This document shows, piece after piece, positions 1 to 64,000 of a stretch of 64,000 bases of DNA. The stretch spans positions 124,001-188,000 of the forward strand of contig NZ_JNBA01000036.1 in the NCBI RefSeq assembly GCF_000760295.1, in the 5' to 3' direction. This DNA comes from Prochlorococcus sp. MIT 0701. Its GTDB lineage: Bacteria > Cyanobacteriota > Cyanobacteriia > PCC-6307 > Cyanobiaceae. Positions within the stretch are counted from its first letter, which is position 1; every line of letters starts with the position of its first letter. Below the pieces are notes generated by a model. It was not told the DNA's origin and searched no databases. It saw nothing but the letters and a program-made list of their open reading frames with translations. Both the position numbers and the translations under genes were made by a program.

Positions 1-386
1 GCAAGCAGTGCAGGGATCAGCCAGATAGCAATCAGCGTGAACCAAGGCGAATGAAACGGCTGCCAAAATCCAGGCAGTTGATCGACCCCATAAAGGCCGA
101 AGAACTCTGGAATCCCGTTGGGTTCATCGCTCGAACTGTTGAGCTGCAGGTACATTGCGGCTGCGTAACCACCGAGCGCAAAGAAGATGCCCTGGCCCAG
201 GCTCAATAAGCCTGTAAAACCCCAAATCAAATCGATGCCGAGGGCCACGATCGAGAGAGAGAGAAAACGACCGAGCAGGTTGAGCCCAAATCCCGACACA
301 ACTGCAGGCGCCGCCACAATCGCAGCAATGATCAAGACCCAGACAATCACCAGGGGCCAACGGCGTTGTTGAAACGCTTTCAACAT
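1..386 (-). CDS. urtC: Urea ABC transporter permease UrtC (3' part cut by window edge)
   Basis: N-terminal 128 residues of a membrane permease read leftward; the rest lies outside the window. The ATG (complement of 384-386) opens with MLKAFQQRRWPLVIVW followed by long hydrophobic stretches and the sequence GFTGLLSLGQGIFFALGGYA, typical of LivM/UrtC branched-chain amino acid and urea permeases. It starts only 4 bases after the urtB stop, so the two permeases are almost certainly co-translated. By family, UrtB and UrtC form the membrane channel, with UrtD and UrtE ATPases expected further left, outside the window. The start was chosen because it directly follows urtB and precedes the first membrane segment. 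Confidence 0.9.
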   Translation of the reverse strand, partial: MLKAFQQRRWPLVIVWVLIIAAIVAAPAVVSGFGLNLLGRFLSLSIVALGIDLIWGFTGLLSLGQGIFFALGGYAAAMYLQLNSSSDEPNGIPEFFGLYGVDQLPGFWQPFHSPWFTLIAIWLIPALL

Positions 387-390
387 TGAT

Positions 391-1545
391 TTAAGCCTCC
401 ACCATGCGTCCCCTCTGGGGAAACAGACCAGCAGGACGGAACTGAAGGAACACCACAATCAGCGCAAACACCATCACCTGGGCCATGCTCGTGGTAGCAA
501 AAAAATCAACCACGCTCGCCAAAGGCGCAGGCATCGAAGGCCAGATACTGAGCAAACGGCCAGCACCGATCAGGTCTGTTAGCACCCCAATAGCAAAGGA
601 GGCCAACACGGTGCCGAACAGATTTCCCACGCCGCCAAGCACCACCACCATGAAGCAACCAACGATATAAGAAGTGCCGACGTTGGGTCCCACGGATCCC
701 AACAGAGACACCGCTACCCCCGCGATGCCAGCCAAACCGGAGCCGATACCAAAGGTAAGCACATCCACGGTATCGGTTGAGATACCAAGGCAATCACTCA
801 TGGAACGATTCTGAGTCACTGCCCTGATGCGCATCCCCCACACACTGCGATTCAAGAACCAGGTGATACCGAGTACAGCGAGGATCGTGATCACAATGAT
901 CACCAAGCGTGGAACAGGGAAGGTCATGCCCGACAGTTCAATCCCCCCACGCATCCACTTAGGTGCCGTGACATCGACATTGCGAGAGGTCGCACGAGCG
1001 ATACGACTGATCTGAGAGGCCAAGCCACCCGCCAGTAACACCCCAGCCAGAGCCGACACAAGCCAGCTTCCAGCACGCACCAGGCGGGCCCGCGGCCCCT
1101 CCAAAAGCTTGTCAGGAAGAATGATCGGCAGACTAAAGCCAAGCACTAACGCCAGCACCAAGCCAGCCGCATAAGCCAATGGAACACTGCGCACAAACTG
1201 CTGCAGAATCAGGCTGACGCCCCATGTCGCCAACAATGTCTCCAACGGGTTGCCGTAGAGACGACGAATCACGGTGCGCTCTAGCAAGATACCAACCACA
1301 CCACTAACGATGAAGGCCAGAGGAATCGCCACCAACACGTAAGCGTTGTAGACAGGCTGCAAAGCAGGCAGCTTGAAGATCAGCTGTACCACATAAGTGG
1401 TGTAGGCCCCGAGCATGATCAACTCGCCATGGGCGAGGTTAATTACCCCCATCAGGCCGAAGACTATCGCCAGTCCGAGGGCAGCAACCAGCAGCACCGA
1501 GCCGATGGCCACACCATTGAAAAGACTTTCAAGAAGCAGTTGCAC
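391..1545 (-). CDS. urtB: Urea ABC transporter permease UrtB
   Basis: 384-residue LivH-type inner-membrane permease. It starts at GTG with MQLLLESLFNGVAIGSVLLVAALGLAIVFG, continues with LMGVINLAHGELIMLGAY (the family signature near residues 31-48) and has about ten hydrophobic segments. The length fits cyanobacterial UrtB, which is longer than LivH. It lies between urtA (98-base gap holding a hairpin) and urtC (4-base gap), the usual urtABC order. It should form the translocation pore with UrtC and receive urea from the UrtA binding protein. It is probably transcribed from the NtcA promoter in front of urtA. Confidence 0.95.
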   Translation of the reverse strand: MQLLLESLFNGVAIGSVLLVAALGLAIVFGLMGVINLAHGELIMLGAYTTYVVQLIFKLPALQPVYNAYVLVAIPLAFIVSGVVGILLERTVIRRLYGNPLETLLATWGVSLILQQFVRSVPLAYAAGLVLALVLGFSLPIILPDKLLEGPRARLVRAGSWLVSALAGVLLAGGLASQISRIARATSRNVDVTAPKWMRGGIELSGMTFPVPRLVIIVITILAVLGITWFLNRSVWGMRIRAVTQNRSMSDCLGISTDTVDVLTFGIGSGLAGIAGVAVSLLGSVGPNVGTSYIVGCFMVVVLGGVGNLFGTVLASFAIGVLTDLIGAGRLLSIWPSMPAPLASVVDFFATTSMAQVMVFALIVVFLQFRPAGLFPQRGRMVEA

Positions 1546-1578
1546 GGGCGAAGATCAGAGACCGGAAAAACGACGAAA

Positions 1579-1604
1579 GGAGGAGCCCGTTTCCGGACTC
1601 CTCC
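1579..1604 (-). terminator. Hairpin between urtA and urtB (attenuator or RNA stabiliser)
   Basis: An 11-bp stem (1579-1589 with 1594-1604) and a 4-base loop, with one G-U pair on the transcribed minus strand, sits in the urtA-urtB gap. The minus strand continues TTTCGTCGTTTTT, a broken T tract, so termination is probably partial. Such a structure would let the abundant binding protein be made in excess of the permeases. Confidence 0.55.
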
Positions 1605-1643
1605 CAAACAATGCCAAAGCGGAAAAACGCCTTGACAAGGTAA

Positions 1644-2939
1644 TCAAAGCTTGTACTTCTCGCCTTTGTTGGCATCAGTCCAATCGCAAGCATAGCCCTT
1701 GGAACTTGGCTCGAACTGATTCCAAGCCTGTGGAGCCACAGGGCCATTTGTCTCTTCGAGAATCTCGAACTGACCATCTTTGGTGATCTTGCCGATACGT
1801 ACGGTCTGGGACAGGTGATGGTTTGGCATCACTTTCACAGGGCCCTGAGGCGCATCAAACTCAATTCCGATCAAAGCTTCACGTACCTTGTCGTCATCAA
1901 AGCTATTGGCCTTCTCGACCGCAGCTTTCCACAGATACACCATGTTGTAAGCCGACTCCTGCGGGTCAGCTACCTGACGATCATCGCCATACTTAGCCTT
2001 GAAATCCTTAGCGAATTTCTTGGATGCAGGTGTATCAATCGACATCATGTAATTCCAAGCCCCATAGTGTCCCTCAAGGAACTCAGGCCCGATCGTGCTG
2101 ATCTCTTCTTCCGCGATGGAATAGCTCATCACGTAGTAGCCATTTTCAGGAGTCAGTCCGGCATCCTGAATCTGCTTAAAGAAAGCGACGTTCTGGTCAC
2201 CATTGAGGGTGTTGATGATCACACCACCGTCAGGTAATGCCTTCTTGATCTTGGCAATGATCGGCGCCACTTCAGTGTTGCCGAGGGGCAAATAATCCTC
2301 TCCGACAACTTTCCCACCCAGAGCTTTGACCTGCTCCTTAGTGATGGTATTGGAGGTGCGAGGGAAAACGTAATCAGAACCTACAAGGAAGAAGGGCTTG
2401 CCAGCAGCAGGCGACTTCTCGAACATGAACTTGGTTGCAGGCTCCGACTGCTGATTCGGAGTCGCACCTGTGTAGAAGATGTTATTGGAACACTCCTGGC
2501 CTTCGTACTGAATCGGGTAATACAGGAATGCATTCTTCGATTCGTAAACCGGCAGCATCGCCTTACGGCTTGCGGAAGTCCAACCACCAAAGACAACAGG
2601 AACACTATCCTGATCGATCAACTTCTTGGACTTCTCAGCGAAGGTTGGCCAATCAGAAGCGCCATCTTCAACGATGTAGTCGATCTTGTATTTCTTGCCA
2701 TCAACTTCAACACCACCGGCAGCGTTGATCTCTTCAATCGCCATTTTCTCTGTGTCCACAAGGGTGGACTCCGAGATGGCCATGGTGCCACTTAAGGAAT
2801 GGAGGATACCAACCGTGACCGTGTCGTCGAAATCGGTATTAGCGGTTTTATCACTACCACCACCGCAAGCCGTAATGCTGACACCAACGGCGGTTGCGGC
2901 GAAGCCAGCCACAAGGCGCTTTGAGAATGAAACGTTCAT
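1644..2939 (-). CDS. urtA: Urea ABC transporter substrate-binding lipoprotein UrtA
   Basis: 431 residues. The N-terminus is a lipoprotein signal: positive MNVSFSKR, a hydrophobic core and a lipobox SITAC with the lipidated Cys at about residue 25, then a GGGSD linker. The mature protein begins with TVTVGILHSLSGTMAISE and contains TEKMAIEEINAAGG, the type I periplasmic-binding fold of the urea/short-chain amide receptors (UrtA/FmdD family). It ends in EKYKL. It captures urea in the periplasm and delivers it to UrtBC. It is the first gene of the leftward operon and lies downstream of a consensus NtcA promoter at 2992-3033, which predicts induction by nitrogen shortage. Confidence 0.96.
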   Translation of the reverse strand: MNVSFSKRLVAGFAATAVGVSITACGGGSDKTANTDFDDTVTVGILHSLSGTMAISESTLVDTEKMAIEEINAAGGVEVDGKKYKIDYIVEDGASDWPTFAEKSKKLIDQDSVPVVFGGWTSASRKAMLPVYESKNAFLYYPIQYEGQECSNNIFYTGATPNQQSEPATKFMFEKSPAAGKPFFLVGSDYVFPRTSNTITKEQVKALGGKVVGEDYLPLGNTEVAPIIAKIKKALPDGGVIINTLNGDQNVAFFKQIQDAGLTPENGYYVMSYSIAEEEISTIGPEFLEGHYGAWNYMMSIDTPASKKFAKDFKAKYGDDRQVADPQESAYNMVYLWKAAVEKANSFDDDKVREALIGIEFDAPQGPVKVMPNHHLSQTVRIGKITKDGQFEILEETNGPVAPQAWNQFEPSSKGYACDWTDANKGEKYKL

Positions 2940-2991
2940 TGAAACCGTAGATAGGCAGAATATGGAGCACGCCTATTCGGGCGGCTTGGGG

Positions 2992-3033
2992 AACGTAAAG
3001 ATCAGCCAGGCATGCTTCTGTAGTCAATGATAC
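2992..3033 (-). promoter_or_regulatory. NtcA-activated promoter of urtA
   Basis: On the minus strand GTA-N8-TAC (3033 down to 3020, spacer TCATTGAC) is followed after exactly 22 bases by TACGTT (2997-2992), which fits TAN3T. This is the classic NtcA class II arrangement, GTAN8TAC-N20-24-TAN3T. Transcription would start near 2985, leaving a leader of about 45 bases before urtA. NtcA is the cyanobacterial nitrogen regulator and urt genes are known members of its regulon, so motif and context agree. The opposite direction leads only into the 3' end of ureG. Confidence 0.85.
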
Positions 3034-3053
3034 AAAGCCCTTTGCGCTGATCA

Positions 3054-3665
3054 TTACTCAGGGCGATTTGGTAGCTGTTGCAACAAAAATTGCAGCACAC
3101 TCTCAAGGCCGTCGCCGCTGTGCAAGTTGGTGAAACACCAAGGACGCTCTCCCCGCATGCGCGTCGCATCGCGCTTCATCACTTCCAAATCGGCCCCGAC
3201 ATGATCAGCGAGATCAATCTTGTTGATCACCAATAAATCCGAGCGTGTGATCCCCGGACCACCCTTACGAGGGATCTTGTCGCCAGCCGCCACATCAATC
3301 ACATAGATGCAAAGGTCCACCAATTCTGGACTGAAGCTGGCGGCAAGATTATCGCCACCACTCTCAACAAGAACAACATCAAGATCTGGAAAATTCCGCT
3401 CCAGATCTTCTACGGCCGCGCGATTAATCGAACAATCCTCACGAATAGCAGTATGAGGACAACCGCCTGTTTCCACGCCGCGAATACGCTCTGGCTCGAG
3501 AGCTCCAACACGCGTCAAGAACTCTGCATCTTCCTGGGTATAGATGTCATTGGTGACAACTGCCAATTGCAACTGATCTCGTAGACGGCGACAAATTGCC
3601 TCCACTAGTGCTGTCTTACCCGAACCCACCGGGCCAGCCACACCTAAGCGCAGTTTGCTACTCAT
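3054..3665 (-). CDS. ureG: Urease accessory GTPase UreG
   Basis: 203-residue SIMIBI GTPase. The Walker A motif GPVGSGKT is at residues 11-18, near the N-terminus as in UreG. Also visible are [34 protein letters not shown] with the Cys-Pro-His nickel site, the switch segment [11 protein letters not shown], and NKIDLA for guanine. It powers nickel delivery into apo-urease as part of the UreD-UreF-UreG complex. Its ATG overlaps the ureF stop by one base (TGATG), which implies translational coupling. It is the last gene of ureE-ureF-ureG; urtA begins about 110 bases further left on its own promoter. Confidence 0.97.
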
Positions 3666-4348
3666 CAGCTCCGGAATAATCGGGAATAAAGCTCAGCATG
3701 GGAGAGCTGTGCAATAGCAGAACCCACTCCTCCGCACCAAAGCTGCTGTGGATCCACATCAAGCAAGCTAATGGCCTGCATTTCAATCAGCGGCTGAAGC
3801 TGACGCTGCAACCGTTGTGCCTCAGTTGGCCCCAGCGGAACAAGACGCACGGCCGCACTGAGCTGATTAGCCACCCAACCAAACAGGTAACCCTGCACAA
3901 CCTCCAGAGGCGTTATGTCCCAAGACAAACCAGCCCAAGCCCACGCCACTGGCCAACCAAAATCCACTCCTCCATCAGGGAGAGGATGACCCAGGTCAGC
4001 TAATAACTGCAAAAGAGATCGACCCATCTGCTGCTGCTGCGCTCTTACTTCAGCCGCATCTCGCAGTGCAATCAACCATTGAGCCCAATCCCGCACAGCA
4101 GTGCCATGGTCAACTTTGCCCTGCTCAGCACTCACCTTCCATTGGCTGAGGGAATGACGCAGCGGACGCAAAGCAGCAGCTTCGATCATGACCTGCCCGC
4201 GACTGAGCTCCGCCTCCAACCAACTTGCCAAAGTTGCTCGATCCTGAAGCTGCTCACGCTGCACCAGCAGTTCCAAACCCTCCGAATAACTGAACGCACC
4301 CACCGGCAAAGCCGGGCTAACAAGCTGAAGCAAAGCGAGACTGCTCAT
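3665..4348 (-). CDS. ureF: Urease accessory protein UreF
   Basis: About 227 residues, beginning [26 protein letters not shown], the UreF N-terminal signature. Central [30 protein letters not shown] and the C-terminal [13 protein letters not shown] helix are also family-like. UreF bridges UreD and UreG and gates nickel transfer. I chose the ATG at 4348 because it overlaps the ureE stop in the same TGATG manner as the ureF-ureG junction; a GTG one codon earlier (4351) is the alternative. It is coupled to both neighbours. Confidence 0.95.
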
Positions 4349-4893
4349 CACTGATGACGTTGTTGGTGCCCATGAATGGGCTTGTGATCATCGCTATGGA
4401 CGCCTTGATAGGCCCCAGGCTCCGGATAAAAAGGCTCCATCAGAGACTCCAGAGCCAAGCCACGCACCCGTAGCAAATCGGCTAAGACAGGATCATCTAG
4501 CAAGCGCAACTGCTGAGTACGTAGCTCTAGTGCCACGTGACGATTACCCAAGTGATAAGCCGCCTCAAGCAGAGCCAGTTCTGAAGGAGCCCTAACCACC
4601 AACAGTTTTTCAGCAGCAGCGGCCACCCTCACCAAAACAGGACCTTCCGCCGCAGCCAAACTTTCTCCAGGCTGCAATGGGCCCTGCCGCGGCAATTGCA
4701 ATAAGACGGACTGACCACAAGCCGTGCATCGCAGCCCCCGCAAACGGGTGCGTTCTTCAGCGGTGAGAGGCAACTCCATGCAAGCCTCAACCCCAACAGC
4801 ATCAAGCCTGCGGGTGAGCACCGGAACAGTGTCGAGGGAACGAAAATCGACCAAGCTCATCACCATAAGGCTGCTAAACGGCAACTGCTCCAT
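4348..4893 (-). CDS. ureE: Urease accessory nickel chaperone UreE
   Basis: Up to 181 residues. It contains LPLTAEERTRLRGLRCTACG in the N-terminal peptide-binding domain, LLVVRAPSELALLEAAYHLGNRHVALEL with the conserved GNRH that carries the nickel-binding His of the C-terminal domain, and a His-rich end (HSDDHKPIHGHQQRHQ). UreE dimers supply nickel to UreG. The start is uncertain: the ORF opens MEQLPFSSLMVMSLV, and internal Met residues at about positions 10 and 12 could serve instead. It is the first gene of ureE-F-G and diverges from ureD over about 50 bases, so that gap must hold the promoters of both urease operons. Confidence 0.93.
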   Translation of the reverse strand: MEQLPFSSLMVMSLVDFRSLDTVPVLTRRLDAVGVEACMELPLTAEERTRLRGLRCTACGQSVLLQLPRQGPLQPGESLAAAEGPVLVRVAAAAEKLLVVRAPSELALLEAAYHLGNRHVALELRTQQLRLLDDPVLADLLRVRGLALESLMEPFYPEPGAYQGVHSDDHKPIHGHQQRHQ

Positions 4894-4944
4894 GAGTGAG
4901 AGTTGCTAAAGAGTTAACCCCTGCTCCAATCACAGCGTGCTCCG

Positions 4945-5904
4945 ATGACTGGCGACAGACCCTGGCACGGCAAATGTTCCCTGCAACTCATCAGCAAAAG
5001 TGCGGCGGACGACCTTCAATCCCAGCTCACCGTGCATCAAAGCCAATGCACGGCTCCATTAAAGCTGCAACGTGCCAAGCCTGATGATGACGGCCGCTGC
5101 CAACTGCCCTTACTTCACACCGCAGGGGGTCTGGTCGGAGGAGATCAACTCAGTGTGAATATCAAAGCTGGAGCAGACAGCCGCGGCCTGGTCACGAGTG
5201 TGGCTGCCCAGAAGGTCTATGGCTCCGTAGGCCGCTCAAAACAACACCCCAAAGGCCGCTGGGCAAGTCAAGAGTGTCACTTCGAACTAGCCACCAATGC
5301 TGACCTGGAATGGTTACCCCAAGAGCTCGTGGTTTTTCAAGGAGGCCTCTACAAGCAACGGATGCAAGTCGAACTGCAGCCAAAAGCCAGTTTTCTCTCC
5401 GCCGAAGTGGTGCGCCTAGGTCGCACAGCTGCAGGAGAAACACTTAACGAAGGCTGCTGGAGGTCCAGCCTGGAGATCTGCCGACAAACCCCGATTGGTC
5501 GTCAATGGGAACTAGTCGATCAACTCGAGCTCAACAGTGAAGTGCTGCAGAGTTTGCACGGCATGGGGACACAACCCGTGTTCGGATCTTTTGTTTGGGC
5601 CGCACCGGATCCCCTGACTGCCGAAGTGATGGAGACACTTCTGAGGAACTGTCGAACAGACCGAGCAAACCTAGAAGGTTCGATGGCTTGTGGTGGTCTC
5701 GATCAAGGCTTAGTGGCCCGATATATAGGGCCATCAAGCCAAGCCGCACGCCAATGGTTTACCCGCCTCTGGGCCCGCACTCGCCAGCTGCGGCGGCTAA
5801 GCATTCCTCAACCCCCACGAGAATGGCCCCTGCAAGAGGAGGGAACGTTCTCACAAGAAAGGTTCACAAAGAACCATCAGCCGCCTGTTGCCTCGCCACA
5901 CTGA
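4945..5904 (+). CDS. ureD: Urease accessory protein UreD (UreH)
   Basis: 319 residues. Visible family segments are LQRAKPDDDGRCQLPLLHTAGGLVGGDQLSV, DSRGLVTSVAAQKVYGS, LEWLPQELVVFQGG and WRSSLEICR. UreD is the scaffold that docks on apo-urease and channels nickel from UreG-UreF. It is the first gene of the rightward group ureD-A-B-C; ureA follows after 18 bases. No GTAN8TAC site is seen in the short divergent region before it, so nitrogen control here, if any, is not visible. The ATG at 4945 gives the usual family length. Confidence 0.95.
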   Translation: MTGDRPWHGKCSLQLISKSAADDLQSQLTVHQSQCTAPLKLQRAKPDDDGRCQLPLLHTAGGLVGGDQLSVNIKAGADSRGLVTSVAAQKVYGSVGRSKQHPKGRWASQECHFELATNADLEWLPQELVVFQGGLYKQRMQVELQPKASFLSAEVVRLGRTAAGETLNEGCWRSSLEICRQTPIGRQWELVDQLELNSEVLQSLHGMGTQPVFGSFVWAAPDPLTAEVMETLLRNCRTDRANLEGSMACGGLDQGLVARYIGPSSQAARQWFTRLWARTRQLRRLSIPQPPREWPLQEEGTFSQERFTKNHQPPVASPH

Positions 5905-5922
5905 AATGAAATCCTGGCTTCC

Positions 5923-6225
5923 ATGCACCTCAGCCCCCAGGAAAAAGACAAACTCCTGATCGTCACCGCTGCCCTGCTTGCAGAACGACGCCTCAAGCGC
6001 GGCCTGCGGCTCAACCACCCCGAAGCCGTGGCCTGGCTCAGCTTCCTTGTCATCGAAGGCGCTCGTGACGGTCAATCCGTCGCGGAGCTGATGGCGGAAG
6101 GCAGCACCTGGCTGCGTCGTGATCAGGTGATGGACGGTGTCCCCGAACTGATCCCGGAGGTGCAAATTGAAGCTGTCTTTACAGACGGCACCAAATTGGT
6201 CACCCTCCACGACCCCATCCGCTAA
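5923..6225 (+). CDS. ureA: Urease gamma subunit UreA
   Basis: 100 residues, the standard size of the gamma subunit. It begins [23 protein letters not shown] and contains [27 protein letters not shown] and [27 protein letters not shown], all strongly conserved. It forms the (alpha-beta-gamma)3 urease with UreB and UreC in the cytoplasm. ureB starts only 9 bases later. Confidence 0.98.
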
Positions 6226-6234
6226 AAAATCCCC

Positions 6235-6552
6235 ATGCCTCCGTTAATCCCCGGTGAACTGATTCCTGAACAGGGCACGCTTGAACTCAACAGCAACAGG
6301 CCAACCCTCACCCTGCGAGTGGCCAATAGTGGCGATCGACCGATTCAAGTTGGCTCCCACTTTCACTTTTTCGAGACCAATACAGCTCTGCACTTCGATC
6401 GTGATGCTGCCCGGGGGCACCGATTGGACATCCCTGCTGGAACAGCAATCCGCTTCGAACCAGGCGACGAGCGTGACGTCCGCCTGGTTGCCCTTGCTGG
6501 TCACCGCAAGGTTTTCGGTTTCAACGGTCTGATCAACGGACCACTCGACTGA
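6235..6552 (+). CDS. ureB: Urease beta subunit UreB
   Basis: 105 residues beginning [19 protein letters not shown]. It carries [19 protein letters not shown], the urease beta signature, and ends [14 protein letters not shown]. It is a structural subunit that packs on the alpha subunit and helps hold the active-site flap region. It lies between ureA (9-base gap) and ureC (36-base gap) as a separate gene, not fused to ureA. Confidence 0.98.
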
Positions 6553-6588
6553 ACTGCTTCTACACCTCCTCCCTTTCGCTGCATTGCT

Positions 6589-8313
6589 ATGGCCTACCGG
6601 ATGGATCGCCAGGCCTACGCCGAAACCTACGGCCCCACCACAGGCGACCGCATACGCCTGGCAGATACCGAGTTGATCCTGGAGGTGGAACGCGATTTCA
6701 CCACCTACGGCGAAGAAGTCAAATTCGGTGGAGGCAAAGTGATCCGCGACGGCATGGGGCAATCCCAGCAATCACGCGCCAATGGTGCTGTTGACACCGT
6801 AATCACCAATGCCCTGATCCTCGACTGGTGGGGGATCGTCAAAGCAGATATCGGCCTGCGAGACGGACGGATCGTGGCCATCGGCAAGGCTGGCAATCCC
6901 GACATCACTGACGGGATTGACATTGTGATCGGCCCGGGCACCGAAGCCATTGCTGGAGAAGGGCACATCTTGACCGCCGGCGCCATCGATAGCCACATCC
7001 ATTTCATCTGCCCACAGCAAGTCGAGACTGCCCTGGCCAGCGGCGTTACCACCATGCTCGGTGGTGGCACAGGTCCGGCAACAGGCACCAACGCCACCAC
7101 CTGCACACCTGGCTCCTTTCACATCAGCCGCATGCTGCAAGCAGCCGAAGGGTTACCGGTGAATCTTGGCTTCTTTGGCAAAGGCAATGCCAGTACGACT
7201 GAAGCCCTGGAGGAGCAAGTGCTAGCCGGAGCTTGCGGCCTCAAACTCCACGAAGACTGGGGCACCACACCAGCAGCTATTGACTGCTGTCTTTCGGTAG
7301 CCGATCGCTTCGATGTCCAGGTCTGTATCCACACAGACACGCTCAACGAAGCAGGTTTTGTAGAAGACACAGTCCGAGCCATCGGCGGACGCACCATCCA
7401 TACCTTCCATACCGAAGGGGCTGGGGGCGGCCACGCACCGGACATCATCCGTATCTGTGGTGAAAGCAACGTGCTGCCCAGCTCCACAAATCCAACCCGG
7501 CCTTACACCCGCAACACCCTGGAAGAGCATCTCGACATGCTGATGGTTTGCCACCACCTAGATCCAGCGATTCCTGAAGATGTGGCCTTTGCCGAATCAC
7601 GCATCCGTCGCGAAACGATTGCTGCCGAAGATATTCTCCACGACCTCGGTGCCTTCAGCATCATTGCAAGTGATTCCCAAGCGATGGGACGAGTCGGGGA
7701 GGTCATTACCAGAACATTCCAGACAGCTCACAAGATGAAAGTGCAGAGAGGCCCTCTGCCAGAAGATGCCGCCAATCCCCGTGGCACTCGTAACGACAAC
7801 AACCGAATTAAGCGCTACATCGCCAAGGTAACCATCAACCCCGCCATTGCCCACGGTATTGACAACCATGTTGGCTCCGTGGAGGTAGGTAAACTGGCAG
7901 ACTTGGTTCTCTGGAAGCCAGGCTTCTTCGGCATTCGACCAGAACTTGTAATCAAGGGCGGGTCAATCATCTGGGCGCAAATGGGCGATGCTAATGCCTC
8001 TATTCCAACGCCTGGTCCAGTCCATGGCCGACCAATGTTTGCAGCATTCGGCAAAGCCCTCGCTCCCAGCTGCCTTACCTTCCTCAGCCAAGCGGCTATC
8101 GAAACAGATCTTCCAAACAAGCTGGGGCTGCAACGTGCCTGCATTCCCGTGCTGAACACACGCAATATCGGCAAAGCAGAAATGCACAACAACAATTCAC
8201 TACCCAAAGTAGAGGTAGATCCACAAACTTACGAGGTGTTCGCCGACGGCGAATTGCTCACCTGCGACCCCGCAGAAGAACTACCAATGGCCCAGCGGTA
8301 TCTCCTACTTTAA
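6589..8313 (+). CDS. ureC: Urease alpha subunit UreC (catalytic)
   Basis: 574-residue nickel amidohydrolase that splits urea to ammonia and carbamate. Every key site is visible: HIH at 136-138, the carbamylated bridging Lys at 219 in GLKLHEDWG, nickel/substrate His at 248 (HTD) and 274 ([15 protein letters not shown]), the flap [22 protein letters not shown] at 319-340 with its conserved Cys-His, and Asp 362 in [13 protein letters not shown]. It is therefore predicted to be active. It is the last gene of ureDABC and converges on cobA 42 bases later. The ammonium released would enter GS/GOGAT. Confidence 0.99.
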
Positions 8314-8355
8314 GCGCTGAATTCAACATCTACTTTTAGGTTGCCATTCAATCGA

Positions 8356-9141
8356 TCAAGACTTGATCGGCATCACAACATCAGCCGGCTGAGGAGCACA
8401 CTCTGGCACCTGTTCATCGACTACTGCACCCACAACTACGATCGACGGTGCTGCAAACCCTTCGCTCTGTACCCTTTGAGCCAACTCTTCCAATGGAGCT
8501 TTGAGGTGGCGCTGACCTACAACAGTGCCCTGTTGAATAATTGCTGCAGACGTAGTTGGATCCAGTCCACCGGCAATCAACTCTTCAACGATATAAGAAA
8601 GGTTATGCAAACCCATATAAATCACAAGGCTGTCACTTGCGCGAGCAAGACCCTTCCAATTCACAGCAGCACGTTGTTTGTCGATCTTCTCGTGACCTGT
8701 CACAAAGGTAACCGAACTACCACCACAACGATGGGTTAGAGGAATACCCACATAGGCCGGCGCAGCAATCCCAGCAGTAACCCCAGGGACCACCTCCACC
8801 GACACCCCATGCCTCTGCAAATAAGCTGCTTCCTCACCGCCGCGTCCAAACAGAAAAGGATCGCCTCCTTTGAGACGTACCACACAGGCATGGCGCTGAG
8901 CTAATTCCACAAGCAACTCATTCGTCGTGGACTGAGCTACCCAATGACGATCTCGACGTTTGCCGACAAAGTGACGTTCACAAGACTCGGGCACCAACTC
9001 GAGTACTTGATTGGGCACCAACGCATCGTGAACCAAAGCACCACAATGAAGTAGCAGACGATGAGCCTTCAGGGTGAGCAGATCCGGATCACCAGGGCCT
9101 GCACCCACCAAATAAACAGTGCCAGATTTCGCAGAGATCAT
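8356..9141 (-). CDS. cobA: Uroporphyrinogen-III C-methyltransferase (SUMT)
   Basis: 261 residues. SAM-dependent tetrapyrrole methylase that makes precorrin-2, the branch point to siroheme and cobalamin. It begins GTVYLVGAGPGDPDLLTLKA (SUMT signature), then HDALVPNQVLELVP, RLKGGDPFLFGRGGEEA (second signature), VVPGVTAGIAAPAYVGIPLTHR and FVTGHEK. It is a single-domain SUMT without the CysG dehydrogenase/ferrochelatase half. It sits between urease and nirA, which suggests a role in supplying siroheme for nitrite reductase. A possible ferrochelatase remnant lies just upstream (9190-9656). Confidence 0.95.
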   Translation of the reverse strand: MISAKSGTVYLVGAGPGDPDLLTLKAHRLLLHCGALVHDALVPNQVLELVPESCERHFVGKRRDRHWVAQSTTNELLVELAQRHACVVRLKGGDPFLFGRGGEEAAYLQRHGVSVEVVPGVTAGIAAPAYVGIPLTHRCGGSSVTFVTGHEKIDKQRAAVNWKGLARASDSLVIYMGLHNLSYIVEELIAGGLDPTTSAAIIQQGTVVGQRHLKAPLEELAQRVQSEGFAAPSIVVVGAVVDEQVPECAPQPADVVMPIKS

Positions 9142-9189
9142 GGCAATGACGCCAATAGATTGACCAAACCCAATCGAACCATCTCAGTC

Positions 9190-9656
9190 TCAAGCAGAGA
9201 TGTCATCCCCCCAGCCTCGCGCAACGTCTTCGTCATCCGGTTTGGCACCTAGGCAAGATGGCCCAACGCCCAAGCAAGGCACCAACCTAGTGCTGACACC
9301 CTGCTGTTGAAAGCGCTGACGCATCAAGGAGACATCCTGGCAAACATGAGATCCAAGCAACAACAACAAAGGGAGCAAACAAAGAGAATCTGAACCCAGC
9401 GCACAGCTATGAGTAGCGGTCAGGCCTCTACCTGAAAGGTGTAAAGCGACATTGCTGCAGCTAATAGGGCTAAGGAAAGGATGAAAACGAAAACCACACC
9501 ACCAACATGACCATGCACAAGCAAACACAAGGCGAGCTTGAAGGCATCCTGCTCACGCTTCCGTAACAACGACCACGGATCTAGGGCACCACGAACTGAT
9601 GTAGTCCTATCAGTCTTCCAAAGTCGACTGCAGCCATGGCATCCCGTCGCTATCAA
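9190..9656 (-). pseudogene. Possible frameshifted CbiX/SirB-like sirohydrochlorin chelatase remnant
   Basis: No intact gene is present, but two minus-strand frames hold pieces resembling one chelatase. The frame from 9656 contains LALCLLVHGHVGGVVFVF, recalling the LVHG start of CbiX proteins, and stops at 9420. The frame ending at 9190 contains LLPLLLLLGSHVCQDVSLMR and then RLVPCLG, recalling the conserved PLFL-x-x-G-x-H-v-x-x-D block. The switch between frames falls near 9420-9480. Next to cobA and nirA, a ferrochelatase for siroheme would make sense. The family call rests on short motifs, so it is tentative; a sequencing error could also produce the break. Confidence 0.35.
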
Positions 9657-9830
9657 ACGCAGTCACGATCGCTGCCCAGCACCAATGATCATCAGACCAG
9701 GCATGGCTCGAGCCATACGAGACGCTTCAACAGCGACTTCGAAAGGGATTTAGCTGCCATGAACCGTGTGTGGAGAATGCTCCAACAAGGCACAATCCGC
9801 TGGTTGGGAGAGATAGGCCGCCAATACTGA
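9657..9830 (-). other. Degenerate coding-like stretch upstream of the chelatase remnant
   Basis: Two overlapping minus-strand frames look protein-like but are broken. One reads VLAAYLSQPADCALLEHSPH and continues RFMAAKSLS; the next frame continues EVAVEASRMARAMPGLMIIG and GAGQRS before a stop at about 9659. Together they suggest a single gene with one frameshift. I do not recognise the family. It may be the N-terminal part of the remnant at 9190-9656 or a separate decayed gene. Confidence 0.25.
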
Positions 9831-9885
9831 AATCACTTAAATTTATACACAGCAACCATAAAGAAGGAAACTTGTGCACCTAGAT

Positions 9886-10149
9886 GTATCCATAAACACC
9901 AAATTTTGAATTTCACACAAATGCTCAGTTTTGTTCAATCTGATACCGCCAATACCCTCTTCGTTAATGCTTAATAAGTTTATTCGCAGCGTGGCCTGAC
10001 TCCTCAACAGCCCTAACTCAGCCAAAAGATGCTGAGCCCAGAATGTATTCAAAGACACCAAATTTTTGATTTCAGACAAATGCTCGATTTTGTGCAATCC
10101 GATACCGCCAATACCCTCTTCGGCAAGGCTTAATAAGTTTATTCGCAGC
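9886..10149. repeat. Two 105-bp direct repeats upstream of nirA
   Basis: Copy A is 9886-9990 and copy B is 10045-10149. I aligned them without gaps and counted 92 identical positions of 105. They are offset by 159 bases (53 codons). Both lie in a minus-strand open frame (9843-10220, 125 codons from the ATG at 10220) that would encode a repeated GIGGI-x-L-x-K-x-EHL-x-EI-x-NLV segment after a hydrophobic start MVLTCIAKFAIFVIEI. Whether this is a real gene, a decayed one or a duplicated leader is unclear. Each copy begins GTA-N8-CAC, one base off the NtcA consensus. Confidence 0.7.
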
Positions 10150-10256
10150 AGACCTTTGCTCGACAACGAGATGATCTCAATGACAAAAATAGCGAATTTG
10201 GCAATGCAAGTTAAAACCATGATCAATTTTCCCAATTTTATTTTCAACACAGAATC

Positions 10257-11885
10257 ATGACCACAATTTCTCATATAAAGCCATTTCTTCAAAACAAGAA
10301 ACTAAATAAAATTGAACAAAATAAGGCTATCAAGGATGGATTAAAGGTTGGTTCTGAACTAGAAACCTTTGCTCAGATTGGTTGGGAACAGGTGGATAAA
10401 ACTGATCTGGAGCTACGCCTAAAATGGTATGGGATGTTCTGGCGCCCCAAAACCCCTGGCAAGTTCATGCTCCGGCTCAGGGTGCCCAATGGCATCCTCA
10501 GCAGCCACCAGATGAGAGTGGTCGCCTCAATCGTGGGCCGCTACGGAGAAGACGGCAGTTGCGACATCACAACACGCCAAAACCTACAGCTTCGTGGTGT
10601 TCTACTGAGCGATCTTCCCGAAATCCTCAGACGTCTTGAAGAGGCAGGTCTCAACACAATCCAATCAGGTTTTGATAACCCTCGCAATGTCACAGGAAAT
10701 CCACTAGCTGGCATTGATCCTCTTGAAATTGTTGATACTCGCCCATACACAACTGAACTACAAGATTTCCTCACCAATAACGGGGAAGGCAACCATGAAT
10801 TCTCCAACCTGCCCCGCAAATGGAATACGGCAGTTGCAGGGGCCCGCGATAACTTTCTTCTACACAACGACATTATCTTCCACCCAGTCAAACGCGATGG
10901 GGTGATGGGTTTCGGGGTCTGGCTCGGAGGAATCCTCTCCTCGCAGATGAACGACTATGCACTGCCTCTTAATGCCTGGGTCAAGCCCAATGAAATCTGT
11001 CGGCTCACCGGCACTATTGTAACGCTATGGCGAGATAACGGTGAGCGCAACAATCGCCCCAAGGGCCGGTTCCGCATGTATCTCGACAGCGTGGGCCTCA
11101 AAGCCTTCCGCACCATGGTCGAGGAAAACTTTGGGCCTCTTACCCCCGATCCAGGCTCGGTGTTCGACGACAAACCACGCTCCCATTATGGAATCAACCC
11201 TCAGAAACAAGAAGGGCTTTACTACGCCGGGCTACATATCCCGGTAGGCCGGCTAACCGCCGAAGATCTCCAAGATCTGGCTAGTGCCAGCCTTCACTAT
11301 GGCAATGGCGAGATTCGTCTAACCGAAGACCAGAATGTGATTCTGGTGGGTCTAGCCAGCGACAACCTAAACAGCTTCCAGGCTGATCCACTACTACAGC
11401 GTTTTTCACTCGAGCCCGGTTCCTTTGCCGCCGGCACTGTCTCCTGCACCGGCAACACCTACTGCAGCTTCGCCCTCACCAACACCAAAGATCAGGCCAT
11501 CAAGATGGCTCGTGAATTAGACGAGGAACTCGAGCTCCCAGAGGAACTCAAAGTCCACTGGACTGGATGCCCCAATAGCTGTGGCCAGGCCTACATGGGT
11601 GCAATCGGCCTCACAGGAACCAAAGCCCGTGCACCCGAAGGAGGCAAAGGCATGGTTGAGGCCTATGACCTCAGCCTTGGCGGTAACCAAGGCCCCAATG
11701 CCCGAGTAGGGGAACTGCACCGTAAAGGCATTCCCAACAGCGAATTGAAAAGCGTGCTGCGGGAACTGCTAATCGAACGCTTCGGTGCTCAACCTCGTAG
11801 CCAACCGAAGCAAAACAGCGACCCTTTCTCCAACTTCATGAACTGGTTCAGCAATTTAGGCGAAAACAGCAGCCCATCCCCTTGA
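10257..11885 (+). CDS. nirA: Ferredoxin-nitrite reductase NirA with a C-terminal motif tail
   Basis: 542 residues. Reduces nitrite to ammonium with six electrons from ferredoxin, using a 4Fe-4S cluster and siroheme. The four ligating Cys are visible at 397 and 403 (CTGNTYC) and at 438 and 442 (GCPNSCG). The siroheme-enzyme repeats begin MLRLRVPNGILSSHQM and YAGLHIPVGRLTAEDL. The catalytic body seems to end at LIERFGAQPR (residue 514); a tail of 28 residues follows with DPFSNFMNWFSN at 522-533. The same motif occurs twice in the small ORF downstream. The first 25 codons are unusually A-rich. It heads a rightward cluster with the small ORF, focA and a HEAT-like gene. No consensus NtcA site was found just upstream. 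Confidence 0.97.
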   Translation: MTTISHIKPFLQNKKLNKIEQNKAIKDGLKVGSELETFAQIGWEQVDKTDLELRLKWYGMFWRPKTPGKFMLRLRVPNGILSSHQMRVVASIVGRYGEDGSCDITTRQNLQLRGVLLSDLPEILRRLEEAGLNTIQSGFDNPRNVTGNPLAGIDPLEIVDTRPYTTELQDFLTNNGEGNHEFSNLPRKWNTAVAGARDNFLLHNDIIFHPVKRDGVMGFGVWLGGILSSQMNDYALPLNAWVKPNEICRLTGTIVTLWRDNGERNNRPKGRFRMYLDSVGLKAFRTMVEENFGPLTPDPGSVFDDKPRSHYGINPQKQEGLYYAGLHIPVGRLTAEDLQDLASASLHYGNGEIRLTEDQNVILVGLASDNLNSFQADPLLQRFSLEPGSFAAGTVSCTGNTYCSFALTNTKDQAIKMARELDEELELPEELKVHWTGCPNSCGQAYMGAIGLTGTKARAPEGGKGMVEAYDLSLGGNQGPNARVGELHRKGIPNSELKSVLRELLIERFGAQPRSQPKQNSDPFSNFMNWFSNLGENSSPSP

Positions 11886-11937
11886 GCTGCGATCGCTAAA
11901 CCACCGTTCTTAGATCAATCATCTATCAAGCCCCACC

Positions 11938-12081
11938 ATGCAATCGACTTCCCAAGCACGTGATCTTTTCTCTCGCTTTGTCAACTGGTTAAGCAACAGC
12001 GGTCACGACAAGCCTGCAATCAATCAAAAAGAAGGTGGCCGAGATGTCTTCTCACGCCTGATGAACCGAATCAGCGGCTGA
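11938..12081 (+). CDS. 47-residue small protein sharing a motif with the NirA tail
   Basis: ATG to TGA, 47 residues, too short for ordinary ORF calling. The first half has RDLFSRFVNWLSN and the second half RDVFSRLMNRISG, two copies 27 codons apart. The NirA tail has DPFSNFMNWFSN. The shared pattern is D-x-F-S-[RN]-[FL]-[MV]-N-[WR]-[FLI]-S-[NG], probably a short amphipathic helix, linked by a polar GHDKPAINQKEGG segment. It lies 52 bases after nirA and 46 before focA, so it is likely in the same operon. I do not recognise a family. Small NirA-interacting proteins such as NirP1 are known in cyanobacteria, but homology cannot be judged here. Confidence 0.7.
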   Translation: MQSTSQARDLFSRFVNWLSNSGHDKPAINQKEGGRDVFSRLMNRISG

Positions 12082-12127
12082 AACCCTCAATTCCTTCCTT
12101 CAACACCCCACCCCATCGAGAAATGCC

Positions 12128-13039
12128 ATGGATGTGAACACATCCCAAATGGACTACGTCCTGCCCAATGAACTCGTCGACGGCATGATTACTGCCGGCG
12201 GAAAAAAATCCAGTGTCAGTATTAAAAATCTGCTGGTACGTGGTTTCTATTCAGGAGCGATTCTTGGCCTAGCCACCTGCTTAGCCATCACCGTAGGAGT
12301 CCAGTCTGGAATGCCATTTCTAGGCTCCGTTCTCTTCCCCTTTGGATTTGCCAGCATCGTGCTCTTCGGCATGGAGCTAGTCACAGGCAACTTCGCCTTA
12401 TTGCCAATGGCAACCTGGGCTGGGAAAAGCACATGGCAAGCAACCTTCCGCAACTGGATATGGGTTTGGATTGGCAATTTCATCGGCTGTGCATTGGTGG
12501 CTCTATTACTCGCCACAAGCCTGACCAGCGCAGGCACCGTTGAGCCACTTGCGGCAGCCGATGGGGGCAAAGGTTGGGCCGTGATTGCCGCCAAGATCAT
12601 GGCACTCAATAAGGCCAATGTCGTGGCCAAATATCAAGACCTAGGCAGCACTGGTTTCTTCCTCGCGTTCCTACGCGGCATGATTGCCAACTGGCTGGTT
12701 TGTCTTGGGGTCACGATGGCCTTGGTAAGCAAGAGCGTTCCAGGCAAGATCCTGGCCTGCTGGCTACCGATCACAGCATTCCAAACCATGGGAATGGAGC
12801 ACATCGTGGTGAACATGTTCCTGCACACCGCCGGACCCATGCTTGGTTCAGGCGTTTCTTTTGGTCAGGTAATCGTTTGGAACTTCATTCCAGTCACCCT
12901 CGGCAACATCATTGGCGGCATGGTGTTTATCGGCATGCTCTTCTACAGCACCCATCGCACCCAAATGAGCAACGTACTGCCTACGGTTCACGATGAGAAG
13001 CTAGAACGTGAACTCGCCGCCGAACTAGGCGCACGCTGA
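12128..13039 (+). CDS. focA: Formate/nitrite transporter family protein (FocA/NirC type)
   Basis: 303-residue inner-membrane channel with about six transmembrane segments. It begins MDVNTSQMDYVLPNELVDGMITAG, the soluble N-terminal helix of FNT proteins. FGMELVTGNFALLPMATWAG matches the FELFTGN-type omega loop, and GMEHIVVNMFLHTAG matches the second half-site. The pore His is probably the one in GMEHIVVNM. Next to nirA the substrate is most likely nitrite. The upstream ATG at 12123 runs into a stop at once, so 12128 is the start. HEAT-like protein 13052 follows after 12 bases. Confidence 0.95.
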   Translation: MDVNTSQMDYVLPNELVDGMITAGGKKSSVSIKNLLVRGFYSGAILGLATCLAITVGVQSGMPFLGSVLFPFGFASIVLFGMELVTGNFALLPMATWAGKSTWQATFRNWIWVWIGNFIGCALVALLLATSLTSAGTVEPLAAADGGKGWAVIAAKIMALNKANVVAKYQDLGSTGFFLAFLRGMIANWLVCLGVTMALVSKSVPGKILACWLPITAFQTMGMEHIVVNMFLHTAGPMLGSGVSFGQVIVWNFIPVTLGNIIGGMVFIGMLFYSTHRTQMSNVLPTVHDEKLERELAAELGAR

Positions 13040-13051
13040 TCTAGAACATTC

Positions 13052-13768
13052 ATGAGCTTCGATGAAGCCGTTCTCTGGGAACGTCTCAATAAAGTAGGTA
13101 AGGCTCCTCTAGAACCAGACTGGCTGGGGAATGTTTACTGTCCCAGCCTTTCTGCTGATCTACGTAAAGCCTTAGCCGAAAGACTGGGCTTACTTGGTGA
13201 TGATGGCTGGGGAATATTAAAAACCCTGCTTAAGCAACATGGTAAGCAGTCAGAACTCATCCATGCAGCTGGCCTCTGCCATCAACCTGAGGCTCGAGAC
13301 TGGCTCATCCAACAACTTGGTAATGGACAAGAACTGGAGCTCGGGGTGCTACAAGCAATGGCCTGCTGGGGAGCAATAGTGCCAACTTTGCTTATAAAAA
13401 GGGTTTTCAGAGAACCTTCCCTAGCAATGCGCATGGCTGGTCTGGAGTTGTTGAACTTCAAGGCATACCAACTCAGCGATGACGAGCTGCTGAACCTCCT
13501 TGACGACATCCTCAACGACATCCGCGATCCGGTGGTGTTAAGCACCATTCGAATTCTGCAACGACGCGATGGTGTCGACATCAGCAACCGCATTGCCGAA
13601 GTGGCAAGAAAAGGTTCCGAAGCTACAACACGAGCAGCATTACTAGCCCTGGGCTGCATCGGCACATCCAGCAGTCAATCAAACCTGTTCAAGCTCAGCC
13701 AAAGTCTGCCGACTGATCTCCATCGAGACCTAGCCAAAAAACAACTTGCTCAGCAATACAGATCATGA
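13052..13768 (+). CDS. HEAT-repeat-like protein of the nitrite cluster
   Basis: 238 residues, all-helical in appearance. Repeated helical pairs such as GVLQAMACWGAIVPTLLIKR, SLAMRMAGLELLNFKAYQL, DIRDPVVLSTIRILQRRD and SEATTRAALLALGCIGTSSS resemble HEAT/PBS-lyase repeats. It has no signal peptide or membrane segment. It follows focA after 12 bases and is probably in the nirA operon. Cyanobacterial nir operons can encode a NirB protein needed for full nitrite reductase activity; this could be its counterpart, but I cannot show homology. A role as an assembly or regulatory scaffold is inference only. Confidence 0.75.
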   Translation: MSFDEAVLWERLNKVGKAPLEPDWLGNVYCPSLSADLRKALAERLGLLGDDGWGILKTLLKQHGKQSELIHAAGLCHQPEARDWLIQQLGNGQELELGVLQAMACWGAIVPTLLIKRVFREPSLAMRMAGLELLNFKAYQLSDDELLNLLDDILNDIRDPVVLSTIRILQRRDGVDISNRIAEVARKGSEATTRAALLALGCIGTSSSQSNLFKLSQSLPTDLHRDLAKKQLAQQYRS

Positions 13769-14224
13769 TCCTGAATCCATAGCCAACGGATACGCCAATA
13801 TGGGTTGTTTAATCAAAAAGAGGATGATGGCAATAAAGGAAAACTTCAATCCAAGCAAAAGCAATCGCATGCAATGATTCACTTCCTTGACACCAATCAA
13901 CTACTAAAAAGCAGAACTACGGTGCCACAAAAAGCACTCTTACTCTTAGATGAATCTTCTATGCAAGATGCATTCCGAACCCTTGCAATCAAAACCCCGC
14001 AATCAAATAAAAATATGGCATAAAACTAGTCTCAATGTTGATCAATAACCTAGCGCAAAAAACTTTAGAGATTCGAACCTTGCACTTAAAAAACATAACT
14101 ACGCTGAAATGCAAACAGCCTCGCTTTATCGTTGAAGTGACTCCTAAAGCCCAACTGAGCCAATTAGGCCTGTGCCAAGCAGACATGTCACAAGGATGTC
14201 TTAATCGTTACTCCACGCAGCTAC
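13769..14224. other. Intergenic region without a convincing gene
   Basis: 456 bases between the HEAT-like gene and the CnaT-like gene. Short frames exist (a TTG-started 72-codon frame at 13805, an ATG frame at 14035), but their composition and lack of recognisable motifs do not support them. No GTAN8TAC site or clear terminator was seen. It may hold the promoter of the CnaT-like gene. Confidence 0.5.
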
Positions 14225-15331
14225 ATGACTACAGAAAGATCCAATGAGTTCCGGCAATCAATCGTGACCACATGCCCCGAATTGTCCGGCCGTGAACGCT
14301 TCAAAGCCCACCTCGGCAAGGTGGGAAGTGGTGTAGAAACCAGTCGTGGCATGAGCCGTGAAGAATCGGCTGATGCTTTGCATCTCATCCTTACAGCCCA
14401 AGCCAGCCCTGCTCAAATCGGCGCCTTCCTCATCGCCCATCGCATTCGTCGACCCGAGCCCCAGGAACTCGCCGGCATGCTCGATACCTACAGAGTCCTT
14501 GGGCCCAAACTGAAATCAGCCAATGGCCAGAAACGACCCATTTGCTTTGGGATGCCATTCGACGGCCGCAAGCGAACAGCCCCGATTTATCCGCTCACAG
14601 CACTGGTCCTACTCAACGCTGGTCAACCCGTCGTCTTGCAAGGGGGGCGGCGTATGCCAATCAAATATGGCGTCACCACAGAAGAATTATTCAAAGCCTT
14701 AGGGCTACAACTCCAAGGCCTAGCAATAGCAAACCTAGAAGCTGGCTTTCAACAACATGGTCTGGCACTGATCTACCAGCCAGATCACTTCCCTCTGGCC
14801 GAAAGCTTGATCAGTTATCGCGACGAAATCGGCAAGCGACCGCCTGTGGCCAGTTTGGAGCTGCTTTGGACAGCACATCAAGGAAAGCATTTGCTCGTCA
14901 GTGGCTTCGTGCATCCACCCACCGAAGACCGGGCCTGGAAAGCCCTTGAGCTAGCAGGTGAAACAAATCTCGTGACTGTGAAAGGGCTCGAAGGAAGCAC
15001 AGACCTTCCCATCAGTCGAACTTGCATCACATCCCGAGTTCAAAACGGCAAGCCAGAACGACTCATCCTCCACCCCCGTAACCATGGCTGCTTTAGCCAA
15101 GACGTTCAGTGGAGCAACCTTACGGAGTGGAGCGAGCAGGCAATGGAAGCTCTGCACAATCGCGGACCATTAAGCCAGCCCCTCCTCTGGAATGCTGGTA
15201 CCTACCTATGGTTAGCGGGCCTGGCCGACAACCTCGATGAAGGTATCGCTCATGCTGAAAAGTGCCTGCAATCAGGCTTAGCCCAAACCACGCTTGAGCA
15301 GCTCATTGCTTGGAGAGAAACCATCATTTGA
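14225..15331 (+). CDS. cnaT: Anthranilate phosphoribosyltransferase-like protein, probable CnaT
   Basis: 368 residues of the TrpD/glycosyltransferase family 3. Family features are the N-terminal helical part EESADALHLILTAQASPAQIGAFLIAHRIR and the phosphoribosyl-binding part beginning YPLTALVLLNAGQPVVLQGG. The usual TrpD glycine loop KHGNR is replaced by GGRRMPIKYGVTTEELFKALG, so tryptophan synthesis is unlikely. In Anabaena the TrpD-like CnaT is required for expression of the nir operon; position beside nirA-focA supports the same role here. It overlaps the convergent acetyltransferase by 8 bases. The biochemical activity is not evident from the sequence. Confidence 0.75.
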   Translation: MTTERSNEFRQSIVTTCPELSGRERFKAHLGKVGSGVETSRGMSREESADALHLILTAQASPAQIGAFLIAHRIRRPEPQELAGMLDTYRVLGPKLKSANGQKRPICFGMPFDGRKRTAPIYPLTALVLLNAGQPVVLQGGRRMPIKYGVTTEELFKALGLQLQGLAIANLEAGFQQHGLALIYQPDHFPLAESLISYRDEIGKRPPVASLELLWTAHQGKHLLVSGFVHPPTEDRAWKALELAGETNLVTVKGLEGSTDLPISRTCITSRVQNGKPERLILHPRNHGCFSQDVQWSNLTEWSEQAMEALHNRGPLSQPLLWNAGTYLWLAGLADNLDEGIAHAEKCLQSGLAQTTLEQLIAWRETII

Positions 15332-15809
15332 AGCGAGCCTGTAGGTTTTTCGCCATGCGATAACGATCGAAACTCACACCTCCGATCTGAATCACTTCCT
15401 TAGCCATTTCAATCCAGCCCCACTTCAACAGCAAAGGGTGACTACACAAACTGGCTTCCGTCACCAAGATTGGCTGTCCTTCCTGCAAGGCTTCAGCTTC
15501 CACCTGTTCAAGCAACGCAGTGGCATGGCCACAACGAGCAGACCGGCCCCGGCAATAAAGCAACGCCAAACGATCAGAAGGATAACGAAGAGCGAAAGCC
15601 TCAACCTCGTCGTTCTCAAGACTCAACCAACCTCGTCCTTCGATCAATGGCCTATCCAAAACTCCTGGTAACCAGGCCAAGGCTGCCCAAGCACTGATCT
15701 GAACAGGGGAATACAAGCCTCCCCCTTGAGATTCAATCGCATCGGCATAAATCTCCCTGACAACAAAATGATCAGTTTGTGTAAGGGGTCTTAAGCGGCG
15801 ACAAGTCAC
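15324..15809 (-). CDS. GNAT-family N-acetyltransferase
   Basis: 161 residues. The order is RRLRPLTQTDHFVVREIYADAIESQGGGLYS, then a short strand WLSLENDEVEAFALRYPSD, the acetyl-CoA loop RGRSARCGHATALLEQVEAEAL in the position of the GNAT motif A (R/Q-x-x-G-x-G/A), and a C-terminal FDRYRMAKNL. It probably acetylates a small molecule or protein; the substrate is unknown. Its 3' end overlaps the convergent CnaT-like gene by 8 bases and its 5' end diverges from the MFS gene over 21 bases. Confidence 0.75.
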   Translation of the reverse strand: MTCRRLRPLTQTDHFVVREIYADAIESQGGGLYSPVQISAWAALAWLPGVLDRPLIEGRGWLSLENDEVEAFALRYPSDRLALLYCRGRSARCGHATALLEQVEAEALQEGQPILVTEASLCSHPLLLKWGWIEMAKEVIQIGGVSFDRYRMAKNLQARFK

Positions 15810-15830
15810 AAGAGCCTGCCATTTAGATCA

Positions 15831-17138
15831 ATGGCGTCAAGTCTCTATGGGATCGTGACATTCATCCTGACTCATTCCCAATTGCGCCGACCACAGATTC
15901 CCATCTTTCTCTGTGCCTTTGTCACTCTGTTGAACGATCGCCTAGGTGAAACCCTCTTACTGCCATTACTTCCATACCTCCCAGGACGCTTCACAGACAG
16001 CGGCACAATCCTGGGGCTACTTGGAGGTACTTATGCATTGGCTCAATTCGTCGTGGCTCCCCTAATTGGCGCTCTCAGTGATCGCTTTGGCCGCAAACCA
16101 ATTTTAACCGCTTGCGTTGCTGGCTCAGTAGTAGGCCTTGGCTTATTCGCTATCACAGTATGGATTGATTGGAACATACTTCCAGCCGCTTGGATCGGCA
16201 TTGTTCCCCTGATCCTGCTCTTCTCAGCAAGAATCATCGATGGCGTTAGCGGTGGCACAGCAAGTAGCGCCACAGCAGTGCTTGCCGACATCTCAACACC
16301 TGAGAGCCGAGCAAAGGCATTCGGCCTTATTGGCGTTGCATTCGGCCTCGGGTTCATCTTGGGCCCTTATCTCGGTGGCCGCTTAGCAGAGATCAATATC
16401 GCTCTGCCCGGGATAGCCGCCACAGCCTTCGCAGTCGCGAACCTGCTCCTTGTGATCTATATCCTTCCCGAAACACACCCGCCAGCAGCTCGCAATTCCC
16501 TACCAAGCAAAAGAAAACTCAACCCGATCACCCAGCTAGCACAGATCTTTGCCAATCCACTAGTAAGCCGCCTTTGTTTCGCCTTCTTCCTGTTCTTCAT
16601 GGCATTCAACGGTTTCACAGCTGTGCTGGTGCTTTACCTGAAGCAAGCCTTTTCATGGACAGTCGGTTTGGCAGGCCTGACCTTTGCAGTTGTAGGCGTG
16701 ATCGCAATGGTGGTTCAAGGGCTGCTAATCGGTCCACTGGTCAAATCCTTCGGCGAATGGCGGCTCACCATTGCTGGCATTGGCTTCGTCATTGCAGGCT
16801 GTCTGCTATTGCCCATGGCCACTCAGCAGAATTCGATTTCTGTTGTATTCACTGCCGTATCGGTACTAGCCCTTGGCACAGGTCTAGTCGTGCCATGCTT
16901 GAGAGCGCTTGTCTCCAGACGCCTCGGCAACTCTGGCCAAGGGGCAGTGCTCGGTAGCCTTCAAGGCCTACAAAGTCTAGGTACCTTCCTTGGGGCAGCG
17001 GCCGCAGGATTCGCCTACGACCAAATAGGCACTCGCAGTCCCTTCTGGCTGGCCAGCCTCGTACTAGCGGGAGTGATAGCCCTTGTTGCAGGAGGCCTGC
17101 CTGGAAGCAGCAGTAACACAACAATCAAACAATCATGA
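15831..17138 (+). CDS. Major facilitator superfamily transporter (TetA-like)
   Basis: 435 residues with about twelve transmembrane segments. The loop 2-3 signature GALSDRFGRKPIL and the motif-C-like segment GLIGVAFGLGFILGPYLGG place it in the drug:H+ antiporter-1 (TetA-like) group. Both halves are complete. It is probably a proton-driven exporter; the substrate is unknown. The start ATG at 15831 is only 21 bases from the divergent acetyltransferase; a later start is possible because the first 15 residues precede the conserved segment. ppk follows after about 40 bases, and the stop codon lies within a 12-base palindrome (17130-17141). Confidence 0.88.
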   Translation: MASSLYGIVTFILTHSQLRRPQIPIFLCAFVTLLNDRLGETLLLPLLPYLPGRFTDSGTILGLLGGTYALAQFVVAPLIGALSDRFGRKPILTACVAGSVVGLGLFAITVWIDWNILPAAWIGIVPLILLFSARIIDGVSGGTASSATAVLADISTPESRAKAFGLIGVAFGLGFILGPYLGGRLAEINIALPGIAATAFAVANLLLVIYILPETHPPAARNSLPSKRKLNPITQLAQIFANPLVSRLCFAFFLFFMAFNGFTAVLVLYLKQAFSWTVGLAGLTFAVVGVIAMVVQGLLIGPLVKSFGEWRLTIAGIGFVIAGCLLLPMATQQNSISVVFTAVSVLALGTGLVVPCLRALVSRRLGNSGQGAVLGSLQGLQSLGTFLGAAAAGFAYDQIGTRSPFWLASLVLAGVIALVAGGLPGSSSNTTIKQS

Positions 17139-17180
17139 TTGCTACTTTGCCTGGATAGTAGATGAACAAACTGGCATTCA

Positions 17181-19319
17181 ATGAGTAATCCAGCGGTAGC
17201 TTCGGAGCACTACATCAACCGAGAGCTCAGCTGGATCGCCTTCAACGAAAGGGTCCTTGCTCAGGCACTGGATAGACGCACCCCGCTGCTGGAACAAGCC
17301 AAGTTCAGTGCCATCTTCAGCAACAACCTCGACGAATTCTTCATGGTTCGCGTGGCCTCCCTCAAAGCGCAAGTGGAAGCCGGCATTACCAAAACCAGCG
17401 CAGACGGTCTAACCCCTCTTCAGCAGCTCCTCACGATCCGAGATCACCTTGTTCCTCTCATCGAGCAACAACAAGATCACTACCGTAAACACCTCAAAAA
17501 CGAGCTAGTCGAGCAAGGTGTTCACCTACTCGACTATGAGCAACTCAATCAACAAGAACGCCTCTGGGTTGACAATTATTTCCAGACAGCCATTTTTCCG
17601 GTGCTGACACCACTAGCCGTGGATCCAGCCCATCCCTTCCCTTTCGTTAGCAATCTCAGCCTCAACATTGCGACCCTGATCCTCGATCCGGAAACAGGCC
17701 AACAACAATTCGCCCGGGTCAAGGTTCCACAAAAAACGATGCCTCGTTTTGTAGAGATACCTCCTGATCTAAGTGGCATCAATCCCAAACCGGTTCACAC
17801 AGCAGTTCCATTGGAGCAAGTGGTGGCCTTCAACCTCAAATTGCTCTTCCCCGGGATGAAGATTGAAGAGCACTACTTCTTCCGAGTCACCCGCGATGCG
17901 GACCTTGAACTCAGGGACCTAGAAGCCGACGATCTCATGAGCGCCATGGAACAGGGCCTTCACAAGCGGCGGATGGGCGGAGAAGTGGTGAGACTCGAAG
18001 TAACAAACGAAATGCCCCAGAGAGTCGTTGAGATGCTGATTGAAGGTATGGCTGTTGAAGAAAACGACCTTTATCGCATCGAGGGACTACTAGGCCTCGA
18101 TGATCTATTCGGTCTCATGCGTTTGCCCCTGGAACAACTCAAAGACCAACCCCACATTGGCCTGACCTCCAAAGTTCTCTCCCGCAGCCAGCGCAGAATG
18201 CTTGAAGACGAATCAATCAAAGAAGAAGAATTCAAAAGCATCTTCTCGGTGATTCGCCGCAAAGACATTCTCCTTCACCACCCATACGAACTGTTCGCGA
18301 CCTCTGTAGAGGAATTCATCAATCAAGCAGCAGACGATCCCCTAGTCATGGGAATCAAGATCACGCTCTATCGAACATCTAAGGATTCCCCAATCATTGC
18401 GGCCCTGATCCGTGCAGCGGAACATGGTAAACAGGTCATGGCTCTGGTTGAACTCAAGGCACGCTTCGATGAAGGCAACAATATTCAATGGGCCCGTCAT
18501 CTAGAGCGATCGGGCGTTCACGTTGTCTATGGCGTTTTAGGACTGAAAACCCACACAAAAACCATCTTGGTCGTTCGCAAAGAAAAAGAGCGCCTACGCA
18601 GCTACGTACACATCGGCACAGGTAACTACAACTCGAAGACATCACGTGTCTACACCGACCTTGGTCTGCTCTCTGCACGACCGGAACTCAGCCAAGATCT
18701 AGTTGAGCTATTCAATTATCTCACTGGCTTTTCAAAGCAACAAAGCTTCCGTCGACTGCTGGTGGCGCCTGTCACCCTACGCAAGGGGATGGAATCACTG
18801 ATCCTCCGCGAAATCGAACACGCCCGCGAAGGTCGAGGCGGACACATCCGCGCCAAGATGAATGCTCTGGTGGATCCAGCCATCATTAACCTGCTCTACG
18901 AAGCTTCCCAAGTTGGAGTTCGCATTGAACTGATCATCCGCGGTATGTGCTGTCTCTACCCAGGGCGAAAAGGGTTCAGCGAAAACATCAGCGTGATCAG
19001 CATCATCGGCCGGTTCCTGGAACACTCCCGTATCTTCTGGTTTGCCAATGACAACAACCCAGAGGTTTATATCGGCAGCGCAGACTTGATGCCTCGAAAC
19101 TTAGACAGACGCGTGGAAGCCGTTACTCCAATTGAAGAACCAGAGCAAAAGGAAAACCTAGAGCGACTGCTGAACCTCTACCTAAACGACAACCGCGAAG
19201 CCTGGGATATGCAGAGCGATGGCAGCTTTTTACAGCGCCAACCCAATCCCAATAGTGAAGAACATCGTGCACAGCAACAGCTGATCAACCTTTGGCAACA
19301 AGGCATCCCTGCAGGGTGA
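17181..19319 (+). CDS. ppk: Polyphosphate kinase PPK1
   Basis: 712 residues, full length for PPK1. It builds polyphosphate from ATP. N-terminal YINRELSWIAFNERVLAQA and NNLDEFFMVRVASLKAQ are family signatures. The catalytic part has IKITLYRTSKDSPIIAAL, VALVELKARFDEGNNIQWARHLE and GLKTHTKTILVVRK with the autophosphorylated His, then SYVHIGTGNYNSKTSRVYTD and a second conserved segment SADLMPRNLDRRVE. It should act at the membrane or in the cytoplasm for phosphate storage. No PHO box was identified in the 42-base gap to the MFS gene. Confidence 0.97.
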   Translation: MSNPAVASEHYINRELSWIAFNERVLAQALDRRTPLLEQAKFSAIFSNNLDEFFMVRVASLKAQVEAGITKTSADGLTPLQQLLTIRDHLVPLIEQQQDHYRKHLKNELVEQGVHLLDYEQLNQQERLWVDNYFQTAIFPVLTPLAVDPAHPFPFVSNLSLNIATLILDPETGQQQFARVKVPQKTMPRFVEIPPDLSGINPKPVHTAVPLEQVVAFNLKLLFPGMKIEEHYFFRVTRDADLELRDLEADDLMSAMEQGLHKRRMGGEVVRLEVTNEMPQRVVEMLIEGMAVEENDLYRIEGLLGLDDLFGLMRLPLEQLKDQPHIGLTSKVLSRSQRRMLEDESIKEEEFKSIFSVIRRKDILLHHPYELFATSVEEFINQAADDPLVMGIKITLYRTSKDSPIIAALIRAAEHGKQVMALVELKARFDEGNNIQWARHLERSGVHVVYGVLGLKTHTKTILVVRKEKERLRSYVHIGTGNYNSKTSRVYTDLGLLSARPELSQDLVELFNYLTGFSKQQSFRRLLVAPVTLRKGMESLILREIEHAREGRGGHIRAKMNALVDPAIINLLYEASQVGVRIELIIRGMCCLYPGRKGFSENISVISIIGRFLEHSRIFWFANDNNPEVYIGSADLMPRNLDRRVEAVTPIEEPEQKENLERLLNLYLNDNREAWDMQSDGSFLQRQPNPNSEEHRAQQQLINLWQQGIPAG

Positions 19320-19527
19320 AACTCTGTGCCTCACGAGACCATAACTTTGAGAAAGTGCTCTTTGCTACCTAAAAAGGAATAATCAGCATGCAAAGCAGTT
19401 TTTTTACTTAGAAGCGACCAATCACCTGATCATTCGCATTGACTAACAAAAACTTTTTGCTTCAACCAAGTTTCCAAGCTCTGTGAGTGCTAAATTCCGC
19501 GCAAATCTAATTTAGGAGGCCAGGGTG

Positions 19528-20562
19528 ATGGGGATCCCTCTGGAATCTGCGAAGGGTGCTTCACTCACGCCTTCGTCAGAAGTTGTATTACCGTCTACAT
19601 CTAACCAACGTTCAGAAAAAGCGAATCGAGCTGGCCGTAACGGGCAGGCATCCCGTAACCAAAATCGCCAAGGTGGTCGTTTGGGTACTGATGCGATCGG
19701 GTTCTACCTGAGCAGCATCGGACGCGTCCCTTTGCTGACCGCAGCTGAGGAAATTGAGCTAGCCCACCATGTGCAAGCGATGAAGGAATTGCTGGAGTTA
19801 CCAGAGCAAGACCACACTCCACGACAACGCCACAAAATTCGCATGGGCAAACGAGCCCGTGACCGCATGATGTCAGCCAACCTCCGGCTCGTAGTTAGCG
19901 TTGCCAAAAAGTATCAGAATCAGGGCCTTGAACTCCTTGACCTAGTGCAAGAAGGAGCCATTGGTCTCGAACGTGCTGTCGACAAGTTCGATCCAGCCAT
20001 GGGTTATAAGTTCTCCACCTACGCCTATTGGTGGATTCGTCAAGGGATGACCAGGGCCATCGACAACAGCGCCCGCACCATACGTCTTCCCATTCACATC
20101 AGCGAAAAACTCTCCAAGATGCGACGCATCTCAAGAGAGCTTTCCCATCGTTTCGGCCGTCAACCCAATCGATTGGAGTTAGCCCATGCCATGGGCATTC
20201 AACCCCAAGACCTTGAAGATCTCATCGCTCAAAGCGCTCCTTGCGCATCCCTCGATGCCCATGCCCGCGGAGAAGAAGACCGCAGCACCCTAGGTGAACT
20301 GATACCCGACCCCAATGGGGCCGAACCAATGGAAGGCCTCGATCGCAGCATCCAAAAGGAACACCTAGGAGGCTGGCTATCTCAGCTCAATGAACGTGAA
20401 CAGAAAATCCTGCGATTGCGCTTCGGTCTAGATGGTGAAGAACCACTGACCCTCGCTGAAATCGGACGGCAAATCAGCGTCTCACGAGAACGCGTACGAC
20501 AGTTGGAGGCCAAAGCCATTCTCAAGCTACGGATGATGACCAACCATCAACAAGCAGCATGA
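19528..20562 (+). CDS. Group 2 RNA polymerase sigma factor (RpoD-like)
   Basis: About 344 residues. Region 1.2 (DAIGFYLSSIGRVPLLTAAEEIELAHHVQ), region 2 (MMSANLRLVVSVAKKYQNQG, LLDLVQEGAIGLERAVDKFDP, FSTYAYWWIRQGMTRAI), region 3 and region 4 with the helix-turn-helix TLAEIGRQISVSRERVRQLEAKA are all intact. The long acidic region 1.1 of the primary sigma is absent and the N-terminus is a short basic linker, so this is a non-essential group 2 factor. A strong AGGAGG at 19514-19519 supports the ATG at 19528 (8-base spacing) over the GTG one codon earlier. Regulation is not visible. Confidence 0.93.
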   Translation: MGIPLESAKGASLTPSSEVVLPSTSNQRSEKANRAGRNGQASRNQNRQGGRLGTDAIGFYLSSIGRVPLLTAAEEIELAHHVQAMKELLELPEQDHTPRQRHKIRMGKRARDRMMSANLRLVVSVAKKYQNQGLELLDLVQEGAIGLERAVDKFDPAMGYKFSTYAYWWIRQGMTRAIDNSARTIRLPIHISEKLSKMRRISRELSHRFGRQPNRLELAHAMGIQPQDLEDLIAQSAPCASLDAHARGEEDRSTLGELIPDPNGAEPMEGLDRSIQKEHLGGWLSQLNEREQKILRLRFGLDGEEPLTLAEIGRQISVSRERVRQLEAKAILKLRMMTNHQQAA

Positions 20563-20570
20563 GTTAAGTC

Positions 20571-21224
20571 TTGGGGTATATCAACTCTCTGGTTGCCATT
20601 GCATGCTGGATAGCTTTTGTGCTTTCAGCTGCAGTGGTTTGCAGGGTCCGCTGGCCTAACCAACGAGAACTAAGTCGCAAGATCGTTCACATCGGTACTG
20701 GCCCAGTCATCCCTTTGGCCTGGTGGCTCGGGATCCCATCGGATTGGGCGATTCCAATGGCAATCCTCATTACCATTCTGATCCTCATCAACCACCGCTG
20801 GCGCTTACTGCCAGCCATTGAAGACGTCAATCGACACAGCTACGGCACAGTGGCATACGCTCTAACAATCACCCTATTGCTGATTTTCTTCTGGCCAGAA
20901 AATGCTGCAGCGGTCTGCTCCGGAGTGCTTGTGATGGCGTTCGGCGATGGGCTAGCTGGCCTCATCGGTCGCAAAGTACGCTCACCCAATTGGTTGATAT
21001 GGGGTCAACGCAAATCAGTCGCCGGCACTCTGACCATGGCTGTGATAACCCTAAGCATTCTGTTCACTCTAAACCTGCTCATTGACGCTAACTTCCATCC
21101 CCTACGCATATTCGCCGTCACAGGCCTTGCCGTTGGACTCGAGCAACTAAGTCGCTGGGGTATCGACAACCTCACTGTGCCAATGGGAGTTGCAGTCGCC
21201 TGGTCATGGATGACAGCGATCTAA
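20571..21224 (+). CDS. Phytol kinase / dolichol kinase-like membrane protein
   Basis: 217 residues with about six transmembrane segments. The family hallmarks are RELSRKIVHIGTGPVIPLAWWLG near residue 31 and MAFGDGLAGLIGRKVRS with QRKSVAGTLTM, the CTP-binding region of the VTE5/SEC59/CdsA-like group. In cyanobacteria and plastids these enzymes phosphorylate phytol released from chlorophyll, feeding tocopherol and chlorophyll recycling. The exact alcohol cannot be read from the sequence. It follows the sigma factor after 8 bases and may be co-transcribed with it; it converges on the DAHP synthase. Confidence 0.8.
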   Translation: MGYINSLVAIACWIAFVLSAAVVCRVRWPNQRELSRKIVHIGTGPVIPLAWWLGIPSDWAIPMAILITILILINHRWRLLPAIEDVNRHSYGTVAYALTITLLLIFFWPENAAAVCSGVLVMAFGDGLAGLIGRKVRSPNWLIWGQRKSVAGTLTMAVITLSILFTLNLLIDANFHPLRIFAVTGLAVGLEQLSRWGIDNLTVPMGVAVAWSWMTAI

Positions 21225-21231
21225 AGACTCT

Positions 21232-22314
21232 TCAAGTTATTGGTGCCAACGTCACTGAAGCCACTGCAGCGGCCAAATCCTCAAGCAGAGTTGCCGTTGT
21301 CTCTATATCGATACAAGCATCCGTAATGCTTTGACCATATACAAGAGTGGAAAGGTCTTCAGGCAACTTCTGATTGCCCTCGACAAGATGACTTTCCAAC
21401 ATCACTCCCATGAGGTGGGTTGATCCTTGGCGTACCTGAGTAGCAACAGCCTGAAGCACCTCTGACTGTCGCCGAAAATCTTTATTCGAATTGTCATGGC
21501 TGCAATCCACCATCAACCGATCAGCCAAGCCAGCCTTAACTAATTCTTTTGCAACCCCTTCCACCGCTTCGAGATGGTAATTGGTACAGCCATTCCCTCC
21601 CCGTAACACGAGATGGCCATCAGGATTTCCAGTGGTATGAACAATCGAAGCCTGACCCTGCCGATTAATCCCTAGAAAATGATGCGGCATAGACGCTGCC
21701 TGCATCGCATGGATAGCAATCTTGGCACTGCCATCGGTACCGTTTTTGTACCCGACGGGCATTGACAATCCAGAAGCCATCTCCCGATGGGTCTGACTCT
21801 CAGTAGTTCTGGCTCCAATTGCCGTCCAACTGATCAAATCAGCGATGTATTGAGGAACAACCGGATCGAGCAATTCAGTGGCTGTCGGCATACCCTCGCG
21901 AGCAAGGTCCAGCAACAACGACCGAGCACGCCGCAAACCAGTGTTGATGTCATAGGAACCATCGAGATGGGGATCATTGATGAGACCTTTCCAACCAACG
22001 GTGGTGCGAGGTTTTTCGAAATAGACCCGTAAGACCACCTCCAACTGGGCGGCATATCGCTGTCGCAACGGCTCCAACTGACGGGCATAGTCCCTTGCAG
22101 ATGCAATGTCATGAACTGAGCAGGGACCAACAATCACCAGCAAGCGGTGATCCTCACCACGCAGGATTGCCTGAATGCGCCTTCTAGTGGCTGCAACGGT
22201 TTTAAGAGCCTCTACATCCAGGGGCAGCTCCTGATGAAGCAAGAGGGGCGACACCAAAGGCCGGGTATCCACCACATGCAAGTCGGAGGTGGTGGTCATT
22301 TCGCCAGAATTCAT
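21232..22314 (-). CDS. aroG: 3-deoxy-7-phosphoheptulonate (DAHP) synthase, type I
   Basis: 360 residues. First enzyme of the shikimate pathway, joining phosphoenolpyruvate and erythrose 4-phosphate. Visible are LLVIVGPCSVHD, RVYFEKPRTTVGWKGLINDP, GLSMPVGYKNGTDGS, VLRGGNGCTNYH and DRLMVDCSHDNSNKD with metal-binding His/Asp, all of the E. coli AroF/G/H type. The paralogue letter is arbitrary. An ATG at residue 6 (MTTTSDLHVV) is an alternative start. aroE of the same pathway is at 35.7 kb but not linked. Confidence 0.96.
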   Translation of the reverse strand: MNSGEMTTTSDLHVVDTRPLVSPLLLHQELPLDVEALKTVAATRRRIQAILRGEDHRLLVIVGPCSVHDIASARDYARQLEPLRQRYAAQLEVVLRVYFEKPRTTVGWKGLINDPHLDGSYDINTGLRRARSLLLDLAREGMPTATELLDPVVPQYIADLISWTAIGARTTESQTHREMASGLSMPVGYKNGTDGSAKIAIHAMQAASMPHHFLGINRQGQASIVHTTGNPDGHLVLRGGNGCTNYHLEAVEGVAKELVKAGLADRLMVDCSHDNSNKDFRRQSEVLQAVATQVRQGSTHLMGVMLESHLVEGNQKLPEDLSTLVYGQSITDACIDIETTATLLEDLAAAVASVTLAPIT

Positions 22315-22445
22315 GACAACCCAGGCTAGGAAACCAACAAGGTGGCAGCATCAGGTAATTGCATTTCAATATCGATCCCCTTCCAGGAGAGCTCGACGGC
22401 AAAGAACAATAGAAAGAACATCACCACTACAGAGGAAGCACACGC

Positions 22446-25070
22446 ATGCTGAGTGCTTATCGCCAGATCGCCGCCGAACGTGAAGCCCAGGGCATCCCTC
22501 CCCTGCCCCTCACTGCCGAGCAAACCCAAGCGCTCACCTTGCTTTTGCAGAATCCCCCAGCAGGAGAATCCTCTGAACTTCTGTACCTACTGCGTGAACG
22601 CATCCCTCCAGGAGTCGATGAAGCGGCCTACGTGAAAGCCACCTGGCTGAGTGCTATTGCCCAGGGAAACAACAAGAGCCCACTCATTACTCCCTTAGAA
22701 GCCACAAAACTGCTAAGCACGATGATTGGGGGGTACAACGTTGCAGCTCTGATTGAGCTGCTTCAACACAATGACCACGAGCTAGCTGAATGCGCCGCTA
22801 CAGGCCTGAGTCGCATCCTGCTCGTCTACGACGCTGTCCATGACGTCATCGAGCTAGCTGAAACCAATCGCTTTGCCAAACAAGTTGTAGAAAGCTGGGC
22901 CGCCGCTGAATGGTTCACCTCCAAACCAGTCTTAGCCAAAGAGATCACAGTCACCGTCTTCAAAGTTGATGGTGAAACCAATACCGACGATCTATCTCCA
23001 GCCACCCATGCCACCACACGACCAGACATCCCCCTGCATGCTCTGGCCATGCTGGAAACACGGGATCCCAATGCCCTTGCCAAGATCGTCAGTCTGAAGG
23101 CAAAAGGCCATCCCATTGCCTACGTGGGCGATGTGGTGGGTACGGGCAGTTCTCGCAAATCAGCAATCAATTCGGTGCTTTGGCACATAGGAGCCGATAT
23201 CCCTTATGTACCTAACAAGCGATCCGGCGGCGTCATCCTTGGCGGCAAAATCGCTCCCATTTTCTTCAACACAGCGGAAGACTCCGGCGCCCTGCCAATT
23301 GAATGTGATGTCAGCGAGCTCCAAAGCGGCGATGTAATCACCATCCGTCCACATGCCGGCACCATCGAACGGGCCTTCGGCGAAGCTAAAGCAGGCGAAA
23401 TCGTGGCTCACTTCAAGCTCAAACCCATCACCATCAGCGACGAAGTGCGCGCGGGTGGGCGTATCTCCCTACTGATCGGCAGAGCACTGACCGACAAAGT
23501 GCGTTCTCAATTTGGACTGTCAACATCCGATCTATTCGTACGCCCTGGAGATACTCCTGAAACGGGCAAGGGGTATACCCAGGCCCAAAAAATCGTTGGT
23601 CTTGCATGTGGTCTCGAAGGAATACGACCTGGGACAAGTTGCGAACCGCTGATGACAACTGTAGGCAGCCAAGACACAACTGGACCAATGACCCGGGACG
23701 AAATGAAGGAGCTCGCCTGCCTGGGATTTGCAGCAGATCTAGTGATGCAAAGCTTCTGCCACACCGCTGCCTACCCGAAGCCTGTAGATCTACAAACCCA
23801 GAAAGAACTTCCCGATTTCTTCTCCCAACGTGGTGGGATAGCACTTCATCCAGGCGATGGGATCATCCACAGCTGGCTGAACCGCATGCTTCTGCCAGAC
23901 ACAGTGGGAACAGGCGGCGATAGCCACACTCGTTTCCCCTTAGGCATTTCTTTCCCCGGAGGTTCTGGCGTGGTGGCTTTTGCTGCAGCCATCGGTGCCA
24001 TGCCCCTAGACATGCCGGAATCTGTACTCGTTCGTTTCAGCGGCTCACTGCAGAGCGGCATCACACTGCGTGACGTCGTCAATGCCATCCCCTTGGTCGC
24101 GATTCAAGAAGGTCTACTCAGCGTAGAAAAAGCCAACAAACTCAATGTCTTTAACGGCAAAATCATGGAAATCGAAGGATTACCTGATCTGAAGCTGGAG
24201 CAAGCCTTTGAACTAACCGATGCCACTGCTGAACGTTCCTGCGCTGGCTGCACGATCAAACTCTCTGAATCAACGGTTGCTGAATATCTTCGCAGCAATA
24301 TTGCATTGCTAAAAAACATGATTGCCCGCGGTTATCAGGATGCTCGCACCCTGGCAAGGCGCATCAAAGCCATGGAAGCTTGGCTGGCAAAGCCAGAATT
24401 AATTAGCGCTGATGAAAACGCAGAGTATGCCGAAATCATCAATATCAACCTCGACGAACTCAAAGAACCCGTACTGGCCTGTCCCAACGATCCCGACAAC
24501 GTCAAGCTGCTCAGTGAGGTTGCAAACAATCCAGTGCAGGAAGTCTTTATAGGCTCCTGTATGACCAACATCGGCCACTACAGAGCTGCCGCAAAAATTC
24601 TTGAAGGGTCTGGTAAAAGCAAAGCTCGCCTATGGGTTTGCCCACCAACAAGAATGGATGAAGCCATGCTTCAAGAAGAGGGGTATTACAGCATCTTCGA
24701 AGCTGCAGGGAGCCGCATGGAAATGCCTGGTTGTTCATTATGTATGGGCAATCAAGCACGCGTGGAAGACAACACAACCGTTTTCTCGACTAGCACTCGA
24801 AACTTCAATAATCGACTAGGCAAAGGAGCCCAGGTCTATTTAGGCAGCGCTGAGTTAGCAGCAGTATGTGCCTTACTAGGCAGAATCCCTACACCAAAAG
24901 AATACCTTTCGATCGCTACAGAAAAAATTAATCCCCTCTCAACAGAGCTTTATCGCTATCTAAATTTCAACCAAATTGATGGCTTTGCAGATCAAGGGCG
25001 CGTGGTAAGTAACGACATACAAGCAGAAGTTCTTGCAGAGTTTTCAGCCACCAATGCCCATGCCGAATGA
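22446..25070 (+). CDS. acnB: Aconitate hydratase B
   Basis: 874 residues, the AcnB type (swivelling HEAT-like domain first). It isomerises citrate to isocitrate. N-terminal [27 protein letters not shown] and the central [35 protein letters not shown] and [23 protein letters not shown] are diagnostic. Cluster Cys residues are in [13 protein letters not shown] and [12 protein letters not shown]. Since cyanobacterial carbon flux to 2-oxoglutarate passes through this step, it provides the skeleton that accepts the ammonium made by urease and NirA. Its 3' end overlaps the CLC gene. Confidence 0.98.
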
Positions 25071-26412
25071 TCTAAACCAGCAACAAAATCTGATGCAGTC
25101 CAATCCCAGCATCCGCAAACTCTTAGAACAGCGCTGGTTTGTGGTTGTGCTGGCTCTGATGCTTACGGGCCTTGGAGCTGCCCTCACAGGAGTACTTTTC
25201 AAAGCTGGTATCTATAGCCTGGCCAAGTGGCGATTCCAACTTCTTGAGCTTCTTCCATCCTGGATCGTTCTACCAGCCCTTGGTGCCACAGGAGGCTTGA
25301 TTTCTGGGTTGCTTGTTTCCGGTCTAGCCCCCTCTGCGAGCGGTTCAGGGGTAAGCCACATCATTGCATTTTTACGCCATCGATCCGTACCAATGGGATT
25401 GAGGGTTGGGCTGGTCAAGCTAGTCGCAGGAGTTATAGCCATCGGCAGTGGTTTTCCACTTGGTCCAGAAGGACCAGCAGTGCAAATGGGAGGCTCTGTC
25501 GCTTGGAAATTTGCTCAATGGTTAAAGGCACCAATCGCCTTTCGCCGAGTCATTGTCGCTGCTGGTGGGGGGGCAGGTCTAGCCGCTATTTTCAGTGCGC
25601 CAATTGGAGGCTTTGTTTACGTCATTGAAGAGCTACTTCATTCTGCAAAACCTGCAGTCTTGCTGCTGGTGGTTGTCACCACCTTCTGGGCTGATACTTG
25701 GGCAGATGTGTTCGGATTTCTAGGGCTAAGTCCATCAGCTGGAAGTCTTAGCAAAGGCGTGGGCTTTCAACTGGAACGTGAATACACACCTCTAGTGCAC
25801 TTTCTACCAATCGACCTGGGCTACCTAATCGCCCTTGGTTTGGTTACGGGAGTCTTAGCGGAGTTTTACTGTCGCTACGTCCTAGCGATGCAACGCAAAG
25901 GTAAAACCTGGTTCGGCAATCGACTCGTTTTAAAGATGGTGCTAAGTGGTGGTGTACTCGGAGGGGTTTATGCAGCTCTTCCTGAGAGCTTTGGGAATTT
26001 GGATAACCTCCAAGATCTCGTCGGTGGAGGAGAAGCTGGTCCCCTCATGGCACTCAGCACGTTCGTCGTGCTGTTTTTCACTACCGGGCTAGCAGCTGCC
26101 TCAGGAGCACCAGGAGGCTTATTTGTGCCGATGCTGACCCTAGGAGGAGCAATCGGCCTGGCCTGTGGAGACTGGGCAGAAATGCTCACTGGCCACGCAC
26201 CCAGTACCTTCATTTTTGCAGGCATGGGAGCGTTCGTAGCCAGCTGCTCACGCACACCTATCACAGCCATGTTTTTAGCCTTCGCACTAACAAAAGATTT
26301 GCTAATCCTCAAACCAATTCTAGTGGCATGCCTATCAAGCTTTCTCGTCGCTCGCCTCTTTAATGAACACTCAATCTATGAAAGACAAATCACAATGGAA
26401 TACAAAGAGTAA
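25060..26412 (+). CDS. CLC-family chloride channel or H+/Cl- antiporter
   Basis: About 450 residues. The three anion-pore loops are present: [33 protein letters not shown] carrying the gating Glu of the G-x-EGP motif, and [29 protein letters not shown] keeps an acidic pair at the position of the inner proton Glu of E. coli ClcA, which favours an antiporter. The start is uncertain: ATG at 25054 or 25060 overlaps the acnB end by 17 or 11 bases, and ATG at 25093 would avoid overlap. No CBS domains are present. Confidence 0.92.
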
Positions 26413-26926
26413 CCAATCAAAAGAAGCAATCTACTGCTTGCAATATCTAAATAAACTGGATAATTTGCAGACAGCCTAAATCCATCCACTAGGGAAAATT
26501 TTAGGGCAAGAATAAAGGCGGCTCATGCTATTTAAATTCTCATAATCTGCAAAACCCTGCATAATAAGGCTCATAAATATTTGCCACTGAAGCCAGCAAG
26601 CCAATCCATAATGCCCTTAAATATCACAATCGGCTAGACGCCTCAGAGGCAGGTAGTTATCTAAATTGTTACTCCATCAATATAAAGTGAGGCAAGGAAT
26701 TTACTAAAGACAGCTGGCAGATCAAAACATATAATCAAACAAGCTCAGTTAACCCAATGATGAATAGCTGATTCCTGAATCATTGATTTATTGAAGTGCA
26801 TCAGGGATTTCGCACCCGATGCCAATAGCCTCTTGAGGATGAACATATGCTGCCAAGGTTGCCGTCCTGAACAAGGAAACCCTCCTATTCACTCCAGCCA
26901 TTCCCAACCCCGGAGCGCTGCGAGCC
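26413..26926. other. AT-rich intergenic region before the radical SAM gene
   Basis: About 430 bases (26413-26843) show no convincing coding frame or RNA gene; the sequence is markedly AT-richer than its neighbours. A short hairpin TGATTC-CT-GAATCA lies near 26770. From 26844 to 26926 the frame of the radical SAM gene is open and protein-like (see that entry). Confidence 0.5.
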
Positions 26927-28525
26927 GTGCTGGCCTTCCCCAGCAGCTACAGCGTAGGAATTACCAGTCTGGGATATCAAGTGATCTGGGCCGCCCTCGC
27001 TAAACGTGAGGACATCGATGTAAGGCGCTTATTCACCGATCAAGGGGACATCCCCCATCGCACATGCGACCTGTTCGGACTCTCCCTGAGCTGGGAACTG
27101 GATGGTCCGGTACTACTGGATCTACTTGAGCAACAACGCATACCGCTATGGAGCCATCAACGCGGAGAAAACAACCCGATTGTTTTTGGTGGTGGACCTG
27201 TACTCACAGCTAACCCCGAACCCCTAGCGCCATTTTTCGATGTGGTGTTGTTGGGAGACGGGGAAGAACTTTTACCAGCCTTCATCGATACGCTCCAACA
27301 AGTGCAACAGTTGCCACGAACTGATCGCCTGCGAGCTCTGGCAAAGATTCCAGGTGTCTATGTACCAAGGTTCTATGAACCGATCTACGACGCTGACGAC
27401 ACCCTGCTGACAGTAAAGCCGATCGAATCTGGCTTACCCCCCTCAATCGCGAAGCAAACCTGGCGCGGCAACACCCTCACTCATTCCAAAGTGATCACGC
27501 CAGATGCTGCCTGGCCAAACATCCATATGGTTGAGGTGGTGCGCAGCTGCCCAGAACTTTGCCGATTCTGTCTTGCCAGCTATCTCACACTGCCCTTCCG
27601 CAGTCCATCCTTAGACGATGGACTCATCCCTGCCATTGAGAAAGGACTCACCGCCACTAAGAGACTTGGACTACTCGGCGCCTCTGTTACCCAACACCCT
27701 CAATTTGGTGAGCTACTGCAATGGTTAGACAAAGATCGCTTCAACGACATCCGCCTCAGCGTTAGCTCCGTACGGGCAGCCACAGTGAACTCAGAATTGA
27801 CCAGGATCCTGAACCGCCGCGGCAGTAAATCACTCACAATTGCCATCGAAAGCGGCAGCGAGCGCATTCGCGCAATGATCAATAAAAAGCTTGCTCAAGA
27901 AGAAATTTTTGCGGCTGCCAAATATGCGTTTGAAGGCGGCCTCAGTGGCCTAAAGCTCTACGGCATGGTTGGACTACCTACCGAAGAAGACTCCGATATA
28001 GACGACACGAGCAATCTGTTACTGAACCTCAAAAAAACAACCCCAGGCTTACGCCTCACTCTGGGAGTCAGCACCTTTGTCCCTAAAGCTCATACTCCCT
28101 TTCAATGGCACGGGATCAACCGCAAAGCGGAAAAACGACTCAAACAACTAGCAAAACAACTGAAACCAAAAGGCATTGAGGTGCGACCGGAAAGCTTCGG
28201 ATGGAGCACGATCCAGGCTCTTCTGTCACGCAGTGACCGTCGCCTCGCCCCGGTGATTGCATCTGTCCGGGGCTCACACAACAAACTGGGCAGCTGGAGA
28301 AAGGCCTACAGAGCAGCACGGGAAGGGGATCTCAATGCAACCACTGAACAAGCCATGCCCCTGCCCCGCCCACCCGCCTGGGAAGAAGTGGTGCATGAAA
28401 CATGGGATCTATCACGAACACTTCCCTGGACCCATCTAGAAGGGCCCCTCAACCAAAAGCAACTCATCCAACATCATCATCAAGCCCTGAACGAGCATGT
28501 TGGAGTGCCTGCTGGGGAAGAATGA
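26927..28525 (+). CDS. B12-binding-like radical SAM protein (unknown substrate)
   Basis: 532 residues from GTG. The cluster motif CPELCRFC (C-x3-C-x2-C) lies near residue 210, preceded by HMVEVVRSC. An N-terminal Rossmann-like part (FPSSYSVGITSLGYQVIW, IVFGGGPVLTANPEPLAPFFDVVLLGDGEELL) resembles the cobalamin-binding half of the family, and the core has TIAIESGSERIRAMINKK and LKLYGMVGLPTEEDSDI. The substrate is unknown. The reading frame is open 83 bases further left and encodes VLNKETLLFTPAIPNPGALR, which looks conserved but has no ATG, GTG or TTG. The true start may thus be non-canonical. It overlaps the convergent O-antigen ligase-like gene by 62 bases. Confidence 0.85.
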   Translation: MLAFPSSYSVGITSLGYQVIWAALAKREDIDVRRLFTDQGDIPHRTCDLFGLSLSWELDGPVLLDLLEQQRIPLWSHQRGENNPIVFGGGPVLTANPEPLAPFFDVVLLGDGEELLPAFIDTLQQVQQLPRTDRLRALAKIPGVYVPRFYEPIYDADDTLLTVKPIESGLPPSIAKQTWRGNTLTHSKVITPDAAWPNIHMVEVVRSCPELCRFCLASYLTLPFRSPSLDDGLIPAIEKGLTATKRLGLLGASVTQHPQFGELLQWLDKDRFNDIRLSVSSVRAATVNSELTRILNRRGSKSLTIAIESGSERIRAMINKKLAQEEIFAAAKYAFEGGLSGLKLYGMVGLPTEEDSDIDDTSNLLLNLKKTTPGLRLTLGVSTFVPKAHTPFQWHGINRKAEKRLKQLAKQLKPKGIEVRPESFGWSTIQALLSRSDRRLAPVIASVRGSHNKLGSWRKAYRAAREGDLNATTEQAMPLPRPPAWEEVVHETWDLSRTLPWTHLEGPLNQKQLIQHHHQALNEHVGVPAGEE

Positions 28526-29795
28526 TGCAACGCAATCCAGCCAAAAGAATCCAGCCGGCAATGTTGAGCCGACTGTCAAAGAAAGGCATATCAGTAGCGT
28601 GCATCACCACCAGGATCAAACTTGCCGTCCACCAAGCACGGTCAAAAACCGTGCTACTCAAACCACGGCTTATCAATACTCCACCAGTCAACACACCACG
28701 ACGCAAGACTGTGATCAAGAGGGCTAAAACAGTTCCCACCACTAGCAGAGCCACGGGTAGCCCGTGGCTCACAGCAAGTTCAAGAGGAAGGTTATGGGCA
28801 TGGCCATGCCACTGACCAGTCCGCAACGGATAGAGCACTGAAAAAGCAGCCGCCCCCCAACCCAGCCAGGGACGAGTCTCAATGAGCTGCAGCGCCACGC
28901 GCCACTGACTCATGCGAGTTGACATCAACTCACGATCCTGGATATAGCGCATGTCATTAAGACGCGCCCAAATACCCTCAGGCACAACCGTGCGTGCCCA
29001 CTGCTGCAAACCTGAAGGACTGCCTGGTAATACTGCAAGGGTCACTGGCAACAGCGCTAACACCATCAACGGCAACAACCAGGGCCATCTCGCGGGCCCA
29101 AAAACGAAGGGAATCGCCAACATCAACCCTCCCCAAGCATTACGTGAATCGGTGAGAACCAATGCAGCCACAACAGCAATAGCTACCCCCAAAGCCACAC
29201 TGCGTTGAAAACGACTGAGGGCAGGCTGAAGCAGAGCTGCCAAACAAAATGGCCAAACCAACGCCAACCAGGCTCCAGCAATATTTGCGTAATCAAACAG
29301 ACCAGATAATCGGCCAGTAGGCTCCCCGCCTGGAGCCATGAACCAGACGATTAAGCCACCGAACAATTGCCATGGTCCCTGCCATCCCCACCAGAGCTGC
29401 CCGAGACCAGTAATCACCACAGGCAAAGTGCCAGCGACAAGCCAAAGGGCACAACGTCGTCGGGCTTCATCACTAACTAAATAAGGCTGAAAACCCCAAA
29501 AAGCCCAAAAGAAAGGCAACCAATTCCCCAGACCAACCCAAGCACGTCCACCCGAAAAGGCCTGAACGCAACCAACCACCATCAACAGTGCGGCAATCAG
29601 CAAAGGCCAATTCCAGGGATCGCGCCAAAACGGTTGCTGTCGCTGACAACTACCAAGCACCAGGGCCGTAAGCAGCAACAGGCCTGCCAACAATGCACTG
29701 GAAGGCAACAAAAAAAGCCCCAACTGGAAAACAAACCAACCAATTGAGGTCGCAGCAGCAGGGCGACATCGAGCCATCCAAGCCAACACCGTCAT
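28464..29795 (-). CDS. O-antigen ligase / IctB-like polytopic membrane protein
   Basis: 443 residues with about ten to twelve transmembrane segments. The Wzy/WaaL superfamily pattern is seen in GRLSGLFDYANIAGAWLALVWPF, VLTDSRNAWGGLMLA and RPWLGWGAAAFSVLYP followed by HGHAHNLPLELAVSHGLP, the large periplasmic loop with conserved His. Cyanobacterial members are often named IctB, once proposed as bicarbonate transporters; a sugar ligase or polymerase role is at least as likely. Its start overlaps the purU stop by 4 bases. Its last 62 bases are antisense to the radical SAM gene. Confidence 0.75.
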   Translation of the reverse strand: MTVLAWMARCRPAAATSIGWFVFQLGLFLLPSSALLAGLLLLTALVLGSCQRQQPFWRDPWNWPLLIAALLMVVGCVQAFSGGRAWVGLGNWLPFFWAFWGFQPYLVSDEARRRCALWLVAGTLPVVITGLGQLWWGWQGPWQLFGGLIVWFMAPGGEPTGRLSGLFDYANIAGAWLALVWPFCLAALLQPALSRFQRSVALGVAIAVVAALVLTDSRNAWGGLMLAIPFVFGPARWPWLLPLMVLALLPVTLAVLPGSPSGLQQWARTVVPEGIWARLNDMRYIQDRELMSTRMSQWRVALQLIETRPWLGWGAAAFSVLYPLRTGQWHGHAHNLPLELAVSHGLPVALLVVGTVLALLITVLRRGVLTGGVLISRGLSSTVFDRAWWTASLILVVMHATDMPFFDSRLNIAGWILLAGLRCIILPQQALQHARSGLDDDVG

Positions 29796-30697
29796 GCAAA
29801 AACAGCGGTCCTACCGCGATAGACCATCACCTGGCGACAAAGATGCAATCTCAAAGCCCTTGCCAAAGCGAGACGTTCTGTATCACGTCCTTTACGGATC
29901 AAATCCTCCACCTCATCACGATGATTTACATGCTCGATGGTCTGCTCAATAATCGGTCCATCATCCAGATCCTCAGTGACGTAATGGGCGGTAGCCCCAA
30001 TCAGCTTCACCCCACGATCCCAGGCCCTGTGATAGGGCTGTGCCCCCTTAAAAGCCGGCAGGAAGGAATGATGAATATTAATCACGGTGGGAAAACGCTC
30101 TAGAAAAGCACCACTAAGGACCTGCATGTACTTGGCCAACACAACTAGCTCAATCCGATGCTCAGTCAACAAATCCAGCATGGTTTGCTCCGCCTCAGGC
30201 TTGCTGACAGGCGTCATAGGAACACACTCAAAACAAACACCAAACTCCCTGCATAAGGGCTCCAATTCAGAGTGGTTTGCAATCACGAGCGGCACCTGCA
30301 TCGGCAACTCACCACTGCGAGTGCGCCAAAGCAGATCCAACAGACAGTGACTCTGCTTGCTGGCGAAGATCGCCACCCGAGGAATCTCATCCGAAAAATG
30401 CACTTGCGCCTGACCCCCGAGGCGACCTGCCAGGGCATTCATAGCCGGTGCTATCGCCTCTCGAGGCAATCCGAAGCCCTCAATCCCAAATTCGATCCTG
30501 CTCAGAAACAGTCCAGCCCCAACATCCGTATGGTGATCAGCATGAAGAATATTGCCTCCATTAACAGCCACCCATCCCGACAACTCACTCACCAAAGCAG
30601 GCCGATCTGGACAGATGAGCTGCAGGATCACACGAAGCTTGCAACCGTAAGAATTCCATACAGCACCAATAGGGGAACTCACGCAACCTGATTGCAA
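29792..30697 (-). CDS. purU: Formyltetrahydrofolate deformylase PurU
   Basis: 301 residues. Releases formate from 10-formyl-tetrahydrofolate. An N-terminal ACT domain (VILQLICPDRPALVSELSGWVAVNGGNILHADHHTD) precedes the formyltransferase-fold domain with VAIFASKQSHCLLDLLWR, VVLAKYMQVLS, NIHHSFLPAFKGAQPYHRA and GATAHYVTEDLDDGPIIEQ. Asn-His-Asp catalytic residues are in place. Formate from here could feed PurT (42.3 kb), the formate-dependent purine enzyme. About 20 residues precede the ACT domain, so the true start may be later. Confidence 0.94.
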   Translation of the reverse strand: MQSGCVSSPIGAVWNSYGCKLRVILQLICPDRPALVSELSGWVAVNGGNILHADHHTDVGAGLFLSRIEFGIEGFGLPREAIAPAMNALAGRLGGQAQVHFSDEIPRVAIFASKQSHCLLDLLWRTRSGELPMQVPLVIANHSELEPLCREFGVCFECVPMTPVSKPEAEQTMLDLLTEHRIELVVLAKYMQVLSGAFLERFPTVINIHHSFLPAFKGAQPYHRAWDRGVKLIGATAHYVTEDLDDGPIIEQTIEHVNHRDEVEDLIRKGRDTERLALARALRLHLCRQVMVYRGRTAVFA

Positions 30698-30772
30698 AAA
30701 CTCATTCTGTCTTGACGAACGTCAGCACCAAGAACACCTCAAAGTGAGATGCATCGCTCGTCAATATCAAGA

Positions 30773-31867
30773 ATGACTGCTTACACCGTTGCAATCATTG
30801 GCGCCGGTGCTGTTGGCGCTGGCACCGCCTGGTATTTAGCCAAGCATGGCCACCAAGTGATGCTGATTGATCCAAAACTGGGTCAACCGATTAACAGATC
30901 AGGGACCCTCCCGGGAACAACTGCTTCGCTAGGGGTACTCATGGGGCATGTTTTCAGGCGTAGCAGTGGACGAGCCTGGCGACTCCGACAACACAGCATG
31001 GCCCTCTGGCCAGAGTGGATTGCAGAACTGAGCAGTAAAGAGAATCCACTCGAGCTAAACACACCTCTGATTCAACTTGCGAGTAGCGAAACAGAAGCCA
31101 CCCTGATGAAGCAACTCACAGAACAACGGCATCATCTCGGCCTTGAGCTGATCTCACCAAACTCGAATCCCTGCATGGGCCGATCATGGCCAAACACACA
31201 ACATGGGGGCCTGATCTCTCATCAAGACGGTTATGTAGACCCAATCGCCCTACAAAAATGCCTACGGGCCGCCCTACAAGACGAAGGCGTACAACAGATC
31301 CAAGAGCCCGTCGTCTCGCTGGAACGAAGTTCATCTGTCGAACAAAAACAGTGGCGCCTTCAACTTGCAGGAGGAACGAATTTGAACCAAGACGCTGTCG
31401 TGATCTGTGCAGCACTTAGCAGCGAAGCCCTGCTGGAACCACTAGGCCACAGTCTTCCCATGACCCCTGTGCTTGGACAAGTACTAGATCTAGAGCTGAT
31501 CTCAGATCAGCACAATTGGACAGGCTGGCCTGCCGTACTCGTGAGCCATGGCATCAACCTGATCCCTCACGGACCCAATCAGATCTGGATAGGTGCCACT
31601 CTCGAGCCAGGAGTGCAACCACTATCGAGCTACCTAAAGGCCATGAAACATCTCGAGGGAGATGCCCCGGATTGGTTAGACAGCGCGACTGTGAAAGACC
31701 AATGGCATGGATTGCGCGCTAGACCAGTCGAACGTCCAGCACCTCTTTTAGAAAAACTTGAGCCCGGACTAATCGTGGCTACAGGCCATTACAGAAATGG
31801 GGTCTTGCTCGCCCCGGCCAGCGCTGCATGGGTAAAAGAGCAACTCACTAATGAAACAAGATCTTGA
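30773..31867 (+). CDS. FAD-dependent oxidoreductase, DAO/glycine oxidase type
   Basis: About 364 residues. The dinucleotide motif VAIIGAGAVGAGTAWYLAKHGHQVMLID begins a few residues after MTAY, so I chose the ATG at 30773 over 30749. QDGYVDPIALQKCLRAAL, a central AVVICAALSSEALLEPLG and the C-terminal GLRARPVERPAPLLEKLEPGLIVATGHYRNGVLLAP match DAO/ThiO-like oxidases. It probably oxidises a small amine such as an amino acid or glycine for thiamine synthesis; the substrate is not readable. It diverges from purU. Confidence 0.85.
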   Translation: MTAYTVAIIGAGAVGAGTAWYLAKHGHQVMLIDPKLGQPINRSGTLPGTTASLGVLMGHVFRRSSGRAWRLRQHSMALWPEWIAELSSKENPLELNTPLIQLASSETEATLMKQLTEQRHHLGLELISPNSNPCMGRSWPNTQHGGLISHQDGYVDPIALQKCLRAALQDEGVQQIQEPVVSLERSSSVEQKQWRLQLAGGTNLNQDAVVICAALSSEALLEPLGHSLPMTPVLGQVLDLELISDQHNWTGWPAVLVSHGINLIPHGPNQIWIGATLEPGVQPLSSYLKAMKHLEGDAPDWLDSATVKDQWHGLRARPVERPAPLLEKLEPGLIVATGHYRNGVLLAPASAAWVKEQLTNETRS

Positions 31868-33577
31868 CTTGACTCTTGATCAATTTTCATTCATCTAAGA
31901 ACAAGGGGTCCAAAGAACACGAGTTAGCTACGTAAAACAGCTCTCTATGAGCCTGTTGACGCGTACTTTAATTCTCTGAATTCCTCGAGAAGCCAGTGTC
32001 CATCTAAATTGACGAAGTGCCTAAAACGCTTTTTAAACCTACTCAATGCGTCAGAGGCACCCGCTTTATAGATGGTGAAACTACATGATGCTGAAGAATT
32101 AAAGCAAGAAATTTCAATTCAGAGTTATCTCTTTATCTCGGTGCCTGGCATAAAAGTGTAATAACAGACCAACTGGAACTACGGCCAGCAGAAAAGCGAA
32201 AATGGTTCCAAGGGTTTCCATAAATTTGGGGCAAATAGAATTTCCTATCATTCAAGATATAACACAGATCCCTGCCAGAAGACAGTGGAATCCGCATCAA
32301 CAAGTCGGAAAAGTTCATTAGAAATTCATATGCAGCAGTCATTGCCAGCAAGTCCTTGCTTCGATAAATTTAGATTGAAACGTCAAGATCACTGAAAGGG
32401 AAGGGCATAAAGGCTTTGATTTACCCTAAACGTGGCCGATGAATGCCCACACATAAAAACTTATAGTTTCAATCAATGAGTCCTAAATCCACTCATCTTA
32501 AGATTGCTAATCAAAGGATTTGGGCTTCGTATTTCCGCAACTTAATGGGTATAATACATTGAAAGATTGCAGCTCTATTAACCGTATAATTCCAAGGCTA
32601 GAAATGATATTTTGGGCAGATTCTGCTCGTAGTCTTCGTAAATCAAATGATTAGGAATTCGATTAAAATTAACATTTACTAAAAACTACTGAATCTCCTT
32701 AGAAACAACAATTCCTCCTTTAATAAGTGTTCTGCTTTGATCCTTTTAAGCAAGGAGTAAAACCCTAGAAGTTTTTCAAGAAATTTAGAATGTAGCAGGA
32801 TCACACAAGGGTTACTTTGCAAAAAATATAAGTGGCTAGGGGAGAATATCAATAAAGAGTTCCTCAACTCTTCAAACGCTAGTAGCAAGGCTCAAGTGCT
32901 ACCGTCAAATCATTGAGATACTCCAAGCAAGCATTAAAAAGATTGATTCGATCGATCCTATCGCTAACTAATAGCGAAGTAGCAATGTATTCAGCATTGC
33001 AGAAGGTGGCTCTTCCTATCATCAGATTCATATTGATCAGAATAGGCATGTCCATCGGCTAAATTGTTGTAATAATGTGGCTCAATATTGATTGAGTTGA
33101 CTACTCCAAAACAATCAAACAAAAGATCATTGGACAGCACACCACCAACCTCCACCAGAATCTTACCTCTCAAGTCAACTCATGCATGGAAAAAATCAGC
33201 CCTCAAACTTGATCATCTAATCAATATAATTCTTTCTCAAGGAGAGAAGTCATTTGACCTATTTTATAAATATTGGATCTTCAGTCTTTCCAGAGAATAT
33301 TTTGTCATGCCAGCCCATGGTGATGTAGCAGCTGCCGCTAATTACCAATGCTAGTCAAGCATAAACCTAAAAGAGATGTCACTATTTTAAACAGGGGCAG
33401 GCGTCTTTAAATAAGACATACACTCATTCAAGTCAACCCTAATCAAGTTTAATCGCTGATCAATAAAATCCAAACAATCCTTCGTTTCTTGATCCATTCT
33501 TAGCCAATGAAAGGATAAAAGCATTGATGCTATATAAGCTAACCATATATCAAAAACAAGGCCAATATTAACCAAAA
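31868..33577. other. AT-rich gene desert with possible gene debris
   Basis: 1.7 kb with no convincing gene. The most protein-like piece is a minus-strand open frame at 31945-32118 lacking an ATG, reading KAGASDALSRFKKRFRHFVN and then LDGHWLLEEFRELKY before its stop. Other short minus-strand frames (32133-32351, 32679-32888, 32991-33173, 33387-33575) are open but unrecognised; all point the same way, as if from one or more decayed genes. No tRNA, CRISPR or transposase sequence was seen. Confidence 0.5.
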
Positions 33578-33626
33578 CTTGTTGATGTCATAAAGCATGA
33601 TTTGCATGCTTTATGACATCAACAAG
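33578..33626 (-). terminator. Terminator-like perfect inverted repeat after dnaK
   Basis: 22-bp perfect arms (33578-33599 and 33605-33626) around a 5-base loop, starting 12 bases past the dnaK stop and followed on the minus strand by TTTT. The stem is long but AT-rich. The position fits an intrinsic terminator or an mRNA 3'-end stabiliser for dnaK. Confidence 0.8.
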
Positions 33627-33638
33627 CCAACTATCACA

Positions 33639-35549
33639 TCACTTCGACTCAGTAAATTCTGCGTCAATCACATCATCACCACTACTGGAATCACCAGCAT
33701 CAGCACCAGCCGCGCCAGCATCAGCGCCGGCTTCTGCGGCAGCAGCACCAGCCTGCTGATAAACAGAAGCCCCTAAGGTATAAAGCTCCTGCTGCAGTTC
33801 CTCCAATAGTGACTTCATCGTATCAAAGTCATCTTTCTCAATGGCAGCCTTAAGCTTGACGCGCTTATCTTCCACCTTTGCCTTTGAATCAGCATCTACC
33901 TTGTCAGCCAACTCTCCGAGCTGCTTTTCCGCCTGATAAACAAGAGTCTCAGCCTGGTTCTTAATGTCAATGCGCTCACGCTTTTCTTTATCAGCTGAGG
34001 CATTGGTCTCAGCATCCTTAACCATCTTCTCCACCTCATTTTCAGAGAGGGTTGAAGCACCAGTAATCGAAATGCTTTGCTCCTTACCGCTACCCTTATC
34101 CTTGGCATTAACACTAAGAATGCCGTTAGCATCAATATCAAAGGTCACCTCAATCTGAGGAACACCACGAGGGGCAGGAGGAATTCCATCAAGACGGAAT
34201 GTTCCCAAGCTCTTATTATCAGAAGCCATCTCACGTTCACCCTGAAGAACGTGAATCTCCACATTGGTTTGACCATCAACCGCCGTGGAATACGTTTCCG
34301 ACTTCTTCGTAGGAACAGTCGTATTACGCGTAATCATCTTGGTCATCACGCCACCAAGAGTCTCCACACCCAAGGAGAGAGGGGTGACGTCAAGCAGCAA
34401 GATGTCCTTAACTTCACCAGCCAATACCCCGCCCTGTATGGCAGCCCCTACTGCAACAACCTCATCAGGATTGACAGTCTGATTGGGATCTTTACCCGTA
34501 ACCCTCTTCACAAGTTCCTGAACTGCAGGCATGCGGCTGGAACCGCCCACCATCACGATTTCGTCAAGTTCGCCAGAAGAGAGTTTGGCGTCCTTAAGAG
34601 CCTGCTCCACAGGTACGCGACAACGATCAATCAGCTTTGAAGCCAATTCCTCAAATTTGGCACGTGTCAGAGTTAGATCGAGATGCTTAGGCCCCTCAGA
34701 AGTAGCAGTAATAAATGGCAGGTTGATCTCACTTTGCGTAGCACTGGAAAGCTCGATCTTGGCTTTCTCTGCCGCCTCAGTTAGGCGCTGAAGAGCCTGC
34801 TTATCCTGACGCAGATCAATACCTTCATTAGCCTTAAAAGTTGCAGCAAGATGATCAACAATCACTTTATCGAAATCATCTCCGCCTAGATGAGTGTCAC
34901 CAGAGGTAGATAGAACCTCAAAAACACCATCACCTACCTCAAGCACAGACACATCAAAGGTTCCACCACCCAGGTCAAACACCAGAATGCGCTCATTGCT
35001 CTTCTTGTCGAGGCCATACGCCAACGCAGCCGCGGTTGGCTCGTTAATGATGCGCAGCACCTCCAAGCCAGCTATTTTGCCGGCATCCTTGGTGGCCTGT
35101 CTTTGTGAGTCATTGAAATACGCAGGCACCGTGATCACGGCCTGGGTTACGTTCTCACCGAGATACTTACCAGCGTCCTCAGCTAACTTGCGCAACACCT
35201 GAGCACTCACTTCCTCAGGGGAAAACTGCTTATCGAGAACGGGGCATTTCAACCTCACATTAGAGCCAGACTTCTCAACCTCATAGCTCACTTCCTTCGA
35301 CTCTTCGTTCACCTCATCAACGCGACGACCAACGAAGCGCTTCGCTGAATAAAAGGTGTTATCAGTGTTCATCACCGCTTGGCGCTTGGCGATCTGGCCA
35401 ACCAACTGATCCTGATTTTTGGTATATGCGACCACGGAGGGAGTTGTTCTAAACCCTTCAGCGTTAGCAATCACGACGGGCTTGCCACCCTCCATTACGG
35501 CGACACAACTGTTCGTGGTTCCAAGGTCAATGCCAACAACCTTTCCCAT
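33639..35549 (-). CDS. dnaK: Chaperone DnaK (Hsp70)
   Basis: 636 residues from the ATG at 35549. That start is fixed by [22 protein letters not shown] and by a strong AGGAGG 9-10 bases before it; the frame opens 20 codons earlier but those are not DnaK-like. ATPase domain: [73 protein letters not shown]. Substrate domain: [21 protein letters not shown]-terminus is Ala/Gly/Asp-rich ending [10 protein letters not shown], as in cyanobacterial DnaK2. No CIRCE element was found in the 130-base divergent gap to aroE. A 22-bp inverted repeat ends the transcript. Confidence 0.98.
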
Positions 35550-35679
35550 TCGTGCCGACCTCCTAAAGATCTCTGTCTTGAACAGGTGCATCCTCGGCAG
35601 TGAGGCCACTTAGAGGCGAGGTGTGGTTCCCGAACAGCTCGCCCGGCAGGCTGGGCACAGAACCGATCAAGCAATGGGA

Positions 35680-36591
35680 ATGATTAGCGGCACAACCTCC
35701 CTAATAGGCCTGCTCGGCCAACCAGTGCACCATTCCCTCTCACCGGTGATGCAAAACGCAGCCCTCGCTGCAATGAATCTCGACTGGTGCTACATGGCCA
35801 TGCCCTGCGAAACCAACGATCTCGCCAATGTGCTCTGCGCTCTGCGTTCGATCAACTGCCTTGGACTGAACATCACCATCCCCCACAAACAAGACGTGGC
35901 CAAAGCCTGTCGAGAGCTCAGCCCATTAGCAAAACGACTTAAAGCCGTCAACACTCTGATCCCTCATGCCGACGGCGGCTGGACAGGCACCAACACAGAC
36001 GTGGCCGGTTTCATTGCACCCCTTCAAGAAAGCAAGTGCGAGTGGCATGGGCGTCGTGCAGTCGTGCTCGGTTGCGGTGGTAGCGCCCGAGCAGTCGTTG
36101 CAGGTCTGCAAGATTTAAAATTGGCTCAAATCATGGTGGTTGGCCGCCGATCTGATGCGCTGAAGAGATTTCTCGATGATCTCAAGCCCAACCCAGCCAG
36201 CTCCGAATCTGATTACCAAGTGCTCTTGCAAGGAATTCTCCAAGATGACCATGCTCTGGTTGAACAGCTAACCAAAGCCGATCTGGTGGTCAACACCACA
36301 CCAGTAGGCATGTCCCAAAACCGTTCGGAAACATCAACTCCTAGAGCGCCAATGCCGCTGGGAAAGAAAATTTGGCAAAACCTAAGCCCAAAGACAACTC
36401 TCTATGACCTGATTTACACACCAAAACCAACCGCCTGGCTGACCTTAGGAACTGAACATGGCTGCCATTGCATAGATGGCCTCGAAATGCTTATTCAACA
36501 AGGCGCTGCCTCTCTAAGGCTCTGGAGCGGCAACAATCAGGTGCCTGTCGAAGAGATGAGAAAAGCTGCTCTGGGCTGGCTCACGGTTTAG
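35680..36591 (+). CDS. aroE: Shikimate dehydrogenase
   Basis: About 303 residues. Reduces 3-dehydroshikimate with NADPH. It begins MISGTTSLIGLLGQPVHHSLSPVMQN with the shikimate-binding S-x-S, then NITIPHKQDVAKAC with the catalytic Lys, GTNTDVAGF with the catalytic Asp, the NADP loop VVLGCGGSARAV and GLEMLIQQGAASLRLW. I prefer ATG 35680; ATG 35674 is two codons earlier, and an upstream extension to 35623 is not family-like. The Tic20-like gene follows after 24 bases. Confidence 0.95.
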   Translation: MISGTTSLIGLLGQPVHHSLSPVMQNAALAAMNLDWCYMAMPCETNDLANVLCALRSINCLGLNITIPHKQDVAKACRELSPLAKRLKAVNTLIPHADGGWTGTNTDVAGFIAPLQESKCEWHGRRAVVLGCGGSARAVVAGLQDLKLAQIMVVGRRSDALKRFLDDLKPNPASSESDYQVLLQGILQDDHALVEQLTKADLVVNTTPVGMSQNRSETSTPRAPMPLGKKIWQNLSPKTTLYDLIYTPKPTAWLTLGTEHGCHCIDGLEMLIQQGAASLRLWSGNNQVPVEEMRKAALGWLTV

Positions 36592-36615
36592 CGTCATAGC
36601 AGTGATCTGACCCCC

Positions 36616-37080
36616 ATGCTGATCCCTATCTGGCAACGGTTGCTGGGAGTGCTGATTTACATGCTCCCTTGGAGCGACACCATTCCATTTGGGCGAAGTT
36701 TATTTATGCAATTTCCATTGCTTGAATTGCTTGCACTTCCAGCCCTACCCTTAATGATGCTGGAACAAGGGATCCCGTTCGGAAGCCTGCTCATATTTTT
36801 CTTGCTATTTCTTGCCGTTGTAAGGAACCCTAAAGTTCCCTATTTTCTTCGCTTCAACACACTGCAAGCACTACTAGTAGACATTGTTGTCGTGCTGCTG
36901 GGCTATGCCTTCCAAATCCTTCTACAACCTCTTAGTGGTGCTTTCATGCTGCGCACGCTAACCAGCACTGTGCTGGTGGCAATGCTTGCCATCGTGATTT
37001 TCGCGCTAATCGAATGCTTAAGAGGACGTGAACCAGACCTGCCAGGTATCAGCCAAGCCGTTCGCATGCAGCTCTACTAA
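36616..37080 (+). CDS. Tic20/Ycf60 family membrane protein
   Basis: 154 residues with four predicted transmembrane segments. VRNPKVPYFLRFNTLQALLVDIVVVLLGYAF is the typical Tic20/Ycf60 core, and WSDTIPFGRSLFMQFPLLELLALPALPL precedes it. In plastids Tic20 is a protein-import channel of the inner envelope; the cyanobacterial role is unknown. It sits between aroE and rpsF and is probably transcribed with aroE. Confidence 0.85.
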   Translation: MLIPIWQRLLGVLIYMLPWSDTIPFGRSLFMQFPLLELLALPALPLMMLEQGIPFGSLLIFFLLFLAVVRNPKVPYFLRFNTLQALLVDIVVVLLGYAFQILLQPLSGAFMLRTLTSTVLVAMLAIVIFALIECLRGREPDLPGISQAVRMQLY

Positions 37081-37117
37081 AACACTGACCCCAAAGGGAT
37101 AGGCTGGTCGCTCCGTC

Positions 37118-37133
37118 GCTCACTGCCGTGAGC
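37118..37133 (+). promoter_or_regulatory. Small hairpin in the rpsF leader
   Basis: GCTCAC-TGCC-GTGAGC, a perfect 6-bp stem with a CCG in the loop, ends 25 bases before rpsF. S6:S18 leader elements often present a CCG in a hairpin, so autoregulation is possible, but the match is short and unproven. Confidence 0.3.
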
Positions 37134-37158
37134 CTTTAAGTCCCTGTCGGAACACCTC

Positions 37159-37533
37159 ATGAGTCAACAACCTTATTACGAAACCATGTACATCCTCCGG
37201 CCGGACATCCCGGAAGAGGAAGTAGAAACCCATGTCACCAAGTACCGCGAGTTGGTGACTGAAGCTGGGGCAGAGGTCCTCGACAATCAAATGCGTGGCA
37301 AGCGACGCCTGGCCTATCCAATCTCAAATCACAAGGAAGGCATCTATGTGCAGCTAAGCCACAACGGCAATGGACAACAAGTGGCCGTGCTGGAAAAAGC
37401 CATGCGCATCAGTGAAGACGTGATTCGCTACCTAACTGTGAAGCAGGAAGGTCCTCTACCCGCTCCCAGAATCGTCCCCGGGAGTGAGCCTGAGCCAGTA
37501 CAAGAGCAGGAAGCCGCAGCCGTAGAAGCCTGA
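37159..37533 (+). CDS. rpsF: 30S ribosomal protein S6
   Basis: 124 residues. It opens [30 protein letters not shown], contains [22 protein letters not shown] and [14 protein letters not shown], the S6 fold that pairs with S18 on the 30S platform. An acidic, Ala/Glu-rich tail ([15 protein letters not shown]) extends beyond the core, as in other cyanobacterial S6. It has no rpsR neighbour here. A small hairpin precedes it. Confidence 0.97.
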
Positions 37534-37577
37534 TCAACACCATTGTTGAAAAAGCTGCTTGGCGTTAGCTTTCTGCC

Positions 37578-38030
37578 ATGCGCGCTGCCCATCAGGACCA
37601 TCAGACCCCTCTTCCAATTTGGAAGAAACAGGAAACACAACAAGAAAATAAAAAAATAACCAGACGTGATGCCATCCAACAATGGAGGCAATCAACAGCC
37701 AAGTTGCTGCTAACCAAGGCTGAGATCAGATCTAACTGCAAAGAAAATCCTTATGACCAACAAGATCTACTTAAAAGTCAAATCCAAGACCTTAAGGATC
37801 AAGTCCAGGAATACGAAGCACTACTAAAAGAACTCCCTGATATTTTCGAACGAAAATTTCAACAACGACTAATCCCCCTACTAGAGCGCTATCGCCTACT
37901 AACACATACTCAAAACACTGCTATTCAAACTGAGTCAATCATGCTGGAGGAGCCTCACCCATTAAGAGTGCCTTCCCTGCTTCGCACAAGATGGCTTGGA
38001 GGCAGAGGACAATCTCCACAAGCAGACTAA
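37578..38030 (+). CDS. Hypothetical protein with a coiled coil
   Basis: 150 residues, soluble, very rich in Gln, Lys and Leu. QDLLKSQIQDLKDQVQEYEALLKELPDIFERKF in the middle is a likely coiled coil, followed by QQRLIPLLERYRLLT. The N-terminus is polar and low in complexity (KKQETQQENKKITRRDAIQQWRQ). I do not recognise it. It lies 44 bases after rpsF and converges on argG after 15 bases. A codon pattern similar to its neighbours supports a real gene. Confidence 0.65.
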   Translation: MRAAHQDHQTPLPIWKKQETQQENKKITRRDAIQQWRQSTAKLLLTKAEIRSNCKENPYDQQDLLKSQIQDLKDQVQEYEALLKELPDIFERKFQQRLIPLLERYRLLTHTQNTAIQTESIMLEEPHPLRVPSLLRTRWLGGRGQSPQAD

Positions 38031-38045
38031 TCAAAAGATCACAAC

Positions 38046-39251
38046 TTAGCCTCGCCGAGCTGCTGCCCAAAGGCGACTTGGAAGTCCCCAGATGTAGATA
38101 AATCCTTCAGCAGCCCTGTGGTCAAAGTTGTCCTCGCTGCCATAGGTAGCCATCTCAGATATATACAAGCTGTTGGTGTCAGAGCTCCGGCCAATCACCA
38201 TGGCATTGCCTTTATGAAGACGAATCCGCACCAAGCCATTCACATAAATCTGAGTGCGATCCATGAATCCATCCAGAGCATCCTTCAAAGGCGAAAACCA
38301 AAGACCCTGATAGACCAGATCAGCCCATTGCATCTCCAATTGACGCTTCATGCGCAACACATCCGCAGCAAGTGTCAAACTCTCCAATTCCTGATGAGCA
38401 CGAATCAATAAAAGTAACCCTGGAGTTTCATAAATCTCCCGACTCTTGATACCAACCACCCGATTCTCAATGATGTCAAGGCGACCGAAACCATGCCGTC
38501 CAGCAAGACGATTCGCCTCCTTGATCAAACCCACCGAATCAAGTCGCACCCCATCAATAGCCACGGGATTACCAGCTTCAAAACTGATCTCCATGTCCTG
38601 AGCCTGAGAGGGTGCAGCGTCAATCGAGGAGGTCATGGCAAAGACCTCCTCGGGCGGAGCCACCATCGGATCTTCAAGAGGACCCGCTTCAATACTCCGA
38701 CCCAACAGATTCAGATCAATCGAATAAGGCGATTTCTTACTCACGGGGGCAGGAATCCCACAGCGTTCGCCATAGGCGATCGCCTCCTCTCTGCTCATGC
38801 TCCATTCCCGAGCGGGAGTTAGCACCTTGAGATCAGGTGCTAGTGCTGCAATGGCCAAATCAAAACGCACCTGATCGTTGCCTTTACCGGTACAGCCATG
38901 AGCCACCGCATCGGCCCCCACCTCCCTGGCAACCTCTACCAACCGACGAGCAATCAGGGGGCGCGCCAAAGCCGTAGACAGTGGATAACGGCCTTCGTAA
39001 AGAGCATTGGCACGAATCGCCGGCAAAGCAAACTCTTCAACAAAAGGCTCAATCAAATCTCCCACCAGAGACTGACTAGCACCAGCATCAAGAGCCTTAA
39101 GGCGGATGGGGTCAAGCTCATCGCCCTGACCTAAATCGGCAGCGAAGGTGATCACCTCGTCTACCCCCCATTCATGCTTGAGGTATGGGATGCAAACGCT
39201 GGTGTCAACACCACCGGAATAAGCAAGCACCACCTTCTTCGCACGCCCCAT
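38046..39251 (-). CDS. argG: Argininosuccinate synthase
   Basis: 401 residues. Joins citrulline and aspartate with ATP. It begins [29 protein letters not shown] with the N-type ATP pyrophosphatase loop, then [17 protein letters not shown] and [26 protein letters not shown] end. The ATG at 39251 overlaps the stop of the upstream small membrane gene (TGATG); the frame's TTG one codon earlier is less likely. It draws on nitrogen delivered by the urea and nitrite systems. Confidence 0.97.
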
Positions 39252-39526
39252 CAACTGGACTCCGAATCACAATTCAAAGATTCTCCCTTCCCGTTGACCA
39301 AAGACCCGGAATCAGCCGTAAGAAATCCCACCCGCATGACCCAAATACCGAGGCCAACCGCAGGAGCAAAGAGCAAAAACGCCACCAGGAGGGGCCGAAT
39401 CAAAAAAGGCTCAGGATGTAACAGACCCCAAAACCGCAAGCCAAGGCTGAGTAGTAGCGCTAAGCCCCAGGCAAGAGCCATCAAAATCAGCTTGGAAGAA
39501 AAAAACACCTGAGTAAAGGAAGTCAA
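39251..39526 (-). CDS. Small hypothetical membrane protein
   Basis: 91 residues with two strong hydrophobic segments ([22 protein letters not shown] and [19 protein letters not shown]) and a polar Ser/Glu-rich tail. No family recognised. Its stop overlaps the argG start by one base, which implies co-translation, though no functional link to arginine synthesis is evident. It diverges from the DUF3134-like gene with only a few bases between starts. Confidence 0.65.
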
Positions 39527-39532
39527 TGAACT

Positions 39533-39838
39533 ATGTTGTCGGATTGGTCTGTCTCTTCACAAATGAGCGCCCTCAATAAGATTGACCTGAGCGCACTCGA
39601 CGGCATCAATCCTGCTCTTACGCGCTATAGAAGAACAGAACCTGCCCCAGTTTTGCCACTACGCGAAGAGCCAGATCTGTTGAGTTGGCTCGAAGCAAGT
39701 GGAAGGCTAGTCGCCGATGAAGAATCCACCTCACCAGAGGTCAGCACAGTAGAGGAAGAGGAGCTTTCGGCCTTGATGGGAGAAAAAGAAGATTACAAAG
39801 CCGACGACGAGCAAACAGAAGAAAACTGGGAAGAATAG
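39533..39838 (+). CDS. DUF3134-like small acidic protein
   Basis: 101 residues. The recognisable core is [35 protein letters not shown], typical of the cyanobacterial DUF3134 family, followed by a highly acidic tail ([21 protein letters not shown]). Function unknown. The ATG at 39563 ([19 protein letters not shown]) is a likely alternative start and would leave room for a promoter between the divergent genes. Confidence 0.75.
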
Positions 39839-39899
39839 CCATTTTCTCAAACCGAAGAAGCCTGCTCACTTCATTACGCACCGCCAATCAAGCCCTGAC

Positions 39900-41021
39900 G
39901 TGAGCAATTCTCCGAAGCCCTTGGCTGATACGGATACCCAAAGGTGGTGGACTAAAGGGGCAACGTCCGCAAGCTTGCTGGGGATCGTTATCTTTGCTGC
40001 AAGCTTCACATCGGACCGCTTAATAGCCAACAGTCTGCTCAGCTTGCCGTTGATGCTTTCAACACTGATTTCAGTGCTGATCGCAAGCTGGGGCATCCCA
40101 AAGTTAAGGGCCCTAAAAATGGGGCAAGTGATTCGAGAAGACGGACCACAGACTCATCAGCGCAAATCTGGCACACCAACCATGGGTGGGCTGCTAGTCG
40201 TGCCAGTGGGGCTCATCATCGGGAGTTTCGTCAGTGTGAATGGCGAAAGCAGTGAGCAGCTGCTAGCTCTGGCAGGCATCACCCTGGCTTACATGGTGAT
40301 CGGTGGCTTCGACGACTGGCGCAGTCTCACGCGCGGAACCAACACTGGTCTTACCCCTCGGGGAAAACTTCTACTTCAAGCCGCAGCCGGTCTGATCTTT
40401 CTCGCTTGGGCGGGCTGGCAACACTGGATCGACTCCAGCATCGCCCTGCCCCTTGGCATGTCCATCGAGATGGGATTAATGATCTGGCCACTAGCACTGT
40501 TTGTGTTCCTAGCGGAAAGCAACGCCACCAATCTCACCGACGGACTCGATGGGCTAGCCAGTGGCTGCGGGGCGCTTGTCTTCACTGGACTAGCCGTACA
40601 ACTGATGCTCAGAGGCAATGATGGCAATCCTGTAATGGCTGGCTTCTGCATGGCAATGGCAGGCGCCTGGCTCGGTTTCCTGATGCACAACCGCAACCCA
40701 GCCCAAGTGTTCATGGGCGACACAGGCTCACTAGCAATGGGGGCCGCCTTGAGTGGAGTCGCAATCCTCTCCAACAGCCTCTGGCCGCTATTGATCATGG
40801 GTGGTGTGTTCTTGGCTGAATCCCTTTCTGTGATTATTCAGGTATGGGTGTTCAAAGCCACCAAAGGACCTGACGGAGTTGGACGACGCGTGTTCCGCAT
40901 GGCCCCGCTTCACCACCACTATGAAATCGGAGGTGCCGACGAGCAAATGGTGGTACGAAGATTTTGGTTGATCACTGGAGGCTTAGTGCTGCTGGGTCTG
41001 CTATTACGCCCCACTACATAA
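39900..41021 (+). CDS. mraY: Phospho-N-acetylmuramoyl-pentapeptide transferase MraY
   Basis: 373 residues from GTG, about ten transmembrane segments. It makes lipid I of peptidoglycan synthesis. Signatures: [22 protein letters not shown] near the N-terminus, [10 protein letters not shown] (first Asp pair), [19 protein letters not shown] and [20 protein letters not shown], then the His-rich [12 protein letters not shown] loop. All catalytic Asp and His residues are present. It stands alone rather than in a dcw cluster. Confidence 0.97.
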
Positions 41022-41117
41022 GTGCTGCCATGAGTTACTTCTATAAGAAATAAAGATGCACTTTTAAACTCACTTCTTGCCAGCAACTCGTATCAGTTCC
41101 AGAATATCAATACCGAA

Positions 41118-41744
41118 ATGAAGGTCATGAAACTACAGGGCTGGAGTATCACTGCTTGGGTCGCTGGCATTATCCTTCTGATGCTTGCCATCTTTTTCGT
41201 TTTGAGCGGATGGAGTGCCGAAACGATCACGGCAGGCATTGATTACACCGGTAGAAGCTCTCTATTTCTCTTCTCCATTGCCTTTACCGCTTCGAGTGTC
41301 TATTCCCTCTGGAAAACACCTTTAACGACCTGGACTCTTCACAACAGACGCTACATCGGACTGAGCTTTGCAGCCTCACACTTCATTCACCTCATCCTGA
41401 TTGTGTTGATCTCTTTAAACTTCCCAGAGCCTTTTCTCGAAGATCAGCCGATGGGAAAGTGGATTTTCGGTGGCATTGGTTATGTGTTTATTTTCCTGAT
41501 GGCCTTGACTTCCACTGATCGAGCCCAGCAATGGATGGGTATGAAAAATTGGAAGAGACTTCATTTGATTGGCAGCCACTGGCTTTGGACCGTCTTTCTG
41601 CTCACCTACGTTGGACACACGCGTGAGGATCCAAAGTTCTACATCCCTTTCCTTGTTTACACATTGGCCTTGCTTCCTTTGAGGCTTATCAAGCACACAC
41701 CCCCGAAGGCAGCACCTCACGGAGCAGCATCCTTAACTCACTAA
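41118..41744 (+). CDS. Ferric reductase-like (YedZ/MsrQ-type) heme membrane protein
   Basis: 208 residues with about six transmembrane segments. Candidate heme His ligands appear in SFAASHFIHLILI and in RLHLIGSHWLWTVFLLTYVGH, arranged as in the ferric reductase-like transmembrane domain (MsrQ, YedZ). TSTDRAQQWMGMKNWKRLH matches the loop that precedes the second pair of His. It has no flavin domain, so it probably passes electrons through heme only. Partner and substrate are unknown. The ATG two codons further on (41124-41129 region) is an alternative start. Confidence 0.7.
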   Translation: MKVMKLQGWSITAWVAGIILLMLAIFFVLSGWSAETITAGIDYTGRSSLFLFSIAFTASSVYSLWKTPLTTWTLHNRRYIGLSFAASHFIHLILIVLISLNFPEPFLEDQPMGKWIFGGIGYVFIFLMALTSTDRAQQWMGMKNWKRLHLIGSHWLWTVFLLTYVGHTREDPKFYIPFLVYTLALLPLRLIKHTPPKAAPHGAASLTH

Positions 41745-42013
41745 AATCCAAGTCTTATCAAGCAAAGTGCGCGTTTTGCTGGCGCAAACAAAGCCAATGG
41801 GGCCAAAAGCCAGCGATTCTCAATTATGCCGTACTTATTGAGAACAGCCTCTCTCAGTCTGTACGGTTTCTCCGCAGATAATGGTTGCCCTGCTAACACA
41901 GCAAAACTGCCAACGAGAAAAATCCATACCAACCCAATACCAAATGTGGTCTACCGAACCTCAAAGCTTCAAACACCCAGTCGTCATCACCATCAATCTG
42001 GTGTATTAAGAAA

Positions 42014-42262
42014 ATGAGTTACTTCACCTGGAAAGAGGCTGGTCTCACAAGCGACTGCGCAAGCCTTGAAGCCATGGCTTCCCGTTTTGAAGAGGCTGCA
42101 AGTTTGATGCGCCGCATGGCCCGAGAAGGCTTTCGGCTGGAACAGAACATGCAAAAACAACGCATCACTCATCCTGATCCCGGTGTATTCGAAGCCTGGG
42201 GGTTCATCAGCGAAGAACCAGCCTTTCGACAGCTCACGCTGATCCCTGATCTCAAAGTGTAA
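42014..42262 (+). CDS. Small hypothetical protein
   Basis: 82 residues, soluble. MSYFTWKEAGLTSDCASLEAMASRFEEAASLMRRMAREGF is mostly helical, followed by QKQRITHPDPGVFEAWGFISEEPAFRQLTL. I do not recognise a characterised family, but the composition is that of a real gene and the sequence resembles small proteins conserved in marine picocyanobacteria. It precedes purT by 77 bases; co-transcription is possible. Confidence 0.65.
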   Translation: MSYFTWKEAGLTSDCASLEAMASRFEEAASLMRRMAREGFRLEQNMQKQRITHPDPGVFEAWGFISEEPAFRQLTLIPDLKV

Positions 42263-42339
42263 AGGCATCTCAAATACCGCTTTTAAGGCAATTCCCCTAA
42301 CCAGCCGAGCGCGAAGATCAACTCATCATCAACACCTTC

Positions 42340-43524
42340 ATGATGACTGTCTTACCAAAAACCTTGCTGTTACTTGGCAGCGGAGAACTCGGCAAAGAAA
42401 TAACAATCGCCGCTCAACGGTTGGGCTGCCATGTCATCGCCTGTGATCGATACGCCGGGGCCCCGGCCATGCAAGTAGCAGACCAAGCAGAGGTTCTGGA
42501 CATGAACAATTCAGAAGCCCTCACAGCCGTCATCAGGCATCACCAACCGGATGTAGTGATTCCAGAGATCGAAGCATTGGCAGTCAATGCACTGGCAGAG
42601 CTTGAAAACGAAGGAATCACAGTGATCCCTACGGCCCGAGCCACAGCCGTAACAATGAATCGCGATCGAATCAGAGATCTCGCCAGCGAAGAATTAGCTC
42701 TACGTACCCCAAGATTTGCTTATGCCGGCAGTGCCGAAGAACTCAAGCATGCAGCTGAACCCCTCGGCTGGCCAGTGGTGGTCAAACCAGTCATGAGCTC
42801 CTCCGGCAAAGGCCAAAGTGTGGTTAGCAATCCTGAAGGACTTCGGCAAGCCTGGCAAGCCGCTATGGAAGGGTCCCGGGGTAACTCACCGCGAGTCATC
42901 GTGGAAGAATTCCTTCACTTTGATCTAGAAATTACCTTGCTCACAATTCGCCAAGAGGATGGCTCCACCCTCTTCTGCGAACCAATCGGGCATGAACAAA
43001 TCGGAGGAGATTATCAATGCAGCTGGCAACCAGCAGAACTCTCTACTGAACAACTCAAGCAAGCCCAATCAATGGCTCTGACTATTACCGAAAATCTTGG
43101 TGGTGTGGGATTGTTCGGGGTGGAGTTCTTTCTATGTGGCAATGAAGTGATTTTCTCTGAACTATCACCAAGGCCTCATGACACCGGACTTGTCACCCTA
43201 ATCAGCCAAAACCTTAGTGAATTCGAACTGCACCTGCGCGCAATCCTGAACTTACCTATTCCTACGATTCAAAACGCAGAGGCAGCAGCAAGCAGAGTGA
43301 TCCTGGCAAAAGACAATCTCTCATCCATTGCCTACAAAGGCGTGGGAAAAGCCCTCTCAGAAATTGACACCCAGATCTTGCTGTTCGGCAAACCCAATGC
43401 TCGACCAAGACGTCGCATGGGGGTTGCTTTAGCCAAAGGCAAGTCTCTGGAGGCAGTTCGCTCTAAAGCTGATCGAGCCGCCGCATCCATCCAGGTAATA
43501 CAGGGAAAGGAGGATGTCAGTTAA
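42340..43524 (+). CDS. purT: Formate-dependent phosphoribosylglycinamide formyltransferase PurT
   Basis: 394 residues, ATP-grasp enzyme that formylates GAR from free formate. LLLLGSGELGKEITIAAQRLGCHVIACDRYAGAPAMQVAD is the PurT/PurK N-terminal domain; the ATP-grasp part shows PVVVKPVMSSSGKGQSVV, FLHFDLEITLLTIRQ, EPIGHEQIGGDYQCSWQP and LSPRPHDTGLVTL. PurU (29.8 kb) could supply the formate. Its TAA overlaps the stop of the convergent sucrose-phosphate synthase: both use TTAA at 43521-43524. Confidence 0.97.
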   Translation: MMTVLPKTLLLLGSGELGKEITIAAQRLGCHVIACDRYAGAPAMQVADQAEVLDMNNSEALTAVIRHHQPDVVIPEIEALAVNALAELENEGITVIPTARATAVTMNRDRIRDLASEELALRTPRFAYAGSAEELKHAAEPLGWPVVVKPVMSSSGKGQSVVSNPEGLRQAWQAAMEGSRGNSPRVIVEEFLHFDLEITLLTIRQEDGSTLFCEPIGHEQIGGDYQCSWQPAELSTEQLKQAQSMALTITENLGGVGLFGVEFFLCGNEVIFSELSPRPHDTGLVTLISQNLSEFELHLRAILNLPIPTIQNAEAAASRVILAKDNLSSIAYKGVGKALSEIDTQILLFGKPNARPRRRMGVALAKGKSLEAVRSKADRAAASIQVIQGKEDVS

Positions 43525-45653
43525 GACTTTAAGAAAAACCGATAGTGATTTAAGCCATCTAAAAGTCCAAACAAATGCGGGCTGGAAGCAAAAAATACTC
43601 GTTGCTGATGTCGCAAACCCTCCAGACAAGGATCATGCTCTGCAAGGACCACTGAAGCAGTCAATCCCCTCACCAATTCAGCATCGCCTTGTTGACTAGC
43701 GACAACCAAAATCTGCTCAAGAGGCAGCCCCCAACGAAGAGCGAGATAGCGAATGGCTTCGCTACGGGAGGCCCGCAAAGGCACCACATCCAAAAACCAA
43801 TGACAACGCAAATGAGGACGTGCCGCCTGGCCCCTTTGCCTTAAACGCTGACGTACGAGTGGCAAAATCGCCTCGCCATGCTCTTTCAATAGATAACTCA
43901 CCTTGTGAGGACCCTGCTCCTGATCGTCCTGAAGGGTCAAATGGTCCTTGAGATCAGCGAGAGCAGACACCACTGCCTGTCGCTGCCAATCAATGTCGAT
44001 ATGGGCCTGCCAAAAGCGATCCGCCTGATCCTCCAATCCGTAATGGATTTCAGTCCCCGCGCGACTAATCCAAACCCGGGGTGAAGGAAGATGCAGCTCT
44101 GCATAACGCTTCTTTGCAGCCTGCACAGAACGACCCGTCAATACTCCCAGACCATGGGCATCGCCAGAGCCAATGGATTCCAATCCCTGCCGCAGCGAAG
44201 CTAAACCCTCTGCATCGGGTTCTTCGAGAGAACTATCAAGATCAAGCAACAACAAACTCTCCCCCAGTGGACTGTCCAGACACTCTTTATCGATGGCCCA
44301 GATTCGTGGCTTAGACAATTCAAGTCGTTGCTTCATCAATGCCAAGTAATGGCAAACATGAGCATCCCAACTGAAATGCCGACTGACCGCCTCAATCCCG
44401 TTATCACTCCAAAGACGCCACTGATCTGCGTCTGAACCAGCCTGCTCCATTACATCCTGAAGTGCCTCCAGATCAGTAACGTCAACCAACAAGCCGTTTT
44501 CACAACGAGCAAGGATGTCGCGTGGACCACCGTCATCAGTCGCCACCATCGGCAAACCACAGGCCGCTGCCTCGAGCAAAGTGAGCCCAAAAGGCTCAGT
44601 CAGCGCTGGATTCACAAACAAACCGCGATGCAAGGCTGCCCATCGGTAAATCGCTGGGATCTGATCACGACGGTGCTGTTTGGGATAAGCCACCCGGCCA
44701 TATAGGTCGTAACGATCCACCAGATCAAAAACCTGCTGGAACACCTCCCGCTGTTGCTTCTCCAACTGACGAGGATCATCCCGACAGCCGAGCACAAGCA
44801 CAAGATTATGCCGTTGACGCAACACAGGAGAGCGGCCGTAAGCCTCCACCAAAAAAGGAATATTCTTACGTCGCACAGCTCTGGAAATGGCCAAAAGAGG
44901 AGGTAAAGAAGGTTTCCTCAAAAAAGGCGCGAGCAAGCCATCAACAACATCCGTTTCACCAGAAGATTGAACTGGATGGAAGCGAATGGAATCAACGCCG
45001 GGAGGCACCACCTCCGCTTGCTCCGGAACAAAACGCCCATAGCGAGCGTATTGATGATCAATTTCCTGGCGAGTACTCGTAATCACCAAACTGCAATGAG
45101 CAAGAGTCAACTCTTCAGCATCAATGCGTTGACCAATGGCATAGGTTTGCTCGATCTGTTCATGGTCTCCACCAACTCCCAACAGTCGCCGCAACTTTTC
45201 CCTCCCCAAGGAATGACCTGTAAACACCAAAGGAACACCTAGCCTGCGACTCACAAGGGCTCCCACATAGCCTGCATCGGCGTAATGGGCATGAATCCAG
45301 TCAGGAAGATGTTCTTGCTGCTGAAGATGGTGAACGATCTGATCCGCTAAATCATCCAAATAGGGCCAAAACAACTCCTTGCGCAAATATCGTCTTGGTC
45401 CAAAAGGCAGCCTGATGATCTTCGCCCCAGGAGCAATATCCTCAATGGGATTGGCATAGTCAGTAGAAACCCGACGATCATGAATTAAGCGGGTAACCAC
45501 CTCCACCTGCTCAATTTCCGAACGCGCAGCCAGGCCCCTGACAAGCTCGAGCACATAAAGAGCCTGGCCTCCTGTATCAGCATCGCGACCCAATTCCAAG
45601 TCGTGAGATCGAAACAGTCCATGAAGATGCAGATGAAGCAATCGCAAACCCAT
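43521..45653 (-). CDS. spsA: Sucrose-phosphate synthase with C-terminal phosphatase-like domain
   Basis: 710 residues. The N-terminal GT-B glycosyltransferase has HGLFRSHDLELGRDADTGGQALYVLELVRGLA, WIHAHYADAGYVG and LTEPFGLTLLEAAACGLPMVATDDGGP. From about residue 460 a HAD domain follows: LLLDLDSSLEE, GVLTGRS, and LVVASQQGDAELVRGL. The segment SRSEAIRYLALRWGLPLEQ recalls plant SPS. Motif I has Ser where T is usual, and motif IV lacks the first Asp of GDSGND, so phosphatase activity of this domain is doubtful. Sucrose serves as compatible solute in marine picocyanobacteria. A 259-base leader region separates it from the next gene. Confidence 0.95.
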   Translation of the reverse strand: MGLRLLHLHLHGLFRSHDLELGRDADTGGQALYVLELVRGLAARSEIEQVEVVTRLIHDRRVSTDYANPIEDIAPGAKIIRLPFGPRRYLRKELFWPYLDDLADQIVHHLQQQEHLPDWIHAHYADAGYVGALVSRRLGVPLVFTGHSLGREKLRRLLGVGGDHEQIEQTYAIGQRIDAEELTLAHCSLVITSTRQEIDHQYARYGRFVPEQAEVVPPGVDSIRFHPVQSSGETDVVDGLLAPFLRKPSLPPLLAISRAVRRKNIPFLVEAYGRSPVLRQRHNLVLVLGCRDDPRQLEKQQREVFQQVFDLVDRYDLYGRVAYPKQHRRDQIPAIYRWAALHRGLFVNPALTEPFGLTLLEAAACGLPMVATDDGGPRDILARCENGLLVDVTDLEALQDVMEQAGSDADQWRLWSDNGIEAVSRHFSWDAHVCHYLALMKQRLELSKPRIWAIDKECLDSPLGESLLLLDLDSSLEEPDAEGLASLRQGLESIGSGDAHGLGVLTGRSVQAAKKRYAELHLPSPRVWISRAGTEIHYGLEDQADRFWQAHIDIDWQRQAVVSALADLKDHLTLQDDQEQGPHKVSYLLKEHGEAILPLVRQRLRQRGQAARPHLRCHWFLDVVPLRASRSEAIRYLALRWGLPLEQILVVASQQGDAELVRGLTASVVLAEHDPCLEGLRHQQRVFFASSPHLFGLLDGLNHYRFFLKS

Positions 45654-45912
45654 CTGATGCCTCCAAGGCGATCAACGAACCAATCCATATGCGGATGGCC
45701 ATCAAGAAATAATCAATGAACTTCCATCCTCATAAGCCTAAAGAAAGGATGAGAACCAAGCCTCCAAGCCCACTAGAAACGACAACAATATATTCCCTCT
45801 ATGTGTTTTCTCTTTTAAACACCACAAATCCTAGGCCGAATCGTTGAGAAGTACAAACCTCAAAGACTGAATAATGATGCCTCTTGCTCGCAACAAGCCT
45901 GGCCAAAAAACC

Positions 45913-47433
45913 TCATCGATACAGATTCAGAGCCGCATCAGTCACATCAACTAAAGGATGCATGGCATCACCCCAACCGCCGCCACTGAAGGTGACAACA
46001 CCAGGATTTGCAAGCTGTTCATTAATCCAAGCAAGAATGAGGGGCGCCAAAGTGGCCGGCCGAAGCTGATTTGCAGGTGCCATCAAGTTGAAGTGACCAC
46101 CATCTTGGGCAAGCACCAAGCGATGGCCAAACTCCAAAGCACCACTATCACGCATGGGCATCAGAGCCTCAGGCACGGGAGGCACGACCCAATCACGAGT
46201 GCCGCTAACCAACAAAACCTTGGCCGTCAAATCTGAAGTTCTACTTGGATCAAATAGAAGACGTAACGGCGGACTCACCGCCACAACTGCCTTGACCCGT
46301 GAGTCTTCAACAGAAGACTCATTGATTTTGGAAAGCCAACTGCACTGCAGTATCCAGCTGATATTGCGCTCAGGGTCATCCTGGTTATGACAACGAGCAG
46401 AGAGCTTCACATCCGTTGAGCGTGCCCCAGCCAATTGAATCGCCGTAGTCGCCCCCCATGAATGACCAACAACAGCGACCTCATCTGTATTGAGGGAAAG
46501 TCTTGACAACAAACCACCTGACTCAACAGCAGAAAGCATCGCAGTCACATCCATCGCACGAAGACGCAACTCTTGAGGTCCCGGCGGAGGTTGATCCCCC
46601 GCCAACATCGCCTTCTGCTGATCAGCATCACTGCCCTGATGCTCCGGGAGCAACACCGTATAACCGTTAGCAGAAAGATATTCAGCCCAACCCTGAAGAT
46701 CTCTCGGAGACTCCCAAAGCCCATGTGAAATGACCACCAAGCGACCATTTGAGCGAGACTTCGGTTGTATCACCACCACCCGTATCGGTTTCGAGCGATG
46801 GGAAGCCTGAAAATCAACTTGCTGACTTAACCACAACCCGGTGAGCGGCATGCGTAATCCAGCTTGAATCTGAACAGAAGCCTCTTTCTCCACAAGCAGA
46901 TTTGCTTCTAGCTGATTACGTTGAAGCCGTGAAACATAGTTGGCCAATTTCGACAAGTTGATGGATGCAGCTTGACCAGGGATTTGTCGCAACAAACCAA
47001 GCACAGTTGGCTGTCCACTCTTGGAAGCACGCGAAAGCGCCTCAAGCAACATCCTTCCACTTGTGTCTTGGGGCAGCCCCTCAACTTGAACCAACTTGGA
47101 TACGGCGATCAGAGCCTGCTCCAAAAGAGGCTGCCCGACAGACTTCTCAACCACCTTCTCGATCTGCGCCGGCAGAGGAGCGTTAAAAACCTGATTGAGA
47201 AGTCGCACAAAAGCACCATCTGTGGCCCGATCCAACTCCACAAAATCGGGATTGGCATCAATTAGATCGCCTGCGCTCTGAGCAGCGCCAAGCTCAAAAT
47301 CAATCTGACTTTCCAACACAGGCAGATCAAACACCAAGCGTTCAAGTGCAGCAGCAGGGCTTGGAACAAGTCCAAGCCCTGCTCCAAAACTGATTGCAAC
47401 CAGCCAAAGACGGGAACGAAAAAACATCATCAA
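45913..47433 (-). CDS. Exported alpha/beta hydrolase with N-terminal DUF1400 domain
   Basis: 506 residues. A signal peptide (LWLVAISFGAGLGLVPSPAAAL) is followed by a DUF1400-type region (about 30-180) and an alpha/beta hydrolase domain similar to platelet-activating-factor acetylhydrolase/dienelactone hydrolase. Nucleophile Ser 325 in VVGHSWGA, Asp 414 in SGTRDWVVP and His 447 in DGGHFNL form a plausible triad; VISHGLWESPRDLQGWAEYL holds the oxyanion region. Likely periplasmic esterase or lipase of unknown substrate. Its start overlaps the uvrA stop by 4 bases. A stand-alone DUF1400 protein lies at 54119. Confidence 0.85.
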   Translation of the reverse strand: MMMFFRSRLWLVAISFGAGLGLVPSPAAALERLVFDLPVLESQIDFELGAAQSAGDLIDANPDFVELDRATDGAFVRLLNQVFNAPLPAQIEKVVEKSVGQPLLEQALIAVSKLVQVEGLPQDTSGRMLLEALSRASKSGQPTVLGLLRQIPGQAASINLSKLANYVSRLQRNQLEANLLVEKEASVQIQAGLRMPLTGLWLSQQVDFQASHRSKPIRVVVIQPKSRSNGRLVVISHGLWESPRDLQGWAEYLSANGYTVLLPEHQGSDADQQKAMLAGDQPPPGPQELRLRAMDVTAMLSAVESGGLLSRLSLNTDEVAVVGHSWGATTAIQLAGARSTDVKLSARCHNQDDPERNISWILQCSWLSKINESSVEDSRVKAVVAVSPPLRLLFDPSRTSDLTAKVLLVSGTRDWVVPPVPEALMPMRDSGALEFGHRLVLAQDGGHFNLMAPANQLRPATLAPLILAWINEQLANPGVVTFSGGGWGDAMHPLVDVTDAALNLYR

Positions 47434-50411
47434 GCTGCAACGGACACAGTCTCAGGAGGATGCTTCGCTAACACCTTCTTGAGATAATGCCCAGTGTGGC
47501 TAGTGGGATGGGATGCAACCTCTTCTGGAGTCCCCGTGACCAGAAGATCGCCACCACAATCTCCTCCTTCAGGGCCAAGATCAATAATCCAATCAGAACA
47601 ACGAATTACATCCAAGTTGTGTTCTATCACGATAATTGAATTGCCTTTATCAACAAGACGCTGCATGACGTCCATCAACTTATGCACGTCGTAAAAACTG
47701 AGGCCAGTGGTTGGTTCATCAATCAAATAAAGGGTTTTGCCAGTAGCGCGCTTTGAGAGCTCGGTAGCAAGCTTCACACGTTGAGCTTCACCACCTGAAA
47801 GCGTGGGCGCAGGCTGACCTAACTTCACATACCCAAGTCCCACATCAACCAACGTACGCAATCGATCAGCCGCCTGGGGAATAGCAGAAAAAACCTCAGC
47901 AGCCTGCTCAACCGTCATTTGCAAAACATCTGCAATGGTGTGTCCCTTGTAAGTGACCTGTAAGGTCTCCCGATTAAATCGAGCACCTTTGCAGACATCG
48001 CACTGAACATAAACATCTGGCAAAAAGTTCATTTCAATCACATTCACCCCTTGACCACGACAAGCCTCACAGCGACCACCTTTCACATTGAAACTAAACT
48101 GACCCACCTGATAACCACGAGCCTTTGCCTCAATGGAAGCAGCAAATACCTGACGAATCGGATCAAACGCACCGGTGTAGGTGGCTGGATTAGAACGCGG
48201 AGTACGGCCGATTGGCGACTGGTCGATCACGATCACCTTGTCGATCGCATTGACACCTCGCAACTCGCCCAAGCCTTGAGGGAAAGGCACCTTCAAACCC
48301 AAACTGTGATCTAAGGCAGGATGAAGCAACTCATTCACCAAAGTGCTCTTACCACTACCACTGACTCCTGTCACCGCAACGAGGCGCCCTAAAGGAAAAT
48401 CTACGGTGAGGTTTTTAAGATTATTGCGATCACAATCAATTAAACGAAGCCTGCGACTGCTTCCTTCTCTCCTCTCTTTAGGCGTAGGAATAGAGCGGCG
48501 GCCACTGAGATATGCACCTGTCAAAGATTCTTCAGCCATCAACAGATGATCCAAAGATCCCTCAACAACAATATGACCCCCATGCACCCCTGCCCCTGGA
48601 CCAATATCGACAAGATGGTCAGCGGCACGAATTGTGTCCTCATCGTGTTCTACCACTATTAAAGTGTTACCCAGATCCCTTAAACGTCTGAGCGTGGCTA
48701 ACAAACGATCATTGTCCCGCTGATGCAAACCAATGCTTGGTTCATCAAGCACATAAAGCACGCCCGTAAGACCAGCGCCGATCTGTGTCGCCAAACGAAT
48801 CCTCTGAGCCTCACCGCCAGATAAGGTCATCGCGGGTCGATCCAAACTGAGATATTCGAGCCCAACATCGAGAAGAAAGCGAAGACGCATACGAATCTCA
48901 CGCAAGACCAAATCACCGATCTGGATCTGACGTGAATTAAGCAAAGGCTCAGATCCATTGGCTGCTCCAACGCCCATCAGCTTTTCGATGCGCTCAAGAG
49001 TCAGCGCCACGCTGATAGAAGTGAGCTCAGTAATCCGATAAGGACCAACCTTCACCGCCAGCGCTTCTGCACGCAATCTCTTCCCACCACAACTTCCACA
49101 AGGGACCAACTCAAGAAACTTCTCAAGTTTCTGTCTAACAGCCTCGCCACTTGCATCACACAATTGTCTTTCCAAGATGGGCAAAATGCCCTCAAAAGGT
49201 CTCATATAACCTGTACTCTTGCTATAGCGGCTATCAGCCTGAATCTGGATCGGCTCAGAACTTCCATAAAGCAAAACATGTTGCTGATCTGCCGTTAAGT
49301 TCTTCCATGGCGTTTTAATTTCAAAATCAAAGGCCTCACCAACTGAATAAAGCAATGAGAAGTAATAGCTGTTGTCCTTATCACTCCAAGGCGCGACAGC
49401 GGCATAAACAGGCAGGGAAGGATCAGGAACAACCCGTTCTAAAGTGAACTTACGAAGATGGCCGATGCCATGACAATCAGAACAAGCACCATAAGGGCTA
49501 TTAAACGAAAATAGCCTGGGAGAAAGTTCCTCAATCACCGCCCCATGTACTGGACATGCAAAATTCTCGGAATAGAGCCGCTCACGCTCCACACCATCTG
49601 GAAGAGCTTGATCCGCTTTAGGTACAACCTCCACCAAAGCAAGGCCATCACCGCGCATCAAAGCGGTACGCAATGAATCAGTCAGTCGTTCCTGAATCCC
49701 TTCCCGAGCCACCAGACGATCAACCACCACCTCAATACTGTGCAGATGGTTCTTGTCCAATTCAATGTTGTCGGCAAGCTCCCTAACCTCTGCATCAATC
49801 CGAACCCTCGCAAATCCCTCAGCAGCAAGACCACTCAACAATTTGGCGTGAGTACCCTTCTTTCCACGAACCAACGGTGCCAACAATTGGTAACGCGTTC
49901 CTTCAGGCAAAATTAGGATCTGATCCACCATCTCATCGATGGTCTGAGGCCGGATTAGCCGATCACATTGCGGGCAGTGAGGTTCTCCAGCACGTCCGAA
50001 TAGCAAGCGCAAATAATCCTGAATTTCCGTGACCGTTCCAACGGTTGAACGAGGATTGTGACTCGTCGACTTCTGGTCAATGGAAATCGCCGGTGACAAC
50101 CCCTCAATAGCATCGACATCAGGCTTATCAACCTGACCCAAAAACTGACGGGCATAAGCGGAAAGACTCTCGACGTATCGACGCTGACCCTCAGCAAAAA
50201 TCGTGTCGAACGCTAAAGAGCTCTTTCCGCTTCCACTTACTCCGGTTAAAACCACCAGCTTGTTGCGTGGAAGGGTGATATCAACGTTCTTGAGGTTGTG
50301 CTGACGCGCACCTCGCACGCGAATCACATCCTCCAATGAGCCTCCACTCAGATTCACCTGCCTACTCAAACGATGATCCTTGACCTTGACGGCATCGGCA
50401 TCTCGCCCCAT
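47430..50411 (-). CDS. uvrA: Excinuclease ABC subunit UvrA
   Basis: 993 residues, full length. It recognises bulky DNA lesions with UvrB. Two ABC ATPase halves are seen: VVLTGVSGSGKSSLAFDTIFAEGQRRYVESLSAYARQFL and VAVTGVSGSGKSTLVNELL. Zinc Cys pairs occur in HCPQCDRLI, CPVHG...CSDCHGIGHL and GGRCEACRGQGVNVIEMNFLPDVYVQCDVCKGARF. Signatures LSGGEAQRIRLATQIG and LSGGEAQRVKLATELS are complete. About 30 residues precede the core. The hydrolase gene follows with a 4-base overlap. Confidence 0.98.
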   Translation of the reverse strand: MGRDADAVKVKDHRLSRQVNLSGGSLEDVIRVRGARQHNLKNVDITLPRNKLVVLTGVSGSGKSSLAFDTIFAEGQRRYVESLSAYARQFLGQVDKPDVDAIEGLSPAISIDQKSTSHNPRSTVGTVTEIQDYLRLLFGRAGEPHCPQCDRLIRPQTIDEMVDQILILPEGTRYQLLAPLVRGKKGTHAKLLSGLAAEGFARVRIDAEVRELADNIELDKNHLHSIEVVVDRLVAREGIQERLTDSLRTALMRGDGLALVEVVPKADQALPDGVERERLYSENFACPVHGAVIEELSPRLFSFNSPYGACSDCHGIGHLRKFTLERVVPDPSLPVYAAVAPWSDKDNSYYFSLLYSVGEAFDFEIKTPWKNLTADQQHVLLYGSSEPIQIQADSRYSKSTGYMRPFEGILPILERQLCDASGEAVRQKLEKFLELVPCGSCGGKRLRAEALAVKVGPYRITELTSISVALTLERIEKLMGVGAANGSEPLLNSRQIQIGDLVLREIRMRLRFLLDVGLEYLSLDRPAMTLSGGEAQRIRLATQIGAGLTGVLYVLDEPSIGLHQRDNDRLLATLRRLRDLGNTLIVVEHDEDTIRAADHLVDIGPGAGVHGGHIVVEGSLDHLLMAEESLTGAYLSGRRSIPTPKERREGSSRRLRLIDCDRNNLKNLTVDFPLGRLVAVTGVSGSGKSTLVNELLHPALDHSLGLKVPFPQGLGELRGVNAIDKVIVIDQSPIGRTPRSNPATYTGAFDPIRQVFAASIEAKARGYQVGQFSFNVKGGRCEACRGQGVNVIEMNFLPDVYVQCDVCKGARFNRETLQVTYKGHTIADVLQMTVEQAAEVFSAIPQAADRLRTLVDVGLGYVKLGQPAPTLSGGEAQRVKLATELSKRATGKTLYLIDEPTTGLSFYDVHKLMDVMQRLVDKGNSIIVIEHNLDVIRCSDWIIDLGPEGGDCGGDLLVTGTPEEVASHPTSHTGHYLKKVLAKHPPETVSVAA

Positions 50412-50457
50412 GAGGCATAAATCAATAGCAAAAGAGTCTACGAAAACCAGCTGTCAA

Positions 50458-52146
50458 TTAGGCCACTTGTTGGTCCAGCAAGCTGGCCGCATAGGCCCGC
50501 GCCTCAGCCAAATCCCCGCCAGCCAAATCCGCCAATTCCTGCATTCGAGACTGAGTGTCCCTCAGTTGGGACACTCGCGATCGTGTCAAGCCCTGCTCAA
50601 CTAACTTGCTAACACGGAAATGATGGTCTGCAGCTGCCGCCACCAATGGTTGATGAGTAACACAAAAGACTTGTCGATGAAGAGCTAGATCCTTAAGAAG
50701 ACTGGCAATCTCGCCACTCAACCGGCCACTTACTCCTGCATCAATCTCATCAAACAGCAAGGTGCTCAGTCCATCCACTGCACAGAGGGTTGTTTTAAGG
50801 GCAAGCAAAAAACGAGACATCTCACCACCCGACGCCACTTCAGCAAGAGGAGCTAAAGGCTGGCCAGGATTAGCGGAAAAAAGAAATTGAACAGCATCCG
50901 CACCATGTTCACTAGGCACAGCGGAGTTGAGCTGAACCTTAAAACGCACATTGGCCAGACCCATCGGACGCAAATATGTCATCAACTTCTGCTCTAATTG
51001 GCGCGCCGCTTTCTCCCTAACAACTGTTAGAGACTGATTGGCTCGATCCCTACAATTCCGGGCATTTTCCTCCTCTTTCTTCAACTGCTCTAAAGCAGCT
51101 TCTGCCCCACCGAGTGCCAAATGATTCCTCAATTCATCCCGACGAACCAGCATCTGAGGCAAATCCAAACCAAAGCGTCTCTCCAAACGCTTCAAAAACG
51201 CGAGCCGTTCCTGCAACTGATCAAGACGTTCCGGATCACTCTCCAAAACAGCACCGTAATGCTCAAGCTGATGAATCAAATCCTGCAAACCGGCCTCAAA
51301 ATCCAGACACTGATCCAGCTGAGTAACCAAAGAAGAGTCCAGCAAAGACATTGCCTGAAGTTGATGAACACAGGCAGCCAAATGATCCAGAACAGACGGC
51401 ACTTGATCAGCGCCCAGTTTCAACCGACCGATCAATACACCTAAGCCCTCCTGCAACCTCACGCCATGAACAAGTCGATCCTGCTCCCGCTGAAGAGTCT
51501 TGTCTTCGCAGCAATCGTCTAACTGAGCAAGCTCCAGTTCCTCAAGCTGCATTTCCTCCTCCTGTCTTTGCCGTTGCAACTGCTGCCAATTGGCTTGAGC
51601 CTGCTCAAGCCTTAAAGAGTTCTGTTGCCAATCAGACCAGCTTTGCTTCACTTGCAAAAGAGAACGTTCCAAAACAACACCACCAAAACAATCCAACCAA
51701 CGACGCTGCTGACCAGGTCTCGCCAATTGCTGAGCCTGACCCTGCACAGTGAGATCAATCAACAACGGACGCAAAGTGAGTATCTGCTGCCGATTGACCG
51801 TCACCCCATTGAGTCGAAAACGACTGCTAACTCGATTGTCCTGACGACGCCACTCCCTAGAAAGGACCAGTTCCGCATCTTCTGAATCAAACTCCTGATC
51901 CTTAAGCCAATGTTCTACAGCTGGATTAAGCGCGAAACTTGCCTCAATCTGACCACGCTCCTCACCAAAACTAAGTAAGCGAACTCCCGCAGTTCCTTGC
52001 GCTCCTCCCAAAAGAGCATCCAATGCCTCAAACAGGATCGATTTTCCCGCTCCTGTTTCACCCGTAAGAACCGTAAAACCTTGATCAAAGCTCAGCTCCA
52101 GGCTGTCGATCAAAGCAATGTTTTGAAGTCGAAGACCAATTAACAC
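50458..52146 (-). CDS. recN: DNA repair protein RecN
   Basis: About 562 residues from GTG 52146. SMC-like ATPase of double-strand break repair: VLIGLRLQNIALIDSLELSFDQGFTVLTGETGAGKSILFEALDALLGG with Walker A, long coiled-coil arms, and LAPLAEVASGGEMSRFLLALK, STLLFDEIDAGVSGRLSGEIASLL and VFCVTHQPLVAAAADHHF at the C-terminus. I chose GTG 52146 because the conserved sequence starts there; the frame continues to a TTG at 52185 with unconserved residues. An 8-bp inverted repeat begins at this start codon. Confidence 0.94.
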   Translation of the reverse strand: MLIGLRLQNIALIDSLELSFDQGFTVLTGETGAGKSILFEALDALLGGAQGTAGVRLLSFGEERGQIEASFALNPAVEHWLKDQEFDSEDAELVLSREWRRQDNRVSSRFRLNGVTVNRQQILTLRPLLIDLTVQGQAQQLARPGQQRRWLDCFGGVVLERSLLQVKQSWSDWQQNSLRLEQAQANWQQLQRQRQEEEMQLEELELAQLDDCCEDKTLQREQDRLVHGVRLQEGLGVLIGRLKLGADQVPSVLDHLAACVHQLQAMSLLDSSLVTQLDQCLDFEAGLQDLIHQLEHYGAVLESDPERLDQLQERLAFLKRLERRFGLDLPQMLVRRDELRNHLALGGAEAALEQLKKEEENARNCRDRANQSLTVVREKAARQLEQKLMTYLRPMGLANVRFKVQLNSAVPSEHGADAVQFLFSANPGQPLAPLAEVASGGEMSRFLLALKTTLCAVDGLSTLLFDEIDAGVSGRLSGEIASLLKDLALHRQVFCVTHQPLVAAAADHHFRVSKLVEQGLTRSRVSQLRDTQSRMQELADLAGGDLAEARAYAASLLDQQVA

Positions 52147-52168
52147 GGTCGACCCCGGGTGTCGACCG
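52146..52168. repeat. Inverted repeat at the recN start
   Basis: CGGTCGAC and GTCGACCG, a perfect 8-bp stem with a 7-base GC-rich loop (CCCGGGT). It covers the recN GTG and lies 36 bases before the divergent ABC1 kinase gene. It may be an operator or an RNA hairpin at the recN leader. Confidence 0.5.
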
Positions 52169-52204
52169 ACGCTAGCGGCTATCAAAGTCGTTTAGAAGGG
52201 GGGG

Positions 52205-54094
52205 ATGATCAAGACCCCCCTCAGGATGGAGACAGAACTCGGGGATTTCATCGAGGCAGCAGGCCTACTTGAATACGACCCTGCTGCAATTACCAGAATT
52301 TATGCCGGTCATCCACAACGCCTTTTGCGTCGACTATGGCAAACACTTCTACCAATTGGTCTGTTTCTGATTGGCTTAGCAGGGGACAAAGTTTTTGGCT
52401 TACTGAACGATGCAAATCGTGCTCGTTGCCGAGCACGAGAATTCGCGGAACTCTTGGTAGAACTTGGCCCTGCTTTCATTAAGGCCGGACAAGCTCTTTC
52501 CAGTCGACCAGACCTGGTACCACCAGTTCTACTGGAAGAACTTTCACAACTCCAAGACCAATTGCCAGGCTTCGACAGTGTCATGGCTATGGCCTGCATA
52601 GAAGAAGACCTTGAAGCACCAATCGAAGAGATCTACGAACAACTCGACAAAGAGCCCATCTCTGCCGCCTCTCTAGGACAGGTCCACCGAGGCGTACTCA
52701 AAGGAGGTCAACAGGTGGCCGTCAAGGTACAACGACCAGGACTTCGTGAACAAATCACCCTTGATCTCTACATCGTACGGAACATTGCCGCATGGCTAAA
52801 CAGCAATGTGAGATTGATACGTAGTGATCTTGTGGCGCTGATTGATGAGCTAGGCCGAAGAGTATTTGAAGAGATGGATTATCTCAATGAAGCTGCCAAT
52901 GCAGAGCGTTTCCGCACGCTTCACAGCCACAATCAACGCATAGCTGTACCAATGATCTATCGACAAGCGACTAGCCGTCGAGTACTTACAATGGAATGGA
53001 TTGATGGAGTAAAACTCACTAATCTAAAGGCAGTAAGAGAACTAGGAATCGATCCCAATAATATGGTTGAAGTCGGAGTTAACTGCAGCTTGCAACAGTT
53101 GCTGGAACACGGTTTTTTCCACGCTGATCCACATCCAGGCAACCTTCTAGCGATGGCCGATGGACGGCTTTGCTACCTCGATTTCGGAATGATGAGCGAG
53201 GTGAGCCGAGAATCACGTACAGGATTAATCGAAGCAGTGGTACATCTGGTAAACCGTAATTTCAACAACCTTTCACGTGACTTTGTAAAACTCGGTTTTC
53301 TAGCAGAAGATGTTAATCTCCAACCAATCGTACCTGCTTTTGAAAGTGTCTTCAGCCAAGCTCTGGAGATGGGTGTAAGTCGCCTGGATTTCAAAAGCGT
53401 AACTGATGACCTCTCTGGCGTAATGTACAAGTTCCCTTTCAAGGTACCTCCATACTACGCATTAATTATTCGTTCACTAATAACCCTTGAAGGCATCGCA
53501 TTAAGTGTAGATTCAGAATTCAAAATTCTTGGTGCCGCCTATCCTTACTTCGCTCGGCGACTCATGGAAGATCCCGACCCTCAATTACGCCAAAGCCTCA
53601 AAGAAATGCTATTCGACGGAGAAATCTTCCGCTGGACTCGACTAGAAAACCTTGTAGCAAGTGCAGCAAGCCAAGCCCAGCTCGACCTGGAAAGCTTAAT
53701 CGATCAAGTCATCGACTTCCTCTTCTCAGTCAACGGTGGTCTCTTGAGAGAACAACTTGTTGAAGCACTAATCAACCGCCTTGACGCCTTTGGCTGGCAA
53801 GCATTTCAACGTCTGGGCCGTAACCTACCGCAATCCTTGCAACCTCAACTAATAGCCATTGGTTCGGAGTCTGAAAATTCTGACGATGACGCACTGCTTG
53901 ATTTAAAACCAATTCGGCAACTAATCGCTATCTTGCAAAACCTGCCCGGCTTCACTCCTGAACTAGTCCTAAGCCGCTTACCAAGACTAATCCGCGAACC
54001 TGACACCCACAAAATGGGTATAAAAGTTGCGCAGGGTCTCGCCGAACGTGGTGTTGTCCGTCTTGTCAAGGTAGCAGCAGGAGTTTCACCCTAA
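52205..54094 (+). CDS. ABC1/UbiB-family atypical kinase
   Basis: 629 residues. The family motifs are FIKAGQALSSRPDLVPPVLLEEL (KxGQ), ISAASLGQVHRGVLKGGQQVAVKVQRPGL (Ala-rich nucleotide loop and Lys), FEEMDYLNEAANAERF, HGFFHADPHPGNLLAM (catalytic Asp/Asn) and LCYLDFGMMSE (metal Asp). Such proteins support isoprenoid quinone or tocopherol metabolism, probably at the thylakoid. A hydrophobic segment near residue 50 (LLPIGLFLIGLAG) could anchor it. A G-rich run precedes ATG 52205. It diverges from recN. Confidence 0.9.
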   Translation: MIKTPLRMETELGDFIEAAGLLEYDPAAITRIYAGHPQRLLRRLWQTLLPIGLFLIGLAGDKVFGLLNDANRARCRAREFAELLVELGPAFIKAGQALSSRPDLVPPVLLEELSQLQDQLPGFDSVMAMACIEEDLEAPIEEIYEQLDKEPISAASLGQVHRGVLKGGQQVAVKVQRPGLREQITLDLYIVRNIAAWLNSNVRLIRSDLVALIDELGRRVFEEMDYLNEAANAERFRTLHSHNQRIAVPMIYRQATSRRVLTMEWIDGVKLTNLKAVRELGIDPNNMVEVGVNCSLQQLLEHGFFHADPHPGNLLAMADGRLCYLDFGMMSEVSRESRTGLIEAVVHLVNRNFNNLSRDFVKLGFLAEDVNLQPIVPAFESVFSQALEMGVSRLDFKSVTDDLSGVMYKFPFKVPPYYALIIRSLITLEGIALSVDSEFKILGAAYPYFARRLMEDPDPQLRQSLKEMLFDGEIFRWTRLENLVASAASQAQLDLESLIDQVIDFLFSVNGGLLREQLVEALINRLDAFGWQAFQRLGRNLPQSLQPQLIAIGSESENSDDDALLDLKPIRQLIAILQNLPGFTPELVLSRLPRLIREPDTHKMGIKVAQGLAERGVVRLVKVAAGVSP

Positions 54095-54118
54095 ATTCTG
54101 TGACTAAAAGGTTCACTA

Positions 54119-54706
54119 ATGAATCAATCCAAAAAACATTCTTACCGATCTCTGATAGCTCTCTGCCTAGGTTTGGGATTAAGTCTGTTTTCAACGATGC
54201 CGAAAGCAGAAGCAGCCAAAGAAGTCGCCTTAGTGAGTGGTGCCTTCCGTCGCTCAATCTCAGTATCAGACTTGGAATATCTAGCAAAAACAGGAAAAGC
54301 CAGAGGACTTTTAAGAGATGCCCTGAAATTCAGCCGACAAAACCCTGAAACTGTTTCCAAGCTCCTAAATAAAAAGGTAGAACTTCCTATAGGGCTTACC
54401 AGTCGATTGATGACCACCCGCATTGGCAACGTAATCATCAACCGCATATCGAAAATCATCTACCCTCTAAACGTGCCAAGCCCTTCAGTAAGCGTTCCAG
54501 CATTCAGAGCTGGAGTGATCAATGGCATGCAATTAGGGAAGGGTGGCCTTAATGCCATCCACTTTCTAAAAGCCTATCCCAGCCAAACAATGACAGTAAA
54601 CCTACCGGCTCTGTTTGGAGTCATGAAAAAAGCTGAGTCAATCGCTGGTCTGGTGAAATTCTTTTCCGATTCCCCACTAGACGGCCTCAAGGAATCTAAG
54701 CCTTAA
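54119..54706 (+). CDS. Exported DUF1400 domain protein
   Basis: 195 residues. A signal peptide (SLIALCLGLGLSLFSTMPKAEAA) precedes a mature part with ALVSGAFRRSISVSDLEYLAKTGKARGLLRDAL and PETVSKLLNKKVELPIGLTSRLMTTRIGNVIINRISKII, the DUF1400 pattern (gain-of-function region often fused to alpha/beta hydrolases). No hydrolase domain follows here. It starts 24 bases after the ABC1 kinase gene. Its stop codon lies inside a 32-base palindrome that forms the terminator. Confidence 0.75.
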   Translation: MNQSKKHSYRSLIALCLGLGLSLFSTMPKAEAAKEVALVSGAFRRSISVSDLEYLAKTGKARGLLRDALKFSRQNPETVSKLLNKKVELPIGLTSRLMTTRIGNVIINRISKIIYPLNVPSPSVSVPAFRAGVINGMQLGKGGLNAIHFLKAYPSQTMTVNLPALFGVMKKAESIAGLVKFFSDSPLDGLKESKP

Positions 54707-54720
54707 GGCTTAGATTCCTT
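54689..54720 (+). terminator. Terminator hairpin covering the DUF1400 gene stop
   Basis: A 32-base perfect palindrome: 14-bp arms (54689-54702 and 54707-54720) around TTAA. The TAA stop of the DUF1400 gene (54704-54706) is in the loop and arm. No T run follows on the + strand beyond TTCTC, so it may act from either side or stabilise the 3' end. thrC starts 20 bases later. Confidence 0.65.
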
Positions 54721-54740
54721 CTCACCACTGCTCTCTGTAG

Positions 54741-55847
54741 GTGTCCCTCAACCAGAACCTCCCTCAAGCTATCGCCACAGCCCCTGTGATGCAGGATTGG
54801 CCTGGGCTAATAGAAGCGTATAGATCCTGGTTACCCGTAAGCGATACCACACCTGTCGTGACGCTCAAAGAAGGAGCCACGCCATTGATCCCTGTCAACT
54901 CCATAGCTGAACAAATTGGCAGAGGAGTCAAGGTCTACGTGAAATACGACGGCCTCAACCCCACAGGGTCCTTTAAGGACCGAGGCATGACTATGGCGAT
55001 CAGCAAGGCCAAAGAAGCTAATTGTGAAGGAGTCATATGTGCAAGTACAGGCAACACATCTGCTGCTGCTGCTGCATATGCAAGACGCGCTGGTATGCGT
55101 GCTTTTGTATTAATTCCAGACGGTTATGTAGCGCAAGGAAAGTTAGCTCAAGCTTTAGTTTATGGCGCCGAGGTGCTGGCAATTCGAGGCAATTTTGATC
55201 GTGCTCTCGACATCGTTCAAGAAATGGCCTTGAAATACCCAGTAACTCTGGTGAATTCCGTCAACCCCTACAGGCTTCAAGGTCAAAAAACTGCAGCCTT
55301 TGAAATTGTTGATGCTCTCGGAGAAGCGCCGGAATGGCTTTGCATCCCAATGGGTAATGCAGGCAACATCACTGCTTATTGGATGGGTTTTCAAGAGTAC
55401 AAACAAGCCGGAAAATGTCAACTTCTACCACAAATGATGGGATTCCAAGCAAGTGGTTCTGCTCCATTAGTTTTCAATAAGACCGTAAACAATCCAAATA
55501 CAATTGCAACGGCAATTAGAATAGGGAACCCAGTCAACAAAGAAAAAGCCATTGCCGCAAAATCAAGCAGCAATGGAGGCTTTCTTGATGTTTCAGATGA
55601 AAAAATTCTAGAAGCTTACAAATTGCTTGGTCGCGAGGAAGGCATTTTCTGTGAACCTGCAAGTGCTGCTTCTGTAGCAGGATTATTAAAACGTGCTTCT
55701 GAAGTCCCTTCAGGGGCAACTGTTGTATGTGTCCTTACTGGCAACGGTTTAAAAGATCCAGATTGTGCAATCAATAACAACGATGCAACATTTCATGCAG
55801 ACCTAAATCCAGATCTAACCACTGTGGCTCGTGTCATGGGTTTTTAA
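54741..55847 (+). CDS. thrC: Threonine synthase
   Basis: 368 residues from GTG. PLP enzyme converting O-phosphohomoserine to threonine. VVTLKEGATPLIPVNSIAEQIG, YDGLNPTGSFKDRGMTMAISKA with the PLP Lys, ICASTGNTSAAAAAYARRAGM, CIPMGNAGNITAYWMGFQEY and CVLTGNGLKDPD are all conserved. Length matches the short bacterial class. A start at MQDWPGLIEAYRSWLPV (residue 17) is possible. It is the last gene before the presumed origin. Confidence 0.95.
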   Translation: MSLNQNLPQAIATAPVMQDWPGLIEAYRSWLPVSDTTPVVTLKEGATPLIPVNSIAEQIGRGVKVYVKYDGLNPTGSFKDRGMTMAISKAKEANCEGVICASTGNTSAAAAAYARRAGMRAFVLIPDGYVAQGKLAQALVYGAEVLAIRGNFDRALDIVQEMALKYPVTLVNSVNPYRLQGQKTAAFEIVDALGEAPEWLCIPMGNAGNITAYWMGFQEYKQAGKCQLLPQMMGFQASGSAPLVFNKTVNNPNTIATAIRIGNPVNKEKAIAAKSSSNGGFLDVSDEKILEAYKLLGREEGIFCEPASAASVAGLLKRASEVPSGATVVCVLTGNGLKDPDCAINNNDATFHADLNPDLTTVARVMGF

Positions 55848-55889
55848 GGATCAAACGACCACTAGCAGCTCGAATGGACCATCTATAAT

Positions 55890-56150
55890 CTGACTGTGGA
55901 AATCATGCTCAAGTCATTATTTAAATTGGGGAAAAGGCCCCAAAACCCAACCATTTGAAAAGCTGAGCATTTTCCCCAATTAATTAAAATGTGGAAAGAA
56001 AGGCATTCCTCCACATGCCCAACTATCCTTTCCACAAGTCTCTAACCATTAGAGTCCAGTCGCCGTAAAGGATTTGTACAATTTTCCACGATTTCCTCAA
56101 GCCCTACTACTACGGTTCTTTTAATTTCTTTTAATAATTTAATCAATAAA
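55890..56150. other. Probable chromosomal replication origin (oriC)
   Basis: Between thrC and dnaN. Five sites resemble the cyanobacterial DnaA box TTTTCCACA: 55895-55903 (minus, 8 of 9), 55990-55998 (minus, 8 of 9), 56007-56015 (plus, 7 of 9), 56028-56036 (plus, 8 of 9) and 56082-56090 (plus, 8 of 9). An AT-rich tract at 56117-56150 (TTTTAATTTCTTTTAATAAT and onward) could be the unwinding element. A 12-bp inverted repeat (55924-55935 with 55970-55981) lies inside. The strand composition of the chromosome changes across this point. In Prochlorococcus and marine Synechococcus the origin is next to dnaN. Confidence 0.8.
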
Positions 56151-56256
56151 GCCGGGGGGTTGTGAATGAGAATGATCTGTCATTGCACTTCTTGCTGGCT
56201 TGTGAAATTGTGGGAGACCTCTTCAGCGTTCTCGTTCTAGTCGTGACATTGATTCA

Positions 56257-57423
56257 ATGAAACTGGTTTGTTCCCAGGCTGAACTCAATACAGCACTACA
56301 GCTCGTTAGCAGAGCCGTGGCCTCACGACCCACTCATCCGGTGCTAGCTAACGTGCTTCTCACAGCTGATGCGGGCACTGATCGTCTCAGCCTCACGGGT
56401 TTTGACCTGAGCCTTGGTATTCAAACGGCATTGACTGCCTCGGTGGAATCCAGTGGCGCGATTACTTTGCCTGCGCGCCTATTAGGGGAAATTGTTTCAA
56501 GGCTTTCAAATGATTCGCCTATCACTTTGGCCACTGATGAGGCTGGTGAACAGGTTGAGCTCAAAAGTTTAAGCGGGAGTTATCAGATGCGTGGGATGTC
56601 TGCTGATGATTTTCCTGAATTACCTCTTGTTGAAAGTGGTAAGGCTGTCAAGGTTAATGCGAAGGCTCTTTTGAAAGCTCTTCGAGGAACTCTTTTTGCT
56701 AGCAGTTCAGATGAAGCCAAACAGTTACTAACAGGAGTTCATCTGCATTTTGATGGTAAAGCGATGGAAGCAGCGGCAACTGATGGTCATCGCCTTGCAG
56801 TTTTAAGCTTGGCAGATGCCTTATCTGTTGAGACTACGTTCTCATCTGACATGGATGATGAAGGTGAGAATTTTGCGGTAACGCTTCCTTCTCGCTCTCT
56901 GCGGGAAGTAGAGCGCTTGATCGCTGGATGGCGTGGTGATGATCAAGTGAGTTTGTTTTGTGATAAAGGTCAGGTGGTATTTTTAGCTGCTGATCAAGTT
57001 GTAACTAGTCGAACATTAGACGGTACCTATCCTAATTATCGTCAGTTAATTCCTGATGGCTTTGCTCGTAGCTTCGATGTTGATCGGCGTGCTTTTATTT
57101 CAGCTTTGGAACGGATAGCTGTGTTAGCTGATCAACATAATAATGTTGTAAAGGTTAGTGGTGACAGTACTTCTGAACTACTACAAATTAGTGCTGATGC
57201 TCAGGATGTAGGCAGTGGTTCTGAATCGCTTTCGGCTGAATTTACTGGGGAAGCTGTTCAGATTGCTTTTAATGTTCGTTATGTACTAGATGGTTTGAAG
57301 GTGATGGATAGTGATCGTATTGTACTGCGCTGTAATGCTCCAACCACACCCGCAATTATTTCGCCAAAGGATGATGATATTGGCTTTACGTATTTGGTGA
57401 TGCCAGTACAAATTCGTTCTTGA
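56257..57423 (+). CDS. dnaN: DNA polymerase III beta sliding clamp
   Basis: 388 residues. MKLVCSQAELNTALQLVSRAVASRPTHPVLANVLL starts the first of three clamp folds; LSGSYQMRGMSADDFPELP and ATDGHRLAVLSL in the second and YLVMPVQIR at the end are typical. It forms the ring that tethers DNA polymerase. It is the first gene right of the origin and is co-oriented with replication. From here on the coding strand is strikingly G/T-rich (codons ending in T are common), unlike the + strand genes to the left. Confidence 0.98.
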   Translation: MKLVCSQAELNTALQLVSRAVASRPTHPVLANVLLTADAGTDRLSLTGFDLSLGIQTALTASVESSGAITLPARLLGEIVSRLSNDSPITLATDEAGEQVELKSLSGSYQMRGMSADDFPELPLVESGKAVKVNAKALLKALRGTLFASSSDEAKQLLTGVHLHFDGKAMEAAATDGHRLAVLSLADALSVETTFSSDMDDEGENFAVTLPSRSLREVERLIAGWRGDDQVSLFCDKGQVVFLAADQVVTSRTLDGTYPNYRQLIPDGFARSFDVDRRAFISALERIAVLADQHNNVVKVSGDSTSELLQISADAQDVGSGSESLSAEFTGEAVQIAFNVRYVLDGLKVMDSDRIVLRCNAPTTPAIISPKDDDIGFTYLVMPVQIRS

Positions 57424-57426
57424 ACT

Positions 57427-58206
57427 TTGAATCTTCCTGATCAGATTTTATTGAGTGATCTATTGCATCATCGTGTACGTTGTGATCAGGGGTTAGATCA
57501 CGGGATTGGTGTAATGCCTTGGATGCATCCTCCTGCTCATCGTTTACTTGGTTGGGTTAGTCGTCCATCAGCACTTCGAGTGTCGAGGGATGTTTGGCGT
57601 TTGGATCAGTCTCGTGGGATTAATGAGCAAGAGGTTTTTGTTAAAGGGCAACCGGCTGTTTCTGATCAGATCACGCTTGAGCGTCTTCCCACTTTGTTAG
57701 AGGCTGATTTGTTGGATCGCGATGGGCAACGCCTCGGTTTGGTGGCTGATTTTGTTTTTATTCCCACAACAGGGAAAATTCTTCATTATTTGGTCTCTCG
57801 CAGTGATCCTCGGCTTCCAGGGAGCAGTCGATGGCGATTAACAACTGATCGCATTGTCGATCAGCAACCAGGAATGGTTTCTACTGCGTTGCGTGGTTTA
57901 GATGATCTTCCCTTGGTTCATTCCAGTGTTCGTCAGGGTTTAATGAATCGTTCCCGTCATTGGCGCGATCAACTTCACAAGATGGGTGACCGGGCCAGTG
58001 ATCGTTTGGAAGGCTGGTTGGAGGATCCTCCCTGGGAAGAACCAGTTCAGCGTTCTTGGAAGTCTTCTGATATGGGTGAAATCGATCCCTTAGAAGGTTG
58101 GGATGATCAACAGACTGATAATTTTTCCCAATCAACTGAAGAGTTCCGCCGCAGCCGCCGCAGTTCGGACGGTAGAGGCGATGGTCAGGATGATCCTTGG
58201 GTTTGA
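57427..58206 (+). CDS. PRC-barrel domain protein
   Basis: 259 residues from TTG. SRPSALRVSRDVWRLDQSRG and then LEADLLDRDGQRLGLVADFVFIPTTGKILHYLVSRSDPR form a PRC-barrel-like beta domain, with a second half-barrel LTTDRIVDQQPGMVSTALRGLDDLP. The C-terminal 90 residues are Ser/Asp/Arg-rich and low in complexity. No catalytic site is seen. It sits 3 bases after dnaN; the dnaN-PRC-purL order is typical of marine picocyanobacteria. Function unknown. Confidence 0.8.
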   Translation: MNLPDQILLSDLLHHRVRCDQGLDHGIGVMPWMHPPAHRLLGWVSRPSALRVSRDVWRLDQSRGINEQEVFVKGQPAVSDQITLERLPTLLEADLLDRDGQRLGLVADFVFIPTTGKILHYLVSRSDPRLPGSSRWRLTTDRIVDQQPGMVSTALRGLDDLPLVHSSVRQGLMNRSRHWRDQLHKMGDRASDRLEGWLEDPPWEEPVQRSWKSSDMGEIDPLEGWDDQQTDNFSQSTEEFRRSRRSSDGRGDGQDDPWV

Positions 58207-58245
58207 GCTTTATAAGCAAAACTGGGAAGAGATGAGTTAGATCTC

Positions 58246-60648
58246 GTGTGTCAGGGCCCCGATTTGAGAGTTGACTATGACGTGGCGGCAGCTTTACGTC
58301 ATGAAGGCCTCAAACCACATGATTACGACGAGATTTGTCGTCGTCTCCAACGTGCACCTAACCGAGTTGAGCTAGGCATGTTTGGTGTGATGTGGTCTGA
58401 ACACTGTTGTTATCGCAATTCAAGACCTTTGCTCAGCAGCTTTCCTACAAGTGGTCATCGGATTTTGGTTGGTCCTGGAGAAAATGCTGGTGTCGTGGAT
58501 TTAGGAGATGGGCAGAGCTTGGCTTTCAAAATCGAAAGCCACAATCATCCTTCTGCATTGGAACCTTTTCAAGGAGCTGCTACAGGTGTTGGTGGAATTT
58601 TGAGAGATATTTTTACTATGGGTGCAAGGCCTATTGCGCTCCTTAATGCTTTGCGTTTTGGACCTCTTGAAGATGAACGTAATGTTGGTCTTATGGAGGG
58701 GGTCGTTGAAGGTATTGCTCATTACGGCAATTGCGTGGGAGTTCCTACCGTTGGTGGTGAGGTGGCGTTTGATTCCAGTTATTCCGGCAATCCGTTAGTT
58801 AATGCAATGGCTCTTGGGTTGATGGAAACAGACGAAATTGTCTGTTCTGGGGCTCATGGTGTTGGTTATCCGGTGGTTTATGTCGGTAGTACAACTGGTC
58901 GTGATGGTATGGGTGGTGCCAGTTTTGCTAGTGCAGAGCTTACAAAAGCTTCTCTGGATGATCGTCCTGCGGTTCAGGTTGGTGATCCATTTTTGGAAAA
59001 AGGTTTAATTGAAGCTTGTCTTGAAGCTTTTAAGAGTGGCGATGTTGTTGCTGCTCAGGACATGGGTGCCGCTGGTCTTACCTGCAGCTGTTCGGAGATG
59101 GCTGCTAAGGGTGGTCTTGGTATTGAACTCGATCTTGATCGAGTTCCTGCTCGTGAGGTTGGGATGACTCCATATGAGTTTTTACTTTCGGAATCTCAAG
59201 AGAGAATGCTTTTTGTGGTTAAGCCTGGACAAGAGCAATCTTTGATGGAGAGATTTATCCGTTGGGGGTTGCAAGCAGCAATTGTTGGATGCGTTCTTGA
59301 AGAGAAGGTGGTTCGTGTTTTGCACAAAGGCGAAGTTGTTGCTGAGGTGCCTGCTAATGCTTTGGCTGATGATACTCCAATTGATCGACATGAATTAGTT
59401 AGTGATCCTCCGCTAGAGATTCAGGCCAAATGGGATTGGCAGGAGGATCTATTACCAGTTGTTGGTTTAAAAGGTATCAATTTAAATTCACATTCTCATT
59501 TTGGTAGTAATCTTTCATGGGATGAAATTCTTTTAAAGTTACTTGATGATCCAACGATTGCTTCAAAACGTTGGGTTTTTCGTCAATATGATCATCAGGT
59601 TCAAGCCAATACAGTTTCAGCTCCTGGAGTTTCTGATGCTGCTGTCGTGAGATTACGTCCACAGCAAGGGAAAGGCTCTGTAGATGAGGTGAACCGGGGA
59701 GTTGCGGCAGTTGTTGATTGTCCTAATCGATGGGTTTTTCTTGATCCAGAACGTGGTGCTATGGCCGCTGTCGCAGAAGCGGCCCGAAATCTTAGTTGTG
59801 TTGGTGCGGAGCCTTTGGCTGTCACGGATAATCTCAATTTCCCTTCTCCGGAAACGCCTACTGGGTATTGGCAATTGGCTTTAGCTTGTCGTGGTCTTTC
59901 TAAGGCTTGCAAGACCTTGTCAACACCAGTAACTGGAGGAAATGTTTCTCTATATAATGAGACTCGGTTAGCTGATGGAGAAATACAACCTATTCACCCA
60001 ACACCAGTTGTTGGAATGGTTGGTTTAGTTCATGATCTTGCAAATGTGTGTGGTCAGGCTTGGCTTGAGCCTGGTGATTTGATTTGGCTTTTAGGCGTGC
60101 CTATTGATACAACAGTTGCGGTTGATCCTCGCGTTAGCCTTGCGGGTAGTAGTTATCTTGAATGTATCCATGGTGTAGTTACTGGTAGGCCTCCGGAGAT
60201 TGATCTGAAACTTGAGTGCTTAGTTCAATCTTTTCTACGCAATTCTATTACCAATGGATTTGTTCGCTCTGCTCATGATCTAAGTGATGGAGGTCTTGCA
60301 GTTGCAGTTGCTGAGTGCTGTATCGCTGCAAACTTTGGTGCACATCTTGAGTTACCATCCAGCGATGCTCGACTGGATCGGTTGTTATTTGCTGAAGGTG
60401 GTTCACGCATCTTGGTGAGTGTTTCGTCGACGCAGGCTGTTGCCTGGCAAAAGGTTTTAAATCAGGCCAACACCGCATCCCCTGGCTCAGTGTTTGCTCA
60501 GTACCTTGGGGTTGTTACGGCTGATGAGGAGTTGCTGATCACTCAGGCTGGCAATCGCTTGGTTCAGCTTCCTTTGAATCAGCTGAGGGAGTGCTTTGAG
60601 CAGGCAATCCCTCGCCGTATGGGCTTGGATCTCTCTTCAAGCGTCTGA
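58246..60648 (+). CDS. purL: Phosphoribosylformylglycinamidine synthase subunit PurL (small type)
   Basis: 800 residues from GTG, the small PurL that works with separate PurQ and Pur[103 protein letters not shown], and the second half [19 protein letters not shown] and [16 protein letters not shown] are diagnostic. A TTG near 58264 (before [15 protein letters not shown]) is an alternative start. It begins 39 bases after the PRC gene, followed by purF. Confidence 0.97.
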
Positions 60649-60707
60649 GTTGAGCTTTGGTGCAAAATGTCTTCCTTGGCTTATGCATTTGAGGAGTTGA
60701 GCTTCAC

Positions 60708-62165
60708 ATGTGCGGCATTGTTGGCATTGTTTCTACTGCGCTGGTCAATCAGCAGATTTATGACAGCTTGCTGCTTCTACAGCACCGGGGTCAGGATTCT
60801 ACGGGCATAGCCACCATGGATGGCAGTGTTTTTCACTTGCATAAGGCAAGGGGGCAAGTGCGGGAGGCCTATCGCACACGTGATATGCGTTCCTTAATCG
60901 GTAATATTGGGCTTGGTCATGTTAGATATGCAACAAAGGGTGCAGCTGAGCGGGAAGAAGAAGCACAACCTTTTTATGTCAATGCTCCTTACGGAATCAT
61001 TCTTATTCATAACGGTAACCTTACCAATACTCGAGAACTTGATCGCGACTTGTTCAAGATTGATCGTCGCCATACAAATTCAAAGAGTGATACTGAGATG
61101 TTGCTTAATGTTCTTGCTACTGAATTGCAATTGAAAATTCATGGCAGTGATCTTACTCCAGATCAGGTATTTGATGCTGTAACGTCTGTACATCAACGAG
61201 TAGAAGGTTCTTATACATCCATTGCTTTGATTGCAGGGCACGGTCTTCTTGCATTTCGTGATCCGTTTGGGATTAGGCCATTGGTACTTGGTAAACGTCA
61301 GTCTTTAGAAGGTGCTGATGAGTGGATTGTTGCTAGTGAGTCATTGGTATTAGAGAATGGTGATTATGAGATTGTTAGGGATGTTGATCCTGGAGAGGCG
61401 ATTTTTATTACTCAAAATGGCGAGCTTTATTCACGTCAGTGTGCGAAGAATCCGCGTCTTGTGCCATGTTCATTTGAGTATGTTTATCTTGCTCGCCCTG
61501 ATTCCGTGATGAGTGGAATCTCGGTTTACGAGGCTCGATTAAGGATGGGGGATCGACTTGCAGAAACTATTGCAAAGTACACGCCATCTGGCGATATAGA
61601 TGTTGTTATGCCAATTCCTGACTCTTCACGGCCTGCTGCTATGCAAGTGGCTAGACAGCTTGGGATTGAATATCGTGAGGGCTTTTTTAAAAATCGTTAT
61701 GTAGGCCGTACTTTTATCATGCCTGGACAAGCCCAACGTAAGAAATCTGTTAGACAAAAGTTAAATGCTATGGGTACAGAATTTAAAGGTAAGAATGTTT
61801 TAATTGTTGATGATTCAATTGTACGTGGTACGACTTCGAAGGAAATAGTACAAATGGCTCGTGTTGCTGGTGCGAATAAAGTAACGTTTACTTCTGCAGC
61901 ACCACCAGTGCGATATTCACATGTTTATGGCATAAATATGCCAAATCGGCATGAGTTGATTGCTTTTAATCGCACTATTCCTGAAATTTCTTCTGAACTT
62001 TCAACTGATCACATGGTCTATCAAGAGGTTGCTGATCTAGAAGCAGCAATTGTTGAAGGTTCAGGTGTTTCTGAACTTGAGCTTTCTTGTTTTACAGGAG
62101 AATATATTACAGGGACAGTTACTCCTGAATATCTCGATTGGATAGAACGCACGCAATCGTCTTGA
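60708..62165 (+). CDS. purF: Amidophosphoribosyltransferase PurF
   Basis: 485 residues. First committed step of purine synthesis. MCGIVGIVS provides the nucleophile Cys 2 after Met removal; LLLLQHRGQDSTGIA, GLGHVRYATKG and IHNGNLTN are the glutaminase motifs. The transferase half has YVYLARPDSVMSGISVYEARLRMG, DVVMPIPDSSRPAAMQVA, and the PRPP loop VLIVDDSIVRGTTSKEIVQMAR. Complete, with no propeptide. It follows purL by 59 bases and converges on the gyrA-type gene. Confidence 0.98.
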   Translation: MCGIVGIVSTALVNQQIYDSLLLLQHRGQDSTGIATMDGSVFHLHKARGQVREAYRTRDMRSLIGNIGLGHVRYATKGAAEREEEAQPFYVNAPYGIILIHNGNLTNTRELDRDLFKIDRRHTNSKSDTEMLLNVLATELQLKIHGSDLTPDQVFDAVTSVHQRVEGSYTSIALIAGHGLLAFRDPFGIRPLVLGKRQSLEGADEWIVASESLVLENGDYEIVRDVDPGEAIFITQNGELYSRQCAKNPRLVPCSFEYVYLARPDSVMSGISVYEARLRMGDRLAETIAKYTPSGDIDVVMPIPDSSRPAAMQVARQLGIEYREGFFKNRYVGRTFIMPGQAQRKKSVRQKLNAMGTEFKGKNVLIVDDSIVRGTTSKEIVQMARVAGANKVTFTSAAPPVRYSHVYGINMPNRHELIAFNRTIPEISSELSTDHMVYQEVADLEAAIVEGSGVSELELSCFTGEYITGTVTPEYLDWIERTQSS

Positions 62166-62200
62166 TAAAGGTGATTGTCAAGTCTTTAAATGTTAAATAT

Positions 62201-64000
62201 TTAATCTATAATGTTATTAGTCGTGATTAGTGGCACGAGCTTTTGAATTTCTTCGTTGTCTTTTAATTCCACGATGTTTAGACTCGGTTTCATCGGTATG
62301 GTCAGTTCCATTTGTCCAGCTTCGATACGGCCATGGCGACCTTGGCTACTTACTATGCCGACCAAACTATTGCCATTACAGATGTCAATAACTCGATCTA
62401 TGTCCCGGCTTGAATCTTTTATTGTTAACCCAATATCGCCTAAATCTCCTCTCTGGCAAAGTCTTATCGATGAGACCAATAGTTTGGCGAATTTACCTAG
62501 ACGTGTGGCAAGTAATACGGTGCTTTCACAGTTCGGTGGACAAGAAACTGCTCCAACGACTATTTCTTCTGGCAATAGTCGCATTGTCATAGGCCCCTGA
62601 GCTAATTTTCCCATCAATGGCATGCTGTCGTTATTGACATTAATTCTGATTACTCTTCCTATGTTACTTGCTAAAATGACATCATCATTTGCTTTGCAAA
62701 TGAATGCTGATTTTAATACAACACCATCTTTTAATTTAACAATGCTTGCTGCTCTTCCAGAAAGTTCCATCACTTCTTCTAAGGGTAATCGCTTGAAGCG
62801 TCCATCACTGCTCAGTAGGCCTAGACTTAGGTTTTGATCTACGCGCAAGGGGAATAGGTTGATCAATGTTTCTTTTTCTAATCCTCCTGGTAGGAAGCGT
62901 TCCAGCGACCCGGGTTGTTGCCCTGCAAATTCCCAGCGGACTAGAGCTACTCGACCATTGTTTGTGACCGCAAGTAGACGTGGGGCTGGTTCAATAGGCA
63001 AGATCAATCTGGCTGGCGAAGGTCCATCGCCGAGTTTGCAGGCTTCGTTGAGGTGAAGTCGACCGAGTATTTGTGGGCTCATTACCTTGACCTGGCTGTC
63101 TTGTTGGATGAGTATTCGTCCATCACCTGGCAGGGCGGATAGTGCTTGTTGTCGTTGAACTTCCGCATTCGGTCTTTGGTTTGCCGCTCGTTCAGCGACC
63201 AGATCATCGCCACCCTCTACAAGGCGAGTTCGGCGGGGATTGTTAAAGCGTTTTTTGAGCTGTCGAAGCTCTTGAATGAGTACTTCCAGCATGCTTTCTC
63301 GATTTTCGAGAAGGAATTGAAGTTGTTCTTGCTTGCCTTGTAGTTCTTTGGCTTCTTGCCTCAAACTGCTTTGTTCCAGACTCGTAAGTCGTCGTAGTGG
63401 CATTGCCAGAACAGCGTCGGCTTGCTTTTCATTTAGATCTAATTGGACCATCAGACGGGCTTTTGCAGCAGCAGCATCGGCAGCCTCTTGGATCATTGCA
63501 ATGACAGCTTGTAGTGCGTTCAATGCTGTGATTAAACCTTCCACCACTTCCAGGCGAGCTTTTGTTTTTCCTAGGGCATGATTGGTTCGTCGGATAACTG
63601 TGAGTTCCCGGTACTCGAGAAAGGTTTGTAGCAATTTTCGCAGTGAAAGTTGTTGGGGCTGGCCGTTAACAAGAGCCAGAAGAATTGCACCGAAATTGCT
63701 TTGTAGGGATGTGCGCCGATGCAGATCGCCGAGAACATTCTCTGGGTTGGCATCGCGGCGCAGTTCCACCACTATCCTCATTCCTTCTCGGTCGCTTTCG
63801 TCGCGAATATCGGCAATGCCGCCGATTTTTCCATTGTTAACGAGATCTGCCAGTTTTTCGATCCAGCCAGCTTTGCTGAGTTGATAGGGCAATTCAGTGA
63901 CGACAACAGCACTTCGGCGGTGCCGACCTTTTCCAGGTTGTATTTCTTCGACATGGGCCACGCCACGCATTGGGATGCTGCCGCGTCCTTTGAGGTAGGT
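62201..64000 (-). CDS. DNA gyrase / topoisomerase IV subunit A (5' end outside window)
   Basis: C-terminal 599 residues of a type II topoisomerase A subunit; the active-site Tyr region lies beyond 64000. It enters with TYLKGRGSIPMRGVAHVEE, then VVVTELPYQLSKAGWIEKLADLVNNGKIGGIADIRDESDREGMRIVVELRRDANPENVL of the tower domain, the coiled coil KARLEVVEGLITALNALQAVIAMI, and six-bladed pinwheel repeats (LLAVTNNGRVALVRW, LLSSDGRFKRLPLEE, ASNIGRVIRINVNN, LATRLGKFAKLLVSS). I could not find a QRRGGKG gyrase box in the part visible, so ParC is possible; the sequence alone does not decide. Confidence 0.92.
   Translation of the reverse strand, partial: TYLKGRGSIPMRGVAHVEEIQPGKGRHRRSAVVVTELPYQLSKAGWIEKLADLVNNGKIGGIADIRDESDREGMRIVVELRRDANPENVLGDLHRRTSLQSNFGAILLALVNGQPQQLSLRKLLQTFLEYRELTVIRRTNHALGKTKARLEVVEGLITALNALQAVIAMIQEAADAAAAKARLMVQLDLNEKQADAVLAMPLRRLTSLEQSSLRQEAKELQGKQEQLQFLLENRESMLEVLIQELRQLKKRFNNPRRTRLVEGGDDLVAERAANQRPNAEVQRQQALSALPGDGRILIQQDSQVKVMSPQILGRLHLNEACKLGDGPSPARLILPIEPAPRLLAVTNNGRVALVRWEFAGQQPGSLERFLPGGLEKETLINLFPLRVDQNLSLGLLSSDGRFKRLPLEEVMELSGRAASIVKLKDGVVLKSAFICKANDDVILASNIGRVIRINVNNDSMPLMGKLAQGPMTMRLLPEEIVVGAVSCPPNCESTVLLATRLGKFAKLLVSSIRLCQRGDLGDIGLTIKDSSRDIDRVIDICNGNSLVGIVSSQGRHGRIEAGQMELTIPMKPSLNIVELKDNEEIQKLVPLITTNNIID

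Follow-up and report, generated by a model that had tools for sequence, protein, structure and literature searches.

A small two-motif protein encoded between nirA and focA in one cyanobacterial family, a candidate partner of the FocA/NitM channel

The nirA-focA locus and its intervening gene

The locus lies in a 64-kb window (the whole stretch of Prochlorococcus DNA analysed) and comprises four genes on one strand (+). The nirA gene for ferredoxin-nitrite reductase (10257..11885; NF007125, 875 bits) is followed by a gene for a small protein of 47 aa (11938..12081), by focA/nitM (12128..13039), encoding a channel of the formate-nitrite transporter (FNT) family (PF01226, E 2e-64), and by a HEAT-repeat-like gene (13052..13768; PF13646, below its cut-off), which falls outside the module considered here. 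The sequence-only reading of this DNA had let the catalytic body of NirA end at about residue 514, with a tail beyond it, and had delimited the 47-residue ORF as given above; both placements are borne out, the NF007125 model ending at residue 515 of 542 and leaving a C-terminal extension from residue 516 on (11802..11882, + strand). A direct repeat of roughly 95 bases is discernible by eye upstream of nirA (about 9890-10000 and 10050-10155 of the window).

The HEAT-like gene also comes after nirA in six of the eight FocA-less stretches fetched, and is probably the nirX of the literature, which accompanies nirA in HLII Prochlorococcus, a group lacking focA (PMC10119275, PMC6370341). An identity of the small protein itself with nirX was rejected, as nirX goes with nirA without focA and the small protein does not (see the genome counts below).

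A six-frame search of the window with the pattern D.FS...N[WR].S gave exactly three matches, all on the + strand: one on the NirA tail at 11820..11855 (DPFSNFMNWFSN) and, in a different reading frame, two within the small protein at 11962..11997 (DLFSRFVNWLSN) and 12043..12078 (DVFSRLMNRISG). None was found in 60 windows simulated with a first-order Markov model, so that the original claim of three copies in two frames beyond chance holds. The small protein thus consists of two D-x-F-S-[RK]-x-[VM]-N-[WR]-[IL]-S copies and a linker. Its first copy is a predicted amphipathic helix (4.5% of shuffles attain its hydrophobic moment of 0.62); the second, which forms the better conserved half of the protein, has no significant amphipathicity (17% of shuffles). 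A low-confidence AF2 model of the L041 member places helices at residues 10-20 and 37-47.

The small gene proved to be a conserved gene under purifying selection. An initial search with the small protein matched 97 of 201 genomes of the family at E ≤ 1, and a profile (A1) built from 16 aligned members matched 135 of 400 at E ≤ 0.01, a few of these (G049, G318) solely through the motif on NirA. The consensus, DLFSRFVNWLS-xSGxDKPAINR-xxGSxDxFSRLMNRISG, is one motif written twice around a linker. Among 81 unique free copies (that is, copies not joined to NirA), conservation in motif 1 amounts to 90% for D, 98% for S, 95% for N, 97% for W and 71% for the second S, and in motif 2 to 100% for D, 98% for S, 96% for N and 96% for the last S; at least two of the copies tallied as free (L136, L147) look partly decayed. 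The median dN/dS was 0.26, with values below 0.5 in 93% and above 1 in none of the 858 usable pairs (pairs with pS outside 0.05-0.72 or with fewer than 35 codons being excluded). The repeats would have been incidental had the ORF lacked conservation and purifying selection in related strains; this outcome is absent, and chance repetition is ruled out by the simulated windows, the matched family genomes and the dN/dS together.

The protein (41-49 aa; its 16 aligned members have one Trp and lack Cys) belongs to no curated family: its best Pfam match (E 0.022) lies below the cut-off, NCBIfam gave no match and the best PHROG match had an E of 0.23. Profile matches in the PDB (best E 0.0028) fall on unrelated proteins and were dismissed as chance, leaving no relative of solved structure. 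In a class-level scan 31 of 388 genomes were matched, 26 inside the family and five outside, the latter all partial and marginal (E 0.001-0.008). The small protein was found in one cyanobacterial family and one cyanophage.

The small protein had initially been regarded as unlisted, which is correct as far as curated families are concerned and incorrect as to the literature, since a 2022 study had already reported its orthologue in Synechococcus WH7803, SynWH7803_RSS12335, a small ORF of 44 aa between nirA and nitM (PMC9430850). In agreement with this, a 44-aa member of our family is encoded in the WH7803 record (L073, duplicated as L149). The same study demonstrated co-transcription with nirA and nitM by RT-PCR and induction by +193.92 and +238.82 in transcriptomics, predicted two short helices (PSIPRED) and noticed a similarity to two nitrite reductases, the function being given as unknown (PMC9430850). 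In its relevant parts that account assigns the peptide to no family and names neither a partner nor a mechanism; what the present analysis adds is its dependence on FocA, together with the fusions and the broken copies. No later work on this ORF was found in the literature searched.

Association with FocA, copies on NirA tails and a phage copy

Among the 400 family genomes, 270 had NirA (E ≤ 1e-100), 154 FocA and 135 the small protein, which occurred together with FocA in 133 of its 135 genomes (Fisher p 2.5e-80, relatedness ignored). It was present in 132 of the 152 genomes with both NirA and FocA and absent from 117 of the 118 with NirA and no FocA. The one exception (G122) has its copy in a stretch (L146) showing neither nirA nor focA, and the other FocA-less positive (G368) is a match with an E of 0.00985, the genome being 54% complete.

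The same dependence is seen in gene order. Among 93 free-copy loci of differing sequence (31 repeats dropped), four had no FocA in the stretch; in all of the remaining 89 the two genes share a strand, and the small one stops 7-80 bp (median 38) short of the FocA start as placed by alignment. The nirA gene adjoins in 84 of these 89 loci and lies 1.8-3.5 kb off in five, where it is 46-53% identical, at some of them over part of NirA only. The small gene thus tracks the presence and position of FocA rather than of NirA. FocA and NirA itself had both been put forward as candidate partners, and these results favour the former over the latter.

Copies with neither nirA nor focA in the stretch occur at L118:3710-3829, L120:3687-3800 and L146:3194-3313 (genomes G071, G100 and G122). 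Close to the L120 copy are genes for a flavodoxin and a Pcb/IsiA-like protein (recognised by eye), and one neighbour gene is common to L120 and L146. The genome from which the window was taken has a decayed copy with two stops on another contig (C26, about 16678-16794; L117), the neighbouring sequence being common to L118.

The motif is present on NirA tails in several branches. The tail type of the window recurs in its clade (L001-L005 and L031-L033, three of these being the same places twice). Scoring by script the C-termini of 144 readable NirA loci (repeats included) assigned the whole module to 18, motif 1 only to 13, motif 2 only to 7 and none to 106; one locus scored as motif 2 (L074) carries both motifs by eye, and several Prochlorococcus tails scored as none resemble a diverged motif 1. 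A NirA tree of 127 sequences (FastTree) requires at least seven changes of tail state, one of them due to a contig end, gains and losses not being separated. The suggestion that the small protein simply tethers NirA is too narrow, as many NirA without the motif stand beside a free small protein (the 106 loci scored as none, duplicates included, of which some look like diverged versions).

In the group g56, whose named relatives are Prochlorococcus single cells and which we take to be what is labelled 'LLI-like', the whole module is fused to NirA. Most of the g56 loci examined have one free copy as well, one (L131, 171-2313) has two, and four genomes have none (L081 = L132, L083, L085, L087 = L133); the tandem copy number of the module ranges from one to three (L131, L132, L133). 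The first residues of the free copies in this group nearly duplicate the N-terminus of FocA (MTQSTSQMSYVLPK versus MTQSTSQMDYVLPN in L130), and for this reason they probably arose by a tandem duplication spanning the NirA tail through the start of focA. An AF2 model of NirA with the fused module showed no docking on the NirA body (473 of 554 residues at pLDDT 70 or above, the tail at 28-46).

An inverted repeat, GCCGTGAC...GTCACGGC, lies between nirA and the small gene in L022 (about 1430-1465). It might form an RNA hairpin or represent an NtcA-like site; the stretch in which it lies has been kept in three marine Synechococcus-like loci, the small gene being decayed in two of these.

A scan of IMG/VR returned three loci, one of which (L160) was set aside as having only 12 residues in common. 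The other two records (IMGVR_UViG_3300025118_000016 and IMGVR_UViG_3300037634_005704; 57.5 and 81.0 kb) are identical over 20,144 bp and probably represent one phage. On it, 1.6 kb from psbA, lies a gene (L161:10001-10144) whose product is closely homologous to the small protein, and a phage DNA polymerase gene stands about 5 kb beyond on the same records. Neither FocA nor NirA was found on them (in searches without a positive control, on records that may be incomplete), as expected if the module acts in trans on host proteins. A search of the INPHARED phages with the L004 member returned no match.

The charged tail of FocA

Between the window FocA and its counterpart in G029, which we take to be MIT9313, identity is 100% over 303 residues. 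The last 63 nt of the window focA coding sequence (12974..13036, + strand) encode a conserved charged tail ending HDEKLERELAAELGAR, the same segment that was described as the C-terminal regulatory region of NitM (PMC4390861). In that study (Maeda et al. 2015) the full-length NitM of CC9311 and of MIT9313 did not transport nitrite in S. elongatus, removal of the last 63 nt rendered both active, and the tail-less NitM of CC9605 was active. The authors postulated a mechanism activating NitM via the tail, the relevant parts of the paper proposing no candidate for the activating factor (PMC4390861). The link between this autoinhibitory tail and the small protein went unseen in the sequence-only reading and is drawn here.

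At the 108 loci with a free small protein (repeats included) the tail is nearly invariant, all of them keeping LERE and ending in LGAR. The small protein is missing from 21 of the 154 FocA genomes, and the tail could be compared at 20 loci without an intact free copy, drawn from 18 of these 21 (G011 and G240 not being represented and G278 dropped by the alignment filter) and from G049 and G318. The tail was altered to KLARE in ten, all of genus g9, lost in one (G215), altered in another (G049, L113, with motif 2 on NirA) and canonical in eight. Strict covariation of the tail with the small protein therefore fails, the tail having no absolute requirement for it.

In G215 and G278 FocA stops early, and its former tail can still be read in a different frame. 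The small gene, in its usual place between nirA and focA, is decayed there: aligned to an intact copy, it shows ATG changed to ATT, indels and stops. The FocA of G215, presumably CC9605, has 275 residues and Phe at 65, the residue named for that strain. Tail loss with decay of the small gene is here a single event. L148 (G318), the sister of these two on the NirA tree, also has a decayed small gene, but with a canonical tail and with motif 2 on its NirA; the view that the tail was lost first and the small gene thereby freed to decay finds no support as such, and decay of the small gene may have come before loss of the tail. An activator lost first and an inhibitory tail lost afterwards would still be consistent with the activator model.

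A putative channel-docking peptide and its alternatives

The notion of a docking peptide common to the small protein and NirA, put forward with the original observation, gains support from the conservation of the motif, from its copies on NirA tails in several branches and from the fusion of the whole module, and may on these sequence-derived grounds be retained. What we propose, tentatively and with slightly less than even confidence, is that the small protein docks on FocA/NitM and relieves autoinhibition by the C-terminal tail, and that the motif, where a NirA tail carries it, would draw the reductase to the channel. The two-helix peptide would bind FocA, the bound peptide would relieve the inhibition exerted by the charged tail and the channel would become active; motif copies on NirA would recruit the reductase to the channel mouth. 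Of this, what we infer is that the peptide binds, where it binds, that its effect is activation and that NirA is recruited. An AF2 model of the small protein tethered to FocA, weak throughout (mean pLDDT 63.7), showed no docking, with pLDDT of 38-49 in the module and 41-52 in the FocA tail. A simple obligatory activator does not explain the eight canonical tails standing without an intact free copy. The FocA genomes devoid of the small protein also weigh against the model, as do the three genomes whose copies lie in stretches with neither nirA nor focA.

The co-occurrence with FocA fits a co-inhibitor or an assembly factor as well as an activator. A protein that enforces the inhibition, closing FocA together with its tail when nitrite would accumulate, would accommodate the joint decay of tail and small gene in one lineage equally well, and such a device could be of use, as overexpressed NitM proved lethal through excess nitrite uptake (PMC4390861). 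We nevertheless prefer activation and regard co-inhibition as the least probable of the readings that give the peptide a role of its own, since the tail inhibits by itself in S. elongatus (PMC4390861), a host taken to lack the peptide because no convincing match lies outside the family (the species not having been searched by name), and since the small gene is induced together with the transporter (PMC9430850).

Among the remaining explanations, it is unlikely, albeit less so than the others, that the small protein regulates or inhibits nitrite reductase in the place of NirP1, with FocA linked to it by a mere shared operon. Nearly all genomes with NirA and no FocA are without it, it stays with focA where nirA has diverged and lies kilobases away, and the modelled fusion, its tail of low confidence, shows no docking on the NirA body. 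A generic amphipathic membrane anchor serving NirA and the small protein, with FocA untouched, would be in keeping with the hydrophobic moment of the motif, which in six of seven segments was attained by no more than 5% of shuffles (chosen segments, no correction); we think it somewhat less probable again, given that a free small protein would have nothing to anchor, that the strongly conserved polar D, S and N seem, in our judgement, beyond what an amphipathic helix needs, and that the dependence on FocA is left unexplained. That the ORF is only a translated leader coupling the translation of focA to nirA would suit its place immediately upstream of focA in every distinct locus with both, and is very improbable in view of the constraint at the amino-acid level, the presence of the peptide on NirA tails and the copies without focA nearby in three genomes and a phage.

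A wider reading, which we consider doubtful, would extend the proposed activation as follows. The micro-protein would open an autoinhibited FNT nitrite channel as a two-headed docking adaptor whose heads would have been grafted repeatedly onto NirA; the resulting channel-reductase complex would pass nitrite from pore to enzyme, and a cyanophage would have captured the adaptor to drive nitrite uptake by the host during infection.

Small proteins that control a transporter are familiar from GlnK-AmtB, and both GlnK and SbtB are PII-type folded trimers; the protein described here is, by contrast, peptide-sized (41-49 aa) and predicted to form two helices. The likeness to SbtB-SbtA lies in a small protein controlling a transporter (PMC7760959). 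In the FocA-PflB/TdcE system of E. coli an FNT channel is controlled by a bound metabolic enzyme (PMC5572259), the binding of a partner being proposed in our case on the strength of genomic dependence; there the enzyme itself binds the N-terminal helix, whereas the elements implicated here are the C-terminal tail and a small peptide of its own, which in some cases is fused to the enzyme. NirP1, a small protein that binds nitrite reductase, resembles the one described here in being tied to nitrite reduction in cyanobacteria, and homology with it was ruled out: NirP1 has 81 aa in Synechocystis (mostly 76-86 aa), a predicted beta structure, one invariant Cys and three invariant Trp, and was reported as undetected in Prochlorococcus (PMC10907346), whereas our protein is shorter and, in the aligned members, without Cys and with one Trp.

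No paper naming what turns full-length NitM on was found in the literature searched, which excludes most subscription journals. Being co-transcribed with nitM in WH7803 (PMC9430850) and phylogenetically dependent on it, the small protein is a concrete candidate for the activator, and the question of how the channel is activated becomes directly testable; the natural NirA fusions and the phage copy provide further handles on its function. Nitrite release and uptake by Prochlorococcus matter for the exchange of nitrogen in the ocean (PMC10470740). The family is hidden in part by annotation, 4 of 20 database matches to the small protein bearing the NCBI label 'ferredoxin--nitrite reductase'. A cluster of nirA, the small gene and focA (L096) was also found in a MAG labelled Gammaproteobacteria, and a homologue (P0016) in one labelled Euryarchaeota, both bins being probably mislabelled or contaminated.
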